Positions 1 through 54,715 of a stretch of 54,715 nucleotides of DNA are shown piece by piece. How positions within the stretch are numbered: the first letter of the stretch is position 1; each line of letters starts with the position of its first letter. The DNA comes from Bacillota bacterium (GTDB taxonomy: Bacteria > Bacillota > DTU025 > MWDF01): positions 1-54,715 of the forward strand of contig JAKQNF010000006.1 in assembly GCA_029565935.1 (NCBI GenBank), in the 5' to 3' direction. The position numbers were made by a program, and so were the translations under genes. Under the pieces are notes generated by a model. The model did no database searches. It saw only the letters and a program-made list of their open reading frames with translations, and was not told the origin of the DNA.

Positions 1-125
1 ATGCTCTTTGGCAACCGCATAGGGGAAAAGACGAAGAGGAAAAGGGTAAAGAAGAAGCAAGGAAAGCAGACAAGGCGAGTAAGGATAAGACGGGAAAGCG
101 CGTAGGGAAGGTAATAGAGAAAATT
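1..125 (+). other. rRNA operon spacer upstream of 23S
   Basis: Purine-rich stretch directly before the mature 5' end of the 23S gene. It is probably the end of the 16S-23S internal transcribed spacer. I see no tRNA cloverleaf and no convincing ORF in it. The 16S gene, if linked, lies outside the window. Confidence 0.5.
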
Positions 126-3070
<2,945 letters not shown>

Positions 3071-3186
3071 TTCACCGGCGGTCCCGTCGTAAGAAGGGTA
3101 CCCGCCATGTCAAGGCCTGCCATGCCCATTTGCCCATAACCACTCCGTCCTCTTCTCCCGTGCGGTTACCTAAGAGCATTTTCCGG
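3071..3186. other. spacer after 23S, no 5S gene
   Basis: About 115 bases between the 23S end and the terminator hairpin. I looked for 5S landmarks (a roughly 117-nt molecule with a GAAC-containing loop and closing complementary ends) and found none. No tRNA is visible. It reads as transcribed trailer. Confidence 0.5.
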
Positions 3187-3211
3187 TGGCCCGGTCGTAA
3201 AGATCGGGCCA
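3187..3211 (+). terminator. rRNA operon terminator hairpin
   Basis: TGGCCCGGTC (3187-3196) pairs with GATCGGGCCA (3202-3211) around a GTAAA loop: a 10-bp stem with one G-U pair, followed by a moderately T-rich run (ATTCGCTTTATTC). It sits between the 23S gene and the next ORF and most likely ends rRNA transcription. Confidence 0.65.
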
Positions 3212-3245
3212 TTCGCTTTATTCATACAGATATTACGGGGGAATA

Positions 3246-3758
3246 GTGAGGATGAAGAAGACAGCCCAGCTTACGTTGTCCGCTATGTTCATCGCGTTGG
3301 CGATTGTGACGCCGATGCTTTTGCATGGTATCCCGAATGCCGGCACCTTGTTCCTGCCCATGAATTTCGTGGTCCTGCTAGCGGCCTTCTTCCTGGAACC
3401 TGCGTACGCGCTCATGGTAGGGGCGTTGAGCCCGGTACTGAACATGCTAATCACAGGGATGCCCCCGGCGTTTCCCGTGCTTCCTTTCATGGTGGCAGAG
3501 CTTGCGATATATGGGCTGTCGGCCAGCGTGCTATATAGGAAACTGAAACTGGACAGGACCATATCGCTCGTCATTGCGATGGGATTAGGAAGGCTTGCCG
3601 CGTCTTTTACGGTATGGGTGCTGGTGAACTCTTTCGGCGCCAAGCTGCCTGCCCCTTGGGCTTTCTTCGCGGCTACTTTCACGGGAAGCCTTCCCGGGAT
3701 AGCCATACAGCTTGCTGCTATACCCAGCATAGTGGCGGTCATGCAAAGAAGGCGCTAG
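3246..3758 (+). CDS. ECF transporter S component
   Basis: About 170-residue hydrophobic protein, the size of substrate-binding S components of energy-coupling factor vitamin importers. It has roughly five to six membrane segments. The opening KKTAQLTLSAMFIALAIVTP is typical of the family, in which a basic start runs into a helix with small residues, followed by a conserved inner region (here LPMNFVVLLAAFF). S components pair with a shared EcfT/EcfA1/EcfA2 energizing module, which is not in this window, so it is probably a solitary group II type. The substrate cannot be told. Start: GTG at 3246 or ATG at 3252; the G-rich stretch at 3236-3241 could serve either. It lies just after the rRNA terminator and converges on a minus-strand gene. 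Confidence 0.75.
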   Translation: MRMKKTAQLTLSAMFIALAIVTPMLLHGIPNAGTLFLPMNFVVLLAAFFLEPAYALMVGALSPVLNMLITGMPPAFPVLPFMVAELAIYGLSASVLYRKLKLDRTISLVIAMGLGRLAASFTVWVLVNSFGAKLPAPWAFFAATFTGSLPGIAIQLAAIPSIVAVMQRRR

Positions 3759-3786
3759 GGCCGGCAATAGCGTACATTTGGTATCG

Positions 3787-3810
3787 AAGGGGCCCGATGG
3801 AAGGCCCCTT
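3787..3810. terminator. convergent terminator hairpin
   Basis: AAGGGGCC (3787-3794) pairs with GGCCCCTT (3803-3810), followed by TTACGATTTC on the plus strand. It lies between the ECF S-component gene and the stop codon of the convergent acyltransferase gene, so it can act in both directions. Confidence 0.65.
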
Positions 3811-4698
3811 TTACGATTTCTTGAGCATAAGTGCATCTATCTGCTCTTTCGTATATGAGGGCTGCTCGAACAATCTGTCAGGATTTTCCATGTAGTTCTT
3901 GAACGTCTTCAGAGTGTTTCCGTAATAGGTCCCGTCCGCGAGCCTGTCGTCCAGCGTCATGTATATGTCCAGTACGCTTGCGATCTTGCCTATGCCGGAA
4001 CGGTTGTCGTTCACGGGCGCTTTCTTGATCTTCCCTATCGCCATGATGAGGCCGCTGTTGCCCCAGTTGAAAAGGTGGTGGAACACGCCGTCTATCCCTA
4101 TGCTACCCAGATTGGTGATCAAGCCCGAACTGTATGAAGGGTCGTTGGCGATAAGGGATCCGGGCAGGAGGTTCCTTGTGTCCAGCAGCCTGTACAACCA
4201 CATGAAGGCCGATGCGAGCGGCTGTGGCATGGACATGAGGAAGTCGACCTCGCGCTCCGAGCTGCTTCCCCGATCGCTCTTGCCCTCCTCTACAGCGCGC
4301 CTCATCCTTTCCGCCACCTGCCATATCGTATCCGTCGGCTGGAAGCAGACCTTTACTAGGCCTTCCGTGCCTTCGTCGGTCAATTGCTTCTTCGCGACCA
4401 GGCTGAACGATATCTCGTTCCTCTGGTAGAACGAGTGACCTGAAACGAAGGTATTGATGAGCGGCCTTTCGACGATGGTCCGAACGAAAGAGGCGACGAT
4501 GAGGTGCAGTATGTTTATCCTGTCTTTGGCCGACTTGCCGCGGTTTTCCTTCAACAGCAGGGCGATGGCCGCATCCATCACGATAGTGTCCTTGTAGTAA
4601 AGGGATGCTTCGTCCCTCGTGGGACATGTATAGGTAAGGACTTTCTTGAAACTGGGTACCTTGATGTAGGTGCCGTCCGGGCGGTTCCTAAAAAGCAT
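3811..4698 (-). CDS. E2-like (CAT superfamily) acyltransferase paralog A
   Basis: 295 residues resembling only the catalytic domain of 2-oxoacid dehydrogenase E2 / chloramphenicol acetyltransferase proteins. There is no lipoyl or peripheral-subunit-binding domain and no signal peptide. The E2 motif FTxSNLG is echoed by LITNLGSIGID near residue 193. The active-site motif DHRxxDG appears as DDRLADG at 250-256, so the catalytic His is replaced by Asp. That makes a normal acyl-CoA/CoA reaction doubtful and suggests a different substrate, a structural role or a derived mechanism. The start has a good Shine-Dalgarno (GGGGGA, 6 nt before ATG). A close paralog lies upstream at 4836-5729, separated by a terminator, so each is probably its own unit. 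No pyruvate dehydrogenase genes are nearby. Confidence 0.75.
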   Translation of the reverse strand: MLFRNRPDGTYIKVPSFKKVLTYTCPTRDEASLYYKDTIVMDAAIALLLKENRGKSAKDRINILHLIVASFVRTIVERPLINTFVSGHSFYQRNEISFSLVAKKQLTDEGTEGLVKVCFQPTDTIWQVAERMRRAVEEGKSDRGSSSEREVDFLMSMPQPLASAFMWLYRLLDTRNLLPGSLIANDPSYSSGLITNLGSIGIDGVFHHLFNWGNSGLIMAIGKIKKAPVNDNRSGIGKIASVLDIYMTLDDRLADGTYYGNTLKTFKNYMENPDRLFEQPSYTKEQIDALMLKKS

Positions 4699-4770
4699 GG
4701 CAAATCCCCCTGAAAAATGATGGGTGACCCTGGGTCGTCAAGACCCGCAACGAAATTCTGATACTCTAAA

Positions 4771-4808
4771 GAAAGCCCGCAGGGCAAGGGCTCGGCCTTT
4801 CTGCGGGC
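4771..4808 (-). terminator. terminator of acyltransferase paralog B
   Basis: GCCCGCAG (4775-4782) pairs with CTGCGGGC (4801-4808), with further GGC/GCC pairing in the loop. Read on the minus strand, the hairpin is followed by CTTTCTTT, a good T-run. It ends transcription of the gene at 4836-5729 before the next minus-strand gene. Confidence 0.75.
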
Positions 4809-4835
4809 GGTCATTCCTGGTTTAAAGGCCCGATA

Positions 4836-5729
4836 CTACTCGGGGACGTACTTCAGGTCGAGCTCGGCAATGTGCTCCTTCGTATAGCCTGCGGGCTCAA
4901 GAAGCGGCTCCGGGTGCTCGACGTATTTCTTGAACGTCGTTAGTGAGTTGTAATAATAGACCCCGTCCGCCACCCTGTCGTCGAGTGTCATCTTCATGTC
5001 CAGCACGTGTCCTATCTTCATGTTCCCATGCCTGTTGTCGAAGATGGGACCCTTCTTGACCTTACCGACGGAAATGAAGACCGAGCATGTGCCCCAATTG
5101 TAGAGATGATGGCTTATTGAGTCCATCCCTATGCTTCCAAGGTTGGTGAAGAAGGCGGTAGCGTAGAGAGGATCGGTCTTGATCATGAATCCAGGCAGCA
5201 AGTTGTGATAGTCCAGGAACCTGTAGAACCACATGAAGGCCTTGATCCCGAAGCGCGGCAGCGCCATGACGACGTCAATTTCTTTTTCGGTTGTGTTGCC
5301 GATGGCGCTCTTGCTGTGGTTAACCGCATCCTTGACCCTCCTCGCCACGTCATGGAGCGTATCCTCTGGATTGAAGATTATCTTCAGTATCGTTTCCTCT
5401 CCTTCGTCGGAAATGTCCTTCTTAACCACGAAGCTGAAGGAGAGCTCGTTGCGCCTGAAGTACCTCTGTCCGGCCACGAACGTGTTCAGGATGGGGCGTT
5501 CCACAACAGTACGCATGTACGCGGCCAGGATGATGTGGAAGAGGTTGATCCTGTCCTCGGGGTCCTTTCCCTTGTTGATCTCAAGGAGCATCGCGATAGC
5601 GTTGTCTATGTCGAAGCGCTCCTCGGCGAACAGCACGGATTCATCCCTGGTCGGAAACATGTATGGATTCAGCTTCTTAAAGTTGGGGACTTTCAGTGCC
5701 TTGCCGTCCGGCCTGTCCTTCAGGATCAT
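4836..5729 (-). CDS. E2-like (CAT superfamily) acyltransferase paralog B
   Basis: 297 residues, clearly paralogous to the gene at 3811-4698 along its whole length; both open with an M-hydrophobic-(K/R)-(D/N)-R-P-D-G pattern. It consists of the E2 catalytic-domain fold only. FFTNLGSIGMD matches the E2 SNLG region, and the active-site motif reads DDRVADG at 250-256, again with Asp for the catalytic His. Conserving the same substitution in two diverged copies argues that it is functional and not decay. The start is supported by GGAGGTAT just upstream of ATG and a TATAAT further up. Product: acyltransferase-like protein of unknown substrate. Confidence 0.75.
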   Translation of the reverse strand: MILKDRPDGKALKVPNFKKLNPYMFPTRDESVLFAEERFDIDNAIAMLLEINKGKDPEDRINLFHIILAAYMRTVVERPILNTFVAGQRYFRRNELSFSFVVKKDISDEGEETILKIIFNPEDTLHDVARRVKDAVNHSKSAIGNTTEKEIDVVMALPRFGIKAFMWFYRFLDYHNLLPGFMIKTDPLYATAFFTNLGSIGMDSISHHLYNWGTCSVFISVGKVKKGPIFDNRHGNMKIGHVLDMKMTLDDRVADGVYYYNSLTTFKKYVEHPEPLLEPAGYTKEHIAELDLKYVPE

Positions 5730-5767
5730 CTCAATACCTCCGGGTTATTTAATGAAACCGTGTTTTA

Positions 5768-5773
5768 ATTATA
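5768..5773 (-). promoter_or_regulatory. -10 element for acyltransferase paralog B
   Basis: ATTATA on the plus strand reads TATAAT on the minus strand, about 38 bases before the start codon at 5729. I see no good -35 at 16-18 bp, so this is a partial promoter call. Confidence 0.4.
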
Positions 5774-5960
5774 CATCACATGTATCACCAGGCGCGACGA
5801 AACGGCCGAATGGACGCACTATGCATTTTCAACCTCTACCGAAGCATCCTGGCGATGTCAACCGGACGATGCCATATATGGACCGTCGCCTGTCCACCGT
5901 CATACGTCCATATGCCAGGGCCGTACACTAGAACGGTAAAGATGCCGACAAGCCTACCTT

Positions 5961-5989
5961 TTGGCGCTGGGGGTTTTTACCACTATAAT
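5961..5989 (+). promoter_or_regulatory. promoter for HAD phosphatase / gpmI
   Basis: TTGGCG (5961-5966), a 17-bp spacer, then TATAAT (5984-5989). Expected start is near 5996, leaving a leader of about 85 nt that contains the hairpin at 6033-6059. The rest of the intergenic region 5774-5960 shows no gene I can support. Confidence 0.6.
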
Positions 5990-6032
5990 AGCCGGGCGGT
6001 CGCTGATAGAATATACTAAGACTACTTGCATG

Positions 6033-6059
6033 GCGCGGGTTGTGTCTTACGGCCCGCGC
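6033..6059 (+). promoter_or_regulatory. GC-rich leader hairpin before HAD gene
   Basis: GCGCGGG (6033-6039) pairs with CCCGCGC (6053-6059), followed by GATTTCTTTCC and then the ribosome-binding site. The shape is that of a weak terminator inside a 5' leader, so it could attenuate or merely insulate. No known riboswitch class is recognisable. Confidence 0.4.
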
Positions 6060-6082
6060 GATTTCTTTCCGAGGAGGTTCAT

Positions 6083-6904
6083 ATGGGATACAGGATGCTC
6101 GTTACAGATCTGGACTATACTTGCCTCAATGACGACCACGTCATTCCAGAGGACAATATAAAGGCGGCCAAAAGGGCGATCGAAGAAGGCCTGATATTCT
6201 CAGTCGCGACGGGGCGCAGCAAGGCGGCCGCCGAGAGGCACGTCCTGCAGCTTGCGCCGAACGCCCCCGTAATACTCCAAAACGGCATGAGCATATACGA
6301 TTTCAATGAGAACAGGACGATTATCGAGCACCTGGTGGACACAGAGATGTCCATAATGGCGATAGAGTGGGGCGATTCGAAGGGCATCATCACTGCCGTA
6401 GCAATTGGTGACAGGCATTACATCTCCAAGAGGGGCGGGGAGATGGTGGAGGCCCTGGAGAAGTTGGAGGGAGTCCCCTGCGTGGAGACGGGGGATCTGA
6501 AAGCCTTCATAGAAAGCGAGAAGGAGACCGTTAAGATAGCGAACGTGCTCTACGTAGTGCGCCCTGAGGACAGGGACAAACTAGCCAGACAGGCGGTTTT
6601 GGACTTCCCGGAGGTAAGCGTAATAGTCTCGGGGCCTCCTTTCATAGAGTTCTTGAACAAGGAGGCATCCAAGGGCCACGCATTGGAGGAGCTCTGCGCC
6701 ATAATAGGGGTGGACCTGTCCGAAGTCGTGGTCGTGGGAGACGCGCCCAATGACGCGGAGATGATGATGAGAGCGGGCATGTCATACGCCGTCGCGAACG
6801 CCGAGGACAAAGTAAAGGGCATCGCGCAGCGGATGACGAAGAGAGGTCACAACGATGCGGTACTGCCGGAGGTCCTGCTGGACGCTTTCGGCATAAACGT
6901 TTGA
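6083..6904 (+). CDS. Cof-type HAD phosphatase (HAD-IIB)
   Basis: 273-residue cytosolic sugar-phosphate/nucleotide phosphatase of the Cof family. Motif I is DLDYTCLND at residues 7-15. Both Asp of DxD are kept, but the usual Gly of DxDGT is Tyr. Motif II falls at SVATGRS, and motif IV is GDAPNDAEMM near residue 228, which holds Mg2+. The C2B cap lies between. I start at ATG 6083 because GAGGAGG sits 5 nt upstream; the open frame extends further but has no ribosome site. The next gene, gpmI, follows after 44 nt in the same direction, so they are probably co-transcribed. The substrate is unknown. Confidence 0.85.
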   Translation: MGYRMLVTDLDYTCLNDDHVIPEDNIKAAKRAIEEGLIFSVATGRSKAAAERHVLQLAPNAPVILQNGMSIYDFNENRTIIEHLVDTEMSIMAIEWGDSKGIITAVAIGDRHYISKRGGEMVEALEKLEGVPCVETGDLKAFIESEKETVKIANVLYVVRPEDRDKLARQAVLDFPEVSVIVSGPPFIEFLNKEASKGHALEELCAIIGVDLSEVVVVGDAPNDAEMMMRAGMSYAVANAEDKVKGIAQRMTKRGHNDAVLPEVLLDAFGINV

Positions 6905-6948
6905 ACAAGCCCCTCCGAGGGGATAAAATTGGTCTGCGGGTGATGTGA

Positions 6949-8595
6949 ATGATGGTTGATAAAAAAGTGATAATGGTGATAATGGACGGCTGGGGGGTCC
7001 CGAATAAGCTGGAAGACAGCGCAATAACCCCCATAAACGCCCCGAACGTCACGAGGATGTCGGATCTGTTCCCCTATTGTACGCTTCCTGCGCACGGAGA
7101 GGCGGTGGGCCTTCCCGAAGGACAGATGGGAGGCTCCGAGGTGGGGCATCTGTGCCTGGGCGCGGGCCGTGTGGTACCGCAGGCGCTGGCATACATCGAC
7201 GAGCTCATAGAGGACGGCCGGTTCTTCAAGAACGAGGTAATAAAAAGCGCCTTCGATTCTGCGAACGCATCCGGAGGCAGGGTACACCTTATGGGACTGC
7301 TTTCTCCGGGAGGCGTGCATACACACACAAGGCACGTGGAAGCGCTCGTCCGTTTTGCGAAGCTCTCCGGTGTGAAGGAACTCTATTTGCATGCGTTCCT
7401 TGACGGAAGGGACGTTCCGCCCAAGAGCGCAAGAGAATACATAGCCGAGACCGAGACCATGATGAAGGCAGAGGGGCTTGGCAGGATAGCCACTGTATCG
7501 GGCAGGTACTATCCGATGGACAGGGACAACAGGTGGGACAGGGTTAAGCGCGGCTGGGATGCGATAGTGCTCGGAAGGGGCAAGATAGCTGCCAACGCGG
7601 AGGAAGCGGTCGACCAGTCCTATCAGGCCGGCGTAACAGACGAGTTCGTGGAGCCGACCGTGATATTCCATGACGGGAAGCCCCTTGGCAAGGTAGAGGA
7701 CGGCGATTCTGTCATCTTCTTTAACTTCAGGGGCGACAGGGCAAGGGAGCTCACGAGGGCCTTCAACGAGCCGGACTTCAAGGAGTTCGAGAGGGAGATC
7801 GTGCCGAAGGTCCACTATGTATGCTTCATGGACTACCTTAAGGAGCCGGGTTACAACATTGCTTTCTCGCAGTCGGACACGGTAGGAGGACTTTCGGAGA
7901 CTTTGTCCAAACATGGCCTGAAGCAGCTGCATACGGCCGAGACCGAGAAGTTCGCCCACGTGACATTCTTCTTTAACGGAGGCAGGGAGGAGCCGTTCGA
8001 AGGTGAGGACAGGGTTCTCGTCCCTTCATCCAGGGTGGCTACCTACGACCTCAAGCCGGATATGAGCGCGCACGAAATCACCGATGCGGTCATAAAGGCG
8101 CTCGATTCCGAGAAGTACGACTTCATAGTCGCGAATTACGCCAACTGTGACATGGTGGGCCATACGGGATCTTACGAAGCGACCGTAAAGGCCGTACAGA
8201 CTGTGGATTTCTGCGTCGGAAGAGTGGTCGAGAAGGCCAGGGCCGTGGGCTGGACAGTGATAGTCACCTCGGACCATGGCAACGCCGACGAGATGAAGGA
8301 TCCTTCCAGCGGAGAAATCTCTACTGCGCATTCCCTCAACCCGGTTCCTTTCATACTGATCGGGGAGGGTGGCCTGAAACTTAGGCAGGACGGCAATTTC
8401 GGCGACGTGGCGCCGACGATCCTTGAGTTATTCGGAATAGAAAAGCCTGTCGAGATGACGGGGACGAGCCTGATAATCGCAGGTTCACGCCATCCCGAGG
8501 CTAAGGCTGCTGAGGGTGTCTATGGTTCCGGCCTTGAAAGTGGCCGACTTGAAAGCGTGCTTGAGGGCCATGATGCTGATGAACTGCCCGAATAA
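6949..8595 (+). CDS. gpmI: 2,3-bisphosphoglycerate-independent phosphoglycerate mutase
   Basis: Interconverts 3- and 2-phosphoglycerate in glycolysis and gluconeogenesis. It is a binuclear Mn enzyme of the alkaline phosphatase superfamily. The N-terminal metal site (MDGWG), the phosphoserine loop GGSEVGH with Ser63, and the C-terminal ligands SDHGNAD and TAHS are all present. Position 62 is Gly where the family usually has Asn (NSEVGH). At 548 residues it is roughly 35 longer than the usual 505-515. The extra C-terminal tail, after EMTGTSLI, is low-complexity and overlaps the convergent gene at 8485-8880 by 111 bp. Start: ATG 6949 (or the adjacent ATG) after GGGTGAT. Confidence 0.95.
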   Translation: MMVDKKVIMVIMDGWGVPNKLEDSAITPINAPNVTRMSDLFPYCTLPAHGEAVGLPEGQMGGSEVGHLCLGAGRVVPQALAYIDELIEDGRFFKNEVIKSAFDSANASGGRVHLMGLLSPGGVHTHTRHVEALVRFAKLSGVKELYLHAFLDGRDVPPKSAREYIAETETMMKAEGLGRIATVSGRYYPMDRDNRWDRVKRGWDAIVLGRGKIAANAEEAVDQSYQAGVTDEFVEPTVIFHDGKPLGKVEDGDSVIFFNFRGDRARELTRAFNEPDFKEFEREIVPKVHYVCFMDYLKEPGYNIAFSQSDTVGGLSETLSKHGLKQLHTAETEKFAHVTFFFNGGREEPFEGEDRVLVPSSRVATYDLKPDMSAHEITDAVIKALDSEKYDFIVANYANCDMVGHTGSYEATVKAVQTVDFCVGRVVEKARAVGWTVIVTSDHGNADEMKDPSSGEISTAHSLNPVPFILIGEGGLKLRQDGNFGDVAPTILELFGIEKPVEMTGTSLIIAGSRHPEAKAAEGVYGSGLESGRLESVLEGHDADELPE

Positions 8596-8880
8596 CCCGG
8601 TCTCCACTGGCTTGGGTACGGCGAGCGACATGGCTAGGGAAGCGTCAGGCAAGAAGATGTCGACCTCCCTGGCACCGGCGTTGTACGCTTCTTCAAGGGC
8701 GATCCGCACTGCGGCGAGCCTAGCCGATCTCATGTTGTTGACCGGAAGGGATACGTTCTTGACTATCTCGGACACGGAGCGTCCGTCGGGGCCCAGGATC
8801 AGCGCCCAGACGTTCGCCCCAGAGTCGTGCCTTATGAAAGCGTCTACGTATGCGGTCAGTCTGCCTTGTAGCTTAGGCAT
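8485..8880 (-). CDS. small RNase H-fold-like protein, catalytic residues partly lost
   Basis: 131 residues. The pattern suggests the RNase HI fold: a first strand with Asp (TAYVDAF, D13), a G-rich hairpin, a helix NNMRSARLAAVRIALEEA that parallels the RNase H helix carrying the catalytic Glu, and a strand ending in Asp (VDIFLPDAS, D79). The Glu position appears to be Ala, so nuclease activity is doubtful. This is a fold-level guess. The start is ATG 8880: AGGTGAT lies 4 nt upstream, and an earlier ATG at 8910 falls inside the -10 box. It has its own consensus promoter, whose spacer is a LexA-like palindrome, so DNA-damage control is possible. The gene ends inside the 3' end of gpmI. Confidence 0.7.
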   Translation of the reverse strand: MPKLQGRLTAYVDAFIRHDSGANVWALILGPDGRSVSEIVKNVSLPVNNMRSARLAAVRIALEEAYNAGAREVDIFLPDASLAMSLAVPKPVETGLFGQFISIMALKHAFKSATFKAGTIDTLSSLSLGMA

Positions 8881-8909
8881 GACGATCACCTCACAATCCA
8901 TCCAACTCA

Positions 8910-8937
8910 ATTATACCGAACATATGTTCTATGTCAA
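8910..8937 (-). promoter_or_regulatory. consensus sigma-70/sigma-A promoter
   Basis: On the minus strand TTGACA (plus-strand 8932-8937), a 16-bp spacer and TATAAT (8910-8915): both hexamers match consensus exactly. It drives the 131-residue gene starting at 8880 with a leader of roughly 20-25 nt. Confidence 0.85.
8917..8930. promoter_or_regulatory. LexA/DinR-like SOS box in promoter spacer
   Basis: CGAACATATGTTCT contains the perfect 12-bp palindrome GAACATATGTTC (8918-8929). It fits the Gram-positive LexA (DinR) consensus CGAACRNRYGTTYC except for the last base. It occupies nearly the whole spacer between the -35 and -10 elements, a position where a bound repressor would block polymerase. 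It could also affect the divergent decarboxylase gene. No lexA gene is in the window. Confidence 0.55.
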
Positions 8938-8964
8938 TGATCCAGGGGGTGTTCCATACAAAAG

Positions 8965-10428
8965 ATGGACCTAGACAAGATAAGCGCGCCTCTGTTCCAA
9001 GCCCTTAGAAAGCACGCCGACATGGAGCCGTACCAGTTCCATGTGCCGGGCCATAAAGCTGGCAAGGCATATCCCAAGGAGATATACGAATGGCTAAGGG
9101 ACTATGCCATGAGGATAGACCTGACGGAACAGCCCGACATTGACTGTCTTCTAGCACCTTCGGGCCCGATCAAGGAAGCCCAGGAGAACGCCGCCAGGGT
9201 TTTCGACTGCGACAGGACGTTCTTCCTGACCAACGGCAGCACGTCGGGCTGCCAGGCGATGATACTCTCGAACACGAAGCCCGGGCAGAAGCTGATAATG
9301 CCCCGAGACGCCCATATGTCGGCCTTCGGCGGGATGATAATGTCAGGCGCCGAGCCGGTCTTCGTATACCCTGACGTCGACCCTAAATGGGGCGTGACGA
9401 AAGGCGTACCCTACGCCGAATACGAAAGGGTCCTGTCCACGCATTCGGATATATCGGCGTGCTTCATTACCAGGCCGAACTATTACGGCATGTGCCCCGA
9501 CATCAAGCAGGTCGTGAAGCTGTGCCACGAAAAGAACATCCCTGTGCTGGTGGACGAGGCGCACGGTGCCCATATGGCGTTCCACTCATCGATGCCCGAT
9601 TCGGCCCTGGAATCAGGGGCCGATTACGTAGTGCAGAGCGCCCACAAGACTCTGCAGGCTTTCACCGGCGGCTCATGGATGCACCTCAAGGGACCGCTTT
9701 CCGATCCCGACAAGGCCTCCAGGATGGTATCGCTGCTGCAGTCCACAAGCCCTTCCTACATAATAATGGCCACCCTCGACCTCACATCCTACCTGATGGG
9801 AGGATGGGGCAAGGAGATAATGAACAGGCAGTACAAGCTCAACAAGGCCTTTAGGAAAGAGGCCCACAAGCTCAAGGGCGTGCGAATTATAGAAGATTCC
9901 ATAATCGACCCTCTTAGGATTACGGTATCGGCGTCGGACCTAGGACTTTCCGGCATCGAGCTGGACTTGGTCCTTAGAAACGAATACAGGGTCTGCGCCG
10001 AGATGGCAGACCTTGAGAATGTCGTGATAATCCAGACCGTTGCTGACGACGAGGACACGATGGAAGCCCTCCTTGCAGCGCTCACGGATATAAGCCAAAG
10101 GTTCAAGGCGGATCCGAAGAAACGCTCGAAGATCGGAAGACAAGTAGCGGCCACCTGGCTTGCGATGCAGTCCAGCCCGGTCAGGATGACCATGAGGGAA
10201 GCAGCGTTCTGCGACAGCGAGACGGTGCCGCTCACCCAGGCGGTGGGCTATGTCGCGACGGAGACCGTCTCCGTCTACCCTCCCGGCATCCCCGCTATAA
10301 TACCAGGAGAGGAGATAACCGCGGAGAAGGCGGTGCTGATAATCGACCTAGCCCGCTCAGGTTATTTCATCAAAGGTCTCAGAGGTTCGGAGGATTTCGG
10401 CATCAGAGTAGTGAAGACCGGTATATAG
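8965..10428 (+). CDS. Orn/Lys/Arg decarboxylase (SpeA/YaaO type)
   Basis: 487-residue fold-type I PLP decarboxylase, the short Gram-positive form (about 480-490 residues) without the wing domain of the large enterobacterial enzymes. The N-terminal motif PYQFHVPGHKAG, the cofactor-contacting VDEAHGAH (D197, H200) and the Schiff-base lysine in SAHKTLQAFTGG (K228) are all present. It would make cadaverine, agmatine or putrescine; the substrate cannot be read from sequence. In Bacillus the homolog yaaO also sits directly before tmk, which supports the assignment. ATG 8965 has only a distant G-run (8945-8950) as ribosome site. The start shares its upstream region with the divergent LexA-box gene. 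Confidence 0.92.
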   Translation: MDLDKISAPLFQALRKHADMEPYQFHVPGHKAGKAYPKEIYEWLRDYAMRIDLTEQPDIDCLLAPSGPIKEAQENAARVFDCDRTFFLTNGSTSGCQAMILSNTKPGQKLIMPRDAHMSAFGGMIMSGAEPVFVYPDVDPKWGVTKGVPYAEYERVLSTHSDISACFITRPNYYGMCPDIKQVVKLCHEKNIPVLVDEAHGAHMAFHSSMPDSALESGADYVVQSAHKTLQAFTGGSWMHLKGPLSDPDKASRMVSLLQSTSPSYIIMATLDLTSYLMGGWGKEIMNRQYKLNKAFRKEAHKLKGVRIIEDSIIDPLRITVSASDLGLSGIELDLVLRNEYRVCAEMADLENVVIIQTVADDEDTMEALLAALTDISQRFKADPKKRSKIGRQVAATWLAMQSSPVRMTMREAAFCDSETVPLTQAVGYVATETVSVYPPGIPAIIPGEEITAEKAVLIIDLARSGYFIKGLRGSEDFGIRVVKTGI

Positions 10429-10447
10429 CACAATTGTGGAGGCGGAT

Positions 10448-11101
10448 ATGTTCATAACATTCGAAGGTCCTGACGGTTGCGGAAAGTCTACACAGTCCAG
10501 GCTAATGGCCGAGAAGCTGGAAGCTGCCGGGTACAGGGTGGTCTATACCAGAGAACCCGGCGGCACCGACATCGGGAGGAAGATCAGGCAGATAGTCCTG
10601 TCAAACGCCAACGAGGGCATGAGTCCGATAGCGGAGGCCCTTCTCTATGCCGCAGACAGGGCCCAGCATGTGTTCGAAATTATCGGGCCCACCCTTAAGG
10701 CCGGTCGCGTCGTAGTATCCGACAGGTTCGTGGATTCGAGCTTCGCATACCAGGCCGTGGCCCTTAACGTAGGGATGGCCGAGGTGAAAGCGGCCAACGA
10801 CATCGCCACGGGAGGACTAAGGCCCGACCTTACGATACTTCTGGACGTCGACCCGCGGACCGGGATCTCCCGCGTGAAGAAGGCGAAATCCAAGGGCCAG
10901 GCTGAGGCGCAGGTGGACCGCATAGAAGCCAGGGACCTGGAATACCACGCAGTGGTCAGAAAAGCCTATCTGGACATGGCGGCGAGAGAACCCGACAGGA
11001 TAAAGGTAGTCGACGCTACTTCCGGGGATGTCGCGTCGGTTCATTCAAAGGTGTGCGACATCGTCATGGGATTCTTTTCCTCCAAGGACGTTTCGAAGTG
11101 A
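10448..11101 (+). CDS. tmk: thymidylate kinase
   Basis: 217-residue dTMP kinase (dTMP + ATP to dTDP), cytosolic, for dTTP synthesis. The P-loop GPDGCGKST starts at residue 7, followed by the DR-containing REPGGTDIG loop, the DRFVDSSFAYQ segment, and a lid region rich in Lys/Arg. The start is ATG 10448, since GTGGAGG lies 5 nt upstream; the in-frame GTG at 10436 is part of that ribosome site. It ends in a 4-nt overlap with holB (GTGA), so translation is coupled. Bacillus has yaaQ and yaaR between tmk and holB; here they are absent. Confidence 0.95.
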   Translation: MFITFEGPDGCGKSTQSRLMAEKLEAAGYRVVYTREPGGTDIGRKIRQIVLSNANEGMSPIAEALLYAADRAQHVFEIIGPTLKAGRVVVSDRFVDSSFAYQAVALNVGMAEVKAANDIATGGLRPDLTILLDVDPRTGISRVKKAKSKGQAEAQVDRIEARDLEYHAVVRKAYLDMAAREPDRIKVVDATSGDVASVHSKVCDIVMGFFSSKDVSK

Positions 11102-12207
11102 AGTCGGAGCGGTTCCTCTTCGAAGGAAAGGCCCCCGACCTTCTTGAAGCCGACATAGCCCGCGGGGAGGTCTCACACTCATACCTCATATGGGGCCCAA
11201 GGGGCATAGGAAAGTCCGAGCTGGCCGAGAGGTTCGCCACGGCAGTCAACTGCACGGGGGAGAGGAAGGGTCCGCTGGGTTATTGTGGCACTTGTCCGAG
11301 CTGTTACAAGATGATGGACAATGTCCTGGTTGACTACAACGTAAAGAGGCCCACACGCGCCTTAAGGCGTGAGAGGGGCACCGAGATCAGATCATCCAAG
11401 TCTTCGATAAAGATAGAGGACGTCAGGGAGATGATAGAGGACATCTACCTGAAGCCCAACGAGGCCAAGAGGAAGTTCTGGGTGCTAGAGGACGTGCACA
11501 CGATGGAGGAGCGGATGCTCAACTCCCTTCTGAAGGTGCTGGAGGAACCCCCGGGAGATTCAGTGGTGGTCCTGACAGCAGATTCCCCTGACGACCTGTT
11601 GCCGACGGTCGTATCGCGCTGCAGGCAGGTGAAGATGCTCAGGCCTGGCCAGGGCGAGCTAGCTGGCTGGCTTTCCTCGGAAAGAGGGATCGACACGAAG
11701 AAGGCGGCCTTGATAGCGAAAGCCGCCGACCACCTGCCCGGCAGGGCCCTTGTGATGGCGGACGACCCTTGTTACTGGCCGCTGAGAGAGGCGATGCTCA
11801 ACACACTATTAGATGCGGTGCTAGAAGGAGGGTTGTTCGCCGCTCAAAGAGGAGCTGACAAGATGCAGCTTCTCGGCACAACGGCCCTGGAAGAGGGATT
11901 GAACGGTTCGGAACCGGCCGATCCGGACGGCGAGGCGGGGCGCCTGGCCTCCGGAGGGGGTATAATTGAATATATTGCGGCATTCCTTAAGGACCTAGCA
12001 TACTTGAGAGCCGGGATGCCGATCGATGCAGTAACGAACGTGGACCGCGTGGCCGACCTTTCCGAGGCTTCCTCGAGGATGGGGGCCGATGAGTGGCTGA
12101 GGCGGGCGACTAGAGCCTTCGACCTTTCGACAGCGGTAACGGCGAACGCCAATTTCAGACTTGCGCTCGATGAGGCCATGTTCTTGGCATCGGGCGATTC
12201 TATTTGA
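11098..12207 (+). CDS. holB: DNA polymerase III delta' subunit
   Basis: 369-residue clamp-loader subunit of the AAA+ fold. A Walker-A-like GPRGIGKSE and a four-Cys zinc module (C-x11-C-x2-C-x2-C, residues about 44-62) are present. The sensor region has LEDVHTMEERMLNSLLKVLEEPP, which contains the conserved SLLKxLEEPP core. Arg/Cys at VVSRCRQV matches the family SRC motif. Start: GTG 11098, overlapping the tmk stop as GTGA, with AAGGACG upstream; no better start exists in frame. The next gene, ricT, begins about 15 nt after the stop. It works with DnaX and HolA at the replication fork. Confidence 0.92.
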   Translation: MKSERFLFEGKAPDLLEADIARGEVSHSYLIWGPRGIGKSELAERFATAVNCTGERKGPLGYCGTCPSCYKMMDNVLVDYNVKRPTRALRRERGTEIRSSKSSIKIEDVREMIEDIYLKPNEAKRKFWVLEDVHTMEERMLNSLLKVLEEPPGDSVVVLTADSPDDLLPTVVSRCRQVKMLRPGQGELAGWLSSERGIDTKKAALIAKAADHLPGRALVMADDPCYWPLREAMLNTLLDAVLEGGLFAAQRGADKMQLLGTTALEEGLNGSEPADPDGEAGRLASGGGIIEYIAAFLKDLAYLRAGMPIDAVTNVDRVADLSEASSRMGADEWLRRATRAFDLSTAVTANANFRLALDEAMFLASGDSI

Positions 12208-12221
12208 AAGGGTGCCATGAT

Positions 12222-13664
12222 TTGGTAAGGATAACCGGGATTAGGTTCAAAAGAGCGGGCAAAGTCTACTACTTCGACCCTGGAGAGCTGGAGCTGAAGC
12301 TGGGCGAGAAGGCGATAGTGGAGACTGTGCGCGGTATAGAGATGGGAGATGTCGTCATAGCCTCGAAGATGGTGGAGGACGACGCGGTGGTACAGCCCCT
12401 CAAGAAGGTGATAAGGGCTGCGACCCCGGACGACATCAAGCATTCGATGGACAATATGGCGAAGGAACCGAAGGCGCTCGAGATATGCCATGAGAAGATC
12501 AGGGTGCACGAGTTACCGATGAAGCTCGTCGGCGCCGAGTACACCTTCGACAACAGCAAGGTAATCTTCTATTTTACCGCAGAAGGAAGGGTCGACTTCA
12601 GAGAGCTCGTCAAGGACTTGGCCTCGGTCTTCAAGATGAGGATAGAGCTCAGGCAGATAGGCGTGAGGGATGAGGCGAAGCTGGTAGGTGGCCTCGGCCC
12701 TTGCGGACTGCCGATGTGCTGCACATCATGGCTGGGGGACTTCGATCCGGTTTCCATTAAGATGGCGAAAGAGCAGAACCTTTCGCTGAACCCTGCCAAG
12801 ATATCGGGCATATGCGGAAGGCTCATGTGCTGTTTGAAATTCGAATCTGGCATGTATGAGGGCGTACCAGTGACCGGTGGATGCGCCGATCAGGAAGACT
12901 CATACCTCATGAGGGAGACGGCAACCGAAGGGAAGCCGGAGAAGTGCATGAAGTGTGGAAATCTCCTAGGACGCATCATCGAAGAGGATGTTGAAGGCAC
13001 GCTGCTAGAGAGCACGAATGAACTTACGCGGCCGGAAGAAACCATTGAAGAAGCCATCCAGGTATCTTCGAAATCGGAAGACAGTGTGAACTCGTCAGGA
13101 TGTCGGCAAACGGACGAACCCGTTGCGCAAGAGGCTGTAACGCCTGAAAGGGCGACAGATATTCAAGAGAGGGCCTCAGCTGTGGGCAAAGAGAAGGAGC
13201 GTCCCCCGTTAATGCGCACAGGCACTCCCGAAGAAGGGCGCACAGCGGAAAGACGCGGGCCTGATGGCGGCAGGCATAATGGAAGGTATGACAGGCGCGG
13301 TAAGGGATATAGACCCGAAGCGGCCGCAGAACCGGCCGGACGTCCCAATGAACCTGGCAGGGCCCCAGGACAGAAGGATCATGCAGAAGAGCAGCGCAGG
13401 GACGATGCAGGGCGGCCCTTCCGCAAGAAGAACCCGAAATGGCAGGAATACGAGGCCAGGGAGAAGAAGGCGGTAACGCCAGGACCGGCACGTACGACCT
13501 CGGGTCCGGCAGAGCCCCAGCCTCATCCGCATAATGTGGCTGGCGAGCACGGCGAAACGGCAGAGACAAGGGCCGGCTCTCATAACAAGAATAGGAGAAG
13601 AAGGCGTGGACACAGGAAGCCCGCGGATAACAGAGGAAGCGAAGGACCTGCTCAGGGGGAATGA
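12222..13664 (+). CDS. ricT: PSP1-domain Fe-S regulatory protein RicT with long C-terminal tail
   Basis: In Bacillus, RicT (YaaT) joins YlbF and YmcA in a complex with [4Fe-4S] clusters that aids RNase Y mRNA processing and the phosphorelay. Residues 1-270 match: GIRFKRAGKVYYFDPG at the start, then LGPCGLPMCCTSWL and ICGRLMCCLKFE, the Cys-rich PSP1 signature. A further CMKCG pair follows. Usual length is about 275; here there are about 480, the remainder being a disordered tail rich in E, P, G, R and ending in a basic R/K cluster. I prefer TTG 12222 as start since AAAGGG lies upstream and the protein then aligns with RicT; TTG 12204 is possible. The 3' end overlaps trmN by 59 bp. Confidence 0.9.
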   Translation: MVRITGIRFKRAGKVYYFDPGELELKLGEKAIVETVRGIEMGDVVIASKMVEDDAVVQPLKKVIRAATPDDIKHSMDNMAKEPKALEICHEKIRVHELPMKLVGAEYTFDNSKVIFYFTAEGRVDFRELVKDLASVFKMRIELRQIGVRDEAKLVGGLGPCGLPMCCTSWLGDFDPVSIKMAKEQNLSLNPAKISGICGRLMCCLKFESGMYEGVPVTGGCADQEDSYLMRETATEGKPEKCMKCGNLLGRIIEEDVEGTLLESTNELTRPEETIEEAIQVSSKSEDSVNSSGCRQTDEPVAQEAVTPERATDIQERASAVGKEKERPPLMRTGTPEEGRTAERRGPDGGRHNGRYDRRGKGYRPEAAAEPAGRPNEPGRAPGQKDHAEEQRRDDAGRPFRKKNPKWQEYEAREKKAVTPGPARTTSGPAEPQPHPHNVAGEHGETAETRAGSHNKNRRRRRGHRKPADNRGSEGPAQGE

Positions 13665-14379
13665 GCGCATCGACGACCTCCAGAGGTCCGGGCTAAGGAT
13701 CATACAGGATCCGAAGGGGAACAGGTTTTCCACGGACGCGGTCCTATTGTCCTCCTATTGCAGGGCGAAGAGATCGGACAGGGTGGTTGACCTGGGCACG
13801 GGTACTGGGATACTGCCGCTTCTCGTCTGGGCCAAATGGCATCCGAAGTCCATTATAGGACTAGAGCTTGACGTGCCTACCGCCGATATGGCGGGCCGGA
13901 GCGTCAAGCTCAATGGTCTGGATGGGAATATCAGGATCATCAGCGGCAATCTTAAGGATGCCGCCTCGCTTCTTGGCAAGGCGTCCTGTACCTTGGCCGT
14001 CTCCAATCCGCCTTACATCAAGCATGGCGGCGGGCTGAAGGGAGAGAGCGGCACAAGGGCGCTGGCAAGGCATGAGATAGGCTGCACGTTCGAAGACGTG
14101 GCCAAGGCCGCTTCGGAATTACTCGTTCCGGCGGGCAGGTTCGCCCTCGTGCACAGGCCTGACAGGCTAGCGGACATAATGTGCTCGCTAAGGTCGTGGG
14201 GACTAGAACCTAAAGGGATGCGCACGGTCCATACCAAAGCATCGGAACCTCCCGTGCTCGTCCTGGTAACGTCAATAAAAGGTGCGTCCCCCGGGCTGAA
14301 GATCGGCCCTTCTCTTGTGATCTACGGAGAGGACGGAAAGTACACCGAAGAGACGGACCGGATCTATTATGGAGAATAG
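13606..14379 (+). CDS. tRNA1(Val) adenine-N6 methyltransferase family
   Basis: About 257 residues, a class I SAM-dependent methyltransferase of the TrmN6/YabB family that modifies A37 of a tRNA. SAM-binding motif I is VVDLGTGTGILPLL; catalytic motif IV is SNPPYIKHG, the NPPY of N6-adenine methylases. The N-terminal recognition segment includes QRSGLRIIQDPKGNRFSTDA, close to the family's conserved start. GTG 13606 is chosen as start (ATAGGAG upstream), which overlaps the ricT tail by 59 bp. No ATG is available in frame near the conserved region. The locus order ricT-yabB matches Bacillota. Confidence 0.85.
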   Translation: MDTGSPRITEEAKDLLRGNERIDDLQRSGLRIIQDPKGNRFSTDAVLLSSYCRAKRSDRVVDLGTGTGILPLLVWAKWHPKSIIGLELDVPTADMAGRSVKLNGLDGNIRIISGNLKDAASLLGKASCTLAVSNPPYIKHGGGLKGESGTRALARHEIGCTFEDVAKAASELLVPAGRFALVHRPDRLADIMCSLRSWGLEPKGMRTVHTKASEPPVLVLVTSIKGASPGLKIGPSLVIYGEDGKYTEETDRIYYGE

Positions 14380-14410
14380 AACCTCCCCTGCCGATACAGG
14401 GAAGGTTCTA
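14377..14410. terminator. bidirectional terminator between trmN and abrB
   Basis: TAGAACCT-C-CCCTG (14377-14390) pairs with CAGGG-A-AGGTTCTA (14397-14410) with one mismatch: a 13-bp stem in the space between convergent genes. The left arm includes the trmN stop codon. Confidence 0.7.
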
Positions 14411-14432
14411 TGGTTTTCGCGAGAACGTCATC

Positions 14433-14678
14433 CTACTTGGCCGACTTTATCGAGCTAAGGCAATCCGTACAGATGTTCTTGCCCATGATGTTGCGCATAT
14501 TGTCAGCATTGCCGCAGAATATGCATGCGGGTTCGTACTTCTTCAGGATAATTCGCTCTCCGTCCACGAAGATCTCTAGCGCATCCTTCTCATGGATGTT
14601 CATCGTACGCCTAAGTTCGATGGGGATTACGACACGACCTAGCTCATCAACTTTCCTAACGATGCCAGTAGATTTCAT
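14433..14678 (-). CDS. abrB: AbrB family transition-state regulator
   Basis: 81-residue DNA-binding protein with the AbrB/SpoVT swapped-hairpin domain: MKSTGIVRKVDELGRVVIP at the start is nearly the textbook sequence, followed by ELRRTMNIHEKDALEIF. The C-terminal half carries two Cys pairs (CIFCGN and CTDC), a zinc-finger-like oligomerization part seen in Bacillota AbrB. Start ATG 14678 has GGAGGTG 5 nt upstream. It lies 40 nt downstream of the secreted-protein gene on the same strand and may be read with it. Its position near metG matches Bacillus. It likely represses stationary-phase genes. Confidence 0.93.
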   Translation of the reverse strand: MKSTGIVRKVDELGRVVIPIELRRTMNIHEKDALEIFVDGERIILKKYEPACIFCGNADNMRNIMGKNICTDCLSSIKSAK

Positions 14679-14718
14679 AGTAAACACCTCCGTCACTTAG
14701 TTGCCGAGTCAAGTTGAT

Positions 14719-15318
14719 CTACACGGATATACTCTTCCAGCTACTGTCCAGATGCATTGTCGATATTAGTTTATTGACTAGTTCCTGTGCATGCACAAGG
14801 CTGGATTCTTGTGCATATACAATTATAATTATCGCCCGTTCGTAGTCGGTGAGCAGCGTGAACAGCTTCACCGTCTTGGAACCTGATGTAGCAGTGGCCT
14901 TCCCCGTCAGCTTGAAATTAAGCCCTATGAGGCCGGCCACCCGGACTTGGGCTACATCCTCAGCGGATGAAGGGTCCTCCTTGAAGAAGAGTGCTGAGAT
15001 GCCGTCTATGGGGCCGAACGATAGTGAATCGAGGACCGATGCCGATATCTCGACCAGGGGGCCCTGACTTGACGAGACATACATTTTCCTGAGGCCGTTG
15101 GAGTCCTTTGCTTCGTAGATAGTGAGATCATACTCGTTGGGCAGATCCAGGGTGAATCCCGAACTGTGGGCGAGCTCCACCTTGTCGTTCGTTTTAGACA
15201 GCTTTGCCAGTGTAAGCGGCGACGTAGCCTTTACGGTGGCCGTAGCTACCGGCGACAGCGAAGAGATCAACAAGATGCAGAGCGCAGCCACACTAAGCGC
15301 CGCCTTGCTCTTGAACAT
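14719..15318 (-). CDS. secreted protein of unknown function
   Basis: 199 residues with a clear Sec signal peptide (MFKSKAALSVAALCILLISS, cleavage likely after the TATA region near residue 28). The mature part is a mixed alpha/beta domain with no motif I recognise; LDLPNEYDLTIYE and a later FKLTGKATATSGSKTVKLF resemble the PsbP/DUF-type lipid or small-ligand sensors of exported proteins, but this is only impression. No Cys, no membrane anchor after the signal. ATG 15318 has GGAGGTG 5 nt upstream. Followed by abrB 40 nt later, so possibly one operon. Confidence 0.75.
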   Translation of the reverse strand: MFKSKAALSVAALCILLISSLSPVATATVKATSPLTLAKLSKTNDKVELAHSSGFTLDLPNEYDLTIYEAKDSNGLRKMYVSSSQGPLVEISASVLDSLSFGPIDGISALFFKEDPSSAEDVAQVRVAGLIGLNFKLTGKATATSGSKTVKLFTLLTDYERAIIIIVYAQESSLVHAQELVNKLISTMHLDSSWKSISV

Positions 15319-15343
15319 GCTGTCACCTCCTTGTATCCAAATA

Positions 15344-15373
15344 AATCTATCTTGATAAGAAATTGTTAATCAA
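15344..15373 (-). promoter_or_regulatory. possible promoter for secreted protein/abrB
   Basis: On the minus strand TTGATT (15368-15373), 18-bp spacer, TAGATT (15344-15349). It is followed by a short leader to ATG 15318. The match is partial, in an AT-rich region. Confidence 0.35.
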
Positions 15374-15599
15374 TATATTAATACACAATTAGCAAAAGAC
15401 AATCAAATATTTGGAAGAGTTCTTCGGAAAAATCGTGAATATTTTCAATTCCCGCGACGGTTGCTGCCGACATGCTCTGATTTAGCTCATTTGACAATGC
15501 ATAATTGCGGAAACTAACATATAGATACTATCATACATCATATATACTAAAACAAGTATTATAGCCTAATGGCCTAGCGCCATGCATCTGGAGGTTAAA
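15374..15599. other. AT-rich region upstream of metG
   Basis: About 225 bases with no gene visible. The region is AT-rich and likely holds divergent promoters. A plus-strand candidate is TTGACA (15491-15496) with an 18-bp spacer to TAACAT (15515-15520). I looked for a T-box leader (specifier loop, AGTA-type bulges, the TGGNACCGCG motif and terminator) and did not see one. GGAGGT (15590-15595) is the metG ribosome site. Confidence 0.45.
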
Positions 15600-17594
15600 A
15601 TGGAGAACAAGGCTTTCTACATCACGACTCCCATATACTACGTAAACGACCTGCCGCACATAGGCCATTCCTATACAACGATAGCTTGCGACGTAATGGC
15701 CAGGTACAAGCGGCTGGCTGGATTCGATGTATATTTTCTCACGGGAACGGACGAGCACGGACAGAAGATAGAGCGGATGGCAGAATCAAAGGGCGTGGCA
15801 CCGAAAGCGTACTGCGACGAGATAGCCGGTGCCTTCAAGAGACTCTGGGAGAGGCTCGACATAAGCAACGATGGTTTCGTAAGGACCACGGACGATTATC
15901 ATGTGCGCCGCGTACAGAAGATATTCAAGCGCATATACGACAACGGCGACATATACAAGGACAAGTACGAGGGCTGGTATTGTACGCCCTGCGAGTCCTT
16001 CTGGCCCGAGGGGCAGCTGGTCGACGGCAACTGCCCGGACTGCGGGAGGAAGGTAGAGTGGACCGAGGAAGAGGCCTATTTCTTCAGGCTGTCGAAATAC
16101 GCCGACAGGCTGCTCAAGCTATATGAGGACAGGCCGAACTTCATCCAGCCGGCGAGCCGCAAGAACGAGATGGTGGCCTTCATCAAATCGGGGCTGGAGG
16201 ACCTTTGCGTATCGCGCACGACGTTCAAATGGGGAGTGCCGGTCGATTTCGACGAGAAGCACGTCGTCTACGTATGGATAGACGCCCTTTCCAATTACAT
16301 CACCAAGCTCGGCTTCCCGGAGGATGACGATGAGCTGTACAGGAGGTATTGGCCGGCGGACTTCCACGTGGTCGGCAAGGAGATAGTCAGGTTCCACTCG
16401 GTAATATGGCCTGCGATATTGATGTCCCTGGGAATAGAGCTTCCCGGATCAGTCTTCGGACACGGATGGTGGACCGCCGAGGGAGAGAAGATATCCAAGT
16501 CCAAGGGGAACATGATCGACCCTGGAAAGTACATAGACGAGTTCGGGTCGGACCAGATAAGGTATTTCGTCCTTAGGGAGATATCCTTCGGACAGGACGG
16601 CGACTTCTCCAGGCTCAACTTCCTGCACAGGACGAACGCCGAGTTGGCCAACGACCTGGGCAACCTGCTGAGCAGGGCGACAGCAATGATCGGCAAGTTC
16701 TGCGAGGGCCTGGTGCCCCTGCCGGGCCTGTTCGATGACATGGACCGCGAGTTCGAACCGCTCGCTAGGGAAGTGCTGGCCAATTACATCAAGGCGATGG
16801 ACAGGATGGACTTCCAAAGCGCCTTCGGCGAAGTCCTGAGGCTGGTCGGAAGGGCCAACAAGTACATCGACGAGGCCGCCCCTTGGAGCCTGGCCAAGGA
16901 CGATGCCGGCAAGGAGAGGCTGGGGACCGTGCTCTACAACGTCGCCGAGACTTGCAGGGTGGCTTCGATACTACTTTCGCCCGTCCTGACTAAAGGAGCG
17001 CCCGAGATATGGCGCCAGCTGGGCCTTGAGGGCACTCCGGCAGAAGCCGGCCTTGCGTCGGCCAAATGGGGCGGCCTCGTCCCGGGGACCGAAGTAAGGC
17101 GCGCCGAGCCGGTCTATCCGAGGATAGACGTAAAGGCCGTCCTGGAGCGAGACGCCGAGGAGAAGGTGAAGAAAGAGGAATCCAAGGCCAATGGGGAAGC
17201 GGCGTCCAAGGGCAAGGAAGCCAAGAAGGAACCTGCCAAGGCTCAGACCGAAGACGAGCCCATGCCGCTCATCTCGATAGACGAGTTCGCCAAGATAGAG
17301 CTAAGGACGGCAGAGGTCCTGTCGGCTGAGCGCATCGAAGGGGCCGACAAGCTCCTCAGGCTCACAGTGAGCGTAGGCGGCAAGCAGAGGCAGATCGTAG
17401 CCGGCATCGCCAAGTTCTATGAACCATCGGAGCTGGTGGGCAAGCACATAGTGATAGTCGCGAACCTCCAGCCGGCGAAGCTCAGGGGCAACGTCTCTGA
17501 AGGTATGCTGCTGGCGGCATCCACGCCGGGCCATGAGCAACTTGCGGTGCTCACCGTCGACAGGCCGCTTCCTAGCGGCTCAAGGGCGAAATGA
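15600..17594 (+). CDS. metG: methionyl-tRNA synthetase
   Basis: 664-residue class I synthetase that charges tRNA-Met. The HIGH motif is HIGH (LPHIGHSYTT) near residue 18. A zinc knuckle follows, with CTPC near 126 and CPDC further on (C-x2-C...C-x2-C, the MetG1 type). KMSKS appears as KISKSKGN near residue 300. After the anticodon-binding helical domain comes a charged K/E/A linker of about 35 residues, then a C-terminal EMAP/CsaA-type tRNA-binding domain (FAKIELRTAEVLSAERIEG, ANLQPAKLRGNVSEGMLLAA). Start ATG 15600 follows GGAGGT by 4 nt. tatD follows with 1 nt between, so co-transcription is likely, as in Bacillus. Confidence 0.96.
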   Translation: MENKAFYITTPIYYVNDLPHIGHSYTTIACDVMARYKRLAGFDVYFLTGTDEHGQKIERMAESKGVAPKAYCDEIAGAFKRLWERLDISNDGFVRTTDDYHVRRVQKIFKRIYDNGDIYKDKYEGWYCTPCESFWPEGQLVDGNCPDCGRKVEWTEEEAYFFRLSKYADRLLKLYEDRPNFIQPASRKNEMVAFIKSGLEDLCVSRTTFKWGVPVDFDEKHVVYVWIDALSNYITKLGFPEDDDELYRRYWPADFHVVGKEIVRFHSVIWPAILMSLGIELPGSVFGHGWWTAEGEKISKSKGNMIDPGKYIDEFGSDQIRYFVLREISFGQDGDFSRLNFLHRTNAELANDLGNLLSRATAMIGKFCEGLVPLPGLFDDMDREFEPLAREVLANYIKAMDRMDFQSAFGEVLRLVGRANKYIDEAAPWSLAKDDAGKERLGTVLYNVAETCRVASILLSPVLTKGAPEIWRQLGLEGTPAEAGLASAKWGGLVPGTEVRRAEPVYPRIDVKAVLERDAEEKVKKEESKANGEAASKGKEAKKEPAKAQTEDEPMPLISIDEFAKIELRTAEVLSAERIEGADKLLRLTVSVGGKQRQIVAGIAKFYEPSELVGKHIVIVANLQPAKLRGNVSEGMLLAASTPGHEQLAVLTVDRPLPSGSRAK

Positions 17595-17595
17595 G

Positions 17596-18372
17596 ATGAG
17601 GATCTTCGACTCGCATTGCCATCTCGACGACGAGGCATATGAGGCGGATAGGGCCGAGTGCATCACAAGGGCGGGGCAATGGGGTGTGGACAGGATACTG
17701 AATCCAGGGTACGACATAGAATCGAGCGGAAGGGCGGTACAGCTCGCGGGCCTTCACGAGATCGTGTGGGCGGCCGTAGGTATACACCCCCAGAAGGGTA
17801 CCGAGCATAACGCCGAGAGCCTGGATGGCCTGAAGGGGCTCGCAACATTGCCCAAAGTAGCGGCGATAGGCGAGATCGGCCTCGACTATTATTGGATGGA
17901 ATCGCCCAAGCAGGCCCAGCACGAAGCGTTCCTCTGGCAGCTGGAGCTGGCCGGCGGCCTGGACCTTCCGGTTATAGTGCACAGCAGGGACGCCGCATAT
18001 GAGACATATCAGATAGTGAAGGCCAACAGGGAGAAAGTGCCGGGCATAGTAATGCACTGCTACTCCGGGAGCGCGGAGATGGCGATGGACTATGTGAAGC
18101 TCGGATGCATGATATCTCTCGCCGGTCCGGTGACTTTCAACAACGCCAAAAAGGCGAGGGAAGTGGCTTTGAAAGTGCCGTTATCAAGCCTCATGGTGGA
18201 GACGGACGGGCCGTATCTGGCCCCGATGCCATACAGGGGTAAGAGGAACGAACCGGCATATACGAAGTTCGTGGTCGAGAAGATCGCCGAGATAAAGGGC
18301 ATGCCCCCGGAGGAGGTCGCCTCACGGACATACGAGAACGCCATGGGCTTCTTCGGCATCGGACATGTCTAG
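17596..18372 (+). CDS. tatD: TatD family metal-dependent hydrolase/DNase
   Basis: 258-residue TIM-barrel hydrolase; the family shows 3'-5' exonuclease activity on DNA and RNA and may act in DNA repair and turnover. Metal ligands: FDSHCHLD (two His), GEIGLDYY (Glu), VIVHSRDA (His), MHCYSGS (His), ETDGPYLAP (Asp). The length is normal (about 255). Start ATG 17596 comes 1 nt after the metG stop; the conserved RIFDSHCHLD start fits exactly. Ends before a strong convergent hairpin. Confidence 0.93.
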   Translation: MRIFDSHCHLDDEAYEADRAECITRAGQWGVDRILNPGYDIESSGRAVQLAGLHEIVWAAVGIHPQKGTEHNAESLDGLKGLATLPKVAAIGEIGLDYYWMESPKQAQHEAFLWQLELAGGLDLPVIVHSRDAAYETYQIVKANREKVPGIVMHCYSGSAEMAMDYVKLGCMISLAGPVTFNNAKKAREVALKVPLSSLMVETDGPYLAPMPYRGKRNEPAYTKFVVEKIAEIKGMPPEEVASRTYENAMGFFGIGHV

Positions 18373-18402
18373 CCGCAGAAGAGCCTTCAAGTACAATACA
18401 TA

Positions 18403-18436
18403 AGAAGGGCGCAGGCTTACGAAGCCGCGCCCTTCT
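18403..18436. terminator. bidirectional terminator tatD/glpX
   Basis: AGAAGGGCGC (18403-18412) pairs with GCGCCCTTCT (18427-18436), and inside it GGCTT pairs with AAGCC around an ACG loop. A long GC stem between convergent genes; the flanks are moderately T/A-rich. Confidence 0.75.
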
Positions 18437-18467
18437 CCAATATTATCTGCGTTACCTTCGGCCTTGC

Positions 18468-19466
18468 CTAGACCCTGAGCTCCTGTCCGGAGCTTCCCCT
18501 TATGGTCTTCCTACTCAGGTCGTGGGTAGTGATTATCCTCCTGATGGTCCCGGTGCGGTATCTCATGGTTATCGATTCGGTCATGCATTTGTCGCCCTCG
18601 AACCTTACGCCCCTTAGCATCTCCCCGTCCGTGACTCCCGTCGCGGAGAATACGATCCCATCTCCCTTGGCGAGATCGTCCGCGCAGAACGTTTCTTCCA
18701 GGTCCTTGAACCCTGCGTTTACCGCCCGTTCCTTCTGGTCCTTGTCCGGGGCGTACAGCTTCGTCAGGATCTCCCCTCCGAGGCATTTCATAGCGGCCGC
18801 CGTTATAACTGCCTCCGGGGCGCCTCCGATGCCCATCAACATGTCTACTCCCGTATCGGGCAGGGCAGTGGCTATCGCCGCCGCTACATCCCCGTCCTGT
18901 ATGAGCTTGATCCTTGCGCCGCATTCGCGGATCTCCCTTATGAGGGCCTCGTGCCTGGGCCTGTTGAGGACTACGACGGTAAGGTCGCGAACTTTCTTGC
19001 CCAAGTTCGCCGCCACTACGTGCAGGTTCACCCTTACGGGCTCGTCCAGGCTGATGCCCTCCTTGGCCTCCGGCCCTACCGCGATCTTGTGGGCGTAGAA
19101 AGTCGGGAACGGCATCAAGGTGCCCTTGTCGGCTGCCACCATGACGGATATCGCCCCGGGCATGCCGTTAGCGACGAGGCTTGTACCTTCTATGGGGTCC
19201 ACCGCGATGTCCATCTCGACCTCATCCCCGCCCAGTCCGACCTTCTCGCCGTTGTAGAGCATGGGAGCTTTGTCCTTCTCGCCTTCGCCTATGATTATCG
19301 TACCGTTGATCCTCACCAGGTCCAGCATGCCTCTCATGCCGTCGACACCGGCCCCGTCCACCGCGTTCTTGTCTCCGGTGCCCATGAAACGTGCCGCCTT
19401 AAGAGCCGCGGTCTCGGTAACCCTGACCAGTTCGAGAAGGATCTCCCTCTCCCTGTCGTGACCCAT
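18468..19466 (-). CDS. glpX: class II fructose-1,6-bisphosphatase
   Basis: 332 residues, GlpX family: hydrolyses fructose-1,6-bisphosphate to fructose-6-phosphate in gluconeogenesis. Motifs: IIIGEGEKDKAPML near 57, metal-binding AVDPIEGTSL near 91, and GIGGAPEAVITAAA near 212, all as in GlpX. The length is the family norm (about 320-335). ATG 19466 has GGAGGC upstream. Class II FBPase together with gpmI in this window suggests full gluconeogenesis, in keeping with growth on small organic compounds, though that is inference. It stands alone on the minus strand between plus-strand units. Confidence 0.95.
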   Translation of the reverse strand: MGHDREREILLELVRVTETAALKAARFMGTGDKNAVDGAGVDGMRGMLDLVRINGTIIIGEGEKDKAPMLYNGEKVGLGGDEVEMDIAVDPIEGTSLVANGMPGAISVMVAADKGTLMPFPTFYAHKIAVGPEAKEGISLDEPVRVNLHVVAANLGKKVRDLTVVVLNRPRHEALIREIRECGARIKLIQDGDVAAAIATALPDTGVDMLMGIGGAPEAVITAAAMKCLGGEILTKLYAPDKDQKERAVNAGFKDLEETFCADDLAKGDGIVFSATGVTDGEMLRGVRFEGDKCMTESITMRYRTGTIRRIITTHDLSRKTIRGSSGQELRV

Positions 19467-19585
19467 CGAAACCAGCCTCCCAACACTCGGGCATAAACCC
19501 TTGATAATCTAATACTAACATCTTACGCGGCACGATTGGCCCCCATTCCTGCCGTCTCAGAGTGTATGTGAACCAAACCGCAAAT

Positions 19586-19613
19586 TTGACATCGGAGATG
19601 AAGTTGGCATAAT
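19586..19613 (+). promoter_or_regulatory. promoter for yabE-like/ksgA
   Basis: TTGACA (19586-19591), 16-bp spacer, CATAAT (19608-19613): one mismatch in total. The leader to the start at 19648 is about 30 nt with AAGGAGG as ribosome site. Confidence 0.7.
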
Positions 19614-19647
19614 CTATTCGTATAAAAAGCCGCCCAAGGAGGCAATC

Positions 19648-20475
19648 ATGCATATAAGCAGGGCGAACAGGACGTTTGCCATCATATTGGCCTTGATGTT
19701 GGGGATAGTCTCCTTCGTCGTCATGGGCAGCGGCGGAGTCGAGTACCCCACGGAAGGGCCGAGCCTGCTGGCCACGGACCTCGACGTCTCGATGGACCTC
19801 GACTGGCTTAACTACAATAGGATGGGATACCTTTATACCGGCACGACCGGCAAGTACATGCCCGGCTTCACCCTGAAGAGATACCACGAAAGGGCGTCGC
19901 TAAGGGCGGACTTCATGACATACAGCGTCAAGACCAACTACACGGTGAAGAGGGTAGCCGACTCCACCATGGAGAAAGGCAAGAGCAGGACCGTCATCGA
20001 GGGGCGCAAGGGCCTGATAACCAAGACGGTAGTGGAGACCAGGATAGGGACCAGGTTGGTATCCCAGAGCAAGGTGGCCGAAAGGGTCATAAGGGAGCCT
20101 GTCACCGAGATAGTGCATTACGGTACGCTGCCGCCCTTGAAGAAGCTTGTCACGAAGTCCGGTACGTACTATTATAGGAAATCGTTCATAGTCACGGCGA
20201 CCGCCTATGAACCCAGCGAGGTATCCTGCGGCAAATACGCTGATGGGTTCACTTCGATAGGGCTCAAGGCCGGACCCGGGATCATAGCTGTGGATCCGAG
20301 GGTGATCCCGATGAGGACCAAGGTCTACGTCGAGGGCTACGGTTATGCCATAGCGGGGGACGTAGGCAGCGCCATAAAAGGAAACCGGATAGACGTGTGC
20401 TTCGACACGGTAAGGGAAGCTTTGAACTTCGGGCGCAGGAAAGTTCGCATATACATATTGGAAAATCATAAGTAG
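19648..20475 (+). CDS. G5 and 3D domain cell-wall protein (YabE-like)
   Basis: 275 residues. N-terminal signal-anchor segment (residues 8-27), then a G5-like beta domain (YTVKRVADSTMEKG to VTEIVHYGT) and a C-terminal 3D domain with double-psi beta-barrel. Its three Asp lie in IIAVDPRVIPM, AIAGDVGSAIKG and NRIDVCFDT, the catalytic triad proposed for lytic transglycosylase-like activity; TATAYEP opens it. It acts outside the membrane on peptidoglycan, like Rpf/Sps and YabE. Bacillus YabE is longer (437 residues) and is followed by rnmV and ksgA; here ksgA follows after 22 nt and rnmV is missing. ATG 19648 has AAGGAGG upstream. Confidence 0.88.
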   Translation: MHISRANRTFAIILALMLGIVSFVVMGSGGVEYPTEGPSLLATDLDVSMDLDWLNYNRMGYLYTGTTGKYMPGFTLKRYHERASLRADFMTYSVKTNYTVKRVADSTMEKGKSRTVIEGRKGLITKTVVETRIGTRLVSQSKVAERVIREPVTEIVHYGTLPPLKKLVTKSGTYYYRKSFIVTATAYEPSEVSCGKYADGFTSIGLKAGPGIIAVDPRVIPMRTKVYVEGYGYAIAGDVGSAIKGNRIDVCFDTVREALNFGRRKVRIYILENHK

Positions 20476-20497
20476 CAGCCGTTCAGGAAGGTGTCCC

Positions 20498-21310
20498 ATG
20501 TACAAGAACCACCGCGGGGCCTGGAGCCATGGATCGAGGCTGGGCCAGAATTTCCTCAAGGACATGGGGGTCGCCAACGCCATAGTCAACGCGGCTACGG
20601 CGCTGGCCCCTAAGATAGCGGTCGAGATTGGCCCCGGGAAAGGGGCCATAACCTTCATGCTGGCCCGTAGAGTCGAGAACCTCACGGCGATAGAGATGGA
20701 CGAGGCCCTTGCGAGGGGGATAAGGAAGGCCACAGAGCCTCTCGGAAACGTGGAGGTTATGGAAGACGACGCGCTGCGGGCCGATTTCAGGGGCATCGTG
20801 GGAGGTTCCGGCGAAGGCGCCGTCCTCGTAGCGAACCTTCCATACTACCTGTCCACACCCATGCTCAGGAAGGCGTTCCAGGAGGCCGCCTTCAAGAGGA
20901 TGGTCTTCATGCTGCAGTTGGAAGTGGCCAATAAGGTATGCGCTACGGCCGGAAAAGACGGCTACGGCCCTCTGGCGGTGGCAAGATGGGCCAGCCATGA
21001 CGCCGAGATACTGTTCGAGGTGCCACCGTCAGCGTTCGAGCCCGCACCGAGCGTAAAATCGGCCGTAGTCATCATAAGGAGGACCGAGCCGAAGAGCACG
21101 ATACCCTTCGACAAGCTGATGAAGTTCACCGACGCCGCGTTCATGGCTAGGAGGAAGAACATCAAGAACGCCCTTTTAAGCAGCCCGCTGGGGCTTGACC
21201 ACGATGATTTGCTCCGTGCCTTGGGGGCCGTCGGCCTCACCGGCACCGAAAGGGCCGAGGAGATCGAGGAAGTCAGGATATGTGAGCTGGCATCGTTGCT
21301 GATGAGCTAG
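20498..21310 (+). CDS. ksgA: 16S rRNA (A1518/A1519-N6) dimethyltransferase
   Basis: 270-residue SAM-dependent RsmA/KsgA that dimethylates two adjacent adenines in helix 45 of 16S rRNA in late 30S assembly. Motifs: SRLGQNFLKD at the N terminus, AVEIGPGKGAIT (SAM binding), EDDAL, and catalytic NLPYYLSTP. PPSAFEPAPSVKSAVVII is also diagnostic. Start ATG 20498 has AGGAAGG upstream. The neighbour is the YabE-like gene, as in Bacillota. A 10-bp stem hairpin (21366-21397) lies beyond the stop. Confidence 0.96.
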   Translation: MYKNHRGAWSHGSRLGQNFLKDMGVANAIVNAATALAPKIAVEIGPGKGAITFMLARRVENLTAIEMDEALARGIRKATEPLGNVEVMEDDALRADFRGIVGGSGEGAVLVANLPYYLSTPMLRKAFQEAAFKRMVFMLQLEVANKVCATAGKDGYGPLAVARWASHDAEILFEVPPSAFEPAPSVKSAVVIIRRTEPKSTIPFDKLMKFTDAAFMARRKNIKNALLSSPLGLDHDDLLRALGAVGLTGTERAEEIEEVRICELASLLMS

Positions 21311-21365
21311 CAGCCGGGCCAGCTCTCTCCCATTTTCTTTTAACGGTTATAAATAAGGGCAAGCT

Positions 21366-21397
21366 AGACGGCAGGATTATGCGTTCGCCTGCCGTCT
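21366..21397 (+). terminator. hairpin after ksgA
   Basis: AGACGGCAGG (21366-21375) pairs perfectly with CCTGCCGTCT (21388-21397), loop of 12. The following GTCGTATTTC is only mildly T-rich, so its strength as a terminator is uncertain. Confidence 0.55.
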
Positions 21398-21480
21398 GTC
21401 GTATTTCAAGCCAGCCGATGGTGCTAGGAGAAACATATACAAATAATATTCACGAATCTAAAGATTTTTCGGAAATATAG

Positions 21481-21509
21481 TTGACTAAGGCGACCTCCGT
21501 ATGTATAAT
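21481..21509 (+). promoter_or_regulatory. promoter for amino-acid ABC importer
   Basis: TTGACT (21481-21486), exactly 17 bp, TATAAT (21504-21509). This is a near-perfect housekeeping promoter about 40 bases before the start codon at 21553. Confidence 0.8.
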
Positions 21510-21552
21510 CAAACTACTTTTACTGAATAATATTGAATCGGAGGCGCTATTA

Positions 21553-22284
21553 ATGAAGAAGGCACTCGTCCTGGCAATCGTAATCATGACATTCGCTCTC
21601 ATCTCCGGAGGCGCCATGGGCGCCAAAGTGCTCAAGGTCGGCACGGACCCCGCGTTCCCTCCCTTCGAGTCCACCAACGATAAAGGCGAGATAATCGGCT
21701 TCGACATGGATATCATCAAGGCCGCAGCCGCGGCAGCGGGTTATGAGGTGCAGTTTGCGGCCGTAGCCTGGGACGGGATCATCCCGGGGCTCATGGCGGG
21801 CAACTATGACGTGATAGCCTCAGGCATGACGATCACGGACGAGCGCAAGCAGGCGGTCAACTTCACCGATTCATATTTCGAGGCCAGCCAGGTAATCATA
21901 ACGATGAAGAAGGCCAAGATTCTCAACAAGCTGTCCGAGCTGGAAGGTAAGAAGGTTTCGGTACAGATAGGCACCACGGGCGACATAGTAGTCAGCGAAG
22001 AAGTAAAGAACGCTACGATCAAGAGGTTCGACCTTGTGCCGATGGCGCTTCAGGAGCTGTTCAACGGAAACGTCGACGCGATGGTCATAGACGAGGCCGT
22101 GGCGTTGGCGTATGCAAAACAATTCACCAACATACAGTTCGGCGCCCCTTGCACGAACGAGGACTACGGCTTCGCGGTGACGAAGAAGAACACCCAGCTT
22201 CTGACGGAATTGAACGCAGGGCTTAAGAAGATCAAGGCGGATGGCACGTACGACAAGATCTTCGCGAAGTGGTTCGTCAAGTAA
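21553..22284 (+). CDS. polar amino-acid ABC transporter, substrate-binding protein
   Basis: 243 residues of the family 3 extracellular solute-binding proteins (SBP_bac_3, like GlnH/ArtP). Signal peptide MKKALVLAIVIMTFALISGG, with cleavage near MGA; no lipobox Cys, so it is not anchored as a lipoprotein. Motif KVGTDPAFPPFESTNDKGEIIGFDMD is the classic start of the domain (split here by hydrophobic residues), and SGMTITDERKQAVNFTDSYF matches the ligand-binding hinge. No anchor suggests a periplasm-like space, or loss to the medium. Start ATG 21553 has GGAGGCG upstream. A hairpin separates it from the permease, fitting higher expression of the binding protein. Confidence 0.92.
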   Translation: MKKALVLAIVIMTFALISGGAMGAKVLKVGTDPAFPPFESTNDKGEIIGFDMDIIKAAAAAAGYEVQFAAVAWDGIIPGLMAGNYDVIASGMTITDERKQAVNFTDSYFEASQVIITMKKAKILNKLSELEGKKVSVQIGTTGDIVVSEEVKNATIKRFDLVPMALQELFNGNVDAMVIDEAVALAYAKQFTNIQFGAPCTNEDYGFAVTKKNTQLLTELNAGLKKIKADGTYDKIFAKWFVK

Positions 22285-22306
22285 CAGGGACGTAAGCAGC
22301 CACAAG

Positions 22307-22336
22307 ACCGCCGGTCCCCTTAGAAGGGCCGGCGGT
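22307..22336 (+). terminator. intra-operon attenuating hairpin
   Basis: ACCGCCGG-T-CCC (22307-22318) pairs with GGG-CCGGCGGT (22326-22336), and TCATTATG follows. It lies between the binding-protein gene and the permease gene. Such partial terminators raise the amount of binding-protein transcript over the membrane parts. Confidence 0.6.
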
Positions 22337-22417
22337 TCATTATGTACGGTGCATAAATAGTCCCAATGTATTATTATTAATATCAAATCACAACCGCTCT
22401 CTGCGGTGGAGGGTAAA

Positions 22418-23077
22418 ATGCTGGATTTCACATTCATACCGCGGATCCTGCCGAGCTTGCTTAAAGGCGCCGGCGTGACGCTCTGGCTGACGGCGGCCGC
22501 CGTCGGCATCGGCTTCATAATCGGCTCCTTCATGGGCATCATGGCATCGGGGACGAGCAAACTCCTCGGCATCGTATCGAAGCTCTACATCAACGTGATC
22601 AGGGGTACGCCGCTGCTGGTGCAGATATTCCTGATCTATTTCGGCATCCCGGCGCTGATAGGAGCATCCGTACCGTCCACTCTGGCCGCGATAATGGCGC
22701 TTAGCATCAATTCGGGGGCGTACATCGGCGAAATAGTAAGGGGCGGTATCAATTCGGTGGACAGGGGCCAGTTCGAGGCGGCGTTCTCTCTCGGGATGAA
22801 CAGGAAGCTGACGATGTTGCACATAATCTTCCCGCAAGCCTTCAAGCGGATAATCCCTATGCTCGGCAACGAGTTCATCGCCATGCTGAAGGACTCTTCA
22901 CTCGTGGCGGTGATATCCATGGAGGAGCTCTTAAGGAAGGGCCAGCTCGCAGTCACCAGGACCTTCAAGCCTTTTGAGATCTACATAGTCATTACTCTGA
23001 TGTACTTGGTTATGACGTACTGCATATCGCTCTTCGTGAAGTGGAGCGAAAGGAGGTTCGCGACCGATGAAAGATAA
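22418..23077 (+). CDS. polar amino-acid ABC transporter, permease
   Basis: 219-residue inner-membrane protein of the HisM/GlnP type with about five membrane segments. The EAA loop ([20 protein letters not shown]), which docks on the ATPase, begins near residue 126. The N-terminal segment [16 protein letters not shown] is typical. Start is ATG 22418 with TGGAGGG 4 nt upstream; the in-frame GTG at 22406 overlaps that ribosome site. It overlaps the ATPase gene by 11 bp, so translation is coupled. Confidence 0.93.
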
Positions 23078-23810
23078 CATAATAGAGGTCAGGGGCCTCC
23101 ACAAGAAGTTCAAGAGGACCGAGGCGCTCAAAGGCGTGGATATAGACATAAAGAAGGGCCAGGTGATGGTTCTGATCGGACCTTCCGGCTCCGGCAAGAG
23201 CACGCTGCTTAGATGCATGAACCTGCTGGAGATACCGACGCAAGGAGACGTCATCTTCGAGGGCAGGAAGATAAACGACAAGAGCGTGGACATCAACGAA
23301 GTCCGCAAGGAGATGGGAATGGTGTTCCAGAGCTTCAACCTGTTCCCTCACATAAAGGTGATCGACAACATAATCCTGGCTCCAATGAAAGTAAGGGGAA
23401 TGAGCAAAGACGAGGCCACCCAGGCCGGAATGGAGCTCCTTAAGAAAGTCGGCATCCCCGAGAAGGCGAACGATTATCCCGCACAGCTCTCAGGAGGCCA
23501 GCAGCAAAGGGTCGCCATAGCGAGGGCCCTGGCGATGAAACCGAAGGTGCTGCTCTTCGACGAGCCAACCTCCGCCCTCGACCCGGAGATGATAGGCGAG
23601 GTCCTCGACGTCATGAAGGCGGTGGCCTTCGAGGGCATGACGATGGTGGTGGTCACGCACGAGATGGGCTTCGCGAGAGAGGTCGGCGACATGGTCTCGT
23701 TCATGGACGAAGGCCTGATCGTAGAGCGGGCGGAGCCGGAGAAGCTGTTCACGGCCCCGGAGAACGCAAGGACCAAGCTTTTCCTGAGCAAGGTGCTCCA
23801 CAGCAGCTGA
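23067..23810 (+). CDS. polar amino-acid ABC transporter, ATP-binding protein
   Basis: 247 residues, GlnQ/HisP family. Walker A is [10 protein letters not shown]-loop FQSFNLFPH, signature LSGGQQQR, Walker [12 protein letters not shown], and the H-switch VTHE. It energizes the permease above as a dimer. Start ATG 23067 lies within the permease end. A terminator hairpin (23833-23864) closes the unit. Confidence 0.95.
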
Positions 23811-23832
23811 GACCAAGGATAAGCGACACCGA

Positions 23833-23870
23833 GGGCATGGCGGGGAGTAATTCCTGCCATGCCCTTTATA
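23833..23870 (+). terminator. terminator of ABC importer operon
   Basis: GGGCATGGC (23833-23841) pairs with GCCATGCCC (23856-23864), loop of 14, followed by TTTATA. A standard intrinsic terminator after the ATPase gene. Confidence 0.75.
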
Positions 23871-23871
23871 T

Positions 23872-23886
23872 ACATTACTGTAATGT
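23872..23886. promoter_or_regulatory. 15-bp inverted repeat upstream of RCC1 lipoprotein
   Basis: ACATTAC-T-GTAATGT is a perfect 7-1-7 inverted repeat about 105 bases before the RCC1 gene start. It has the look of an operator for a dimeric repressor. No regulator gene is adjacent. Confidence 0.4.
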
Positions 23887-23991
23887 TCACATGCAGGAAT
23901 ATGTATAAAGCCGAAGAATATCTGACCAATCTACCAATCTCTAGTTCATAACATTCATTTGACCCACAGGCAAACGAAAGGGGATACGGTC

Positions 23992-25392
23992 ATGATGAAA
24001 CGGCTATCACGCATGTTCGTAATAGCGGCTCTGCTTTGCGTTGCGATTATGGCGCTGTCGTCGGGCTGTTCGAACACTACGTATTCGATCTCGGGCACCA
24101 TCACGGGAGAAGGCATCGACGGCGTCGACATATCGGTCATGGGGACCGCGAAGTCCGCGCTCTCGGACACTTCAGGGGCATATTCGATTACCGACCTCAA
24201 AGGCACCAAAAAGATAGTGGCGAACAAAGAGGGCTATACGTACACTCCGACGGAAAGGACAGTTACGGGGCCGTCTGCTACCGTCGATTTCGTCGGGTCG
24301 CAGATCACGTCGGGCCCGTCGATAGTGAGCATGTGCGGCGGCGAATGGCATACGCTGGCGATTAAGGACGACGGGCATGTGCTTGCGGCTGGCGATAACG
24401 GAAGAGGACAGCTTGGCATAAACTCCTTCGAAGACAGCGAGGTCCCGGTGGAAGTACTTTACATCTCGGGCGTCACAGATATAGCATGCGGGGACGTCCA
24501 CTCGGCAGCGATAAGCAACGGTGATCTTTATACTTGGGGGAGCGACCTTAGCGGGCAGCTCGGGGACGGAGGTACGACGGACGACGTTCCCGTGCCCACC
24601 ATGGTGACCGCTGTACCGGACGTAGAATGGGCGGACGTGGCCTGCGGCGGGGATCACACCATCGCCCTTACCGATACGCACGTGGTGTATACATGGGGAT
24701 ACGACGGTTACGGGCAGCTGGGCAGGACCCCGAGCGAGGAGCACCCCGCGAATCTCCCCGGAGCAGTGAACCTAGATGCATTCCTACCGGCCATCCCAGT
24801 CGCGGTGTTCGCGGGAGATTCACATTCGCTGGTGCTCATGAGCGGCGGGGGCATGGTCGCCTGGGGTACCAACTACTATGGGGAGCTCGGTGCAGGATAT
24901 ACGGCGACCTATACGTCCACCCCCGTGAGCGTGCTAATAACCGGCGTGGAGAAAGTGACTGCCGGCGACTTCCATACGCTGGTGCAGAAAAGCTCAGGCG
25001 AGCTGTATACCTGGGGCTACAACTGGCAGGGCCAGCTTGGTGACGGCAGCTTGACAGAATGCGCCACGCCGAAGCATGTCGCAGGTTATGACGACGCCGT
25101 CGATTTCGTCGCAAAGGGCGATTCGACGTTCGTGGTGAAAAGCGACGGGACAGTTTGGGCCTGGGGCAGCAACTCAGGCAGTTATCTCGGGACAGGCAGT
25201 ACGAGCAGCAAGGTCATGGTTCCCGAACAAGTGGAGAACCTGGCAGACATCGTCAATGTTTATGGAGGATACGATTACACCTTCGCATTCGAAAGCGACA
25301 AGACCATGTGGTGCTGGGGAGAGAACGGCAGTGGACAGCTAGGGGACGGCACGTTCGATTCCAAGGCCGAGCCTGCTACGCTTAGCTGGTAG
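23992..25392 (+). CDS. RCC1-repeat lipoprotein with CarbopepD-like domain
   Basis: 466 residues. The signal peptide ends in a lipobox, ALSSGC near residue 26, so it should be a membrane-anchored lipoprotein. Next is a beta-sandwich of the carboxypeptidase regulatory-like type (SISGTITGEGIDGVDISVMG with GAYSITDLKGTKKI), then seven RCC1 repeats recognisable by YTWGxDxxGQLGDG-like turns (for example YTWGSDLSGQLGDG, WCWGENGSGQLGDG), enough for a full seven-bladed propeller. RCC1 propellers bind proteins; bacterial secreted ones are mostly of unknown role. ATG 23992 follows AAAGGGG by 8 nt; ATG 23995 is an alternative. Terminated by a hairpin at 25422-25447. Confidence 0.88.
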   Translation: MMKRLSRMFVIAALLCVAIMALSSGCSNTTYSISGTITGEGIDGVDISVMGTAKSALSDTSGAYSITDLKGTKKIVANKEGYTYTPTERTVTGPSATVDFVGSQITSGPSIVSMCGGEWHTLAIKDDGHVLAAGDNGRGQLGINSFEDSEVPVEVLYISGVTDIACGDVHSAAISNGDLYTWGSDLSGQLGDGGTTDDVPVPTMVTAVPDVEWADVACGGDHTIALTDTHVVYTWGYDGYGQLGRTPSEEHPANLPGAVNLDAFLPAIPVAVFAGDSHSLVLMSGGGMVAWGTNYYGELGAGYTATYTSTPVSVLITGVEKVTAGDFHTLVQKSSGELYTWGYNWQGQLGDGSLTECATPKHVAGYDDAVDFVAKGDSTFVVKSDGTVWAWGSNSGSYLGTGSTSSKVMVPEQVENLADIVNVYGGYDYTFAFESDKTMWCWGENGSGQLGDGTFDSKAEPATLSW

Positions 25393-25421
25393 GCTGGTTC
25401 CGGCATGTCCAGATGATGGCC

Positions 25422-25447
25422 ATGGCCGGCGATGAAATGCCGGCCAT
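25422..25447. terminator. hairpin between RCC1 and PAP2 genes
   Basis: ATGGCCGGC (25422-25430) pairs perfectly with GCCGGCCAT (25439-25447) with an 8-base loop. There is no T-run on either side, so termination is only likely from its place between convergent genes. Confidence 0.45.
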
Positions 25448-25453
25448 AGTGCC

Positions 25454-26332
25454 TTAGCCCCGTTTTTCCAGCTTCAACGCCTTGAAGAGGGCGGTGGAGA
25501 TGAATGTGGGCCAGAGGCCGAGGATGAAGTACAGAGGAAGATAGAAGGCCGGATCTGTTTCGGCGACGAGGTCTACAAGATATCTAAGGCCAAGGAATCC
25601 GACGAATCCTATCATAAGCTTGATGAGCTGGCTCAGGAAAGGACCTCTTGCAGAGGACCCTACGAGCTTCATATGAAGGTAATATCCGAGCGACATGCCG
25701 CCTGCTATCCCGATGAGGCCTACGTAATCCTCCATAGTCGTTGAAGACAAGGCGGGAACGAAGGCATAGAGCAATAGGACAGATCCCGCTATCGCAAGGG
25801 CGAGGCTTTCCAGACCGCCCTTCATCCTTCTCTGCGCAAAACCTGTGACCGCCGCGACAAGAACGGCGGCCGTGATACCTCCCGCCCAGCCCCACAGGAC
25901 CTGCAAAGGGAAGTGCACGCCAGAGTACACCCTCGTGAAGCCTATGAGAAGCACGAGCGCGGCGGACAGGAAGTAGAACCATGCCCTTCTGCACCTCAGC
26001 GAGGATGCCATCCAAAAGGCCATGGAATTGAAGGCATGACCGGAAGGCATGCCCGAGCCCGTCGCGGTCTCCAGGAAGTGCGGGCTCGGCTTGACGTTCA
26101 AGTCGAGCTCGAAGGGCCTGGGCGCGCTTATGGCCGCTTTCGCAAGGTCCGTGCAGATCCCTCCGGACAGTACCGTAAGCCCTACGATGTATCCCGACGT
26201 CCTGTCGATGCACCAATAGATTATGGGGACAGCAGCAAGATAGAACATCGTGGAGCCCAGCTCAGTGATGTAACCAAGCACACCGTCGAGGGCCGCGGTG
26301 GAGAACGACCTTAACCACAGCACAATTTCCAT
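25454..26332 (-). CDS. PAP2 family membrane phosphatase
   Basis: 292 residues with several membrane segments. PAP2 signature: KAAISAPRP (KX6RP type) near residue 72, PSGHAF near 103, and TRVYSGVHFPLQVLWG near 152. The third motif is normally SRX5HX3D; here R and H are kept but the last Asp is Gln. The His nucleophile in that motif and the PSGH His remain, so activity is possible but changed. It would dephosphorylate lipid phosphates such as undecaprenyl pyrophosphate or phosphatidic acid. Start is ATG 26332, with AGGAGG 5 nt upstream; the long open frame before it belongs to the divergent gene's shadow. Divergent from the PfkB kinase. Confidence 0.85.
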   Translation of the reverse strand: MEIVLWLRSFSTAALDGVLGYITELGSTMFYLAAVPIIYWCIDRTSGYIVGLTVLSGGICTDLAKAAISAPRPFELDLNVKPSPHFLETATGSGMPSGHAFNSMAFWMASSLRCRRAWFYFLSAALVLLIGFTRVYSGVHFPLQVLWGWAGGITAAVLVAAVTGFAQRRMKGGLESLALAIAGSVLLLYAFVPALSSTTMEDYVGLIGIAGGMSLGYYLHMKLVGSSARGPFLSQLIKLMIGFVGFLGLRYLVDLVAETDPAFYLPLYFILGLWPTFISTALFKALKLEKRG

Positions 26333-26444
26333 GCTTTCCTCCTGTTCTGATTGCTCAACAATACAATAAATGGTATTATGTATACACAAAACAATTTTAC
26401 ATATTATTGTTCGCGTTTCCGCCAGTACGGTACGGGGGCTGGAT

Positions 26445-27380
26445 ATGATTATATCAGTGGGCGACATAATGCTCGACATATACATCGATGAGCCCGGATC
26501 GCTAAACGCCGACACCGACACCATCGGCCGGACCAACCTGGCCTGGGGCGGCTCTGCGGCGAACTTCGCCGTATGGGCGAGGCGGCTGGGCATGCCGTCT
26601 GCGATCGTCGGAAGGCTCGGCCGGGACTTCGTGGGCGACGCTGCCGTGCAGGACTTCATATCCGAGGGCGTGCTGCCTCTGGTGGCGAGGGACCCGTCCT
26701 ATCCCACCGGCACTGTGACGGTAAGACGCCGAGGCAGCCTTAGCAGGGACATGATCTGCGACAGGAAGGCCAATGCCCGCTTCTCGGCGGAGGATCTGCC
26801 CATGAAGGAGATATCGGCCGCCTCTTGGATCCACATATCCGGCTATACGGTGATAGAGGAAGGGCCGCGAAAAGCCGTGGTGGAATGCATCAGGGCAGCG
26901 AAGGCGAACGGGATCCCCGTATCCGTGGACCCCGGATCATGCTATCTGATAGGTTCGCTCGGGGTATCCCATTTCATGGAGGCCGTCGATGGCGCGGACG
27001 TGATCCTACCTAATCTTGACGAGGCCAGGCTCCTATCCTCCGAGGAGGAGATGGGGAAGATATTAGACGGGCTTCTTGGGAGCTTCCCCACGGTCGTCAT
27101 AAAACTGGGGCCGGAAGGGGCCCTCTTCGCCACGAGAAGGGGCGGAAGTGGGCATGTGCGTCCGCCGAGGATAGAAGCAGTCGATCCCAACGGCGCGGGG
27201 GATGCTTTCGGGGCTGCGTTCGTGTGCAAGTACCTGGCGACGGGCGACATCGCCTCCGCCACGAAGGCGGGGTGCGACCTAGGCTCGCTAGTGGCAGGGT
27301 CCAGCGGAGCGAGGGCCGCGATCGGGCTGGGACGTTTCTTGAAGGACCACTTTCCTGGGAGCGGGGGTGCTGCCGTATGA
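26445..27380 (+). CDS. PfkB family carbohydrate kinase
   Basis: 311 residues, ribokinase fold. N-terminal VGDIMLDIYIDEPG, the substrate-side GGSAANFAVWARRLG near residue 45, and the C-terminal catalytic VDPNGAGDAFGAAF near 247 whose Asp is the general base. Substrate could be ribose, fructose, 2-keto-3-deoxygluconate or a nucleoside; it cannot be told. ATG 26445 is chosen because the conserved IISVGDIMLD begins there. The 3' end overlaps the next gene as ATGA, so the two are translationally coupled, which is odd for a sugar kinase and an exported protein. Confidence 0.88.
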   Translation: MIISVGDIMLDIYIDEPGSLNADTDTIGRTNLAWGGSAANFAVWARRLGMPSAIVGRLGRDFVGDAAVQDFISEGVLPLVARDPSYPTGTVTVRRRGSLSRDMICDRKANARFSAEDLPMKEISAASWIHISGYTVIEEGPRKAVVECIRAAKANGIPVSVDPGSCYLIGSLGVSHFMEAVDGADVILPNLDEARLLSSEEEMGKILDGLLGSFPTVVIKLGPEGALFATRRGGSGHVRPPRIEAVDPNGAGDAFGAAFVCKYLATGDIASATKAGCDLGSLVAGSSGARAAIGLGRFLKDHFPGSGGAAV

Positions 27381-29068
27381 GGGCGTTCACAAGGACGAAG
27401 GCCATGTTGGCCGCCTTCCTGCTGGTGCTGGCGATGGGCCAGGGCCGTGCTTATGCCGTGGAAGAGGGGCCTGGCTTCCCTCCGGCCGGCTGGTCCAGAG
27501 AGCAGCTTTTGTGCGAGTACTCAAGGCTTACGGGTTCGTTCAGCGCAAGCGCCAACGGGTCGATCTTCGCGATCGCCTACTCGGACGGGGAATACGACTG
27601 GCTCCGAATATCGGCGAAGGCATTCCTGCTCGGCAGGAACGGGCCGGAGGAGGTCTGGTCGAACGAAGTCTCCAAAGAGAAGACGCACAATATAACCCCC
27701 TTGATCGTCCCGGCGTCCGCGGGGGGGTTCCACATCTTCTGGGTGGAGAGGCCCGACGAGGAGCGGTATTCGATAAGGTATTCGCAACTGGCCGGTGACG
27801 GAAGCGTCCTAGTGCCGGACACGCTGCTGGAAAGCGCCTTGGGTCCGATAAGGGACCTTACGGCCGTCGAGCTTTCGGACGATGCCCTCGTGCTGGCCTG
27901 GTCCGACTGGAGGGGCAGGACCCTTGACGTGATGGCCGGGAAGGTGCTCCTAGAAGAAGGGCGCGCAAGGCTCGCAAGCAAGGTGACATACGAAGGGATG
28001 AACGCCGACAAGGCCATGTCCACCCCAAGGATGGCCTATCTTGGAAATGAGGACGAGATAACCCTCGTATGGGTCGAATCCGGTCTCGAGCAAGCGAAGC
28101 TTATCCTTGCATGGATAGACCCGGCCGACCTCTCCGTAAGGGCCCATTCAGACCTGGGGTCTTTCACCACGGCGTCTGGGGCCTATCCTGCGATAGCCGC
28201 AGCAGAGGATGGACAGTTGTTCGTCGCTTGGCCACAGGACATAAACGAGCTTTCCCTCTCCGCCACGAAGACGTCGGACATCATGATGGCAAGGTTTACC
28301 GGACACGAGCAGATGTGGTCGGGGAAGCTGGTGGAAATGCCGGAGAACCAGACGGCCCCGTCGCTTGCGGCCGAGGGCGGGGAGATGATCATCGCATGGC
28401 ACGACTTTAGCGAGAGGAGCCCGCACGTATGGATAGGCAAGCCCAATCCTGACGGAGGGTTCTCATACGGTCCCGTAAAGGCGGACTACAGCCTCATGGC
28501 CTCGATGAAGCCGATCATATGCTCCATCGACAGGAAAGCAGTGCTGGCGTACGAGAGGTTCACGAGCGAAGGGCCGAGGCAGGCCTACTTGATGTCCGAA
28601 TTCAACCCGGCGAATCCGAGTATCCTTTTCAAGCTGGGCATCGAGGAGGCGTCACCCGTCAAGCACATCGCCTTCACCCTGGCGATGGCGGTGCTGAGGA
28701 GCGCGCTCAACGTCATGCTGAACGTAGGTTCCTTTGCACTAACGATGGGGTTCGTATGGCTGCTTAGCCGCATGGGCTTCGACGAAGGGCTGAAGAAGAG
28801 GCCGGAGCTCATGGCAACCGCGATCATCTCGTTCTTGCTGCTGCTTCAGGCGACGCCTCTGTTCGTGTCGATGCCCGGCGTATACGGCCCGGATTTCCAT
28901 GCGATAGTGTCGGTAGCCGCGGGGCTGCTGGCATTTACGCTGATGAGGGCAGCGAAATCTGACTGGTGGCTTGATTCGCTGATGCAGCTGGCGTTCATGC
29001 TTCTCTGGGTCTTCTTGCAGCAGTTCGCCCTTCTGATACCGGGCCTTTTGAAAGCGGGGTTGATGTAG
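27377..29068 (+). CDS. large exported beta-rich protein with C-terminal membrane domain
   Basis: 563 residues, function unknown. A Sec signal peptide (MRAFTRTKAMLAAFLLVLAM) is followed by about 400 extracytoplasmic residues with repeating ALVLAWSDWRGR, ITLVWVESG, LFVAWPQD and MIIAWHDFSER, the pattern of sialidase/BNR-like propeller blades (x-x-V-A-W-x-D). The last 140 residues hold about four membrane helices (LAMAVLRSALNVMLNVGSFA, ISFLLLLQATPLF and others). Start ATG 27377 overlaps the pfkB stop (ATGA). A two-TM peptide follows by 2 nt and then ispE, so it sits in one operon with them. A propeller sensor or scaffold is a reasonable guess. Confidence 0.75.
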   Translation: MRAFTRTKAMLAAFLLVLAMGQGRAYAVEEGPGFPPAGWSREQLLCEYSRLTGSFSASANGSIFAIAYSDGEYDWLRISAKAFLLGRNGPEEVWSNEVSKEKTHNITPLIVPASAGGFHIFWVERPDEERYSIRYSQLAGDGSVLVPDTLLESALGPIRDLTAVELSDDALVLAWSDWRGRTLDVMAGKVLLEEGRARLASKVTYEGMNADKAMSTPRMAYLGNEDEITLVWVESGLEQAKLILAWIDPADLSVRAHSDLGSFTTASGAYPAIAAAEDGQLFVAWPQDINELSLSATKTSDIMMARFTGHEQMWSGKLVEMPENQTAPSLAAEGGEMIIAWHDFSERSPHVWIGKPNPDGGFSYGPVKADYSLMASMKPIICSIDRKAVLAYERFTSEGPRQAYLMSEFNPANPSILFKLGIEEASPVKHIAFTLAMAVLRSALNVMLNVGSFALTMGFVWLLSRMGFDEGLKKRPELMATAIISFLLLLQATPLFVSMPGVYGPDFHAIVSVAAGLLAFTLMRAAKSDWWLDSLMQLAFMLLWVFLQQFALLIPGLLKAGLM

Positions 29069-29070
29069 AC

Positions 29071-29268
29071 ATGCCAAAGAGTCGGGGCCTTAAGGTAACG
29101 GCGGTATTCTTCGGGTCGCTGGCGGCGCTGGCAGCCCTCGTGTTCGCTTACACCTACCTCTCAGGGGGAGGCGAGCTCGGGAAGCACTATATGGCGTTCT
29201 ACTACCCGCTCGCCGCCATCGTCCTTTCGGTGGGGGCTTCTGTCGTGGGTAGAGGGAAGGGGTCGTGA
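29071..29268 (+). CDS. small two-TM membrane protein
   Basis: 65 residues: basic start, membrane helix (VTAVFFGSLAALAALVFAYT), a short polar loop, second helix (YYPLAAIVLSVGASVVG), basic end. No known family recognised. It starts 2 nt after the preceding membrane protein and ends 3 nt before ispE, so it is translated as part of that operon and may be a partner of the propeller protein. Confidence 0.6.
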   Translation: MPKSRGLKVTAVFFGSLAALAALVFAYTYLSGGGELGKHYMAFYYPLAAIVLSVGASVVGRGKGS

Positions 29269-29271
29269 GCT

Positions 29272-30192
29272 ATGGCATGGCTAAGGGCGGCCGCGAGGGC
29301 GAAGATAAACCTCACCCTCGACATAGTCGCCAGAAGGCCTGACGGCTATCACGACATCGAGAGCGTGATGCATACCATAGGCCTTGCGGACGAAGTGTGC
29401 GTAAGGATGTCCGAAGGGCCCTTGGTGAGCCTCAGGGTGATGGGGGCCGAGCTCCCTGAGGACCCGAGGAACCTCGCCTGGAAGGCCGCCGACGCAACCC
29501 TTCGGGCGATAATGGGCAAGAGCGCCGCCGGAAACGGTGTGGAAGTCGAGCTCGTTAAGAACATCCCGTTCGAAGCGGGCCTTGCGGGCGGCAGCTCGGA
29601 CGCGGCGGTTGTGATCCATCTCGTGAACGAGGTCTTCGGAAGGCCGCTCGTAGTTTCAGAGCTTGCGGCGGTGGCATCTGGCATCGGGGCCGATGTGCCG
29701 TTTTTGCTGACGGGAGGCGCGGTATTCGCCGAAGGTATCGGAGACAGGCTGACAGTCCTGGACTGCTTCATGGACAGGCCGGTAGTGATAGCGAAACCTA
29801 CGACGGGGCTATCGACGTCCTTGATGTACAGGGCGTGGGATGAGAAGCACGAGGCCGGCCGCGCCCAGAGTATCGGAAAGGATACTAGTTCGAGGGCCTT
29901 CCTTAGCGAGCTGGCGGGGAAAGGGCCTGACGGCGCCATTAAGCACGTCCATAACGATTTCGAGGACCTGGCCGCTATCGCCGTCCCCGAGATATCGGAA
30001 TTCAAGGCGATCATGCTAGGAGCGGGCGCCGTAGCCTGCGCGATGAGCGGTTCGGGGACCGCGGTATTCGGGATATTCGATGGAGAGGACGACGCAAGAA
30101 GGGCCATGGAAGCCCTTAGGAACGGACACGGGGATATCTTCACGGCATGTACAAGGCTGGATCCCAGACGCCATATTCCAATGCTAGAATGA
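29272..30192 (+). CDS. ispE: 4-diphosphocytidyl-2-C-methyl-D-erythritol kinase
   Basis: 306-residue GHMP kinase: phosphorylates CDP-ME in the MEP isoprenoid pathway. N-terminal AARAKINLTLDIVARRPDGYHDIESVMHTIGLAD (with the conserved KINL and RxDGYH) and the ATP loop EAGLAGGSSDAAVVI (PxAGLGGGSSDAA in the family) near residue 100. The C-terminal MSGSGTAVFGIF is motif 3. Length is normal. ATG 29272 directly follows the two-TM gene. A GntR regulator gene follows after 11 nt. Confidence 0.95.
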   Translation: MAWLRAAARAKINLTLDIVARRPDGYHDIESVMHTIGLADEVCVRMSEGPLVSLRVMGAELPEDPRNLAWKAADATLRAIMGKSAAGNGVEVELVKNIPFEAGLAGGSSDAAVVIHLVNEVFGRPLVVSELAAVASGIGADVPFLLTGGAVFAEGIGDRLTVLDCFMDRPVVIAKPTTGLSTSLMYRAWDEKHEAGRAQSIGKDTSSRAFLSELAGKGPDGAIKHVHNDFEDLAAIAVPEISEFKAIMLGAGAVACAMSGSGTAVFGIFDGEDDARRAMEALRNGHGDIFTACTRLDPRRHIPMLE

Positions 30193-30203
30193 GGTGAGCT
30201 TCG

Positions 30204-30908
30204 ATGACTGACGGCAGGATAATCCTCAATATGGACAACTACAAGCCTCTGAGGGAGATAGTGTTCGAGGCCATGAGGGAGGCCATCGTCTCAGGACGCC
30301 TCGCCCCCGGGGAGAGGCTGGTAGAAATCAAGCTGGCCGACGAGATGGGAGTCTCGCGCACTCCGGTCAGGGAGGCAATAAGGAAGCTGGAGCTCGAAGG
30401 CTTCGTCATCATGATGCAAAGGAAGGGCGCATATGTCGCCGGCCTTTCGCCAAAGGAGATAAGGGACGTCTTCGAGATCAGGTCGACACTGGAGAGCCTC
30501 GCTGCGAGGCTGGCCGCGGAGCGCATCACCCAAGTCCAGCTGGAGCAGCTGAAAAGGCAGCTCGCAGATCTCGAGGAGAAGATCAGGTCGCACGAGATAG
30601 AAGCGGTCGTCAAAGCGGACATCGCTTTCCACGACGTCCTGTTCAGCGCCTCCGGCAACGCAAGGCTGGTATCGATGCTGTCCAACCTGAGGGAGCAGAT
30701 ACACCGCTACAGGTCGATGTCCCTGTCGTATCCCGGCCGCATGTCGGTGGCGCTAGGAGAGCATAGGGCGATCGTAAAGGCGATTACGGAACATAAGCCG
30801 CAAGAGGCCGCGGAAGCCGCGCTGGAGCACATGGACAGCGCGGAGGCCAGCCTCATAGAGGTCATGAAGAAGGTGCACATGTCCATTAACGATGAAAGAG
30901 AAGAGTGA
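30204..30908 (+). CDS. GntR/FadR family transcriptional regulator
   Basis: 234 residues: N-terminal winged helix (ERLVEIKLADEMGVSRTPVREAIRKLELEGFV, the classic GntR recognition region) and an all-helical FCD ligand domain with the metal-site pattern D...FHDVLFSASGNARL...H. It probably binds a small carboxylate via a metal ion. Start ATG 30204 with GAGGTGAG upstream. In Bacillus the place after ispE is held by purR; here a GntR regulator stands there, as in several Clostridia. Its 3' end meets the next gene with no gap. Confidence 0.9.
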   Translation: MTDGRIILNMDNYKPLREIVFEAMREAIVSGRLAPGERLVEIKLADEMGVSRTPVREAIRKLELEGFVIMMQRKGAYVAGLSPKEIRDVFEIRSTLESLAARLAAERITQVQLEQLKRQLADLEEKIRSHEIEAVVKADIAFHDVLFSASGNARLVSMLSNLREQIHRYRSMSLSYPGRMSVALGEHRAIVKAITEHKPQEAAEAALEHMDSAEASLIEVMKKVHMSINDEREE

Positions 30909-30912
30909 TAGA

Positions 30913-31680
30913 ATGTCGGACATGATAGAGGCGGTATTGCTAGCGGGCGGCCTGAACAAGGGAAGGCTGTCTGAGTGCACGACGGAGAAGTGGGAGGCCA
31001 TGATAGACATAAATGGGCACCCCATGGCGGCATACGTGATCAAGGCTCTGCTGGACAGTGGAAGGATCTCCAAAGTGGTGATATCAGGCCCCGGCGAGCT
31101 GGAAGGCGCGCTGGCGGATTTCGGCGGCAGGGTTGAGCTCGTAAAGCCGGGCGAGAACCTGCTTGACAGCCTCATGAACGCCCTCGACAGGACGACGGGA
31201 GAGAAGGTGTTGATAGGGACTGCGGACATACCCCTGATCAACGGCGAGGCGATAAGGGACATGGTCGAAAGGTGCGAGGCCGACGTAGCCGAGGTATACT
31301 ACGCCCTCGTCATGAAGGATGATTACGAAAAGTCATACCCGGGCGGAAAGAGGACGTACGTCAATCTAAAAGACGGCGTACTGACCGGGGCGAACATATT
31401 CATGGCTTCGAAGGAGGCCCTGCTCGCCAGGAAGAAGGTCATCAAGGACATGTACGACAGGAGGAAGAACCCGCTGGCGATGGCGGCAGCCTTGGGGATA
31501 GGGCCCATCATGATATTGAAGTTCCTGCTGGGTCTGGTTTCGGTGGCCGACATCGAAAAGGTGGCGAGGAGATCGTTCGGGCTGGAAGGCAGGGGGATAA
31601 AGACCCCCTACGCTTCCATAGCCATGGACGTCGACAAACCGTCGGACCTGGAGCTGGCGAAGGAGAATGCGGTTTGGTAG
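30913..31680 (+). CDS. MobA-like nucleotidyltransferase
   Basis: 255 residues of the nucleotidyltransferase family 2 (NTP_transf_3) fold: N-terminal EAVLLAGGLNKGRLSE (LAGG loop), a Mg2+-binding Asp at IGTADIPLI, and no C-terminal hexapeptide repeat. It may transfer a nucleotide to a sugar-phosphate or cofactor; which one is unknown. It follows ispE and GntR genes, as in other Clostridia. Start: ATG 30913 (MSDMIEAV); ATG 30892 is possible and would overlap the regulator by 17 bp. Ribosome site weak. ridA follows after 31 nt. Confidence 0.8.
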   Translation: MSDMIEAVLLAGGLNKGRLSECTTEKWEAMIDINGHPMAAYVIKALLDSGRISKVVISGPGELEGALADFGGRVELVKPGENLLDSLMNALDRTTGEKVLIGTADIPLINGEAIRDMVERCEADVAEVYYALVMKDDYEKSYPGGKRTYVNLKDGVLTGANIFMASKEALLARKKVIKDMYDRRKNPLAMAAALGIGPIMILKFLLGLVSVADIEKVARRSFGLEGRGIKTPYASIAMDVDKPSDLELAKENAVW

Positions 31681-31711
31681 AGGAGAATAGGACGAGAACG
31701 GAGGTTGTAGG

Positions 31712-32095
31712 ATGAAGAAGACTGCCGTATCGACGGACAGGGGCCCTAAGGCCATCGGCCCTTACAGCCAGGCGATCAAGGTGCCGGGGCTGATGTTCGT
31801 CTCTGGACAGACGCCGCTTGATCCCAAGACGGGTCAGATGGTGGGCAACGACGTAAAGGAACAGACGGTCAGGGTTTTGGACAACATACAGGGTATACTG
31901 GAATCACAAGGACTGAGTATGGCGGATGTCGTCAAGACGACGGTATTCTTGAAGGACATGAACGATTTCGCCGCCATGAACGAGATCTACGCCGGGCGTT
32001 TCCCGGCTCCCGCACCGGCGAGGTCGACGATACAAGTGGCAAGGCTCCCTAAGGACGCATTGGTGGAAATAGAGGCCGTAGTTGTACTTGATTAG
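31712..32095 (+). CDS. ridA: RidA family enamine/imine deaminase
   Basis: 127 residues, RidA (YjgF/YER057c) fold: hydrolyses reactive 2-aminoacrylate from PLP enzymes. Motifs: AIGPYSQAIKV at the N terminus, GLMFVSGQTPLDPKTG, and near the end APARSTIQVARLPKDALVEIEA, with the conserved Arg. Start ATG 31712 with CGGAGG upstream. In Bacillus, yabJ lies in the same place before spoVG, which fixes the identity. Confidence 0.95.
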   Translation: MKKTAVSTDRGPKAIGPYSQAIKVPGLMFVSGQTPLDPKTGQMVGNDVKEQTVRVLDNIQGILESQGLSMADVVKTTVFLKDMNDFAAMNEIYAGRFPAPAPARSTIQVARLPKDALVEIEAVVVLD

Positions 32096-32212
32096 GAACA
32101 ACATCCATACCTGCGAAGATATTTTGGACAAATATATTCCAGTAGAAGGTTATATTTGGAATTTGGTAGAAATATATAAGCACCGATTACGCGATTCATC
32201 GGAGGTGCACTA
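32096..32212. other. AT-rich leader/promoter region of spoVG
   Basis: About 115 bases rich in A/T with several TATAT-like stretches (for example AAATATAT near 32170). A promoter is surely here, but none of the -10/-35 pairs is convincing and I do not see a clear sigma-H type promoter like that of Bacillus spoVG. CGGAGGTG is the ribosome site of spoVG. Confidence 0.4.
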
Positions 32213-32497
32213 ATGGATATCACTGACGTAAGGGTCAGGAAAGTGGTAACCAATAGCAGGATGAAGGCAATAGCGACCATTACTTTCGACGACTGCTTCG
32301 TTGTCCGGGACATCAAGGTGATTGACGGACAGGACGGGCTTTTCGTGGCGATGCCATCCAGGAAGTCCCCTGACGGCCAGTTCAGGGACGTGGCCCACCC
32401 TATCAAGCAGGAATTCAGGGATATCATCGAAAGTAGGATCATCGAGATCTACAACCAGATCGAAGACGAGATACCCACAGAAACCGTAGAAGCTTAG
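32213..32497 (+). CDS. spoVG: SpoVG family RNA-binding regulator
   Basis: 94 residues, the usual SpoVG size. The N-terminal [20 protein letters not shown] and the later [23 protein letters not shown] are diagnostic. SpoVG binds RNA (and DNA) and affects septation, capsule and sporulation timing, but it is also present in non-spore-formers. Start ATG 32213 with CGGAGGTG upstream. ridA-spoVG order as in Bacillus. No terminator is seen before the tRNA gene. Confidence 0.95.
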
Positions 32498-32505
32498 CAC
32501 AAACC

Positions 32506-32534
32506 TTTATCAAGCCTTGCCGCTGTGGTAGAAT
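32506..32534 (+). promoter_or_regulatory. possible promoter for tRNA-Gln
   Basis: TTTATC (32506-32511), 17-bp spacer, TAGAAT (32529-32534). The -10 is good and the -35 is poor; start would be about 12 nt before the tRNA. Confidence 0.35.
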
Positions 32535-32552
32535 CTCTATGCTCCGAAAAGT

Positions 32553-32626
32553 TGGGGAGTCGCCAAGCGGTAAGGCACGGGACTTTGGATCCTGTATCGC
32601 AGGTTCGAATCCTGCCTCCCCAGCCA
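32553..32626 (+). tRNA. tRNA-Gln (anticodon TTG)
   Basis: Cloverleaf: acceptor TGGGGAG / CTCCCCA, D-arm GCCAAGCGGTAAGGC, anticodon stem CGGGA/TCCTG with loop CTTTGGA (anticodon TTG), T-arm CAGG-TTCGAAT-CCTG, discriminator G and an encoded CCA at 32624-32626. It is followed by a hairpin terminator. Confidence 0.95.
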
Positions 32627-32635
32627 AAAGTTTGA

Positions 32636-32665
32636 TGTGCCGGTGATCGTAAAGACACCGGCACA
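32636..32665 (+). terminator. terminator after tRNA-Gln
   Basis: TGTGCCGGTG (32636-32645) pairs perfectly with CACCGGCACA (32656-32665), loop of 10, then TTGGATTCAT. A short T-run, but it lies directly after the tRNA. Confidence 0.65.
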
Positions 32666-32706
32666 TTGGATTCATATATCGACCGACCTGCGCCGGGGCA
32701 GGTACG

Positions 32707-33201
32707 TCATCTGGCGATCAGCTTCGCGATGGGAACCACAAGGGCGATTACGCTCATCAACCTTATGAGCTGGAGGATCGCAACGACGGGAGAATCTGCG
32801 TTCATCTCGGTCGCGACGATGGAAAGCTCGGTCATGCCGCCAGGTGTGGAGCTGAATATCGCCGTCATCATGTCGAAACCGAAGAAGCTGTTGAGAATGA
32901 AGGCGGTAAGGAATCCCGCCGCCATCAGCACTGCGATGATCAAACCTGCAGGCAGCAGGAGGGATTTGAGCAGGTCCAGGTTGGTATTTTTCAGGCCTAG
33001 TCCCAGAATCGCGCCCAATATGACCTGCACGATCGTCTTGGAATACGCCGGCAAAGGCCCGAGCTCTACTTTCAGCAATGAACCCGCCGCTACCGCAAAC
33101 ATCGAGCCAACCATGGCGCCGGCGGGAATCTTCAGCCTCCAGCCGATATAACCGCCGATGCCGGCCAGGATCAGGGTCTTCGATAATAGTAATAACGACA
33201 A
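32707..33201 (-). CDS. AbrB-type (ammonia monooxygenase-like) membrane protein, half-length
   Basis: 164 residues with about four to five membrane segments. The C-terminal half has FSSTPGGMTELSIVATEM and ADSPVVAILQLIRLM, the signature of the membrane AbrB duplication family of putative transporters (not related to the DNA-binding AbrB). Usual members have two such units (about 350 residues); this one has one, so it would work as a dimer or pair with another half, not seen here. Start is TTG 33201: GGAGGTG lies 6 nt upstream and an in-frame stop lies just before. Confidence 0.8.
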   Translation of the reverse strand: MSLLLLSKTLILAGIGGYIGWRLKIPAGAMVGSMFAVAAGSLLKVELGPLPAYSKTIVQVILGAILGLGLKNTNLDLLKSLLLPAGLIIAVLMAAGFLTAFILNSFFGFDMMTAIFSSTPGGMTELSIVATEMNADSPVVAILQLIRLMSVIALVVPIAKLIAR

Positions 33202-33438
33202 TCACAGCACCTCCCCAACAAGATTCAAGGGTCGGGATAGAAGTAGAACCACGATTCGATTGTATAGCATGATAGCGCCCGGCCGGGGCATTATCGGAAA
33301 TCCCAAGGAAGCGATAGTCTCCTGGCCAACATTACCGACGTGCTCGTCAGGCGTAGGGATCCGGCAACAACCAAACCTTAATATACGTTATGTAGTTATA
33401 AACCTCGTACATCCCAAGGTTATTTAGGAGGGAATAAG
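33202..33438. other. intergenic region, divergent
   Basis: About 235 bases between divergent genes. No ORF or RNA gene recognised. TTAATATA and TTATAAAC stretches near 33378-33403 could hold the -10 of the plus-strand gene; TAGGAGGG (33425-33432) is its ribosome site. Confidence 0.3.
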
Positions 33439-33831
33439 ATGCTGGAGGAAATCAAGGAGGAAAAGGCCACGGGAGCGGCCGAGGAGACGGTGTCCTCTGC
33501 GGCATCGGCGTCGGCGAAAGAACCCGAGGCGATCATCAGGAGGGCAGGTAAGTACTTTAGGCTCTCCAACTTCATATACATCATGGGGATAATACAGATG
33601 GCCGCAGGGGCGGTGCTCGGGGTCGTGCTTTTCTTCGTCAACATGGCCGGATTCAGAGGATACGGTTATAACTACTACTACAGCATGCCCAGATTCTCGG
33701 GATTTTTCAGTTCGACAGTCATCGGACTCGCGGTCTTCCTCGCATTCGTGGTGAGCGGCGTCATGACCATGGGATTCGGGAAGATCGTCCAGGCCGCCGA
33801 AGTATACATACAGAGAAGGGCGAAGAAGTAG
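33439..33831 (+). CDS. two-TM protein of unknown function
   Basis: 130 residues. An acidic, Ala/Ser-rich N-terminal part (about 35 residues), then a membrane helix (IMGIIQMAAGAVLGVVLFFV), an aromatic Gly/Tyr-rich outer loop (FRGYGYNYYYSMPRFSG), a second helix (TVIGLAVFLAFVVSGVMTMG) and a basic end. I do not recognise a family. Good ribosome site TAGGAGGG. Single gene, closed by a strong terminator. Confidence 0.65.
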   Translation: MLEEIKEEKATGAAEETVSSAASASAKEPEAIIRRAGKYFRLSNFIYIMGIIQMAAGAVLGVVLFFVNMAGFRGYGYNYYYSMPRFSGFFSSTVIGLAVFLAFVVSGVMTMGFGKIVQAAEVYIQRRAKK

Positions 33832-33844
33832 AAAGGTCCAAGCG

Positions 33845-33877
33845 GGAGGGCAGCATCATAGCTGCCCTCCTTTTCTT
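33845..33877. terminator. strong bidirectional terminator
   Basis: GGAGGGCAGC (33845-33854) pairs perfectly with GCTGCCCTCC (33861-33870), loop ATCATA, then TTTTCTT. It lies between the two-TM gene and the convergent DUF438 gene. Confidence 0.85.
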
Positions 33878-33890
33878 ATCTCCGCGTGGG

Positions 33891-35120
33891 TTACGACATC
33901 ATGCGCTTTTCCCCTTCAAGCCCCTTTATGCCGGAAATCTCCTGCGAAATCTCAAGAGTCCCCTCATACTTGCCGTACTCGTCCCTTATGGCGAAATACC
34001 TTATGTATACAGTCTTTCCTCCCATGTTGATCCAGAAATCCTCGTGGTCCTTCCTGCCCGACTTGAAGTCGTCGAGTATCTTCTGGACTATGGGCATGCT
34101 CTTGGGAGGATGGCAATTCTGCACTAGCCTTCCGAGGACGGCCTTGCTGCGCACGAAGATGCGCTCCTTCGAATTCGAGAAGTACCTGACGATGTCGTCC
34201 GCGTCTATGAAGGTAACGTCCACCGGCATGGTATTCAGCATCAGCTCCAACTGCTTCGCCGTAAGGACCCCTGTCTGGAGGTTTATGCCCCCTGAGTGAG
34301 GCTTTCCTTCCTCGGAATGTGCCTCTGCGGACAATACGGCCCTTGCCGGAGTCCATCTGGCTTTCGGTGCCACCAGGCTGTAGCCTATGTCATCGGATTC
34401 TCTTTCGACCTTGATCCAATCATCCTCCGAGAGCGCGTCCTTCATCATCGGATATAGTATGTTGCGCTCCTTGAATATCATGTCCGTCACCTTCTGGCCT
34501 GCCATGCCAGCCACGCCTGCGGCCTCGGGGTCCTTGCTGGAAGCGAGGGCCTTCGCCTTCTTAATGTCGGCGCGGATTTCGTCGTGTACGCCCCACATAA
34601 CCTTCGGAGGTGCCGTGATGCCAGCGCTTTCAAGGAACGGGAAGATGAGGTTCTCCTTCCTTAGGTAATGCTTGTCGACGTCCGTTAGCGTATTGATCGC
34701 CTCAAGAAGCTTGTAGGAATTCTCGTCGGACCTATTTGTCCTATATGCCGAGATTGCTTCCTCAAGGGTCGTACCCACCAGTCCCTCCAGGGCCTTGTTC
34801 TCCTCTTCAAGCTGGTTTAGCGGATGCCCGGGCGTATTCACCAAAACGTCATCGCCGTGCACCCCGGCCACGGACGTGCCCATTACGGCAGCATGGATGT
34901 CGCATAGCCTCTGTATCTCTTCGATGGGCATCCCTTCGGCCACCAGAGCTGCTTCCATGGTGGCTATCTCTTCGGAGCTCACGCTCGCGAAAAGGGCCTT
35001 GAACTCCCTTTTTACTTCCTCGGGGTCGCGTCCTTGGTGAAGGCCCTTGATAAGCCTGCTCAGATGGTGCTGTCTTGCCATATCCACTTTCCCGGGTCCG
35101 TTGTGTATCATCTCGCTCAT
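33891..35120 (-). CDS. DUF438 / hemerythrin-like / PAS sensor protein
   Basis: 409 residues, soluble. The N-terminal DUF438 part (HHLSRLIKGLHQGRDPEEVK) is followed by a hemerythrin-like bundle with His/Glu ligands at HPLNQLEEENKAL, DKHYLRKENLIFPFLE, WGVHDEIR and FKERNILYPMM, and by a C-terminal PAS-like domain (DVTFIDADDIVRYFSNSKERIF). Homologs in Clostridia are annotated as such; they probably sense O2, NO or redox through the di-iron site and relay it through PAS. Start ATG 35120 has GAGGGAAAA upstream. It is divergent from a cysteine-rich gene, with two palindromes between them. Confidence 0.88.
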   Translation of the reverse strand: MSEMIHNGPGKVDMARQHHLSRLIKGLHQGRDPEEVKREFKALFASVSSEEIATMEAALVAEGMPIEEIQRLCDIHAAVMGTSVAGVHGDDVLVNTPGHPLNQLEEENKALEGLVGTTLEEAISAYRTNRSDENSYKLLEAINTLTDVDKHYLRKENLIFPFLESAGITAPPKVMWGVHDEIRADIKKAKALASSKDPEAAGVAGMAGQKVTDMIFKERNILYPMMKDALSEDDWIKVERESDDIGYSLVAPKARWTPARAVLSAEAHSEEGKPHSGGINLQTGVLTAKQLELMLNTMPVDVTFIDADDIVRYFSNSKERIFVRSKAVLGRLVQNCHPPKSMPIVQKILDDFKSGRKDHEDFWINMGGKTVYIRYFAIRDEYGKYEGTLEISQEISGIKGLEGEKRMMS

Positions 35121-35195
35121 ATCTTTTCCCTCCTCAGGTGATCTTCTAACGATTAATTCCTACTAATATAGTAAGGAATGGGCATGGGGTAAGCG

Positions 35196-35209
35196 GTAAC
35201 ATATGTTAC
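35196..35209. promoter_or_regulatory. 14-bp palindrome, divergent region
   Basis: GTAACATATGTTAC is a perfect palindrome 76 bases upstream of the DUF438 start, in the intergenic region shared with the DUF6144-like gene. The dimeric-regulator shape is clear; the regulator is unknown. Confidence 0.4.
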
Positions 35210-35272
35210 GGACGCAAGAAAAATGTCGCATGTGACCGATCGCAGCATGGGCGCCAATCCGGGCCAAAGTAT

Positions 35273-35289
35273 GTCACGACCGGCGTGAC
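35273..35289. promoter_or_regulatory. 17-bp interrupted palindrome, divergent region
   Basis: GTCACG-ACCGG-CGTGAC is a perfect 6-5-6 inverted repeat in the same intergenic region. It partly resembles CRP/FNR-family half-sites (GTCAC/GTGAC). The rest of 35121-35422 shows no gene. Confidence 0.4.
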
Positions 35290-35422
35290 GGCGCATGCAG
35301 GACGCGGCGCAAGGGGACAGGAAGTCCTATTTAGAGCAGCGATGGCATATGGCACTATATGCAACTGTATGCAATAATATCCATATAGGCTCACCTATTG
35401 CTCCTTTTTACGGGGTGATCTC

Positions 35423-36403
35423 ATGGATAGAATGGGTTTCCTCGGATACCTTAAGAAGAAAGGCCTGGACGACGAAGCGGCGGAGAGGCAGCTTGCCATC
35501 GCGGACCATCTGGACACGATGATGTCGGCGAGGAACGCCGCACAAGGCTCCGGATGCGGCAGGCGCGCGGCAAGGAGCCTTATCGAGGCCCTGGCACAGT
35601 CGGGCGAGGATTCAATAGACAACATCCTTGCCATACTAAGGTACGGCTACTTCGTAGGAAACGATGAGGTTTACGTTGAGGCGCTCATGTTCCTCGACGG
35701 AGTAGAGGCCATGGACAACCTTTACGACAGGCTGGGCAGAATCGCAGGAGAGGATGAGAGGGACGAAATATTCTCCATGGTAGGACCGATCTCGCCCGGC
35801 ACAGACTTCAAGGCGAAAGCCGCTGCGATGAGGACCGTCATCGGGGAAGTCCTTTCCAGGCTGGACGAAGACAAGCTCGACGAGCTTTTCGCATCGAGCT
35901 TCCGAGACCTTGGCGATGAGCGGTTCTCTTCGGAAGCAGGACTTCTCAAGAGCTTAGGCGGCGTCGACGGCTACATAGAGGCCAAGAGGTCGGAATTCAT
36001 AGGAGAGCTAAGGAGCTGCATGGAAGAAGGCAGGCTGTTCTTCGGCCAGGAGATAACACCCACGGTGATAAAGCTCGTGGTGTCAGATCCTGAGATGGCC
36101 TTCGGCAGAAGGGACGGCAGCGGCGTCTACGTAACGAAGATACCCTTCAGGGCCAGGATGTGGCTGGAGGAGAAGGACCCTCTGATGAGGAGGTACCTGT
36201 ACTGCCATTGCCCCTGGGCAAGGGAATCGATACTCTCGGAGGAGGGTGCCGTACCATCGGAGTTCTGCCGCTGCAGCGCGGGCTTCCACAAGAAGCCGTG
36301 GGAGGCGGCGCTGGGGCGCCCAGTAAAATGCGAGGTCTTGGAATCTGTCCTGGCAGGGGACGACAGGTGCAGGTTCAGGATACATCTAGAGGAAAGGGAC
36401 TGA
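35423..36403 (+). CDS. cysteine-rich DUF6144-like protein
   Basis: 326 residues. A helical N-terminal half of about 200 residues (no membrane segment) and a C-terminal half with a Cys/His cluster: YCHCPWARES near residue 253, EFCRCSAGF near 277 and LAGDDRCRFRI near 314. The pattern (C-x-C-P-W ... C-x-C-x-A-G-F ... pV-x-v-x-l-x-S-i-l-x-G-d-x-x-C-x-F) is like the DUF6144/V4R-like proteins of Clostridia and suggests a metal site or ligand pocket. Function unknown. GGGGTGAT precedes ATG 35423. The divergent partner is a hemerythrin/PAS sensor, so a shared regulator is plausible. Confidence 0.65.
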   Translation: MDRMGFLGYLKKKGLDDEAAERQLAIADHLDTMMSARNAAQGSGCGRRAARSLIEALAQSGEDSIDNILAILRYGYFVGNDEVYVEALMFLDGVEAMDNLYDRLGRIAGEDERDEIFSMVGPISPGTDFKAKAAAMRTVIGEVLSRLDEDKLDELFASSFRDLGDERFSSEAGLLKSLGGVDGYIEAKRSEFIGELRSCMEEGRLFFGQEITPTVIKLVVSDPEMAFGRRDGSGVYVTKIPFRARMWLEEKDPLMRRYLYCHCPWARESILSEEGAVPSEFCRCSAGFHKKPWEAALGRPVKCEVLESVLAGDDRCRFRIHLEERD

Positions 36404-36520
36404 AGAAGGTTCCATCGAATCAACTGCATATTGCATACAGAATCCACGACATAGAATAGATGCCGCTGATAGGCCGTTTGCAGCGCGTCATTCTTCTTGG
36501 CCGAATCGGCCGCCCGGCAC

Positions 36521-36548
36521 ATGACCGGGGCAGTTAACGTGCTATAAT
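36521..36548 (+). promoter_or_regulatory. possible promoter for glmU
   Basis: ATGACC (36521-36526), 16-bp spacer, TATAAT (36543-36548). It leaves a leader of about 95 nt to ATG 36648 which is GC-rich and could fold, but I recognise no riboswitch class. The region 36404-36520 holds nothing else I can name beyond a short GGCCGAATCGGCC hairpin at 36499-36511. Confidence 0.4.
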
Positions 36549-36647
36549 ATTTATGCCCCGGGGACAGGAAGCTGGTCCCACATGAGGGATGCAGCGGCGA
36601 CGGGGTGCCATTACGTGGGCGTAAGCCCGCTCCTGGAGGAATAGGGT

Positions 36648-38036
36648 ATGCCATTTGCAGGGCTGATCCTTGCCGCGGGGATGTCGAAGCGGATGAAGAC
36701 AGAGACCCCCAAGGTTCTCCACAAGGTCTGTGGCCTTCCGATCATCGACCATGTCATATCTAACCTGCAGAAAGCCGGCTGCGAGCGCATAGCTACGGTG
36801 GTCGGCCATATGGGTGAGCTCGTATCGGAGCATATCAGCAATAGATCCGAGATATTCTGGCAGCATGAGAGGCTGGGCACAGCCCACGCCGTAATGCAGG
36901 CCAAGGGCCTTCTCGATACATACGGAAGGACCATCCTCGTCATACCCGGGGACGTGCCGGCCGTTCGGCCGGAGACTATAAGCCGCATGGTGGCGGAGCA
37001 CGAAGCCGGCGGGGCCGCGGCGACCGTCCTGACGATGGAGCTCGACGATCCGGCCGCTTACGGTAGGATAGTGCGCGACGCGTTCGGCGATTTCACGGCG
37101 ATAGTTGAATTCAAGGACGCGAGCGACGAGATAAGGCAGATCAAGGAAGTCTCCACCGGTATAATAGCGTTCGACCCGGCGAAGCTGAAGGACGCGCTCC
37201 AGTACATCGGAAACGAGAACGCCCAGGGCGAGTACTACCTGACGGACGCCCTGATGATACTGTACGAGGCCGGCCATGGCATACAGGCCGTCCTTCTCGA
37301 TGACAGCGACGAGGGCGTCGGGATCAACAGCAGGCAGGACCTGGCGACGGCCCAGGCGGTGCTTAAAGTGCGCAAGCTCGACGAGGTCATGTCGTCGGGC
37401 GTCACAGTAGAATCCCCGGAGACGACCTTCATAGATTTCGACGTGGTGATCGGACAGGACACGGTGATACACCCGTACACGATACTGACCGGAAGGACCG
37501 TGGTCGGCAGGCGCTGCGAGATAGGTCCGCACACGACGCTTCTGTCCGCCCAGGTCGACGACGATTCGGACGTATGCCACTCCTATGCGCGCGAGTGCAT
37601 CATCGGACCGTTCTGCAAGGTCGGCCCGTACGCCTACATACGTCCGGGCACCGAGCTGAAGCAGGGGGCCAAGGCGGGGTCCTTCGTGGAGATAAAGAAC
37701 TCGGTGATAGGCGAGGGTTCTAAGGTGCCCCACCTGTCATACATAGGCGACGCAGACGTGGGCTCGGGCGTGAATATCGGCTGCGGGACGGTCGTCTGCA
37801 ACTACGACGGGTTCAGGAAATACAGGACGGTCATAGAAGACGATGCTTTCGTAGGCTCCAACACTAATCTGGTTGCGCCTGTGAAAGTGGGTAAGGGTTC
37901 CTACATCGCCACGGGATCCACCATAACCGCGGATGTGCCCGAAGGGGCCCTGGCGGTGGCGAGGGCGAGGCAGGAGAACAAGGAAGGTTGGGCAGAAAGG
38001 AAAAGAAGGCTCGCTAAGGCCGACAAAGACAACTAG
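36648..38036 (+). CDS. glmU: bifunctional GlcN-1-P acetyltransferase / GlcNAc-1-P uridyltransferase
   Basis: 462-residue GlmU: acetylates glucosamine-1-phosphate and couples it to UTP to give UDP-GlcNAc for peptidoglycan and lipids. N-terminal pyrophosphorylase with LILAAGMSKRMKTETPKVLH and GTAHAV; linker; C-terminal left-handed beta-helix of hexapeptide repeats (from about residue 260) with GPYAYIRPGTEL and IEIKNS-like (EIKNSVIG), NYDG and the acetyl-CoA site at IGDADVGSGVNIGCG. Length is the family norm. Start ATG 36648 after GGAGGAATAGGG. First gene of the glmU-prs-pth set. Confidence 0.96.
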   Translation: MPFAGLILAAGMSKRMKTETPKVLHKVCGLPIIDHVISNLQKAGCERIATVVGHMGELVSEHISNRSEIFWQHERLGTAHAVMQAKGLLDTYGRTILVIPGDVPAVRPETISRMVAEHEAGGAAATVLTMELDDPAAYGRIVRDAFGDFTAIVEFKDASDEIRQIKEVSTGIIAFDPAKLKDALQYIGNENAQGEYYLTDALMILYEAGHGIQAVLLDDSDEGVGINSRQDLATAQAVLKVRKLDEVMSSGVTVESPETTFIDFDVVIGQDTVIHPYTILTGRTVVGRRCEIGPHTTLLSAQVDDDSDVCHSYARECIIGPFCKVGPYAYIRPGTELKQGAKAGSFVEIKNSVIGEGSKVPHLSYIGDADVGSGVNIGCGTVVCNYDGFRKYRTVIEDDAFVGSNTNLVAPVKVGKGSYIATGSTITADVPEGALAVARARQENKEGWAERKRRLAKADKDN

Positions 38037-38049
38037 GAGGGGCGCTCAG

Positions 38050-38997
38050 ATGGTCGCATGCCACAGGAAGCTCAAGCTAATGACTGGAACTTCAAACACG
38101 GAACTGGCACAGGAGATATCCGACGTGCTCGGAACACCGCTTGTGAAAAGCGCAGTCACGCGCTTTTCGGACGGCGAGATCAGGGTCCAGATTTTCGAGA
38201 CGGTAAGAGGGGCGGACGTCTTCGTGATCCAGTCGCTGGGAAGCCCTGTACATGACAACATAATGGAGCTCCTGATCATGGCGGACGCCCTTATGCGCGC
38301 ATCGGCGCGGTCGGTCACAGCCGTCATCCCATACTACGGCTATGCCAGGCAGGACAGGAAGTCCTCGTCGAGGGAGCCCATCACGGCGAAGCTGCTCGCC
38401 AATCTCATCGTTACCGCAGGAGTTAACAGGGTCCTGACCCTTGACCTGCATGCGCCCCAGATACAGGGATTCTTCGACATCCCGGTCGACCATATGCTGG
38501 CGGCCCCGCTCCTTGCGGACTACCTCAAGGACATCGGGCTTTCGGACTGTGTGGTCGTCTCGCCGGACGTCGGCGGCGTGTCCAGGGCGAGGGCCCTCGC
38601 CGAGAGGATAGGCGCGACGCTTGCGATCATAGACAAGAGGCGCCCGAAGCCAAACGTATCCGAAGTGATGCATATAATAGGCGACGTGCAGGGCAAGGTC
38701 TGCGTGCTCGTCGACGACATAATAGACACGGCCGGCACGTTGTGCCAGGCGGCCGACGCCCTGATGGAACACGGCGCGAAGGAAGTCTACGCCGCCTGCT
38801 CGCACGGGTTGCTCTCGGGCCCGGCCATAGAGAGGATAAACGGCTCCTGCTTGCAGCAGGTCGTGATAACCAACAGCGTCCCGAGGGACCTGAACTCGCC
38901 ATGCGACAAGGTCAAGGTGATCTCCGTGGGCCAGATGATGGCCGAGGCGATCCGCAGGATCTACGAGGAGCTGTCGGTCTCCATTCTCTTCAACTAG
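38050..38997 (+). CDS. prs: ribose-phosphate pyrophosphokinase
   Basis: 315-residue PRPP synthase (ribose-5-P + ATP), for nucleotide, His, Trp and NAD synthesis. Motifs: RFSDGEIRVQI (N-terminal), YYGYARQDRKSSSREPI (flexible loop and binding), and the PRPP-binding DDIIDTAGT near residue 219. Start ATG 38050 has TAGGAGGGG upstream; it begins 13 nt after glmU. glmU-prs is the standard Bacillota order. Confidence 0.97.
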   Translation: MVACHRKLKLMTGTSNTELAQEISDVLGTPLVKSAVTRFSDGEIRVQIFETVRGADVFVIQSLGSPVHDNIMELLIMADALMRASARSVTAVIPYYGYARQDRKSSSREPITAKLLANLIVTAGVNRVLTLDLHAPQIQGFFDIPVDHMLAAPLLADYLKDIGLSDCVVVSPDVGGVSRARALAERIGATLAIIDKRRPKPNVSEVMHIIGDVQGKVCVLVDDIIDTAGTLCQAADALMEHGAKEVYAACSHGLLSGPAIERINGSCLQQVVITNSVPRDLNSPCDKVKVISVGQMMAEAIRRIYEELSVSILFN

Positions 38998-39006
38998 GAG
39001 GTCCCG

Positions 39007-39594
39007 ATGGCAAGATGGCTTGTGGCCGGCCTGGGAAACCCCGGCAGCGCGTACGAGACCACAAGGCACAACATGGGCTTCCTGGCCGCCGATCTCCTGG
39101 CGAGGCGGCTCAAGGGCCGTTTCGTAAGGTCCAGGTGGAAGGCCGTGGCCGCGAAGTGCGAATTCGCTGGCGATGAGGTCGTGGTCCTAAAGCCGCACTC
39201 GTACATGAACCTGTCGGGCGGGCCCGTGAGCGCCGCGATGTGTGCGCTGGACGTGGATCCGGCACACCTTATAGTGATGTTCGACGACATGGACCTGGCG
39301 CCCGGCAAGATCCGGGTGAGGCCGTCCGGCAGCGCGGGCGGGCACAAGGGCATGAAGTCGATAATCGCATCGCTGGGCACTGACTGCTTCGCGAGGGTGA
39401 GGATCGGCATCGGGCACCCCCCGGCGTACGCCGAGACCGTGGACTACGTCCTTGAAAGGCCAAACAGGCAGGAATCGAAGATCTTGGCCTTCGGCATCGC
39501 AACCGCGGCTGAGGCGGTCGAGGAAATAATAGTGTCGGGGGTGGAAGCCGCGGCTTCCAAGTTCAACGGCCAGGCGGTGCCAAAGGAAGATTAG
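39007..39594 (+). CDS. pth: peptidyl-tRNA hydrolase
   Basis: 195 residues; releases tRNA from peptidyl-tRNA drop-off products. Motifs: LVAGLGNPGSAYETTRHNMG with catalytic His, FDDMDLAPGKIRVR with Asp, and GGHKGMKSI. Length is normal. ATG 39007 with TAGGAGGT, 10 nt after prs. Confidence 0.96.
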   Translation: MARWLVAGLGNPGSAYETTRHNMGFLAADLLARRLKGRFVRSRWKAVAAKCEFAGDEVVVLKPHSYMNLSGGPVSAAMCALDVDPAHLIVMFDDMDLAPGKIRVRPSGSAGGHKGMKSIIASLGTDCFARVRIGIGHPPAYAETVDYVLERPNRQESKILAFGIATAAEAVEEIIVSGVEAAASKFNGQAVPKED

Positions 39595-39647
39595 AGCCGG
39601 CCAAGAGCTTTTGGAGATAGGAGACTCAGATTTTGAATAAGCGCAAT

Positions 39648-39677
39648 CCGGCAGGGGGAGGGTACGTCCCCTGCCGG
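39648..39677 (+). terminator. terminator after pth
   Basis: CCGGCAGGGG (39648-39657) pairs with CCCCTGCCGG (39668-39677), loop of 10, then CGTTTGTG. It ends the glmU-prs-pth unit before mfd. Confidence 0.65.
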
Positions 39678-39745
39678 CGTTTGTGATTCGACAAAATACG
39701 CTTCCATGAAGCCGCCGATTGGATCATGCTGACGAGGAGGAGAAG

Positions 39746-42700
39746 ATGCCCCACCTTACAGGGTTATTGAGAAGCACGAGGGAATTCGAGGACTTGCTCG
39801 CCGCGGCGGGCCCTTCTGGCAGGGCCGGGCTAGCGAGGCTGACCGGCCTGTCGGGGACGCAGAAAGCATACGCGCTCGCAGCGTTGGCAGAGGCGGAAGG
39901 CGGCCTTGTCCTCATGACGTTCAACCAGCAGGAGGCGGACAGGCTGGCCGCCGACATGGCCGCCATACTCGGAGGCTCGCTCAAAGTGTATGAGTTCCCA
40001 TTCAAGGACCTGCTTCCCTATGAGGAGGCCTCCGCTCCCTCGGACCTCGTGGCGAAGCGGATAGAGGCCATGTCCGGCCTTTCGAGGAAGCAGCCGGGGG
40101 TTTACGTCCTCGCGGCGAGGTCCGCGTCCTACAGGCTGATGCCCCCGGCGAGGTTCGAGATGTCCCATATCGTGCTACGCCAAGGGGCGGAGCTGGATCC
40201 GATCGCGGCGGTCAAGTCGCTGGCAAGGCTCGGCTATGAAAGGACCGACAGGTGCGAGGGCGAGGGCCAGGTAAGCTTCAAGGGCGGGGTGCTGGACATC
40301 ATACCAGCAGGGTCCGACACCGGCGTAAGGGCCGAGTTCTTCGGCGACGACATCGAATCGCTAAGGAGGTTCGACCCGGATACGCAAAGGTCCGTGGGGA
40401 AGATGGAGACGGCCGTCATACCTCCGGCGAGGGAGATGTGCCTTTCGGAGGACGATCTTAAAGGGGGCATGGCCGGGATATCGGAGGCGCTGGAAGAAGC
40501 GTCGAGGAAGGAGTACCTGTCCGAGGGGGACGGCGCGAAGGAGAGCCTGTACGAGCGCCTCGCCAAGAGGGTGGAAAGCCACCTGGAGAAGCTCGCCGGC
40601 TTCGGCGCCTTCGACAACGACGAGCAGTACATCGGCTATTTCTTTAAAAGGCCGTATTCGATACTCGATTACGCCGAGGGGATGCTCCTTGTCGTGGACG
40701 AGCCGGACAGGGCCCATAACAGCCTCGTAGGCTTCGACCGCGACGCGTCGGAGGCATACGTGAGCTTCGCTGAGCAGGGCCTGGTCCTGCCGGGCAACAT
40801 GGGGGCGCACTTGGGGGCGGGCTATGTGGACCTTGTGAGCCAGAGCATGCGCAGGATCGAGATGTCCGCGGCGCCTTTCAGGGAGGAAGAGGGCCCTTCG
40901 GCCGTACCCGAGATCATGATGAGCATGAGGGAGCCCTCGTTCAAGTCGTCCGACCTGGCGGATCTCATAAAAGAGGTGGACAAGCTTAGGAGGAAGGGCT
41001 TCGCGGTGGTGGCGGCCGCGTCCACCGAGGACAGGGCCGCAAGGCTTTACGCCGCCTTCCTGGATGCCGGCTCTCCCGTGCAGAAGCAGCCCTGGGAGGA
41101 CCTCGAGCCGGCAGCGGGTACTGTGAAGGTATCGGTCGCCGGCATGTCCTCCGGCTTCATATCCAATTCCGCCAAGCTTGCGGTGCTGACCGACAACGAG
41201 TTCTTCGGCACGGCGAAGAAGAAGAAGAGCTACAAGCAGATCGCCGAAGGGGCCAAAATATCCAGCTACAGGGACCTCACCCCGGGCGACTACGTGGTGC
41301 ACGTCAACCACGGCATAGGAAGGTACCTGGACATGAGGCCCATGGAGGCGCTGGGCGTGACGAGGGATTACCTCGTGGTGCAGTACGCCGGGGACGGCAT
41401 GATATACGTACCGACAGACCAGGTCGCCATGCTGCAGAAATACATAGGGGGCGAGGACGCCTCGCCCAAGCTCAACAAGCTGGGCGGCACGGAATGGGTC
41501 AAGGCGAGGAGGCGGGCCGGCAAGGCGGTAAGGGAGATCGCGGAGGAGCTGGTAAGATTGTACGCTGCGAGGCTCGCCGCCAAGGCCTACGCCTGCGGGC
41601 CGGACAGTCCCTGGCAGGCCGACTTCGAGGACAAGTTCCCGTACGACGAGACGCCCGACCAGCTCGAGGCCGTCAACGCGGTGAAATGGGACTTGGAGCA
41701 GGACCATCCCATGGAGAGGCTGGTCTGCGGCGACGTCGGCTTCGGCAAGACGGAGGTCGCCTTGAGGGCGGCCTTCAAGATGGCGGCCGAGGGCAAGCAG
41801 TCCGCGGTGCTCGCCCCGACCACGATACTCTCCTACCAGCACTACAACACCTTCAAAGAGCGTTTCGAGGGTTTCCCCATGAGAGTGGAGCTGCTGTCCA
41901 GGCTCACGAAGCCCGAGGATGAGAAGCTGATACTCAAGGACGTCGCGAACGGGATGGTGGACGTGGTGGTCGGGACCCACAGACTGCTGTCGAAGGACGT
42001 GAAGTTCAAGGACCTGGGACTTCTCGTCATAGACGAGGAGCAGCGCTTCGGTGTCGAGCAAAAGGAGAAGCTCAAGGAGATGAGGACGGACGTGCACGTC
42101 CTTACGCTCACGGCCACTCCCATCCCCAGGACGATGCACATGTCCATGGTCGGTGCGAGGGACATGAGCCTGATAGGCACACCACCCGAGAACCGCTTCC
42201 CGGTCAGGACCTATGTGACCGAGTACGACGACAGGATGGTCAGGGAGGCCATATTAAGGGAGATCGACCGCGGGGGCCAGGTCTTCTACGTGCACAACAG
42301 GGTGCGGAGCATCAACCACGTGGCAGAGGAGCTGGCAGGCCTGGTGCCGGAGGCGAGGATAGGCGTCGCGCATGGTCAGATGAACGAGGACAGGCTCGAG
42401 GGGATAATAATGAGCTTCCTTAGGCACGATTTCGACGTGCTTGTTTGCACAACGATAATCGAAGCCGGCATGGACATGCCCAACGTCAACACCCTTATCG
42501 TCAACGACGCGGAGAGGTTCGGCTTAGCTCAGCTCTACCAGCTCAGAGGAAGGGTCGGAAGGTCGAACAGGGTGGCTTACGCATACTTGACCTACAAGCG
42601 CGACAACGTACTCTCTGAGGCGGCGGATAAGAGGCTAGCCGCGATAAGGGAGTTCTCGACGCTAGGCTCGGGCTACAAGATCGCGATGAGGGACCTGGAG

Positions 42701-43546
42701 ATAAGAGGGGCGGGCAACCTGCTCGGCAGGGAACAGAGCGGCAATATCACCTCGGTGGGATTCGAGATGTACTCATCGATGCTGGAAGAGGCCGTAAGGG
42801 AGCTCAAGGGCGCAAAGCCTCCGGAAGAGAAGCTGGCGGTGAGCATCGACATGCCTTTCGACGCCTACATACCGTCGTCCTACATCTCTGACCAATCCGA
42901 GAAGATAGAGGCCTACAGGAAGATAAACGCGGCGTCCACCCCGGAAGAGGCGGTCGAGCTGGCGGAGGAGTTCACCGACAGGTTCGGTCGCATGCCTGCG
43001 GAAGTCTCGAACCTCATCGCGGTCGTCGAGCTCAAGGCGATGGCGCGGCTCGCCAACATATGTTCGCTGTCGCTCGAGAACGACGACTACTCCGGCATGC
43101 AGGTCGTAGCGCTGAGGTTCGCCCCGAGGATGCAGCTGCCGCTGGACGAGAGCATCAGGGTGGCGAGGCTGTTCGGAAACCGTATACTGATACCTAGGAC
43201 GGCGACCGCCCCTTTGATGGTCCGCTACAAGGACCTCGAACCGGCCGCCCTCATAGACATACTGAGGTCCTTGCTGGCCCAGCTAAGGGATTCGTACCTG
43301 AGGCTTTCGGCCTTCATGGACGAGCTGGAGGCCGGCCACGGGCTGGGGGAGGCCATAAGGGCCGCGACGCCTGAAGGAGCGCTTGTCGGCAGGAAGGGTC
43401 CGGAGAAGGAGAAAGAAGGAAGGGCAGGCAAAGCGACTGTCGTGAGGGGCGCAAAGGAAACGCCGAAGACCTCAGGGTCGGCTAAGGCGCCCTATAACAA
43501 GCGGCTCAGGCTGGCATCGGAAGATAAGGACGGGAAGAAGGACTAG
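39746..43546 (+). CDS. mfd: transcription-repair coupling factor
   Basis: 1266-residue DNA translocase that removes stalled RNA polymerase and recruits UvrA. Domains in order: UvrB-homology module (residues 1-350; catalytic motifs absent as in Mfd), linker, RNAP-interaction CarD-like domain (LTPGDYVVHVNHGIGRYLDM near 510), SF2 translocase (GDVGFGKTEVALRAAFKM near 665, DEEQRFG near 760, TLTATPIPRTMHMS, QLRGRVGRS near 930), and the C-terminal D7. A further Lys/Glu-rich tail of about 60 residues ends it, longer than usual. Start ATG 39746 with GAGGAGG upstream. Confidence 0.96.
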   Translation: MPHLTGLLRSTREFEDLLAAAGPSGRAGLARLTGLSGTQKAYALAALAEAEGGLVLMTFNQQEADRLAADMAAILGGSLKVYEFPFKDLLPYEEASAPSDLVAKRIEAMSGLSRKQPGVYVLAARSASYRLMPPARFEMSHIVLRQGAELDPIAAVKSLARLGYERTDRCEGEGQVSFKGGVLDIIPAGSDTGVRAEFFGDDIESLRRFDPDTQRSVGKMETAVIPPAREMCLSEDDLKGGMAGISEALEEASRKEYLSEGDGAKESLYERLAKRVESHLEKLAGFGAFDNDEQYIGYFFKRPYSILDYAEGMLLVVDEPDRAHNSLVGFDRDASEAYVSFAEQGLVLPGNMGAHLGAGYVDLVSQSMRRIEMSAAPFREEEGPSAVPEIMMSMREPSFKSSDLADLIKEVDKLRRKGFAVVAAASTEDRAARLYAAFLDAGSPVQKQPWEDLEPAAGTVKVSVAGMSSGFISNSAKLAVLTDNEFFGTAKKKKSYKQIAEGAKISSYRDLTPGDYVVHVNHGIGRYLDMRPMEALGVTRDYLVVQYAGDGMIYVPTDQVAMLQKYIGGEDASPKLNKLGGTEWVKARRRAGKAVREIAEELVRLYAARLAAKAYACGPDSPWQADFEDKFPYDETPDQLEAVNAVKWDLEQDHPMERLVCGDVGFGKTEVALRAAFKMAAEGKQSAVLAPTTILSYQHYNTFKERFEGFPMRVELLSRLTKPEDEKLILKDVANGMVDVVVGTHRLLSKDVKFKDLGLLVIDEEQRFGVEQKEKLKEMRTDVHVLTLTATPIPRTMHMSMVGARDMSLIGTPPENRFPVRTYVTEYDDRMVREAILREIDRGGQVFYVHNRVRSINHVAEELAGLVPEARIGVAHGQMNEDRLEGIIMSFLRHDFDVLVCTTIIEAGMDMPNVNTLIVNDAERFGLAQLYQLRGRVGRSNRVAYAYLTYKRDNVLSEAADKRLAAIREFSTLGSGYKIAMRDLEIRGAGNLLGREQSGNITSVGFEMYSSMLEEAVRELKGAKPPEEKLAVSIDMPFDAYIPSSYISDQSEKIEAYRKINAASTPEEAVELAEEFTDRFGRMPAEVSNLIAVVELKAMARLANICSLSLENDDYSGMQVVALRFAPRMQLPLDESIRVARLFGNRILIPRTATAPLMVRYKDLEPAALIDILRSLLAQLRDSYLRLSAFMDELEAGHGLGEAIRAATPEGALVGRKGPEKEKEGRAGKATVVRGAKETPKTSGSAKAPYNKRLRLASEDKDGKKD

Positions 43547-43643
43547 GCACGGACGGAATCGGTCCGGTTCATATCATGGCGGGCAGAGCCTGAAGGCAGC
43601 GGCCTTGAAGCCGGGGCTGAGGGCCTGGGGACGGGGGAAGAAA

Positions 43644-45170
43644 ATGGCAGATGGGAAAATAAGGATAATAGGCATGGGCCCGGGATCCGAAGGGGCGATA
43701 CCTCCTGCGGCGATGGAGGAGGCATCCTCGTGCGACATCATATTCATAAGGACGCTGCAGCATCCCGGGGCGGGGCGGTTCACCTCGCTCGGGCGCATGT
43801 GGGAATCCTTCGACGGACTGTATGAATCGTCCGCGAGCTTCGAGGAGGCCTACGGCAGGATGGCCGAAGAGGTAGTCGGAGCCGCCGCGAAGGGAAAGAG
43901 AGTCGCCTTCGTGGTGCCAGGAAGCCCAGCCGCAGGGGAGTCGGCGGTACGGATGGTGATCGGAAGGGCGAAGGAGCTGGGCATCGAAGTGAAGGCGGTG
44001 CAAGGGGCAAGCTTCGTGGATGCGTGCGCTGTCGCCGCCGGCAACGACATCCTGCTCGACGGGCTCGCTGTGATAGGAGCTTTCAGGCTGGACGAGCAGT
44101 GGCCGGCGTCAGATAAGGGCAAGCGGTTGCCGTTTCCGGTTCCGCTCCTTATAGGAGAGGTATACGACAGGATGATGGCCGGCAGGGTGAAGCTCGTTGT
44201 GGCGGACGCCTACGGGGACGAGCACCCTGTCATGGTGATAGATGCGGCAGGGGATCCCGATAAGGCGACGGTAAGGGAAATGAAAGCCTATGAGCTCGAC
44301 AGGACCGACGTTTTCGGGCCGTTGACATCGGTCTTCGTGCCCAAAGCCTCCGATGCAAGGCTTGCCAGGCCGTGTAGCTGGCCGGCCGACAGGATCGTAG
44401 GCATCATGGCAAGGCTAAGGGGCGAGGACGGCTGTCCGTGGGACAAGAAGCAGGACCTTAAAAGCCTAAGGCCGTATGTGCTGGAAGAGGCGTACGAGGT
44501 GGCGGGCGCCATAGACGAGGGCGACATGGACCACCTGTGCGAAGAGCTGGGCGATCTGCTGCTGCAGGTGGTGTTCCAGGCCAGGCTGGCAGAGGAGGAG
44601 GGCAGCTTCGACTTCGCGGACGTCGTCGATTCGATATCGGATAAGCTCATAAGGCGCCACCCTCATATATTCGCCGACGTGAAGGCCGACACCGCAGAGA
44701 AGGTGCTGAGGAACTGGGAGTACATTAAGCAGCAGGAGAAGGCGGCGAAGGGCATGCAGGAAGGCGAATCGGGACCGCCGTCGCTGCTGTCCGGAGTGGC
44801 GACTTCGCTGCCGGCCTTGTGGTATTCATCCAAGATGCAGGACAAGGCAGCTAGGGTAGGGTTCGACTGGAAGACCGCCGGGATGGCGATGGCGAAGGTC
44901 CACGAGGAGGTAGAGGAGGTCGAAGCTGTGCTCGCGGGCGACAGGGAAGCCCTCGAGGAAGAGCTCGGAGACCTCATATTCGCGGTTGTTAACGTGGCGA
45001 GGCTCTCGAAGATAGACTCCGAAGCGGCCCTTAAGAAGACGGCGGAGAAGTTCAAGAGGCGCTTCATGTACATCGAGGCGCGCGCCCTTGAGATGGGCGA
45101 GAAGCTGGAGGACATGGGCCTTGAGAGGCTGGATGCGCTCTGGGACGAGGCCAAGGAGAACGGGATGTGA
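43644..45170 (+). CDS. mazG: SAM-methylase-like / MazG nucleotide pyrophosphohydrolase (YabN)
   Basis: 508 residues, two-domain YabN type. The N-terminal tetrapyrrole-methylase-like domain (IRIIGMGPGSEGAI start, FVVPGSPAAGESAV) is of unknown activity. The C-terminal MazG pair (near residue 255 RLRGEDGCPWDKKQDLKSLRP, then EEAYEVAGAIDEGD, EELGDLLLQVVFQARLA; second unit EEVEEVEAVLAGDREALEEELGDLIFAVVN) hydrolyses NTPs to NMPs, removing damaged nucleotides. Start ATG 43644 with GGGGGAAG upstream. It follows mfd after about 100 nt. In Bacillus yabO/yabP/yabQ come next; here they do not. Confidence 0.93.
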   Translation: MADGKIRIIGMGPGSEGAIPPAAMEEASSCDIIFIRTLQHPGAGRFTSLGRMWESFDGLYESSASFEEAYGRMAEEVVGAAAKGKRVAFVVPGSPAAGESAVRMVIGRAKELGIEVKAVQGASFVDACAVAAGNDILLDGLAVIGAFRLDEQWPASDKGKRLPFPVPLLIGEVYDRMMAGRVKLVVADAYGDEHPVMVIDAAGDPDKATVREMKAYELDRTDVFGPLTSVFVPKASDARLARPCSWPADRIVGIMARLRGEDGCPWDKKQDLKSLRPYVLEEAYEVAGAIDEGDMDHLCEELGDLLLQVVFQARLAEEEGSFDFADVVDSISDKLIRRHPHIFADVKADTAEKVLRNWEYIKQQEKAAKGMQEGESGPPSLLSGVATSLPALWYSSKMQDKAARVGFDWKTAGMAMAKVHEEVEEVEAVLAGDREALEEELGDLIFAVVNVARLSKIDSEAALKKTAEKFKRRFMYIEARALEMGEKLEDMGLERLDALWDEAKENGM

Positions 45171-45202
45171 ACCCACGGTAGCCGGACCAACAGGAAATGT
45201 AG

Positions 45203-45230
45203 AGGGCTCCTTCCAAGGAGCCCTTTTTTA
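45203..45230. terminator. strong terminator after mazG
   Basis: AGGGCTCCTT-CC-AAGGAGCCCT (45203-45224) followed by TTTTTTAC. A textbook intrinsic terminator between convergent genes. Confidence 0.9.
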
Positions 45231-45243
45231 CTGCCGGCTGCGA

Positions 45244-46041
45244 TCAGAGGATTATGTCCCTCCTGCTGAACGTGAGTATGCCGCCGGTGAACATAACTGC
45301 GGCTATGCCGAGGAGAACGATGCTGTTTACCAGGATAGGACCTCCCGACATTATCTTCTCCGTATCGTAAAGGGTAAAGATCGTGAAGTTCTTGAGCCAG
45401 GACAGCTTGTCGTCAACTTTCGACAGCATCTGTATGACATAGAACGCCAAGGGGATCCCAGCGCCGAGCGATGATGATAGCTTGGCGTCGTCGAAAGCGC
45501 AAGAGAAGAAGAAAAGCATGCCCGAAACTGCGAAGAAGATGAACAGAGCGAGGTAATTGTGCGCCAGGAACTTGCCGATATCGAGGAGGCCCGGGAATTT
45601 CGCCTCGCAGATGAGATAGCCAATCAGAGTGTTCACTGAAAACAATACCGTAAGGCTTATGATGAAGTACACGGCCTGGGTGCCGGCTATGGCGCTTCTT
45701 TTTAACGGGCCGGACAGGAGGTATGCCATCGAGCCGCGGTCTACGAACCTTGAGACGAGCCGGCCGGACAGGATTATGCAATATATCATCGGGAAGAGGA
45801 TCACGACGAACGAGTAGTAGTACCCCGATATGAATCCAGTGAGCGTTGAGCCTATGGTATCGAAGCCCAGGGCCGATACGAGCTGTTTGGGCATCGCTGC
45901 CATGAGCTGGTTTATCGCCTCGACGCTCCCGGGATCGTACATCAAGGAGATTATCGAGATGTACATGAGCATGATCGCCAGTATGATGAGGAAGAGCAGC
46001 CAGTTCGACTTAAGGTCGTGCTTGAAGAGGGCGCGGTTCAT
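45244..46041 (-). CDS. ABC-2 type transporter permease
   Basis: 265 residues with six hydrophobic segments and a basic start (MNRALFKHDLKSNWLLF). The order ATPase then permease with the stop and start codons adjacent (TGAATG) shows coupled translation. SGPLKRSAIAGTQAVYFI holds the arginine-rich cytoplasmic loop typical of these exporters, and the end carries ILTFSRRDIIL. The substrate is unknown: drug, lipid or antibiotic-peptide export are typical. Start ATG 46041 with GGAGG upstream. Confidence 0.8.
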   Translation of the reverse strand: MNRALFKHDLKSNWLLFLIILAIMLMYISIISLMYDPGSVEAINQLMAAMPKQLVSALGFDTIGSTLTGFISGYYYSFVVILFPMIYCIILSGRLVSRFVDRGSMAYLLSGPLKRSAIAGTQAVYFIISLTVLFSVNTLIGYLICEAKFPGLLDIGKFLAHNYLALFIFFAVSGMLFFFSCAFDDAKLSSSLGAGIPLAFYVIQMLSKVDDKLSWLKNFTIFTLYDTEKIMSGGPILVNSIVLLGIAAVMFTGGILTFSRRDIIL

Positions 46042-46923
46042 TCATAACGCCTCCTTCCCGTAGTACTTCAAGAAGGCTTGTTCCAGATCCCTTCCGCCAG
46101 GGTAAAGGCCCCTTACGTCGCATTGGGAGAGCGCCTTGAAGAAGACGTTATAATCCCCTCTGACGGACACCTCCACATTCCCGTTCGTCTGTTTCACGAT
46201 CTCTATGCCAGCGGCCCTCAACTTCGTTGCATCTTCGGGAACGGCAAGTTTCACTATGTAGCTCATCCTCTGCTCCGCCTTGAGCTTCGCCATCTCCTCG
46301 ACCGCCACGAGCCGCCCCTCCCTCAGGATGGCGGCCCTGTCGCAGGAACGGTCCACCTCCTCGAAGTTGTGCGAGGACAGCAGGAAAGTCTTGCCGGCCT
46401 TCTTCTCCTCTAGGACCAGCTCTATGAAGACGTTCTGCATAAGAGGGTCGAGGCCGCTGGTCGGTTCGTCCAATAGGTACACCGAAGGATCGTGCGCGAA
46501 TGCCGCGACGATGGCAAGCTTCTGCCTCGTGCCCTTCGACATCCTCTTGATGCGCCCGGACGGGTCCAGATTTAGGCGGTCGCACAGCCCGTCCGCCCTC
46601 TTGAGGCTCCTTAGCCCCCTCAGCTCCAGGAGGAACCTCAGGAATCCGGTCCCCGTCATCTCATCGAACAGGGCGAGCTCGCCCGGTAGGTATCCCAGCA
46701 CGCGCTTTATAGCGGCTGCGTCCTTCCAGCAATCAAGCTCGTTTATACCGCATGCGCCCCTGTCGGGCCTCATGAAGCCCATGAGCAGCCTGATCGTGGT
46801 CGTCTTGCCCGATCCGTTGGGACCGAGGTACCCGAACGCTTCGCCCTTGGCTATGGAGAAGTCGAGGTCGAACACCCCTTTGCCCCCGCTGTAGGCCATG
46901 GATAGCCCTTTGGCCTCGATCAT
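46042..46923 (-). CDS. ABC-2 type transporter ATP-binding protein
   Basis: 293 residues. Walker A GPNGSGKTT, Q-loop LGYLPGELALF, Walker B YLLDEPTSGLD, H-switch LLSSHNFEE. The signature is MSKGTRQKLAIVAAF (S-K-G-T in place of LSGGQ), common in CcmA/NatA-like exporters. C-terminal 70 residues form the usual extra domain. It works with the permease downstream. A minus-strand TATAAT (46961-46966) lies about 40 bases upstream of ATG 46923, without a good -35. Confidence 0.9.
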   Translation of the reverse strand: MIEAKGLSMAYSGGKGVFDLDFSIAKGEAFGYLGPNGSGKTTTIRLLMGFMRPDRGACGINELDCWKDAAAIKRVLGYLPGELALFDEMTGTGFLRFLLELRGLRSLKRADGLCDRLNLDPSGRIKRMSKGTRQKLAIVAAFAHDPSVYLLDEPTSGLDPLMQNVFIELVLEEKKAGKTFLLSSHNFEEVDRSCDRAAILREGRLVAVEEMAKLKAEQRMSYIVKLAVPEDATKLRAAGIEIVKQTNGNVEVSVRGDYNVFFKALSQCDVRGLYPGGRDLEQAFLKYYGKEAL

Positions 46924-47091
46924 GTAGCATCACCCGCCCTTCGGACATCGCCTCATGGATATTATATCCTCACGGGGAAACCAAGGAGAATGAGTACCGC
47001 TTGCGGGCATCCACTCGGAGGGATGCGTGCGCCGGTTCAGGGAATGTCTCGTTTTGCGCGTATTTGAAGTTCTGTGAACCAATTTTGAAAA
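46924..47091. other. intergenic region upstream of ABC-2 exporter
   Basis: About 170 bases. On the minus strand TATAAT (plus-strand ATTATA 46961-46966) is the likely -10 for the exporter genes. No ORF with a ribosome site is seen. Confidence 0.4.
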
Positions 47092-47122
47092 GGGCACCCG
47101 CCGGTTTGTTCGGCAAGTGCCC
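47092..47122 (-). terminator. terminator of lipoprotein gene
   Basis: GGGCAC (47092-47097) pairs with GTGCCC (47117-47122) and GCCG with CGGC inside; read on the minus strand a TTTTCAAAATT run follows. It ends the gene at 47151-47957. Confidence 0.75.
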
Positions 47123-47150
47123 GAAAAATGCCTTCTCTTATCGACAGACG

Positions 47151-47957
47151 TTAGTTGTCAGCCACCGGGGTCCCACCCAGTCCGCTCTGTACGGCCGGTG
47201 CCACGGGCATGACCGACTTGCCGCATGACGCGTTGATGTAGCGGATCTCGTTTATCCACCACTCCACCGAATCTGCCAAACCGTCTACGTCCTCGTCGAT
47301 AGGGACGCCTCCTTTTATCCCGTCATCGAACTTGAAGGCATTGAGTATCGTGCGATCATCGTTCGCCACGAACAGCGCGCCCATGGTCTCAGGCGACGAT
47401 TTGTCGAACACCGCCAGGATCTCCCCGTCGCCGAAAACGGAACCGGGATAGCAGTTGGTGCCATAATTGTCATCGGCTCCGGCGAAGTTGAGGTCAGGGA
47501 TGGCTAACGGGCTGGTCCAGAGCCTGTTGGGTCCCTTGGTCTTGTATACCGGCCTGGGAGAATACTCGGTAGGGCCCGCATGGGCGTAGCCCAGGGCGTT
47601 CCAGAGCGCATTGTCCCAATCCCAGCTTAACATCCACGAACTTATGGCGAGGCGGCCGCCCTTCGTGATGTAGTCGTACATAAGTGCTTCTGCAACAAGG
47701 GTCGTATCCGCCCTGTTAGGATTGTCGACTACGACGATGTCCCATTCCGATGCCTGGAAAGCATCGTTGAACGTCGTCCAGTCGGAGGTTGCGGTATAAG
47801 CGTAGTTGAGACGGTCCAGGGCTTCGGCGGCGAAATGGTACAATGAATCATCATATAGCAGCACTGCCTTGGGTTTACACCCTGCCATGTTAATCATCAT
47901 GAAAAACAAGATGGCGAATATGGCCAAAATCTTCGACGTCTTCTTGATCAATGCCAA
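47151..47957 (-). CDS. lipoprotein with EF-hand-like loop
   Basis: 268 residues. The signal peptide ends in the lipobox MAGC near residue 27 (FFMMINMAGC). The mature part has an alternating alpha/beta pattern (AVLLYDDSLYHFAAEALDRL, DIVVVDNPNRADTTL, GGRLAISSWM), similar in shape to glutamine-amidotransferase-like/ThuA domains without a Cys nucleophile seen. Near the end PIDEDVDGLADSVEWW is a D-x-D-x-D-G calcium-loop pattern. Unknown function. Start is TTG 47957 with a GGGGG site upstream; no ATG is suitable. Stands alone and is closed by a terminator. Confidence 0.65.
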   Translation of the reverse strand: MALIKKTSKILAIFAILFFMMINMAGCKPKAVLLYDDSLYHFAAEALDRLNYAYTATSDWTTFNDAFQASEWDIVVVDNPNRADTTLVAEALMYDYITKGGRLAISSWMLSWDWDNALWNALGYAHAGPTEYSPRPVYKTKGPNRLWTSPLAIPDLNFAGADDNYGTNCYPGSVFGDGEILAVFDKSSPETMGALFVANDDRTILNAFKFDDGIKGGVPIDEDVDGLADSVEWWINEIRYINASCGKSVMPVAPAVQSGLGGTPVADN

Positions 47958-48277
47958 GATAAAAGACCCCCTTCACGAAGATAATTATTCATTAATTCAC
48001 TAATTCAATGAAATACGATCACTATCCTGCGAAGCATGAATAAAAATATGGCGACGGCGTGCGTATAGGAGCAGTCGTACGACTCATCGAGGACACTTTT
48101 AGAAAGGGCCGTGCGGCTGCATCGTCATGGCACCTTCGCCGCAGCCAGGAGGGCTATTGTAAGAAGCGCTGACAAGCTCTGATATTGTGCGGGAAACGCC
48201 TAGGAAAGGTTATAATGAAATAGTAGAGCCTGACGGCCTCATCGGCCGGGCAGAGGATAGACGGCGAGGAGGCCGCG
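47958..48277. other. divergent intergenic region
   Basis: 320 bases without a supported gene. The part next to the lipoprotein is AT-rich (ATTCATTAATTCACTAATTC near 47990-48010), as expected for its promoter. TATAAT at 48211-48216 is a likely -10 for the plus-strand transglycosylase-like gene, without a good -35. Its ribosome site GAGGAGG lies at 48266-48272. Confidence 0.4.
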
Positions 48278-49162
48278 ATGTTCGGTAAGACGAGGGACAG
48301 AAGGACGACCAGGACCAGATACGGTGCGGCCACAAATAAGAGGCCGGCTCTTTCGGCATTGGCGGCGTTGGGACATTTCCTCGTCGGTCCGTTCATAGTA
48401 CTGGCAGGGGTTTTCACACCGAGGGTAGTGCCGGGCAGGCGCCACATAGTGGCCGTGCTGATAATGGGCATGTTAGCGGCTGGATTCGCATGGGCTGGCA
48501 GTTCGGCGGTGGACGGCTGGATGGATAGGAACCTGCAGGCGCTCGGAAGGTACACCGAAGCTTCCGTCGAGGTGAAAGGAGTGCCGTTCGCCGACATCAT
48601 AAACGTTGAGGCCGTGAGGGCAGGAGTCGATCCGACACTGGTGGCGGCGATGATATCACAGCAGAGCGGCTGGCAGTCGGAGAACGTGTCATGGAGGGGC
48701 GGCAGGGGACTGATGAACGTGACCCCTTCCGTATGGAGGCAGTTCAATCCGAACTCGGCCTGCAACGGGGAGCACCCGTCACCGAAGACGGGCACCGATT
48801 GCATATACGACGTCGAGCAGAACATAAGGACAGGGTGTTCATACCTAAGGAACCTGATTGACATGTACGGAGGAAGGATAACCCTCGCCCTGGCGGCTTA
48901 TGCGAGCGGGATAGACTACGTCGAAGCCTATGAACAGGCCGGGGGGACGGGAGAGCCGCCGGCGCCGGCGTTCAGCGAATACTACGGGACCTTGAGGCAG
49001 GTGCTGACGTTCTGGCGCGAGGCCAGGTCGGCGGAAGGATCCAGCGATGTCGCGGCAGCCTTGAGGCTGATGAGCATAAGGAAGGTGCTCGGATACGTCG
49101 CGGTAGGACTGACCGGCTTGATGTTGCTGTGGGCTGCTCTAAGGTATAGGCCGGGGGTGTGA
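48278..49162 (+). CDS. transglycosylase-like (SLT) membrane protein, catalytic Glu replaced
   Basis: 294 residues: N-terminal basic part, a hydrophobic segment (about 30-50), a membrane helix (IVAVLIMGMLAAGFAWA), an SLT-like domain, and a C-terminal helix (VLGYVAVGLTGLMLLWAALR). The SLT core ESG...GLMQ reads QQSG (128-131) and GLMN (144-147): the catalytic Glu is Gln. A lytic transglycosylase reaction is therefore unlikely; it may bind glycan chains without cutting. Later ALAAYASGIDYVEAY fits the SLT AYNxG region. Start ATG 48278 with GAGGAGG. divIC follows by 4 nt, so it is probably co-transcribed with a divisome gene. Confidence 0.8.
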   Translation: MFGKTRDRRTTRTRYGAATNKRPALSALAALGHFLVGPFIVLAGVFTPRVVPGRRHIVAVLIMGMLAAGFAWAGSSAVDGWMDRNLQALGRYTEASVEVKGVPFADIINVEAVRAGVDPTLVAAMISQQSGWQSENVSWRGGRGLMNVTPSVWRQFNPNSACNGEHPSPKTGTDCIYDVEQNIRTGCSYLRNLIDMYGGRITLALAAYASGIDYVEAYEQAGGTGEPPAPAFSEYYGTLRQVLTFWREARSAEGSSDVAAALRLMSIRKVLGYVAVGLTGLMLLWAALRYRPGV

Positions 49163-49166
49163 CGGC

Positions 49167-49466
49167 ATGGCCGAAAAGAACGGCAGGAGACGAGAGAAGC
49201 TGGAGAAGGCCATATTCGCGATAAGCATCGCGGTGATAGTCGTCTGCCTTGCTGGAATTACGATATCCTCAATGTGGAGGCTTTCCGAGATCAAGAAGGA
49301 GACTGCAAGGCTCGAGCAGGAGCTCGCCTACTGGCAGGGCAAGCTGGACGAGGTCGAGAAGGCGATACAAGAGGCCACGAAGGACGAGACCATCGAGCGC
49401 ATAGCAAGGGAGAGGCTGGGCCTCGTGATGCCGGGCGAGACGGTATACATGCCCAAGGACAAGTGA
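49167..49466 (+). CDS. divIC: septum formation initiator DivIC/FtsB family
   Basis: 99 residues: short basic cytoplasmic end, one membrane helix (IFAISIAVIVVCLAGITISS), then a coiled coil (IKKETARLEQELAYWQGKLDEVEKAI split by charges) and the conserved end DETIERIARERLGLVMPGETVY. It sits in the divisome with FtsL and DivIB. Near the yabR-type S1 gene, as in Bacillus. Confidence 0.92.
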   Translation: MAEKNGRRREKLEKAIFAISIAVIVVCLAGITISSMWRLSEIKKETARLEQELAYWQGKLDEVEKAIQEATKDETIERIARERLGLVMPGETVYMPKDK

Positions 49467-49526
49467 CATAGCGTCGATTGCCTGACAAAGGCGCATATCC
49501 TGCATAAGGATGGACAGGGTGCCGGA

Positions 49527-49555
49527 TTGACTTGTTAACCCGCGGGCAATATAAT
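49527..49555 (+). promoter_or_regulatory. promoter for S1-domain gene
   Basis: TTGACT (49527-49532), 17-bp spacer, TATAAT (49550-49555). The same hexamers and spacer as the promoter at 21481, so this looks like the organism's strong housekeeping type. Confidence 0.8.
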
Positions 49556-49599
49556 TCAGACAAAACATCAAACAAAACCCTAAATGGAGGAAATCATAT

Positions 49600-50007
49600 A
49601 TGGTTCCGACCGTCGGAGAGGTCGTTAGCGGTAAAGTAACCGGTATAACGAAATTCGGAGCATTCGTTGACATAGGGAACGGACACACTGGCATGGTCCA
49701 TATCTCCGAGATAGCTGATGAGTACATAACGGAGATCAGCGACCATCTGAAGATAGGTGACATAGTCAACGTAAAGGTTATCAACATCAACGGGGAGAAG
49801 GTCGGCCTGTCGATCAAGCAGACGCTCCCCAGCTTCATAGCAAGGCAGGAGGCCAGGAACAGGGCGAGGGACGCATCCAATTTGCAAAACTTCGAGGACA
49901 AACTGGCGAAGTTCATGAAGGACAGCGAAGAACGGCACTCCGACCTCAGGAAAAGCCAAGATTCGAAGAGAGGCGGGAGGGGCAGCCGCGGAAGCAGGAT
50001 GTTCTGA
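49600..50007 (+). CDS. yabR: S1 RNA-binding domain protein (YabR-like)
   Basis: 135 residues. One S1 OB-fold in the first 75 residues (VGEVVSGKVTGITKFGAFVD, GMVHISEIADEYI, KIGDIVNVKVI, KVGLSIKQ), then a charged, Arg/Gly-rich tail (DSKRGGRGSRGSRMF). It resembles the general stress protein YabR/GSP13, which binds the ribosome and RNA. ATG 49600 with GGAGG upstream; own promoter and strong terminator. Confidence 0.92.
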   Translation: MVPTVGEVVSGKVTGITKFGAFVDIGNGHTGMVHISEIADEYITEISDHLKIGDIVNVKVININGEKVGLSIKQTLPSFIARQEARNRARDASNLQNFEDKLAKFMKDSEERHSDLRKSQDSKRGGRGSRGSRMF

Positions 50008-50023
50008 GGGCTTAGTGAGCCTT

Positions 50024-50052
50024 GCCGGACCCTTCGAGGGTCCGGCTTTTTC
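50024..50052 (+). terminator. strong terminator after S1 gene
   Basis: GCCGGACCC (50024-50032) pairs with GGGTCCGGC (50038-50046), loop TTCGA, then TTTTTTCG. It lies before the DUF501 start, so DUF501 is transcribed by read-through or an unseen promoter. Confidence 0.85.
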
Positions 50053-50068
50053 GTCGAAAGGACGGCCG

Positions 50069-50659
50069 ATGGAAGAAAGACTGATTTGCCCCGACCGGAG
50101 ATGCCCGGTCGGCGACGACAGGAAGACGGCACGCTTCCAGCTCGGGCGGGAGCCCGAAGGCATGCTGGGCGTGGCTGCGAGATGCGCCTATGGCGCCCCC
50201 ACCGTCCTTGTATGTTCTCCCGTCGTATTGAGGGGCGGGGGGAACGCTGAACCCTTCCCGACAGTTTATTGGCTGTCGTGCCCTTTCCTTCGCGACATGA
50301 TAGGAAGGCTCGAGGGCGGCCCTGCCTTCAGGCGCATCAGGGGGCTGATACGCAAGGACGGCACGTTCAGGGAGGGCGCCCGCGATTCTGCCGCGAACTA
50401 CAGGGCGGACAGGGCCAGGCTGTACGAAGGCATTCCGGATGAGCTGAAAGGCATGATCAACGAGAATGCCACGAAGGACCTCCTTAGCGCAGGACCGGGC
50501 GGCATAAGATCCTTTGAGAACATCAAGTGCCTCCATATCTACCTAGCGAACTGGCTGGCCGGAAACGCCGACCCAGTGGGCCGCATCACGGCAGAGCTGA
50601 TCGCGGGGATGGATCGTCGCGGTACCCAAGGCGACGATAGCCAGCCTGTTTCCGTCTAG
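50069..50659 (+). CDS. DUF501 family protein
   Basis: 196 residues, soluble. LGREPEGMLGVAARCAYGAP and FPTVYWLSCPFLRDMIGRLE near the N terminus and IKCLHIYLANWLAG with DPVGRI near the end are the DUF501 pattern. Conserved Cys/His (SCPF, KCLH) hint at a metal site. Function unknown; in Actinobacteria it sits by ftsB (divIC) and the ppx/gppA gene. Start ATG 50069 has AAAGGAC upstream. A hairpin (50694-50723) follows. Confidence 0.85.
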   Translation: MEERLICPDRRCPVGDDRKTARFQLGREPEGMLGVAARCAYGAPTVLVCSPVVLRGGGNAEPFPTVYWLSCPFLRDMIGRLEGGPAFRRIRGLIRKDGTFREGARDSAANYRADRARLYEGIPDELKGMINENATKDLLSAGPGGIRSFENIKCLHIYLANWLAGNADPVGRITAELIAGMDRRGTQGDDSQPVSV

Positions 50660-50693
50660 CACCTCCATTAAGAGCCCGATAGAGAATCAAGAC

Positions 50694-50723
50694 GCGGACC
50701 TGCTCTTAAAAGCGGAGGTCCGC
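50694..50723. terminator. hairpin between DUF501 and DUF362 genes
   Basis: GCGGACCT (50694-50701) pairs with AGGTCCGC (50716-50723), loop of 14, then GGTCTTTCG. Convergent genes on both sides. Confidence 0.6.
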
Positions 50724-50795
50724 GGTCTTTCGTCGATAAGCCCAAGGCGATTTATCTGCCACGCCAGGTTTGGCTATTCTTGCATGCTGCCCATG

Positions 50796-51911
50796 CTAAA
50801 CTTTCAGGATTTCCTCTATCTCGTAATCCATCGTGCCCAATCCCATCTTGACCGCGTGGGTAAGCTGCACCTTCCAGTCGGAATCGGGGGTCAGCGCCCT
50901 GAACTTGTCCTCCCCGCAGCACACATGGCCGACCGCGCTGCCCGGGGCGCCTTCTGAGGCTTGGACCATCTCCGCTGACGCGAAATCTATCGCCACGGGG
51001 TCCTTGGATGCCATTATCCCTATGTCCGGCACGATGGGCACGTCGTTATTACCGAAGCAGTCGCACTGCGGGCTGACGTTGATTATCACGTTGAAGAACA
51101 GCACCTTGCCCGCTTTGCCGTACACCGCTCCAGCCGCGTACTCGGCCATCTTCCGCTGCAGGGCGGATGTGCTGTTGGCCCATTTGTTCTTTATGGTCCT
51201 GGCCGGGCACATGGCGAGGCAGTCGCCGCAGCCGATGCATATCGACGGGTCGATGTACGCCTTCTTCTCGTCCGTGAAGCTTATCGCCAAGGCGGGGCAG
51301 TGTTGGATGCACTTCCCGCATCCTAAGCAAGCCTCCTGCTTTACCACAGGCCTTACGTCCGAGTGCTGCACGAGCTTTCCCGCCCGGGAGGCGCAGCCCA
51401 TGCCCAGGTTCTTCAAGGACCCTCCTATGCCCGCCGAGATGTGGCCTTTGAAGTGGGCAATAGATATCAGGGCGGTAGCGTTGTATATGGATGATGCTAT
51501 CTTGGCCTCCTTGAGCTGTCCGCCCTCAAGTGGCACCGAGACGTAGTCGCTTCCAATCAGCCCGTCACCGACTATGAAAGGAGCACCGGCCGTCTCGATG
51601 TTGAAGCCATGCAAGCTGGCGGAGAGGCTGTGCCTTACCGCGTCGTTCCTCTGTCCGCTGTAAAGAGTGTTCGTGTCGGTAAGGAAAGGCACTGCGCCCG
51701 CTCTCTTCACCTTGTCGACCACCCTGCGCACAAGCTGCGGTGCGACGAAGCTCAGATTCCCAGGTTCTCCTACATGCAGCTTTATCGCCGTGAAGTCCCC
51801 TTTTAAGAGCATACCTTTTAGGTCTGAAGCTTCACAAAGGGCGTCCATCTTGTCCAGAAGGCTTACGCCCGGTTTAGTCCTGGCATTCGTAAAGAAAACC
51901 TTGCTTGCCAT
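50796..51911 (-). CDS. DUF362 protein with two 4Fe-4S ferredoxin motifs
   Basis: 371 residues. The N- and C-terminal parts form the DUF362 domain (KLHVGEPGNLSFVAPQ, TDTNTLYSGQR, and near the end ASKDPVAIDFASAEMV). Between them is a bacterial ferredoxin insert with two clusters: CLGCGKCIQHCP and CIGCGDCLAMCP, each C-x2-C-x2-C-x3-CP. Reaction unknown; found mostly in anaerobes. Start ATG 51911 with GGGAGGA upstream. The first Met of the longer frame lacks a ribosome site. Stands alone on the minus strand; a TATAAT lies at 51957-51962. Confidence 0.9.
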   Translation of the reverse strand: MASKVFFTNARTKPGVSLLDKMDALCEASDLKGMLLKGDFTAIKLHVGEPGNLSFVAPQLVRRVVDKVKRAGAVPFLTDTNTLYSGQRNDAVRHSLSASLHGFNIETAGAPFIVGDGLIGSDYVSVPLEGGQLKEAKIASSIYNATALISIAHFKGHISAGIGGSLKNLGMGCASRAGKLVQHSDVRPVVKQEACLGCGKCIQHCPALAISFTDEKKAYIDPSICIGCGDCLAMCPARTIKNKWANSTSALQRKMAEYAAGAVYGKAGKVLFFNVIINVSPQCDCFGNNDVPIVPDIGIMASKDPVAIDFASAEMVQASEGAPGSAVGHVCCGEDKFRALTPDSDWKVQLTHAVKMGLGTMDYEIEEILKV

Positions 51912-51956
51912 GTTATTCCTCCCAGAAAATTTCGCTTGGAAAGAGGTTATAGGCAA

Positions 51957-52015
51957 ATTATATCAAATATAATTTTATGTGCGGAACATGGGCCACACGG
52001 GGCGCGATGGCGCCC
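51957..52015. promoter_or_regulatory. divergent -10 elements and leader hairpin
   Basis: Minus-strand TATAAT (plus ATTATA 51957-51962) for DUF362 and plus-strand TATAAT (51968-51973) for the first beta-barrel-like gene lie only 5 bp apart. The plus-strand leader then holds a small hairpin GGGCGC-GATG-GCGCCC (52000-52015). No good -35 boxes. Confidence 0.4.
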
Positions 52016-52036
52016 TAAAGGTGCAAGGAGGTCAAA

Positions 52037-52480
52037 ATGAGAAAGAACATTTCAGCCATCATCCTGGCAGCGGCTCTGGTGCTGGCTATATCGGGTACGG
52101 CGGCCGCGAAGTTGCCGGGACATTTTTCGATCAGCGCCAATGGCGGGTACATGTTCACATACGGTGAGCTGGAGCTTGAATACAAAGAGGGCTTGGGGGC
52201 GATCGGGCTTAACGTAGGGTCTGACGGCCTTCTTCTGGAGATAGGCGTCCCTATCAAGTACTTCGTCCCCATCAGCAACGGCTTCAGCTTCTACGTGGAC
52301 GTAAATCCCGCTGCGTTGGTTTGGTTCGCGGGGCCTTCGGTGGAGTTCGGGATAAAAGCCGGTCCTGGCATAGAATTCAGGTCGGGCTTCTTCAAGGCCA
52401 TAGTCGAGGGCGGTTATGCCTATTCGGCGACCAGGGGCCACGGGTTCTATGCGAAGGGCGGCCTGGGCTTCGTGTTCTGA
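52037..52480 (+). CDS. secreted beta-barrel-like protein 1
   Basis: 147 residues. Signal peptide MRKNISAIILAAALVLAISG ending in AAA; mature part about 122 residues with alternating hydrophobic strands, Gly turns and aromatic girdle-like residues (GGYMFTYGELELEYKEG, KYFVPISNGFSFYVDVNP, AIVEGGYAYSAT) and a final GGLGFVF, ending in Phe as outer-membrane barrels do. No known family recognised. First of three tandem paralogs; shares the ELELEYK and GxxxKxGxGxxF patterns with the next two. Ribosome site AAGGAGG. Confidence 0.7.
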   Translation: MRKNISAIILAAALVLAISGTAAAKLPGHFSISANGGYMFTYGELELEYKEGLGAIGLNVGSDGLLLEIGVPIKYFVPISNGFSFYVDVNPAALVWFAGPSVEFGIKAGPGIEFRSGFFKAIVEGGYAYSATRGHGFYAKGGLGFVF

Positions 52481-52549
52481 TCGTTCAGACTCCCGCCAAA
52501 AGCCCGAGCGACAGATAAGGCGACAAATTCTGTTAAGGGAGGTAAGAGA

Positions 52550-53020
52550 ATGAAAAAGGTAGCTCTCATCGCATCACTGGCAGTCATCATGATGTTATTC
52601 ACTGCCTCGACGACCCTGGCCGAAGCTCCCGAGATGTCCATCAACATCAATTCCGGATACTCCTTCACATGGGTCGAGCTGGAGCTGGAGTACAAGACGG
52701 ATCCGTTCGCGTTCGGCGCTCAGGTAGGCTATGGCTATGGCTTGGAGATAGGCGCGTTTGGAAGGTACTACTTCCCTCTCAACAGTTATCTGAACATACC
52801 CGCTGAGTACAGATTGAGTGTGTTTGCTGGTATCACTCCTTCGCTCCTATTGGATTTCACCCCCTCGTTCGGCGCCGGCTTCGGGCTTAAAGTAGGACCC
52901 GGCGTCGACTTCAGGTGGAACCAGCTAAGGGTGTACATCGAAGGTGGATACATGTTCGACACTTTGTGGGGCCCAAGCCATGGCGGATACGGGAAAGCCG
53001 GCATAGGCTATATATTCTAG
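52550..53020 (+). CDS. secreted beta-barrel-like protein 2
   Basis: 156 residues. Signal peptide MKKVALIASLAVIMMLFTAS, cleavage near LAEA. Mature strands: INSGYSFTWVELELEYKTD, GLEIGAFGRYYFPLNS, GLKVGPGVDFRWNQLRVYIE, then GGYGKAGIGYIF at the end (final Phe). Paralogous to the genes on both sides; the repeated VGPGxDFRWxxLRVxxEGG matches gene 3 strongly. Ribosome site GGGAGGT. The gap from gene 1 is 69 nt and holds no terminator. Confidence 0.7.
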   Translation: MKKVALIASLAVIMMLFTASTTLAEAPEMSININSGYSFTWVELELEYKTDPFAFGAQVGYGYGLEIGAFGRYYFPLNSYLNIPAEYRLSVFAGITPSLLLDFTPSFGAGFGLKVGPGVDFRWNQLRVYIEGGYMFDTLWGPSHGGYGKAGIGYIF

Positions 53021-53041
53021 GGATAATAGAAGTTCTACAGG

Positions 53042-53070
53042 AGGGGCGCCGGGCATCACCGGGCGCCCCT
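53042..53070 (+). terminator. hairpin between barrel-like genes 2 and 3
   Basis: AGGGGCGCC (53042-53050) pairs with GGCGCCCCT (53062-53070). A TTCGG follows with no T-run, so it may only partly stop transcription. Confidence 0.5.
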
Positions 53071-53117
53071 TCGGCAATGACGAAGAAATCTGGGATGCTA
53101 CGGACAGGAGGTGAATC

Positions 53118-53570
53118 ATGAGAAAGACGGCAATCGCGATTTTGATGGCATTATTGTTGTTGATCGCATTTAACGTGTCATCTTCAGCGGCCGCGCCTAA
53201 CGAGTTCATGATAGGGTTGAACTCGGGTTATCCGTATACATTACTTGAGCTCGAGTTCGAATACAAGAACGGCCCATGGGCGGGAGGAGCTGACGTGGCC
53301 TGGGCCGGAGGCGCGATGGAGATGGGGATTTTCGGAAGATATTACGTTCCCCTCGGTTTAGGTTTTGATTTCTATGCGGCCGTAAATCCAGGCATGGTTA
53401 TCGTCTTCTCTAGCGTGCCGCCGAGCGTCAAAGGGACGATAAAGGTTGGTCCGGGGTTCGATTTCAGATGGGAACACTTAAGAGTCGGGCTCGAGGGCGG
53501 CATGCTCTATATTTTCGGGCACACGACTCCGAACTTTTATATAAAAGGCGGATTAGGTGTATTGTTCTAG
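53118..53570 (+). CDS. secreted beta-barrel-like protein 3
   Basis: 150 residues. Signal peptide MRKTAIAILMALLLLIAFNV, cleavage near SAAA. Mature part: GLNSGYPYTLLELEFEYKNG, GIFGRYYVPLGLGFDFYAAV, VGPGFDFRWEHLRVGLEGG, and the end FYIKGGLGVLF, again Phe-terminated. Same design as the two preceding genes, so it arose by tandem duplication. Followed by a strong terminator. Confidence 0.7.
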   Translation: MRKTAIAILMALLLLIAFNVSSSAAAPNEFMIGLNSGYPYTLLELEFEYKNGPWAGGADVAWAGGAMEMGIFGRYYVPLGLGFDFYAAVNPGMVIVFSSVPPSVKGTIKVGPGFDFRWEHLRVGLEGGMLYIFGHTTPNFYIKGGLGVLF

Positions 53571-53598
53571 AGATGTTCCTCGATGGGAAGAGCATATG

Positions 53599-53629
53599 GG
53601 TGCAGGCATCACGGCCTGCACCTTTCTAT
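53599..53629 (+). terminator. strong terminator after barrel-like cluster
   Basis: GGTGCAGGC (53599-53607) pairs perfectly with GCCTGCACC (53614-53622), loop ATCACG, followed by TTTCTATTT. Confidence 0.85.
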
Positions 53630-53680
53630 TTGCTCACGCGGCTCTTCTTTCATGATTTTAGCTCTAAGTATATTTGATGG

Positions 53681-53709
53681 TTGACACGAGCCGGCTATGG
53701 TCTTATTAT
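53681..53709 (+). promoter_or_regulatory. promoter for TetR gene
   Basis: TTGACA (53681-53686), 17-bp spacer, TATTAT (53704-53709; one mismatch). The operator at 53713-53730 begins 4 bp after the -10, covering the start site. Confidence 0.75.
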
Positions 53710-53712
53710 ACT

Positions 53713-53730
53713 ATATAACGAACGTTATAT
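53713..53730. promoter_or_regulatory. TetR operator 1
   Basis: ATATAACGAACGTTATAT: 8-bp arms around AA. An identical 18-bp copy lies at 54454-54471. Its position over the transcription start of the TetR gene is that of an autorepressor. Confidence 0.75.
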
Positions 53731-53750
53731 CAGTATCGGGGGCGTAACAC

Positions 53751-54338
53751 ATGGACAGGGCGGAAGCATCCGGGCAAGAAGGGACCAGCACCAAGGACAG
53801 GCTGTTGAGAAACGCCGTATCTATGTTCAGCGAAAAGGGTTTCCACGGGACTTCCATGCGGGAGATAGCCAAGGCCTCGGGTTGCGGCCTGCCGACACTC
53901 TATTACCATTACTCTAGCAAGAGCGAGCTCTTCGAGGAGATAGTCGTGAACCAGTTCCTCAAGATAACGGAGAAGATGAACAAGCAGGTCGATTTTACGA
54001 AGAAGCCGGAGGAGATATACCTGCAGGTCATAAGGACCCGCATCAATCTCGAGGGCTTCGACAGGGATGTATACAAGATGGCGCTTAAGGTATGGCTCGG
54101 CTTCGAGGACAGCGGAAAAGCCAGGGAAAAGGTGCTGGAATGGGAGAACAAGCGCGCCGAATCGAACAGGCGGATCATGGCGAGGGGCATAGCCAACGAA
54201 GCCCTGCGCGAGGACGTCATGGAGATACTAATAAACTACATCGAGAATATGGTGAACAGGATAATATTGCTTGATGAGAATGTAGACGAAGACAAGGTAA
54301 GAAGACAGATATCCCTTCTCTTCGCTATGGGCTTATGA
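53751..54338 (+). CDS. TetR family transcriptional regulator
   Basis: 195 residues. N-terminal HTH: DRLLRNAVSMFSEKGFHGTS, then MREIAKASGCGLPTLYYHYSSKSELF, the typical TetR recognition helix and YYHF-like turn. The C-terminal ligand domain is helical and not typed. Start ATG 53751 with GGGGGCG upstream. The promoter holds an operator whose exact copy stands before the next gene, so it probably represses both itself and that gene and responds to a small molecule. It follows the barrel-like cluster, but a terminator separates them. Confidence 0.93.
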   Translation: MDRAEASGQEGTSTKDRLLRNAVSMFSEKGFHGTSMREIAKASGCGLPTLYYHYSSKSELFEEIVVNQFLKITEKMNKQVDFTKKPEEIYLQVIRTRINLEGFDRDVYKMALKVWLGFEDSGKAREKVLEWENKRAESNRRIMARGIANEALREDVMEILINYIENMVNRIILLDENVDEDKVRRQISLLFAMGL

Positions 54339-54453
54339 CGACACGTCCTGCTATGTCATGCAAACACGTGGATCGGGGGGCTTTGGTTGGAACGATTGGA
54401 GAATCTTGGCCTGATCCATCTCGAATTGGGCGCGGGCTCTTCGTTCATAATAA

Positions 54454-54471
54454 ATATAACGAACGTTATAT
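54454..54471. promoter_or_regulatory. TetR operator 2
   Basis: ATATAACGAACGTTATAT, identical to the site at 53713-53730, directly upstream of the ribosome site of the truncated gene (AGGAGG 54473-54478). A TAATAA-type -10 may lie just before. Confidence 0.75.
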
Positions 54472-54485
54472 CAGGAGGCGTTAAT

Positions 54486-54715
54486 ATGGAACTATTTGAA
54501 AAGGTGAAGCTACTGCAGGCAGTCTACGCCGGGGCTCTTGCCGACGCGGTGCTGCGGTTCGGGCGCGAAGGGATACTGGAGAAGATCACCGCTCAGAAAG
54601 AACTAGAACAGATGGCAGGAGGGAAAGTCAGGGCGGCTCAGCTCGGTATAACCACTAAGGAGGACGTATTCTTCAAGCTGTCGGACTTGATGGGCTGTGC
54701 CCAATGGAAGCTGGA
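54486..54715 (+). CDS. truncated gene under TetR control
   Basis: First 76 codons, cut by the window end. Sequence starts MELFEKVKLLQAVYAGALAD and continues with KVRAAQLGITTKEDVFFKLS and MGCAQWKLE. It is soluble and helical so far. I do not recognise a family. AGGAGG lies 7 nt before ATG 54486. Because its operator matches the one of the TetR gene, it is the regulator's likely target; the full gene is needed to name it. Confidence 0.6.
   Translation, partial: MELFEKVKLLQAVYAGALADAVLRFGREGILEKITAQKELEQMAGGKVRAAQLGITTKEDVFFKLSDLMGCAQWKL

Follow-up and report, generated by a model that had tools for sequence, protein, structure and literature searches.

What do three tandem genes for secreted paralogs ending in phenylalanine encode in a genome of the Bacillota, and do they point to a cell with an outer membrane? 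The window analysed here spans an entire contig (C15, 54,715 bp), and the genome it belongs to (1.80 Mb) has an estimated completeness of 98% and contamination of 0.3%. A preliminary description had placed three such paralogs at 52037-53570, and the open reading frames were indeed found there (P1, P2, and P3; Table 1). They are co-directional, with spacers of 69 bp (P1-P2) and 97 bp (P2-P3), and a Shine-Dalgarno sequence precedes each gene. P2 and P3 shared 40% and 44% identity with P1, respectively; P3 was homologous to both P1 and P2 along the full length, and 43 of the 162 columns were invariant across the trio alignment. Signal peptides were called by eye in all family members from a K/R n-region, a hydrophobic core, and an A-x-A-like end. 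The Sec signal peptides attributed to P1-P3 were recognised in this way, and the mature chains of about 123, 132, and 125 aa agreed with the 120-135 residues described. The shared ELExEYK motif occurred as ELELEYK in P1 and P2 and as ELEFEYK in P3. The second motif, VGPGxDFRW, was present in P2 and P3 as had been noted, its equivalent in P1 being AGPGIEFRS (trio-wide form, K(V/A)GPGx(D/E)FR), and all three proteins terminated in Phe. The number three is right for the window but incomplete for the genome, which holds six family members: P1-P3, two in tandem on contig C19, and one on contig C36. The C19 and C36 paralogs all end in Phe as well.

Table 1. Features of the P1-P3 locus (positions in the window)
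Feature	Position	Strand	Description
Conserved AATTATATCAAATATA block	51956..51971	.	16 bp, in the spacer that separates the divergent DUF362 (-) and P1 (+) genes
Hairpin GGGCGC-GATG-GCGCCC	52000..52015	+	just 5' of the P1 Shine-Dalgarno sequence
P1	52037-52480	+	147-aa precursor, mature ~123 aa; minimal eight-stranded outer-membrane barrel (predicted)
P1 signal peptide	52037..52108	+	MRKNISAIILAAALVLAISGTAAA followed by K; cleavage at about A24/K25, by eye
P1 beta-signal KGGLGFVF	52454..52477	+	C-terminal; fits polar-x-G-x-x-hydrophobic-x-aromatic
P2	52550-53020	+	156-aa precursor, mature ~132 aa; eight-stranded outer-membrane barrel (predicted)
P2 signal peptide	52550..52621	+	cleavage at about A24/E25, by eye
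P2 beta-signal KAGIGYIF	52994..53017	+	C-terminal; same motif search
P3	53118-53570	+	150-aa precursor, mature ~125 aa; paralogous outer-membrane barrel (by homology to P1 and P2)
P3 signal peptide	53118..53192	+	cleavage at about A25/A26, by eye
P3 beta-signal KGGLGVLF	53544..53567	+	C-terminal; same motif search
Terminator-like hairpin	53598..53623	+	10 pairs, consensus scan; after P3

The structures of P1 and P2 were modelled with AlphaFold2 from nine rows comprising only window and same-genus sequences; P3 served solely as a row in both alignments. The P2 model (mean pLDDT, 92.2; pTM, 0.81) contained eight strands, at residues 4-13, 16-25, 29-38, 41-52, 63-78, 84-99, 102-113, and 119-131 of the mature chain. 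The P1 model (mean pLDDT, 90.4; pTM, 0.79) followed the same eight-strand plan, with the fourth strand split in two by DSSP (42-46 and 49-56). The predicted strand connections were just 2-10 residues long, the extracellular ones 2-5, and strands 5 and 6 of P2, predicted at 16 residues each, extended past the others. When the models were compared with the PDB by Foldseek, nearly all of the 50 best matches of P1 and of P2 were transmembrane beta-barrels, albeit with modest E-values. The P2 matches included OprF, OmpA, OmpX, Tsx, and Ail (best E, 1.2e-3), and the P1 matches included NspA, OmpA, OmpW, and the designed transmembrane barrel 6x9z (best E, 5.1e-4). P1 and 6x9z aligned over 129 columns with TM-scores of 0.71/0.73 and an rmsd of 3.6, and a Thermus barrel (3dzm) was among the matches of both P1 and P2. 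Among viral predicted structures, the best matches of P2 were also mostly annotated as outer-membrane barrels. P1 and P2 are thus predicted to arrange eight antiparallel strands in a closed barrel, the closure between strands 1 and 8 being suggested by the full-length matches. The models and their fold matches bear out the small eight-stranded outer-membrane barrels first proposed, and no jelly-roll emerged.

The preliminary description had also taken the trio as a hint of a diderm cell, and the rest of the genome agreed with it. The genome encodes BamA (PF01103, E=1.1e-40) with Omp85 and POTRA domains, and bamA is followed by genes for an OmpH/Skp homologue, LptF/G, LptC, and an LptB-like ATPase. 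Two SLH-domain proteins are also encoded; the one of 1,123 aa, which ends in TTF, is OmpM-like and adjoined by a possible barrel protein. Every one of the 12 genomes sampled from the order (G000-G011) encodes BamA. The search for outer-membrane genes, as first proposed, was successful for BamA but not for LpxC, LpxB, and TamB. LpxC was found neither in the own genome nor in any of the 12 sampled order genomes, and LpxB gave only weak partial-profile matches and no full match in these 12. TamB (PF04357) was not found in the own genome and was weak or absent across the order, where a divergent TamB could be missed; its placement next to BamA, a feature of LPS-containing diderm Bacillota, was not seen here. 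The seven other BamA-positive Bacillota sampled all carried LpxC, and they also carried LpxB and TamB. Since LpxC, LpxB, and TamB were not found, the diderm inference rests on the BamA, Lpt, and OmpM-type genes and not on lipopolysaccharide. Judged by lipid A synthesis (LpxC and LpxB), the order did not match the LPS-containing diderm type of the Negativicutes and Halanaerobiales; by its gene content, it looks like a diderm order of the Bacillota devoid of lipid A and LPS. Diderm Bacillota are known from the Negativicutes, Halanaerobiales, and Limnochordia (PMC5007114, PMC11456536, PMC11448272).

Two further features of the bamA cluster were observed. The gene directly upstream of bamA (L018:9917-11593, + strand) encodes a SpoIVB-type S55 peptidase-domain protein, which is unusual in an outer-membrane cluster. 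Moreover, LptF/G lies inside an open frame of ~1,050-1,140 aa (L018:14044-17283, + strand, on G000:C23), likewise in at least eight other order genomes, and the length of LptF/G in the LPS-making Bacillota sampled is about 363-421 aa. The extra ~700 aa have a signal-peptide-like start and appear OstA/LptD-like by eye; they had no Pfam match, and NCBIfam gave a weak, sub-threshold match to a putative porin family. The frame is a conserved fusion of the inner-membrane Lpt permease with a probable outer-membrane part.

The chemistry of the predicted strands was then considered. Each strand was split into two faces and the more hydrophobic face was taken as the lipid face, the resulting bias being controlled by shuffles. 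Charged residues occupied 0 of 49 positions on the lipid face of P2 and 16 of 50 on its lumen face; the corresponding values for P1 were 1 of 49 and 14 of 50. The face contrast was 2.25 for P2 and 2.21 for P1, compared with 0.90 and 0.97 in 5,000 strand-residue shuffles (p=0.0002 each). The invariant charged residues (E19, E21, E23, K25, E42, K90, R98, and E107 of mature P2) all faced the lumen, and the charges of the E-L-E-L-E-Y-K strand were on the polar face. In the models, this face chemistry is that of a barrel that sits in lipid and has a charged core, the opposite of a lipocalin. Furthermore, a beta-signal of the form polar-x-Gly-x-x-hydrophobic-x-Phe was found at the C-terminus of all nine trio proteins from three species. 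In six genome stretches, only 8 of 89 open reading frames with a plausible Shine-Dalgarno sequence ended in Phe, and most of these 8 were OMP-like.

Since the predicted barrel, the membrane-type faces, the beta-signal, and the BamA, OmpH, Lpt, and SLH genes all point the same way, P1-P3 are very probably small outer-membrane barrels of a diderm member of the Bacillota, inserted by BamA. They would leave the cytoplasm by Sec, presumably escorted by the OmpH/Skp-like protein, and BamA would recognise the C-terminal beta-signal and fold each of them into an eight-stranded antiparallel barrel. Such a barrel would be hydrophobic outside and charged, glycine-rich, and plugged inside, with almost no surface loops. 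As for the specific role, elimination leads us to lean towards a structural or barrier barrel resembling OmpX and OmpA, given the filled lumen and the lack of an invariant His or Ser such as PagL and PagP have. They would then be abundant barrels that pack and stabilise the outer membrane, rather than act as general pores or enzymes.

Less probable, but still to be taken seriously, is that these small outer-membrane proteins bind a ligand or partner as receptors, adhesins, or docking barrels, with the paralogs specialised. Selection maintains three to six diverged paralogs, and predicted strands 5 and 6 protrude, as in the protruding sheet of OmpX. However, the very short extracellular connections leave little binding surface, and the only candidate partner gene linked to the trio is the divergent DUF362 ferredoxin-domain gene. 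We consider it improbable that P1-P3 are outer-membrane lipid enzymes or small channels, although PagL, PagP, and OmpW occurred among the fold matches. PagL and PagP are lipid A enzymes whose catalytic residues are His or Ser. A similar activity is unlikely here, given that neither Ser nor His is invariant in the family and that the LpxC and LpxB searches revealed no lipid A substrate pathway. A pore is hard to reconcile with a lumen filled by crowded charged side chains, since barrels of 8-10 strands are poor channels (PMC10628300). Soluble secreted barrels of the lipocalin, VapB, or avidin type, periplasmic or extracellular, have the same strand count and size and appeared low in the P2 Foldseek list (CpeS at rank 41, VapB at rank 50), but this reading is very improbable, and a lipocalin-like fold was rejected on strand-face chemistry, because the charges lie inside and the hydrophobic residues outside, outer-membrane proteins rank higher among the matches, and a beta-signal and BamA are present.

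As outer-membrane barrels, P1-P3 resemble OmpX, Ail, NspA, and the barrel domains of OmpA and OprF of the Proteobacteria, which were the best fold matches, in their eight antiparallel strands, Sec signal (here called by eye), C-terminal aromatic beta-signal, charged lumen, and hydrophobic outside. They differ from these proteins in having no detectable sequence homology to them and in being nearly loop-free, with mature chains of only 123-132 aa. Unlike OmpA, they have no peptidoglycan-binding domain, and their host belongs to an order of the Bacillota without detectable lipid A genes. The major outer membrane protein of Thermus thermophilus (3dzm), an organism not known to have classical LPS, is also a small barrel and matched in both fold searches; however, ~200 residues are resolved in it, compared to ~125 in P1-P3, and no sequence match was found. 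The designed 6x9z is similar in length and was the best global fit of P1, but it is artificial, whereas P1 is a natural protein whose charged core is conserved. OmpM and two 10-stranded proteins of Veillonella parvula are likewise outer-membrane proteins of diderm Bacillota (PMC10628300); OmpM consists of an SLH stalk and a 16-stranded barrel, and P1-P3 have neither.

The order and orientation of P1-P2-P3 were kept in two further same-genus genomes (G001 and G002), beside the same divergent DUF362 gene. The G001 contig matches MWDF01 (Firmicutes bacterium ADurb.Bin153) and the G002 contig matches JAGOKM01 (Bacillota bacterium isolate Go_SlDig_bin_374); a literature search on the named same-genus relative found nothing. 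The dN/dS values of the trio were 0.02-0.26 in all computed same-genus pairs (NG86/YN00), indicating purifying selection, and in the nearest genome pair the P1 identity was 95%. Therefore, given the conserved order and orientation and these dN/dS values, the trio is not a chance feature. In the maximum-likelihood tree, P1 (100/99) and P3 (97/97) each formed one ortholog group, and P2 was consistent with one group at moderate support only (80/78). Since the tree thus allows a separate ortholog group for each paralog, the duplications that would have given rise to the trio probably predate the diversification of the genus.

Beyond the genus, the family was scarcely found. Among 399 Bacillota genomes, the trio profile matched only within the genus, apart from two weak members (E ~1e-9 and 2e-8) in the genus of G009, which is of the same order; a GTDB contig scan with this profile gave matches only in the two same-genus genomes. 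The G009 relatives are two 168-aa proteins (L038:5853-6359, + strand, and L039:5961-6467, - strand) with no Pfam match, and one of them adjoins ABC-transporter and lipoprotein-like genes. Against Pfam and NCBIfam, P1-P3 gave either no match or matches below the cut-off, the sub-threshold ones being to generic OMP_b-brl models. P2 scored 19.4 bits (E=0.0013) against PF13505, short of the gathering cut-off of 28.7 bits, and PF13505 was not among the matches of P1 and P3 listed at E<=1. PF13505 and PF13568 were weakly similar to 4 and 3 of 13 family members, respectively, with a best E of 0.00072 for any member. P1 scored 11.7 bits against Ail/Lom PF06316 (cut-off, 23), in a match confined to residues 1-41, most of which are signal peptide. 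A sequence profile search of solved structures (PDB) with the family gave nothing meaningful and matched no characterised outer-membrane protein. With no named family at the cut-off and no sequence relative among solved structures, P1-P3 constitute a new family within a known kind of protein. The suggestion that the family is undescribed thus holds at the Pfam/NCBIfam level, and the protein type itself is familiar.

P1-P3 are probably transcribed as one unit, because a divergent spacer with an invariant block precedes P1, the consensus scan found no terminator-like site in the P1-P2 and P2-P3 spacers, and one such site follows P3. The AATTATATCAAATATA block was invariant in all three species and much of the remaining spacer varied, and it probably marks a promoter/operator region. 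The hairpin upstream of P1, whose stem was kept in one relative and was absent from the more distant one, is a possible 5'-UTR stabiliser. Downstream of the trio, two identical palindromes, ATATAACGAACGTTATAT (53713-53730 and 54454-54471), precede a TetR-family gene (53751-54338) and the next gene; none would be expected by chance, and they are likely a TetR operator pair. Regulation of the trio by this TetR gene was unsupported, since the palindromes occur only in front of the TetR gene and the one that follows it; the terminator-like hairpin and a separate promoter-like site (53681-53709) intervene. Elsewhere in the genome, the C36 barrel paralog adjoins a peroxiredoxin-like gene (L025:1624-2343, + strand, G000:C36) interrupted in frame by a TGA where the peroxidatic Cys would be (PGDFTFV-TGA-ATE), which probably encodes a selenocysteine peroxiredoxin.

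Taken with the host genes, the trio makes a sequence-level case for a protein-bearing outer membrane in an uncultured genus of the Bacillota that includes Firmicutes bacterium ADurb.Bin153. Natural barrels of roughly the same small size as designed ones should be useful for protein design and for studies of BamA folding. The wider interest lies in the host, a diderm order of the Bacillota apparently without lipid A, which bears on the debate over the diderm-to-monoderm transition in this phylum. We tentatively picture, at somewhat less than even chances, a diderm lineage that has no lipid A yet has kept its outer membrane, BamA, and a fused Lpt machine, and whose outer-membrane proteins, cut down to near loop-free barrels, form the surface matrix of an outer membrane lacking LPS, P1-P3 being the most derived form in the genus. 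If the order-wide absence of lipid A is true, the outer membrane of Bacillota can outlive LPS, and the order would provide an intermediate for models of outer-membrane loss.

Follow-up and report, generated by a model that had tools for sequence, protein, structure and literature searches.

The stretch of DNA analysed here, the window, is the entire contig C15 (54,715 nucleotides) of a Bacillota genome of 1.80 Mb in 36 contigs. Near its right-hand end lies a gene for a TetR-family regulator, followed on the same strand by the first part of a second gene, hereafter the neighbour gene, and the same 18-bp sequence precedes both of them:

53681..53709, plus strand: predicted sigma-A-type promoter of tetR (TTGACA, 17 nt, TATTAT; 11 of 12 consensus matches)
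53713..53730, unstranded: putative operator 1, ATATAACGAACGTTATAT, over the predicted tetR transcription start; its 12-bp core is kept in 34 of 36 loci
53751..54338, plus strand: tetR, TetR-family repressor of 195 aa, with Pfam TetR_N and the TetR fold
54454..54471, unstranded: putative operator 2, the identical 18-mer, abutting the ribosome site of the neighbour gene; its core is kept in 34 of 38 loci
54473..54478, plus strand: AGGAGG, ribosome site of the neighbour gene, read in the sequence
54486..54715, plus strand: 5' part of the neighbour gene, for a cysteine-rich protein of predicted V4R/Bet3 fold, distantly ATC_hydrolase-related; 146 aa at full length, continuing on contig C8

Directly upstream of tetR, at 52037-53570, the window carries three tandem genes for small outer-membrane beta-barrel-like proteins (147, 156 and 150 aa), which stand in tandem also in a sister genome described below.

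The 18-mer is an inverted repeat, with 8-bp arms around an AA centre (ATATAACG-AA-CGTTATAT), and its two copies lie 741 bp apart. The first-pass annotation of this DNA had reported identical operators here, and both copies are indeed exact: strand-wise matches with up to 3 mismatches number 4 in the window, against a mean of 0.02 in dinucleotide shuffles of it. A scan of the whole genome (1,800,494 bases) for many unrelated copies, proposed in the same annotation, returned exact copies at these two places only. The 12-bp core, TAACGAACGTTA, is likewise confined to them, even when one mismatch is allowed, while a reversed-pattern control gave 3 matches at one mismatch in the same genome. As to position, the second copy stands just before the ribosome site, as had been noticed, a single base separating 54471 from AGGAGG; the first had been described as lying over the start site of the TetR gene, which holds for the predicted transcription start and fails for the start codon, some 20 bp further downstream. 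Two looser matches were discarded as further sites: the one at C3:931 (2 mismatches) forms the centre of a separate palindrome of 24 bp, GTTATATAA-N6-TTATATAAC, preceding another TetR gene, and the one at C24:112098 (3 mismatches) was taken as due to chance.

The tetR product matches PF00440 (TetR_N) with 58 bits, the cut-off being 24, and its model (pLDDT 89.1) is an all-helical two-domain fold of nine helices, with 259 PDB matches at E <=0.001, headed by TetR-family regulators. TetR/AcrR regulators are released from DNA by small-molecule ligands, and a ligand domain of its own is predicted for the protein. A palindromic operator at the own promoter, another trait of this family, is present as far as site and promoter are concerned, binding being predicted; site 1 begins three bases after the promoter, and thus covers the expected transcription start. 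An anti-phage role was also considered and rejected: when five proteins were scanned with PADLOC, the output was limited to two faint rows, both for TetR.

The neighbour gene runs past the end of the window, as the first-pass annotation had supposed. Its remainder was found, by way of identical residues 31-76, on the minus strand of contig C8, the end of which is identical to the last 141 bases of the window (54575-54715); this exact overlap makes it most likely that the break in the gene is a product of the assembly and does not exist in the organism. The extended gene encodes 146 aa, and is followed on C8 by a convergent AraC-type gene.

The same-genus genome G001 (record L051, Firmicutes bacterium ADurb.Bin153), here called the sister genome, carries both 18-mers letter by letter, along with the tetR promoter hexamers at unchanged spacing. 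These elements stand out in a comparison where the surrounding non-coding DNA has largely diverged. After its neighbour gene, the sister genome has a gene for a 297-aa membrane protein, a relative of which is encoded on contig C3 of the window's own genome, downstream of another TetR gene. In that region (C3:1-5400), the second TetR gene has the palindrome GTTATATAA-N6-TTATATAAC after its promoter, and is followed by CPBP-type genes and by the gene for the related membrane protein.

Scanning a collection of species genomes with an alignment of six neighbour proteins produced 52 loci. In 38 of them a profile search identified a TetR of the window's type beside the neighbour gene, always upstream except in L074, where it lies downstream; the remaining 14 are L053-L062, discussed below, and L076, L084, L097 and L102, which are short contigs or partial matches. 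For each gene, the 150 bp upstream of its start were searched for the best match to the core, for tetR in 36 loci, two having no upstream DNA available, and for the neighbour gene in 38 (the starts of L088 and L100 were set by hand). With at most one mismatch, the core precedes tetR in 34 of 36 loci, being exact in 29 and one letter off in 5 (the other two show two and four mismatches); for the neighbour gene the figure is 34 of 38, made up of 27 exact copies and 7 one letter off, and the other 4 loci show at least three mismatches. It is found before both genes in 30 of 36 loci, and in exact form at both in 22. Among the other upstream regions of the same loci, only 5 of 315 contain it at this level, and three of these look like real sites, before a D-aminopeptidase gene preceding tetR (L066), a CPBP gene (L073) and a YbjQ gene (L074); the last two (L064, L096) belong to frames opposite tetR which share its upstream region. 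L066, with a good site before the preceding gene, was scored as a miss for tetR.

Four loci, L052, L065, L072 and L086, show no good core within 150 bp of the neighbour gene, which counts against the reading proposed below; L065 has a copy with one mismatch 286 bp upstream. In L052, the nearest locus among other genera, genes for a CPBP protein, an FMN-reductase and an FAD-oxidoreductase stand in line after the neighbour gene (L052:4447-7795). By record label the carriers belong mainly to Bacillota, plus Spirochaetota and one member of the Kosmotogaceae; most records are metagenome bins, so that single labels may be wrong.

Promoter sequences were compared at the two sites. In 37 aligned tetR sites, hand-chosen from related loci and the window, TATAAT-like hexamers peak just upstream of the core (5 or 6 letters match in 28 of the 37), the best -10 falling at offset -7 from the core in 30, and the mean best promoter score is 10.16, against 8.10 in shuffled sequences. 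The 37 aligned neighbour sites do not support a promoter (best score 8.24, against 8.09 when shuffled). A -10-like hexamer at +11 after the core, found in 15 of them, comes without a -35; in the window, such a hexamer after site 2 would leave almost no leader. That site 2 has no convincing promoter of its own also counts against the reading proposed below. A terminator-like hairpin separates tetR from site 2 in 12 of the 30 loci examined, where alone separate transcription of the neighbour gene is likely; the scan of the window gave none. Taken together, these observations suggest that the role of site 2 may vary with the genome: control of a separate, weak promoter in some, prevention of read-through in others.

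For the neighbour protein, the best-matched Pfam family is, in most sequences scanned, PF14196 (ATC_hydrolase). The nearest ortholog of the window's protein scores 24.2 bits, below the cut-off of 28.1, which is passed by three relatives from the loci with a sigma factor (36.1, 41.7 and 29.0 bits). No neighbour protein scanned gave a row for Pfam V4R at E up to 1 or 0.1, and PDB sequence searches with the neighbour protein returned no relative. The model of the sister-genome ortholog (pLDDT 95.3), on the other hand, aligns with Bet3/TRAPP proteins and with the phenol sensors DmpR, PoxR and MopR over 133-142 residues, with VIA-align Z of about 10 to 11.4 and Foldseek E of 4.9e-4 to about 1e-2, and less well with H-NOX (Z 6.6); the protein is thus predicted, from its model, to belong to the V4R/Bet3 fold superfamily. 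Cysteines 71, 92, 95, 107, 111 and 140 are among the invariant columns of 45 neighbour sequences; three of them, 71, 95 and 107, may form a zinc site, as in the structures of MopR and PoxR. Excerpts of a paper on archaeal signalling (PMC5847659) treat the ATC_hydrolase, V4R and heme-NO-binding domains as related, with a three-cysteine cluster in common. In MsvR, according to the relevant portion of PMC3729527, the V4R cysteines 206, 232 and 240 influence DNA binding under reducing or non-reducing conditions; their spacing is similar to that of cysteines 71, 95 and 107 of the neighbour.

In the ten loci L053-L062, TetR and its site are absent. Upstream of the neighbour gene these loci have a gene for an ECF-type sigma factor, called at 222-258 aa, and in two of them a CPBP gene separates the two. 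Sigma regions 2 and 4 are above cut-off in both of the sigma factors scanned, two of the ten, and neither gave a Pfam row for a SnoaL-type C-terminal domain; the sigma factors of these loci feature a cysteine-containing tail, of a kind discussed for CorE-like factors in excerpts of PMC8999054. Downstream of the sigma gene, in sense orientation, all ten loci contain TGTCACAA-N14/15-CCAC[T/A] (for example at L053:3918-3945), which occurs in none of the 42 others; in L055 and L056, one TGTCACA stands before the CPBP gene and another before the neighbour gene. TGTCACA is the -35 element published for ECF41 sigma factors (PMC3426412, in part). A tree of 46 neighbour proteins places nine sigma-linked rows on one side (support 100/100), together with three TetR-linked ones, namely the window, L051 and L052, and 34 TetR-linked rows on the other. 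The fewest changes of partner on this tree are three, and the well-supported branches force at least one. The grouping of the window's neighbour protein with the sigma-linked proteins, and not with the main TetR-linked group, is a further point against our reading.

Considering the locus as a whole, the best explanation, and in our judgement a highly likely one, is that of an autoregulated TetR which also controls its neighbour through two TAACGAACGTTA sites. The repressor very probably controls itself and the small, sensor-like neighbour protein, because dozens of distantly related bacteria share the paired sites. The small autoregulated regulon of repressor and next gene, which had been proposed from this DNA alone, hence appears strongly supported by comparative genomics, with predicted sites in 34 of 36 and 34 of 38 loci. 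To the earlier picture we add the great age and wide distribution of the pair, the predicted V4R fold of the target and, in some lineages, a sigma factor as its likely regulator. Binding by TetR, repression, induction and the role of the neighbour we infer as follows. A TetR dimer would bind TAACGAACGTTA at two places, the 18-bp palindrome being an extension of it in this genus. At site 1 the dimer would cover the tetR transcription start and shut the repressor's own promoter; at site 2 it would block transcription into the next gene. A small molecule or a stress cue would enter the pocket of the C-terminal domain and cause release, so that repressor and neighbour would be made together. The likeliest role of the neighbour would be to bind, sequester or modify this inducer, or some related compound reactive toward thiols or metals.

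An alternative that differs in the role of the neighbour only sees it as a sensor or co-regulator, an anti-repressor or a sigma-factor partner, acting on TetR here and on the ECF sigma factor elsewhere. It agrees with the predicted fold, which is that of the phenol-sensing domains of DmpR, PoxR and MopR, with the fact that one protein family has TetR as its partner in 38 loci and an ECF sigma factor in 10, at no fewer than three label changes on the tree, and with the sensing of redox through cysteines by domain relatives in MsvR (PMC3729527, in part). TetR, however, has a predicted ligand domain of its own, and the conserved neighbour gene of ECF41 factors is a target for which no signalling role was observed (PMC3426412); we regard this alternative as possible, if rather doubtful. 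Somewhat more speculative still is the proposal, which we would put forward only tentatively, that the V4R-fold cysteine protein is an exchangeable receptor, joined either to TetR and TAACGAACGTTA or to a cysteine-tailed ECF sigma factor and TGTCACA, and reporting the same redox, metal or xenobiotic signal.

That the sites belong to another regulator, controlling both genes, appears improbable. TetR binding is itself a prediction from the sequence, and one other type of TetR, encoded in a genome of the same order and devoid of the helix signature described here, has about 50 bp upstream a similar perfect palindrome, TAACGTACGTTA (L022:1841-1852). The core nevertheless tracks the TetR of the module, that is, of the TetR-neighbour pair. 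Module TetRs, the window's included, share in their recognition helix a signature of nearly invariant columns, C-x-L-P-x-x-Y; in a set of 30 TetR loci that the genome search supplied, all five bearing the signature have the exact core upstream, against 1 of the 25 lacking it, even at up to one mismatch. The ten sigma-linked loci have no core before the neighbour gene at up to 2 mismatches, and no further site occurs in the rest of the window's own genome. Identity between the window's TetR and most module TetRs is only 23-29%, which weighs against our reading.

In the 39 genomes chosen for holding the module, the exact core is present in 35 and occurs 67 times, nearly always in the module, against 22 occurrences of the reversed control. 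Seven stretches were examined. In G072 further cores precede ABC transporter, nitroreductase and CPBP genes, and those at the ABC transporter and nitroreductase genes, which are preceded by promoter-like sequence (L135:1012 and L136:1005), are a hint of a response to toxic compounds. In G065 a core lies before a D-aminopeptidase gene adjoining tetR, and in G073 the neighbour gene has a tetR-type promoter and core besides site 2, with tetR further downstream. The extra copies of G075 and G096 fall inside open frames and were dismissed as chance matches. A CPBP (Rce1-like) membrane protein often accompanies the module; of the 23 proteins in the CPBP cluster, one is encoded on contig C3 of the window's own genome and the rest in related loci, and Pfam identifies another in L052.

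The orientation of the element bears on whether it acts as DNA at all. The core is symmetric apart from its centre. Of 74 sites, 71 have AA reading toward the gene and none has TT; a symmetric dimer does not require a fixed orientation, which counts against binding by a TetR dimer. At tetR, where normal spacing would put the predicted transcript start near the centre of the core, the orientation could come from A being favoured as the first base of the transcript. The same regularity, with both copies oriented alike with respect to their genes, would suit an RNA hairpin in both leaders, serving as an attenuator or processing site in place of a DNA operator, and the window 18-mer could fold as a 7-bp stem of -3.3 kcal/mol. 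The core alone, however, does not fold, pairing outside it is close to that of shuffled sequence, apart from the first pair at tetR sites, and the predicted start of the tetR transcript lies inside the element, which would therefore not be wholly transcribed; such a hairpin is very improbable. As for recent duplication, a mobile repeat or chance, nothing beyond the two copies 741 bp apart speaks for them, and with 0.02 copies expected in the window, no third copy in the genome, both copies kept in the sister genome and the core found in distant genomes, their probability is close to negligible.

The probable operator, the recognition-helix signature and the predicted core regulon of an unnamed TetR subfamily, spanning Bacillota and, by record labels, other phyla, could thus be read from sequence alone. 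The analysis ties the poorly understood small proteins of ATC_hydrolase/V4R type to gene regulation, and supplies a natural example of a target that stays in place while its likely regulator is a repressor in some genomes and an alternative sigma factor in others. No report of a TetR/V4R-fold module, or of the core TAACGAACGTTA, was found in the literature searched, outside of which one may exist.

QacR, AcrR and MtrR typify the TetR repressors that control their own gene and an adjacent target. The present system resembles this type in the TetR_N domain, the TetR fold and the palindromic sites before the regulator's own gene and its neighbour. It differs in the 12-bp core TAACGAACGTTA, whose AA centre has a fixed orientation, in the C-x-L-P-x-x-Y signature, and in its target, which is a lone V4R-fold protein and not a pump, one genome adding an ABC transporter gene. 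The neighbour is like the V4R-type domains of DmpR, PoxR, MopR and MsvR in predicted fold; unlike them, it is a separate small protein encoded beside the regulator, with no Pfam V4R match. With respect to ATC_hydrolase (PF14196), the window's lineage is below the cut-off, and hydrolase activity is not evidenced by the sequence match. As at the ECF41 loci described in excerpts of PMC3426412, TGTCACA stands before one neighbouring target gene in the sigma-linked loci, the factors of which differ from ECF41 in their cysteine tail, in having no SnoaL row in the two scanned, and in their target. By sequence, the best named match of the window's TetR is B. subtilis RefZ (YttP; PDB 6mj1, E 7.2e-14); orthology was rejected, NCBIfam NF037937 giving 52.3 of 180 bits, far below cut-off. 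Both are TetR-family proteins, and RefZ too binds nearly palindromic motifs; those of RefZ, however, are five and spread over the chromosome, according to excerpts of PMC6657595, whereas the window's TetR has two predicted sites, both before genes.
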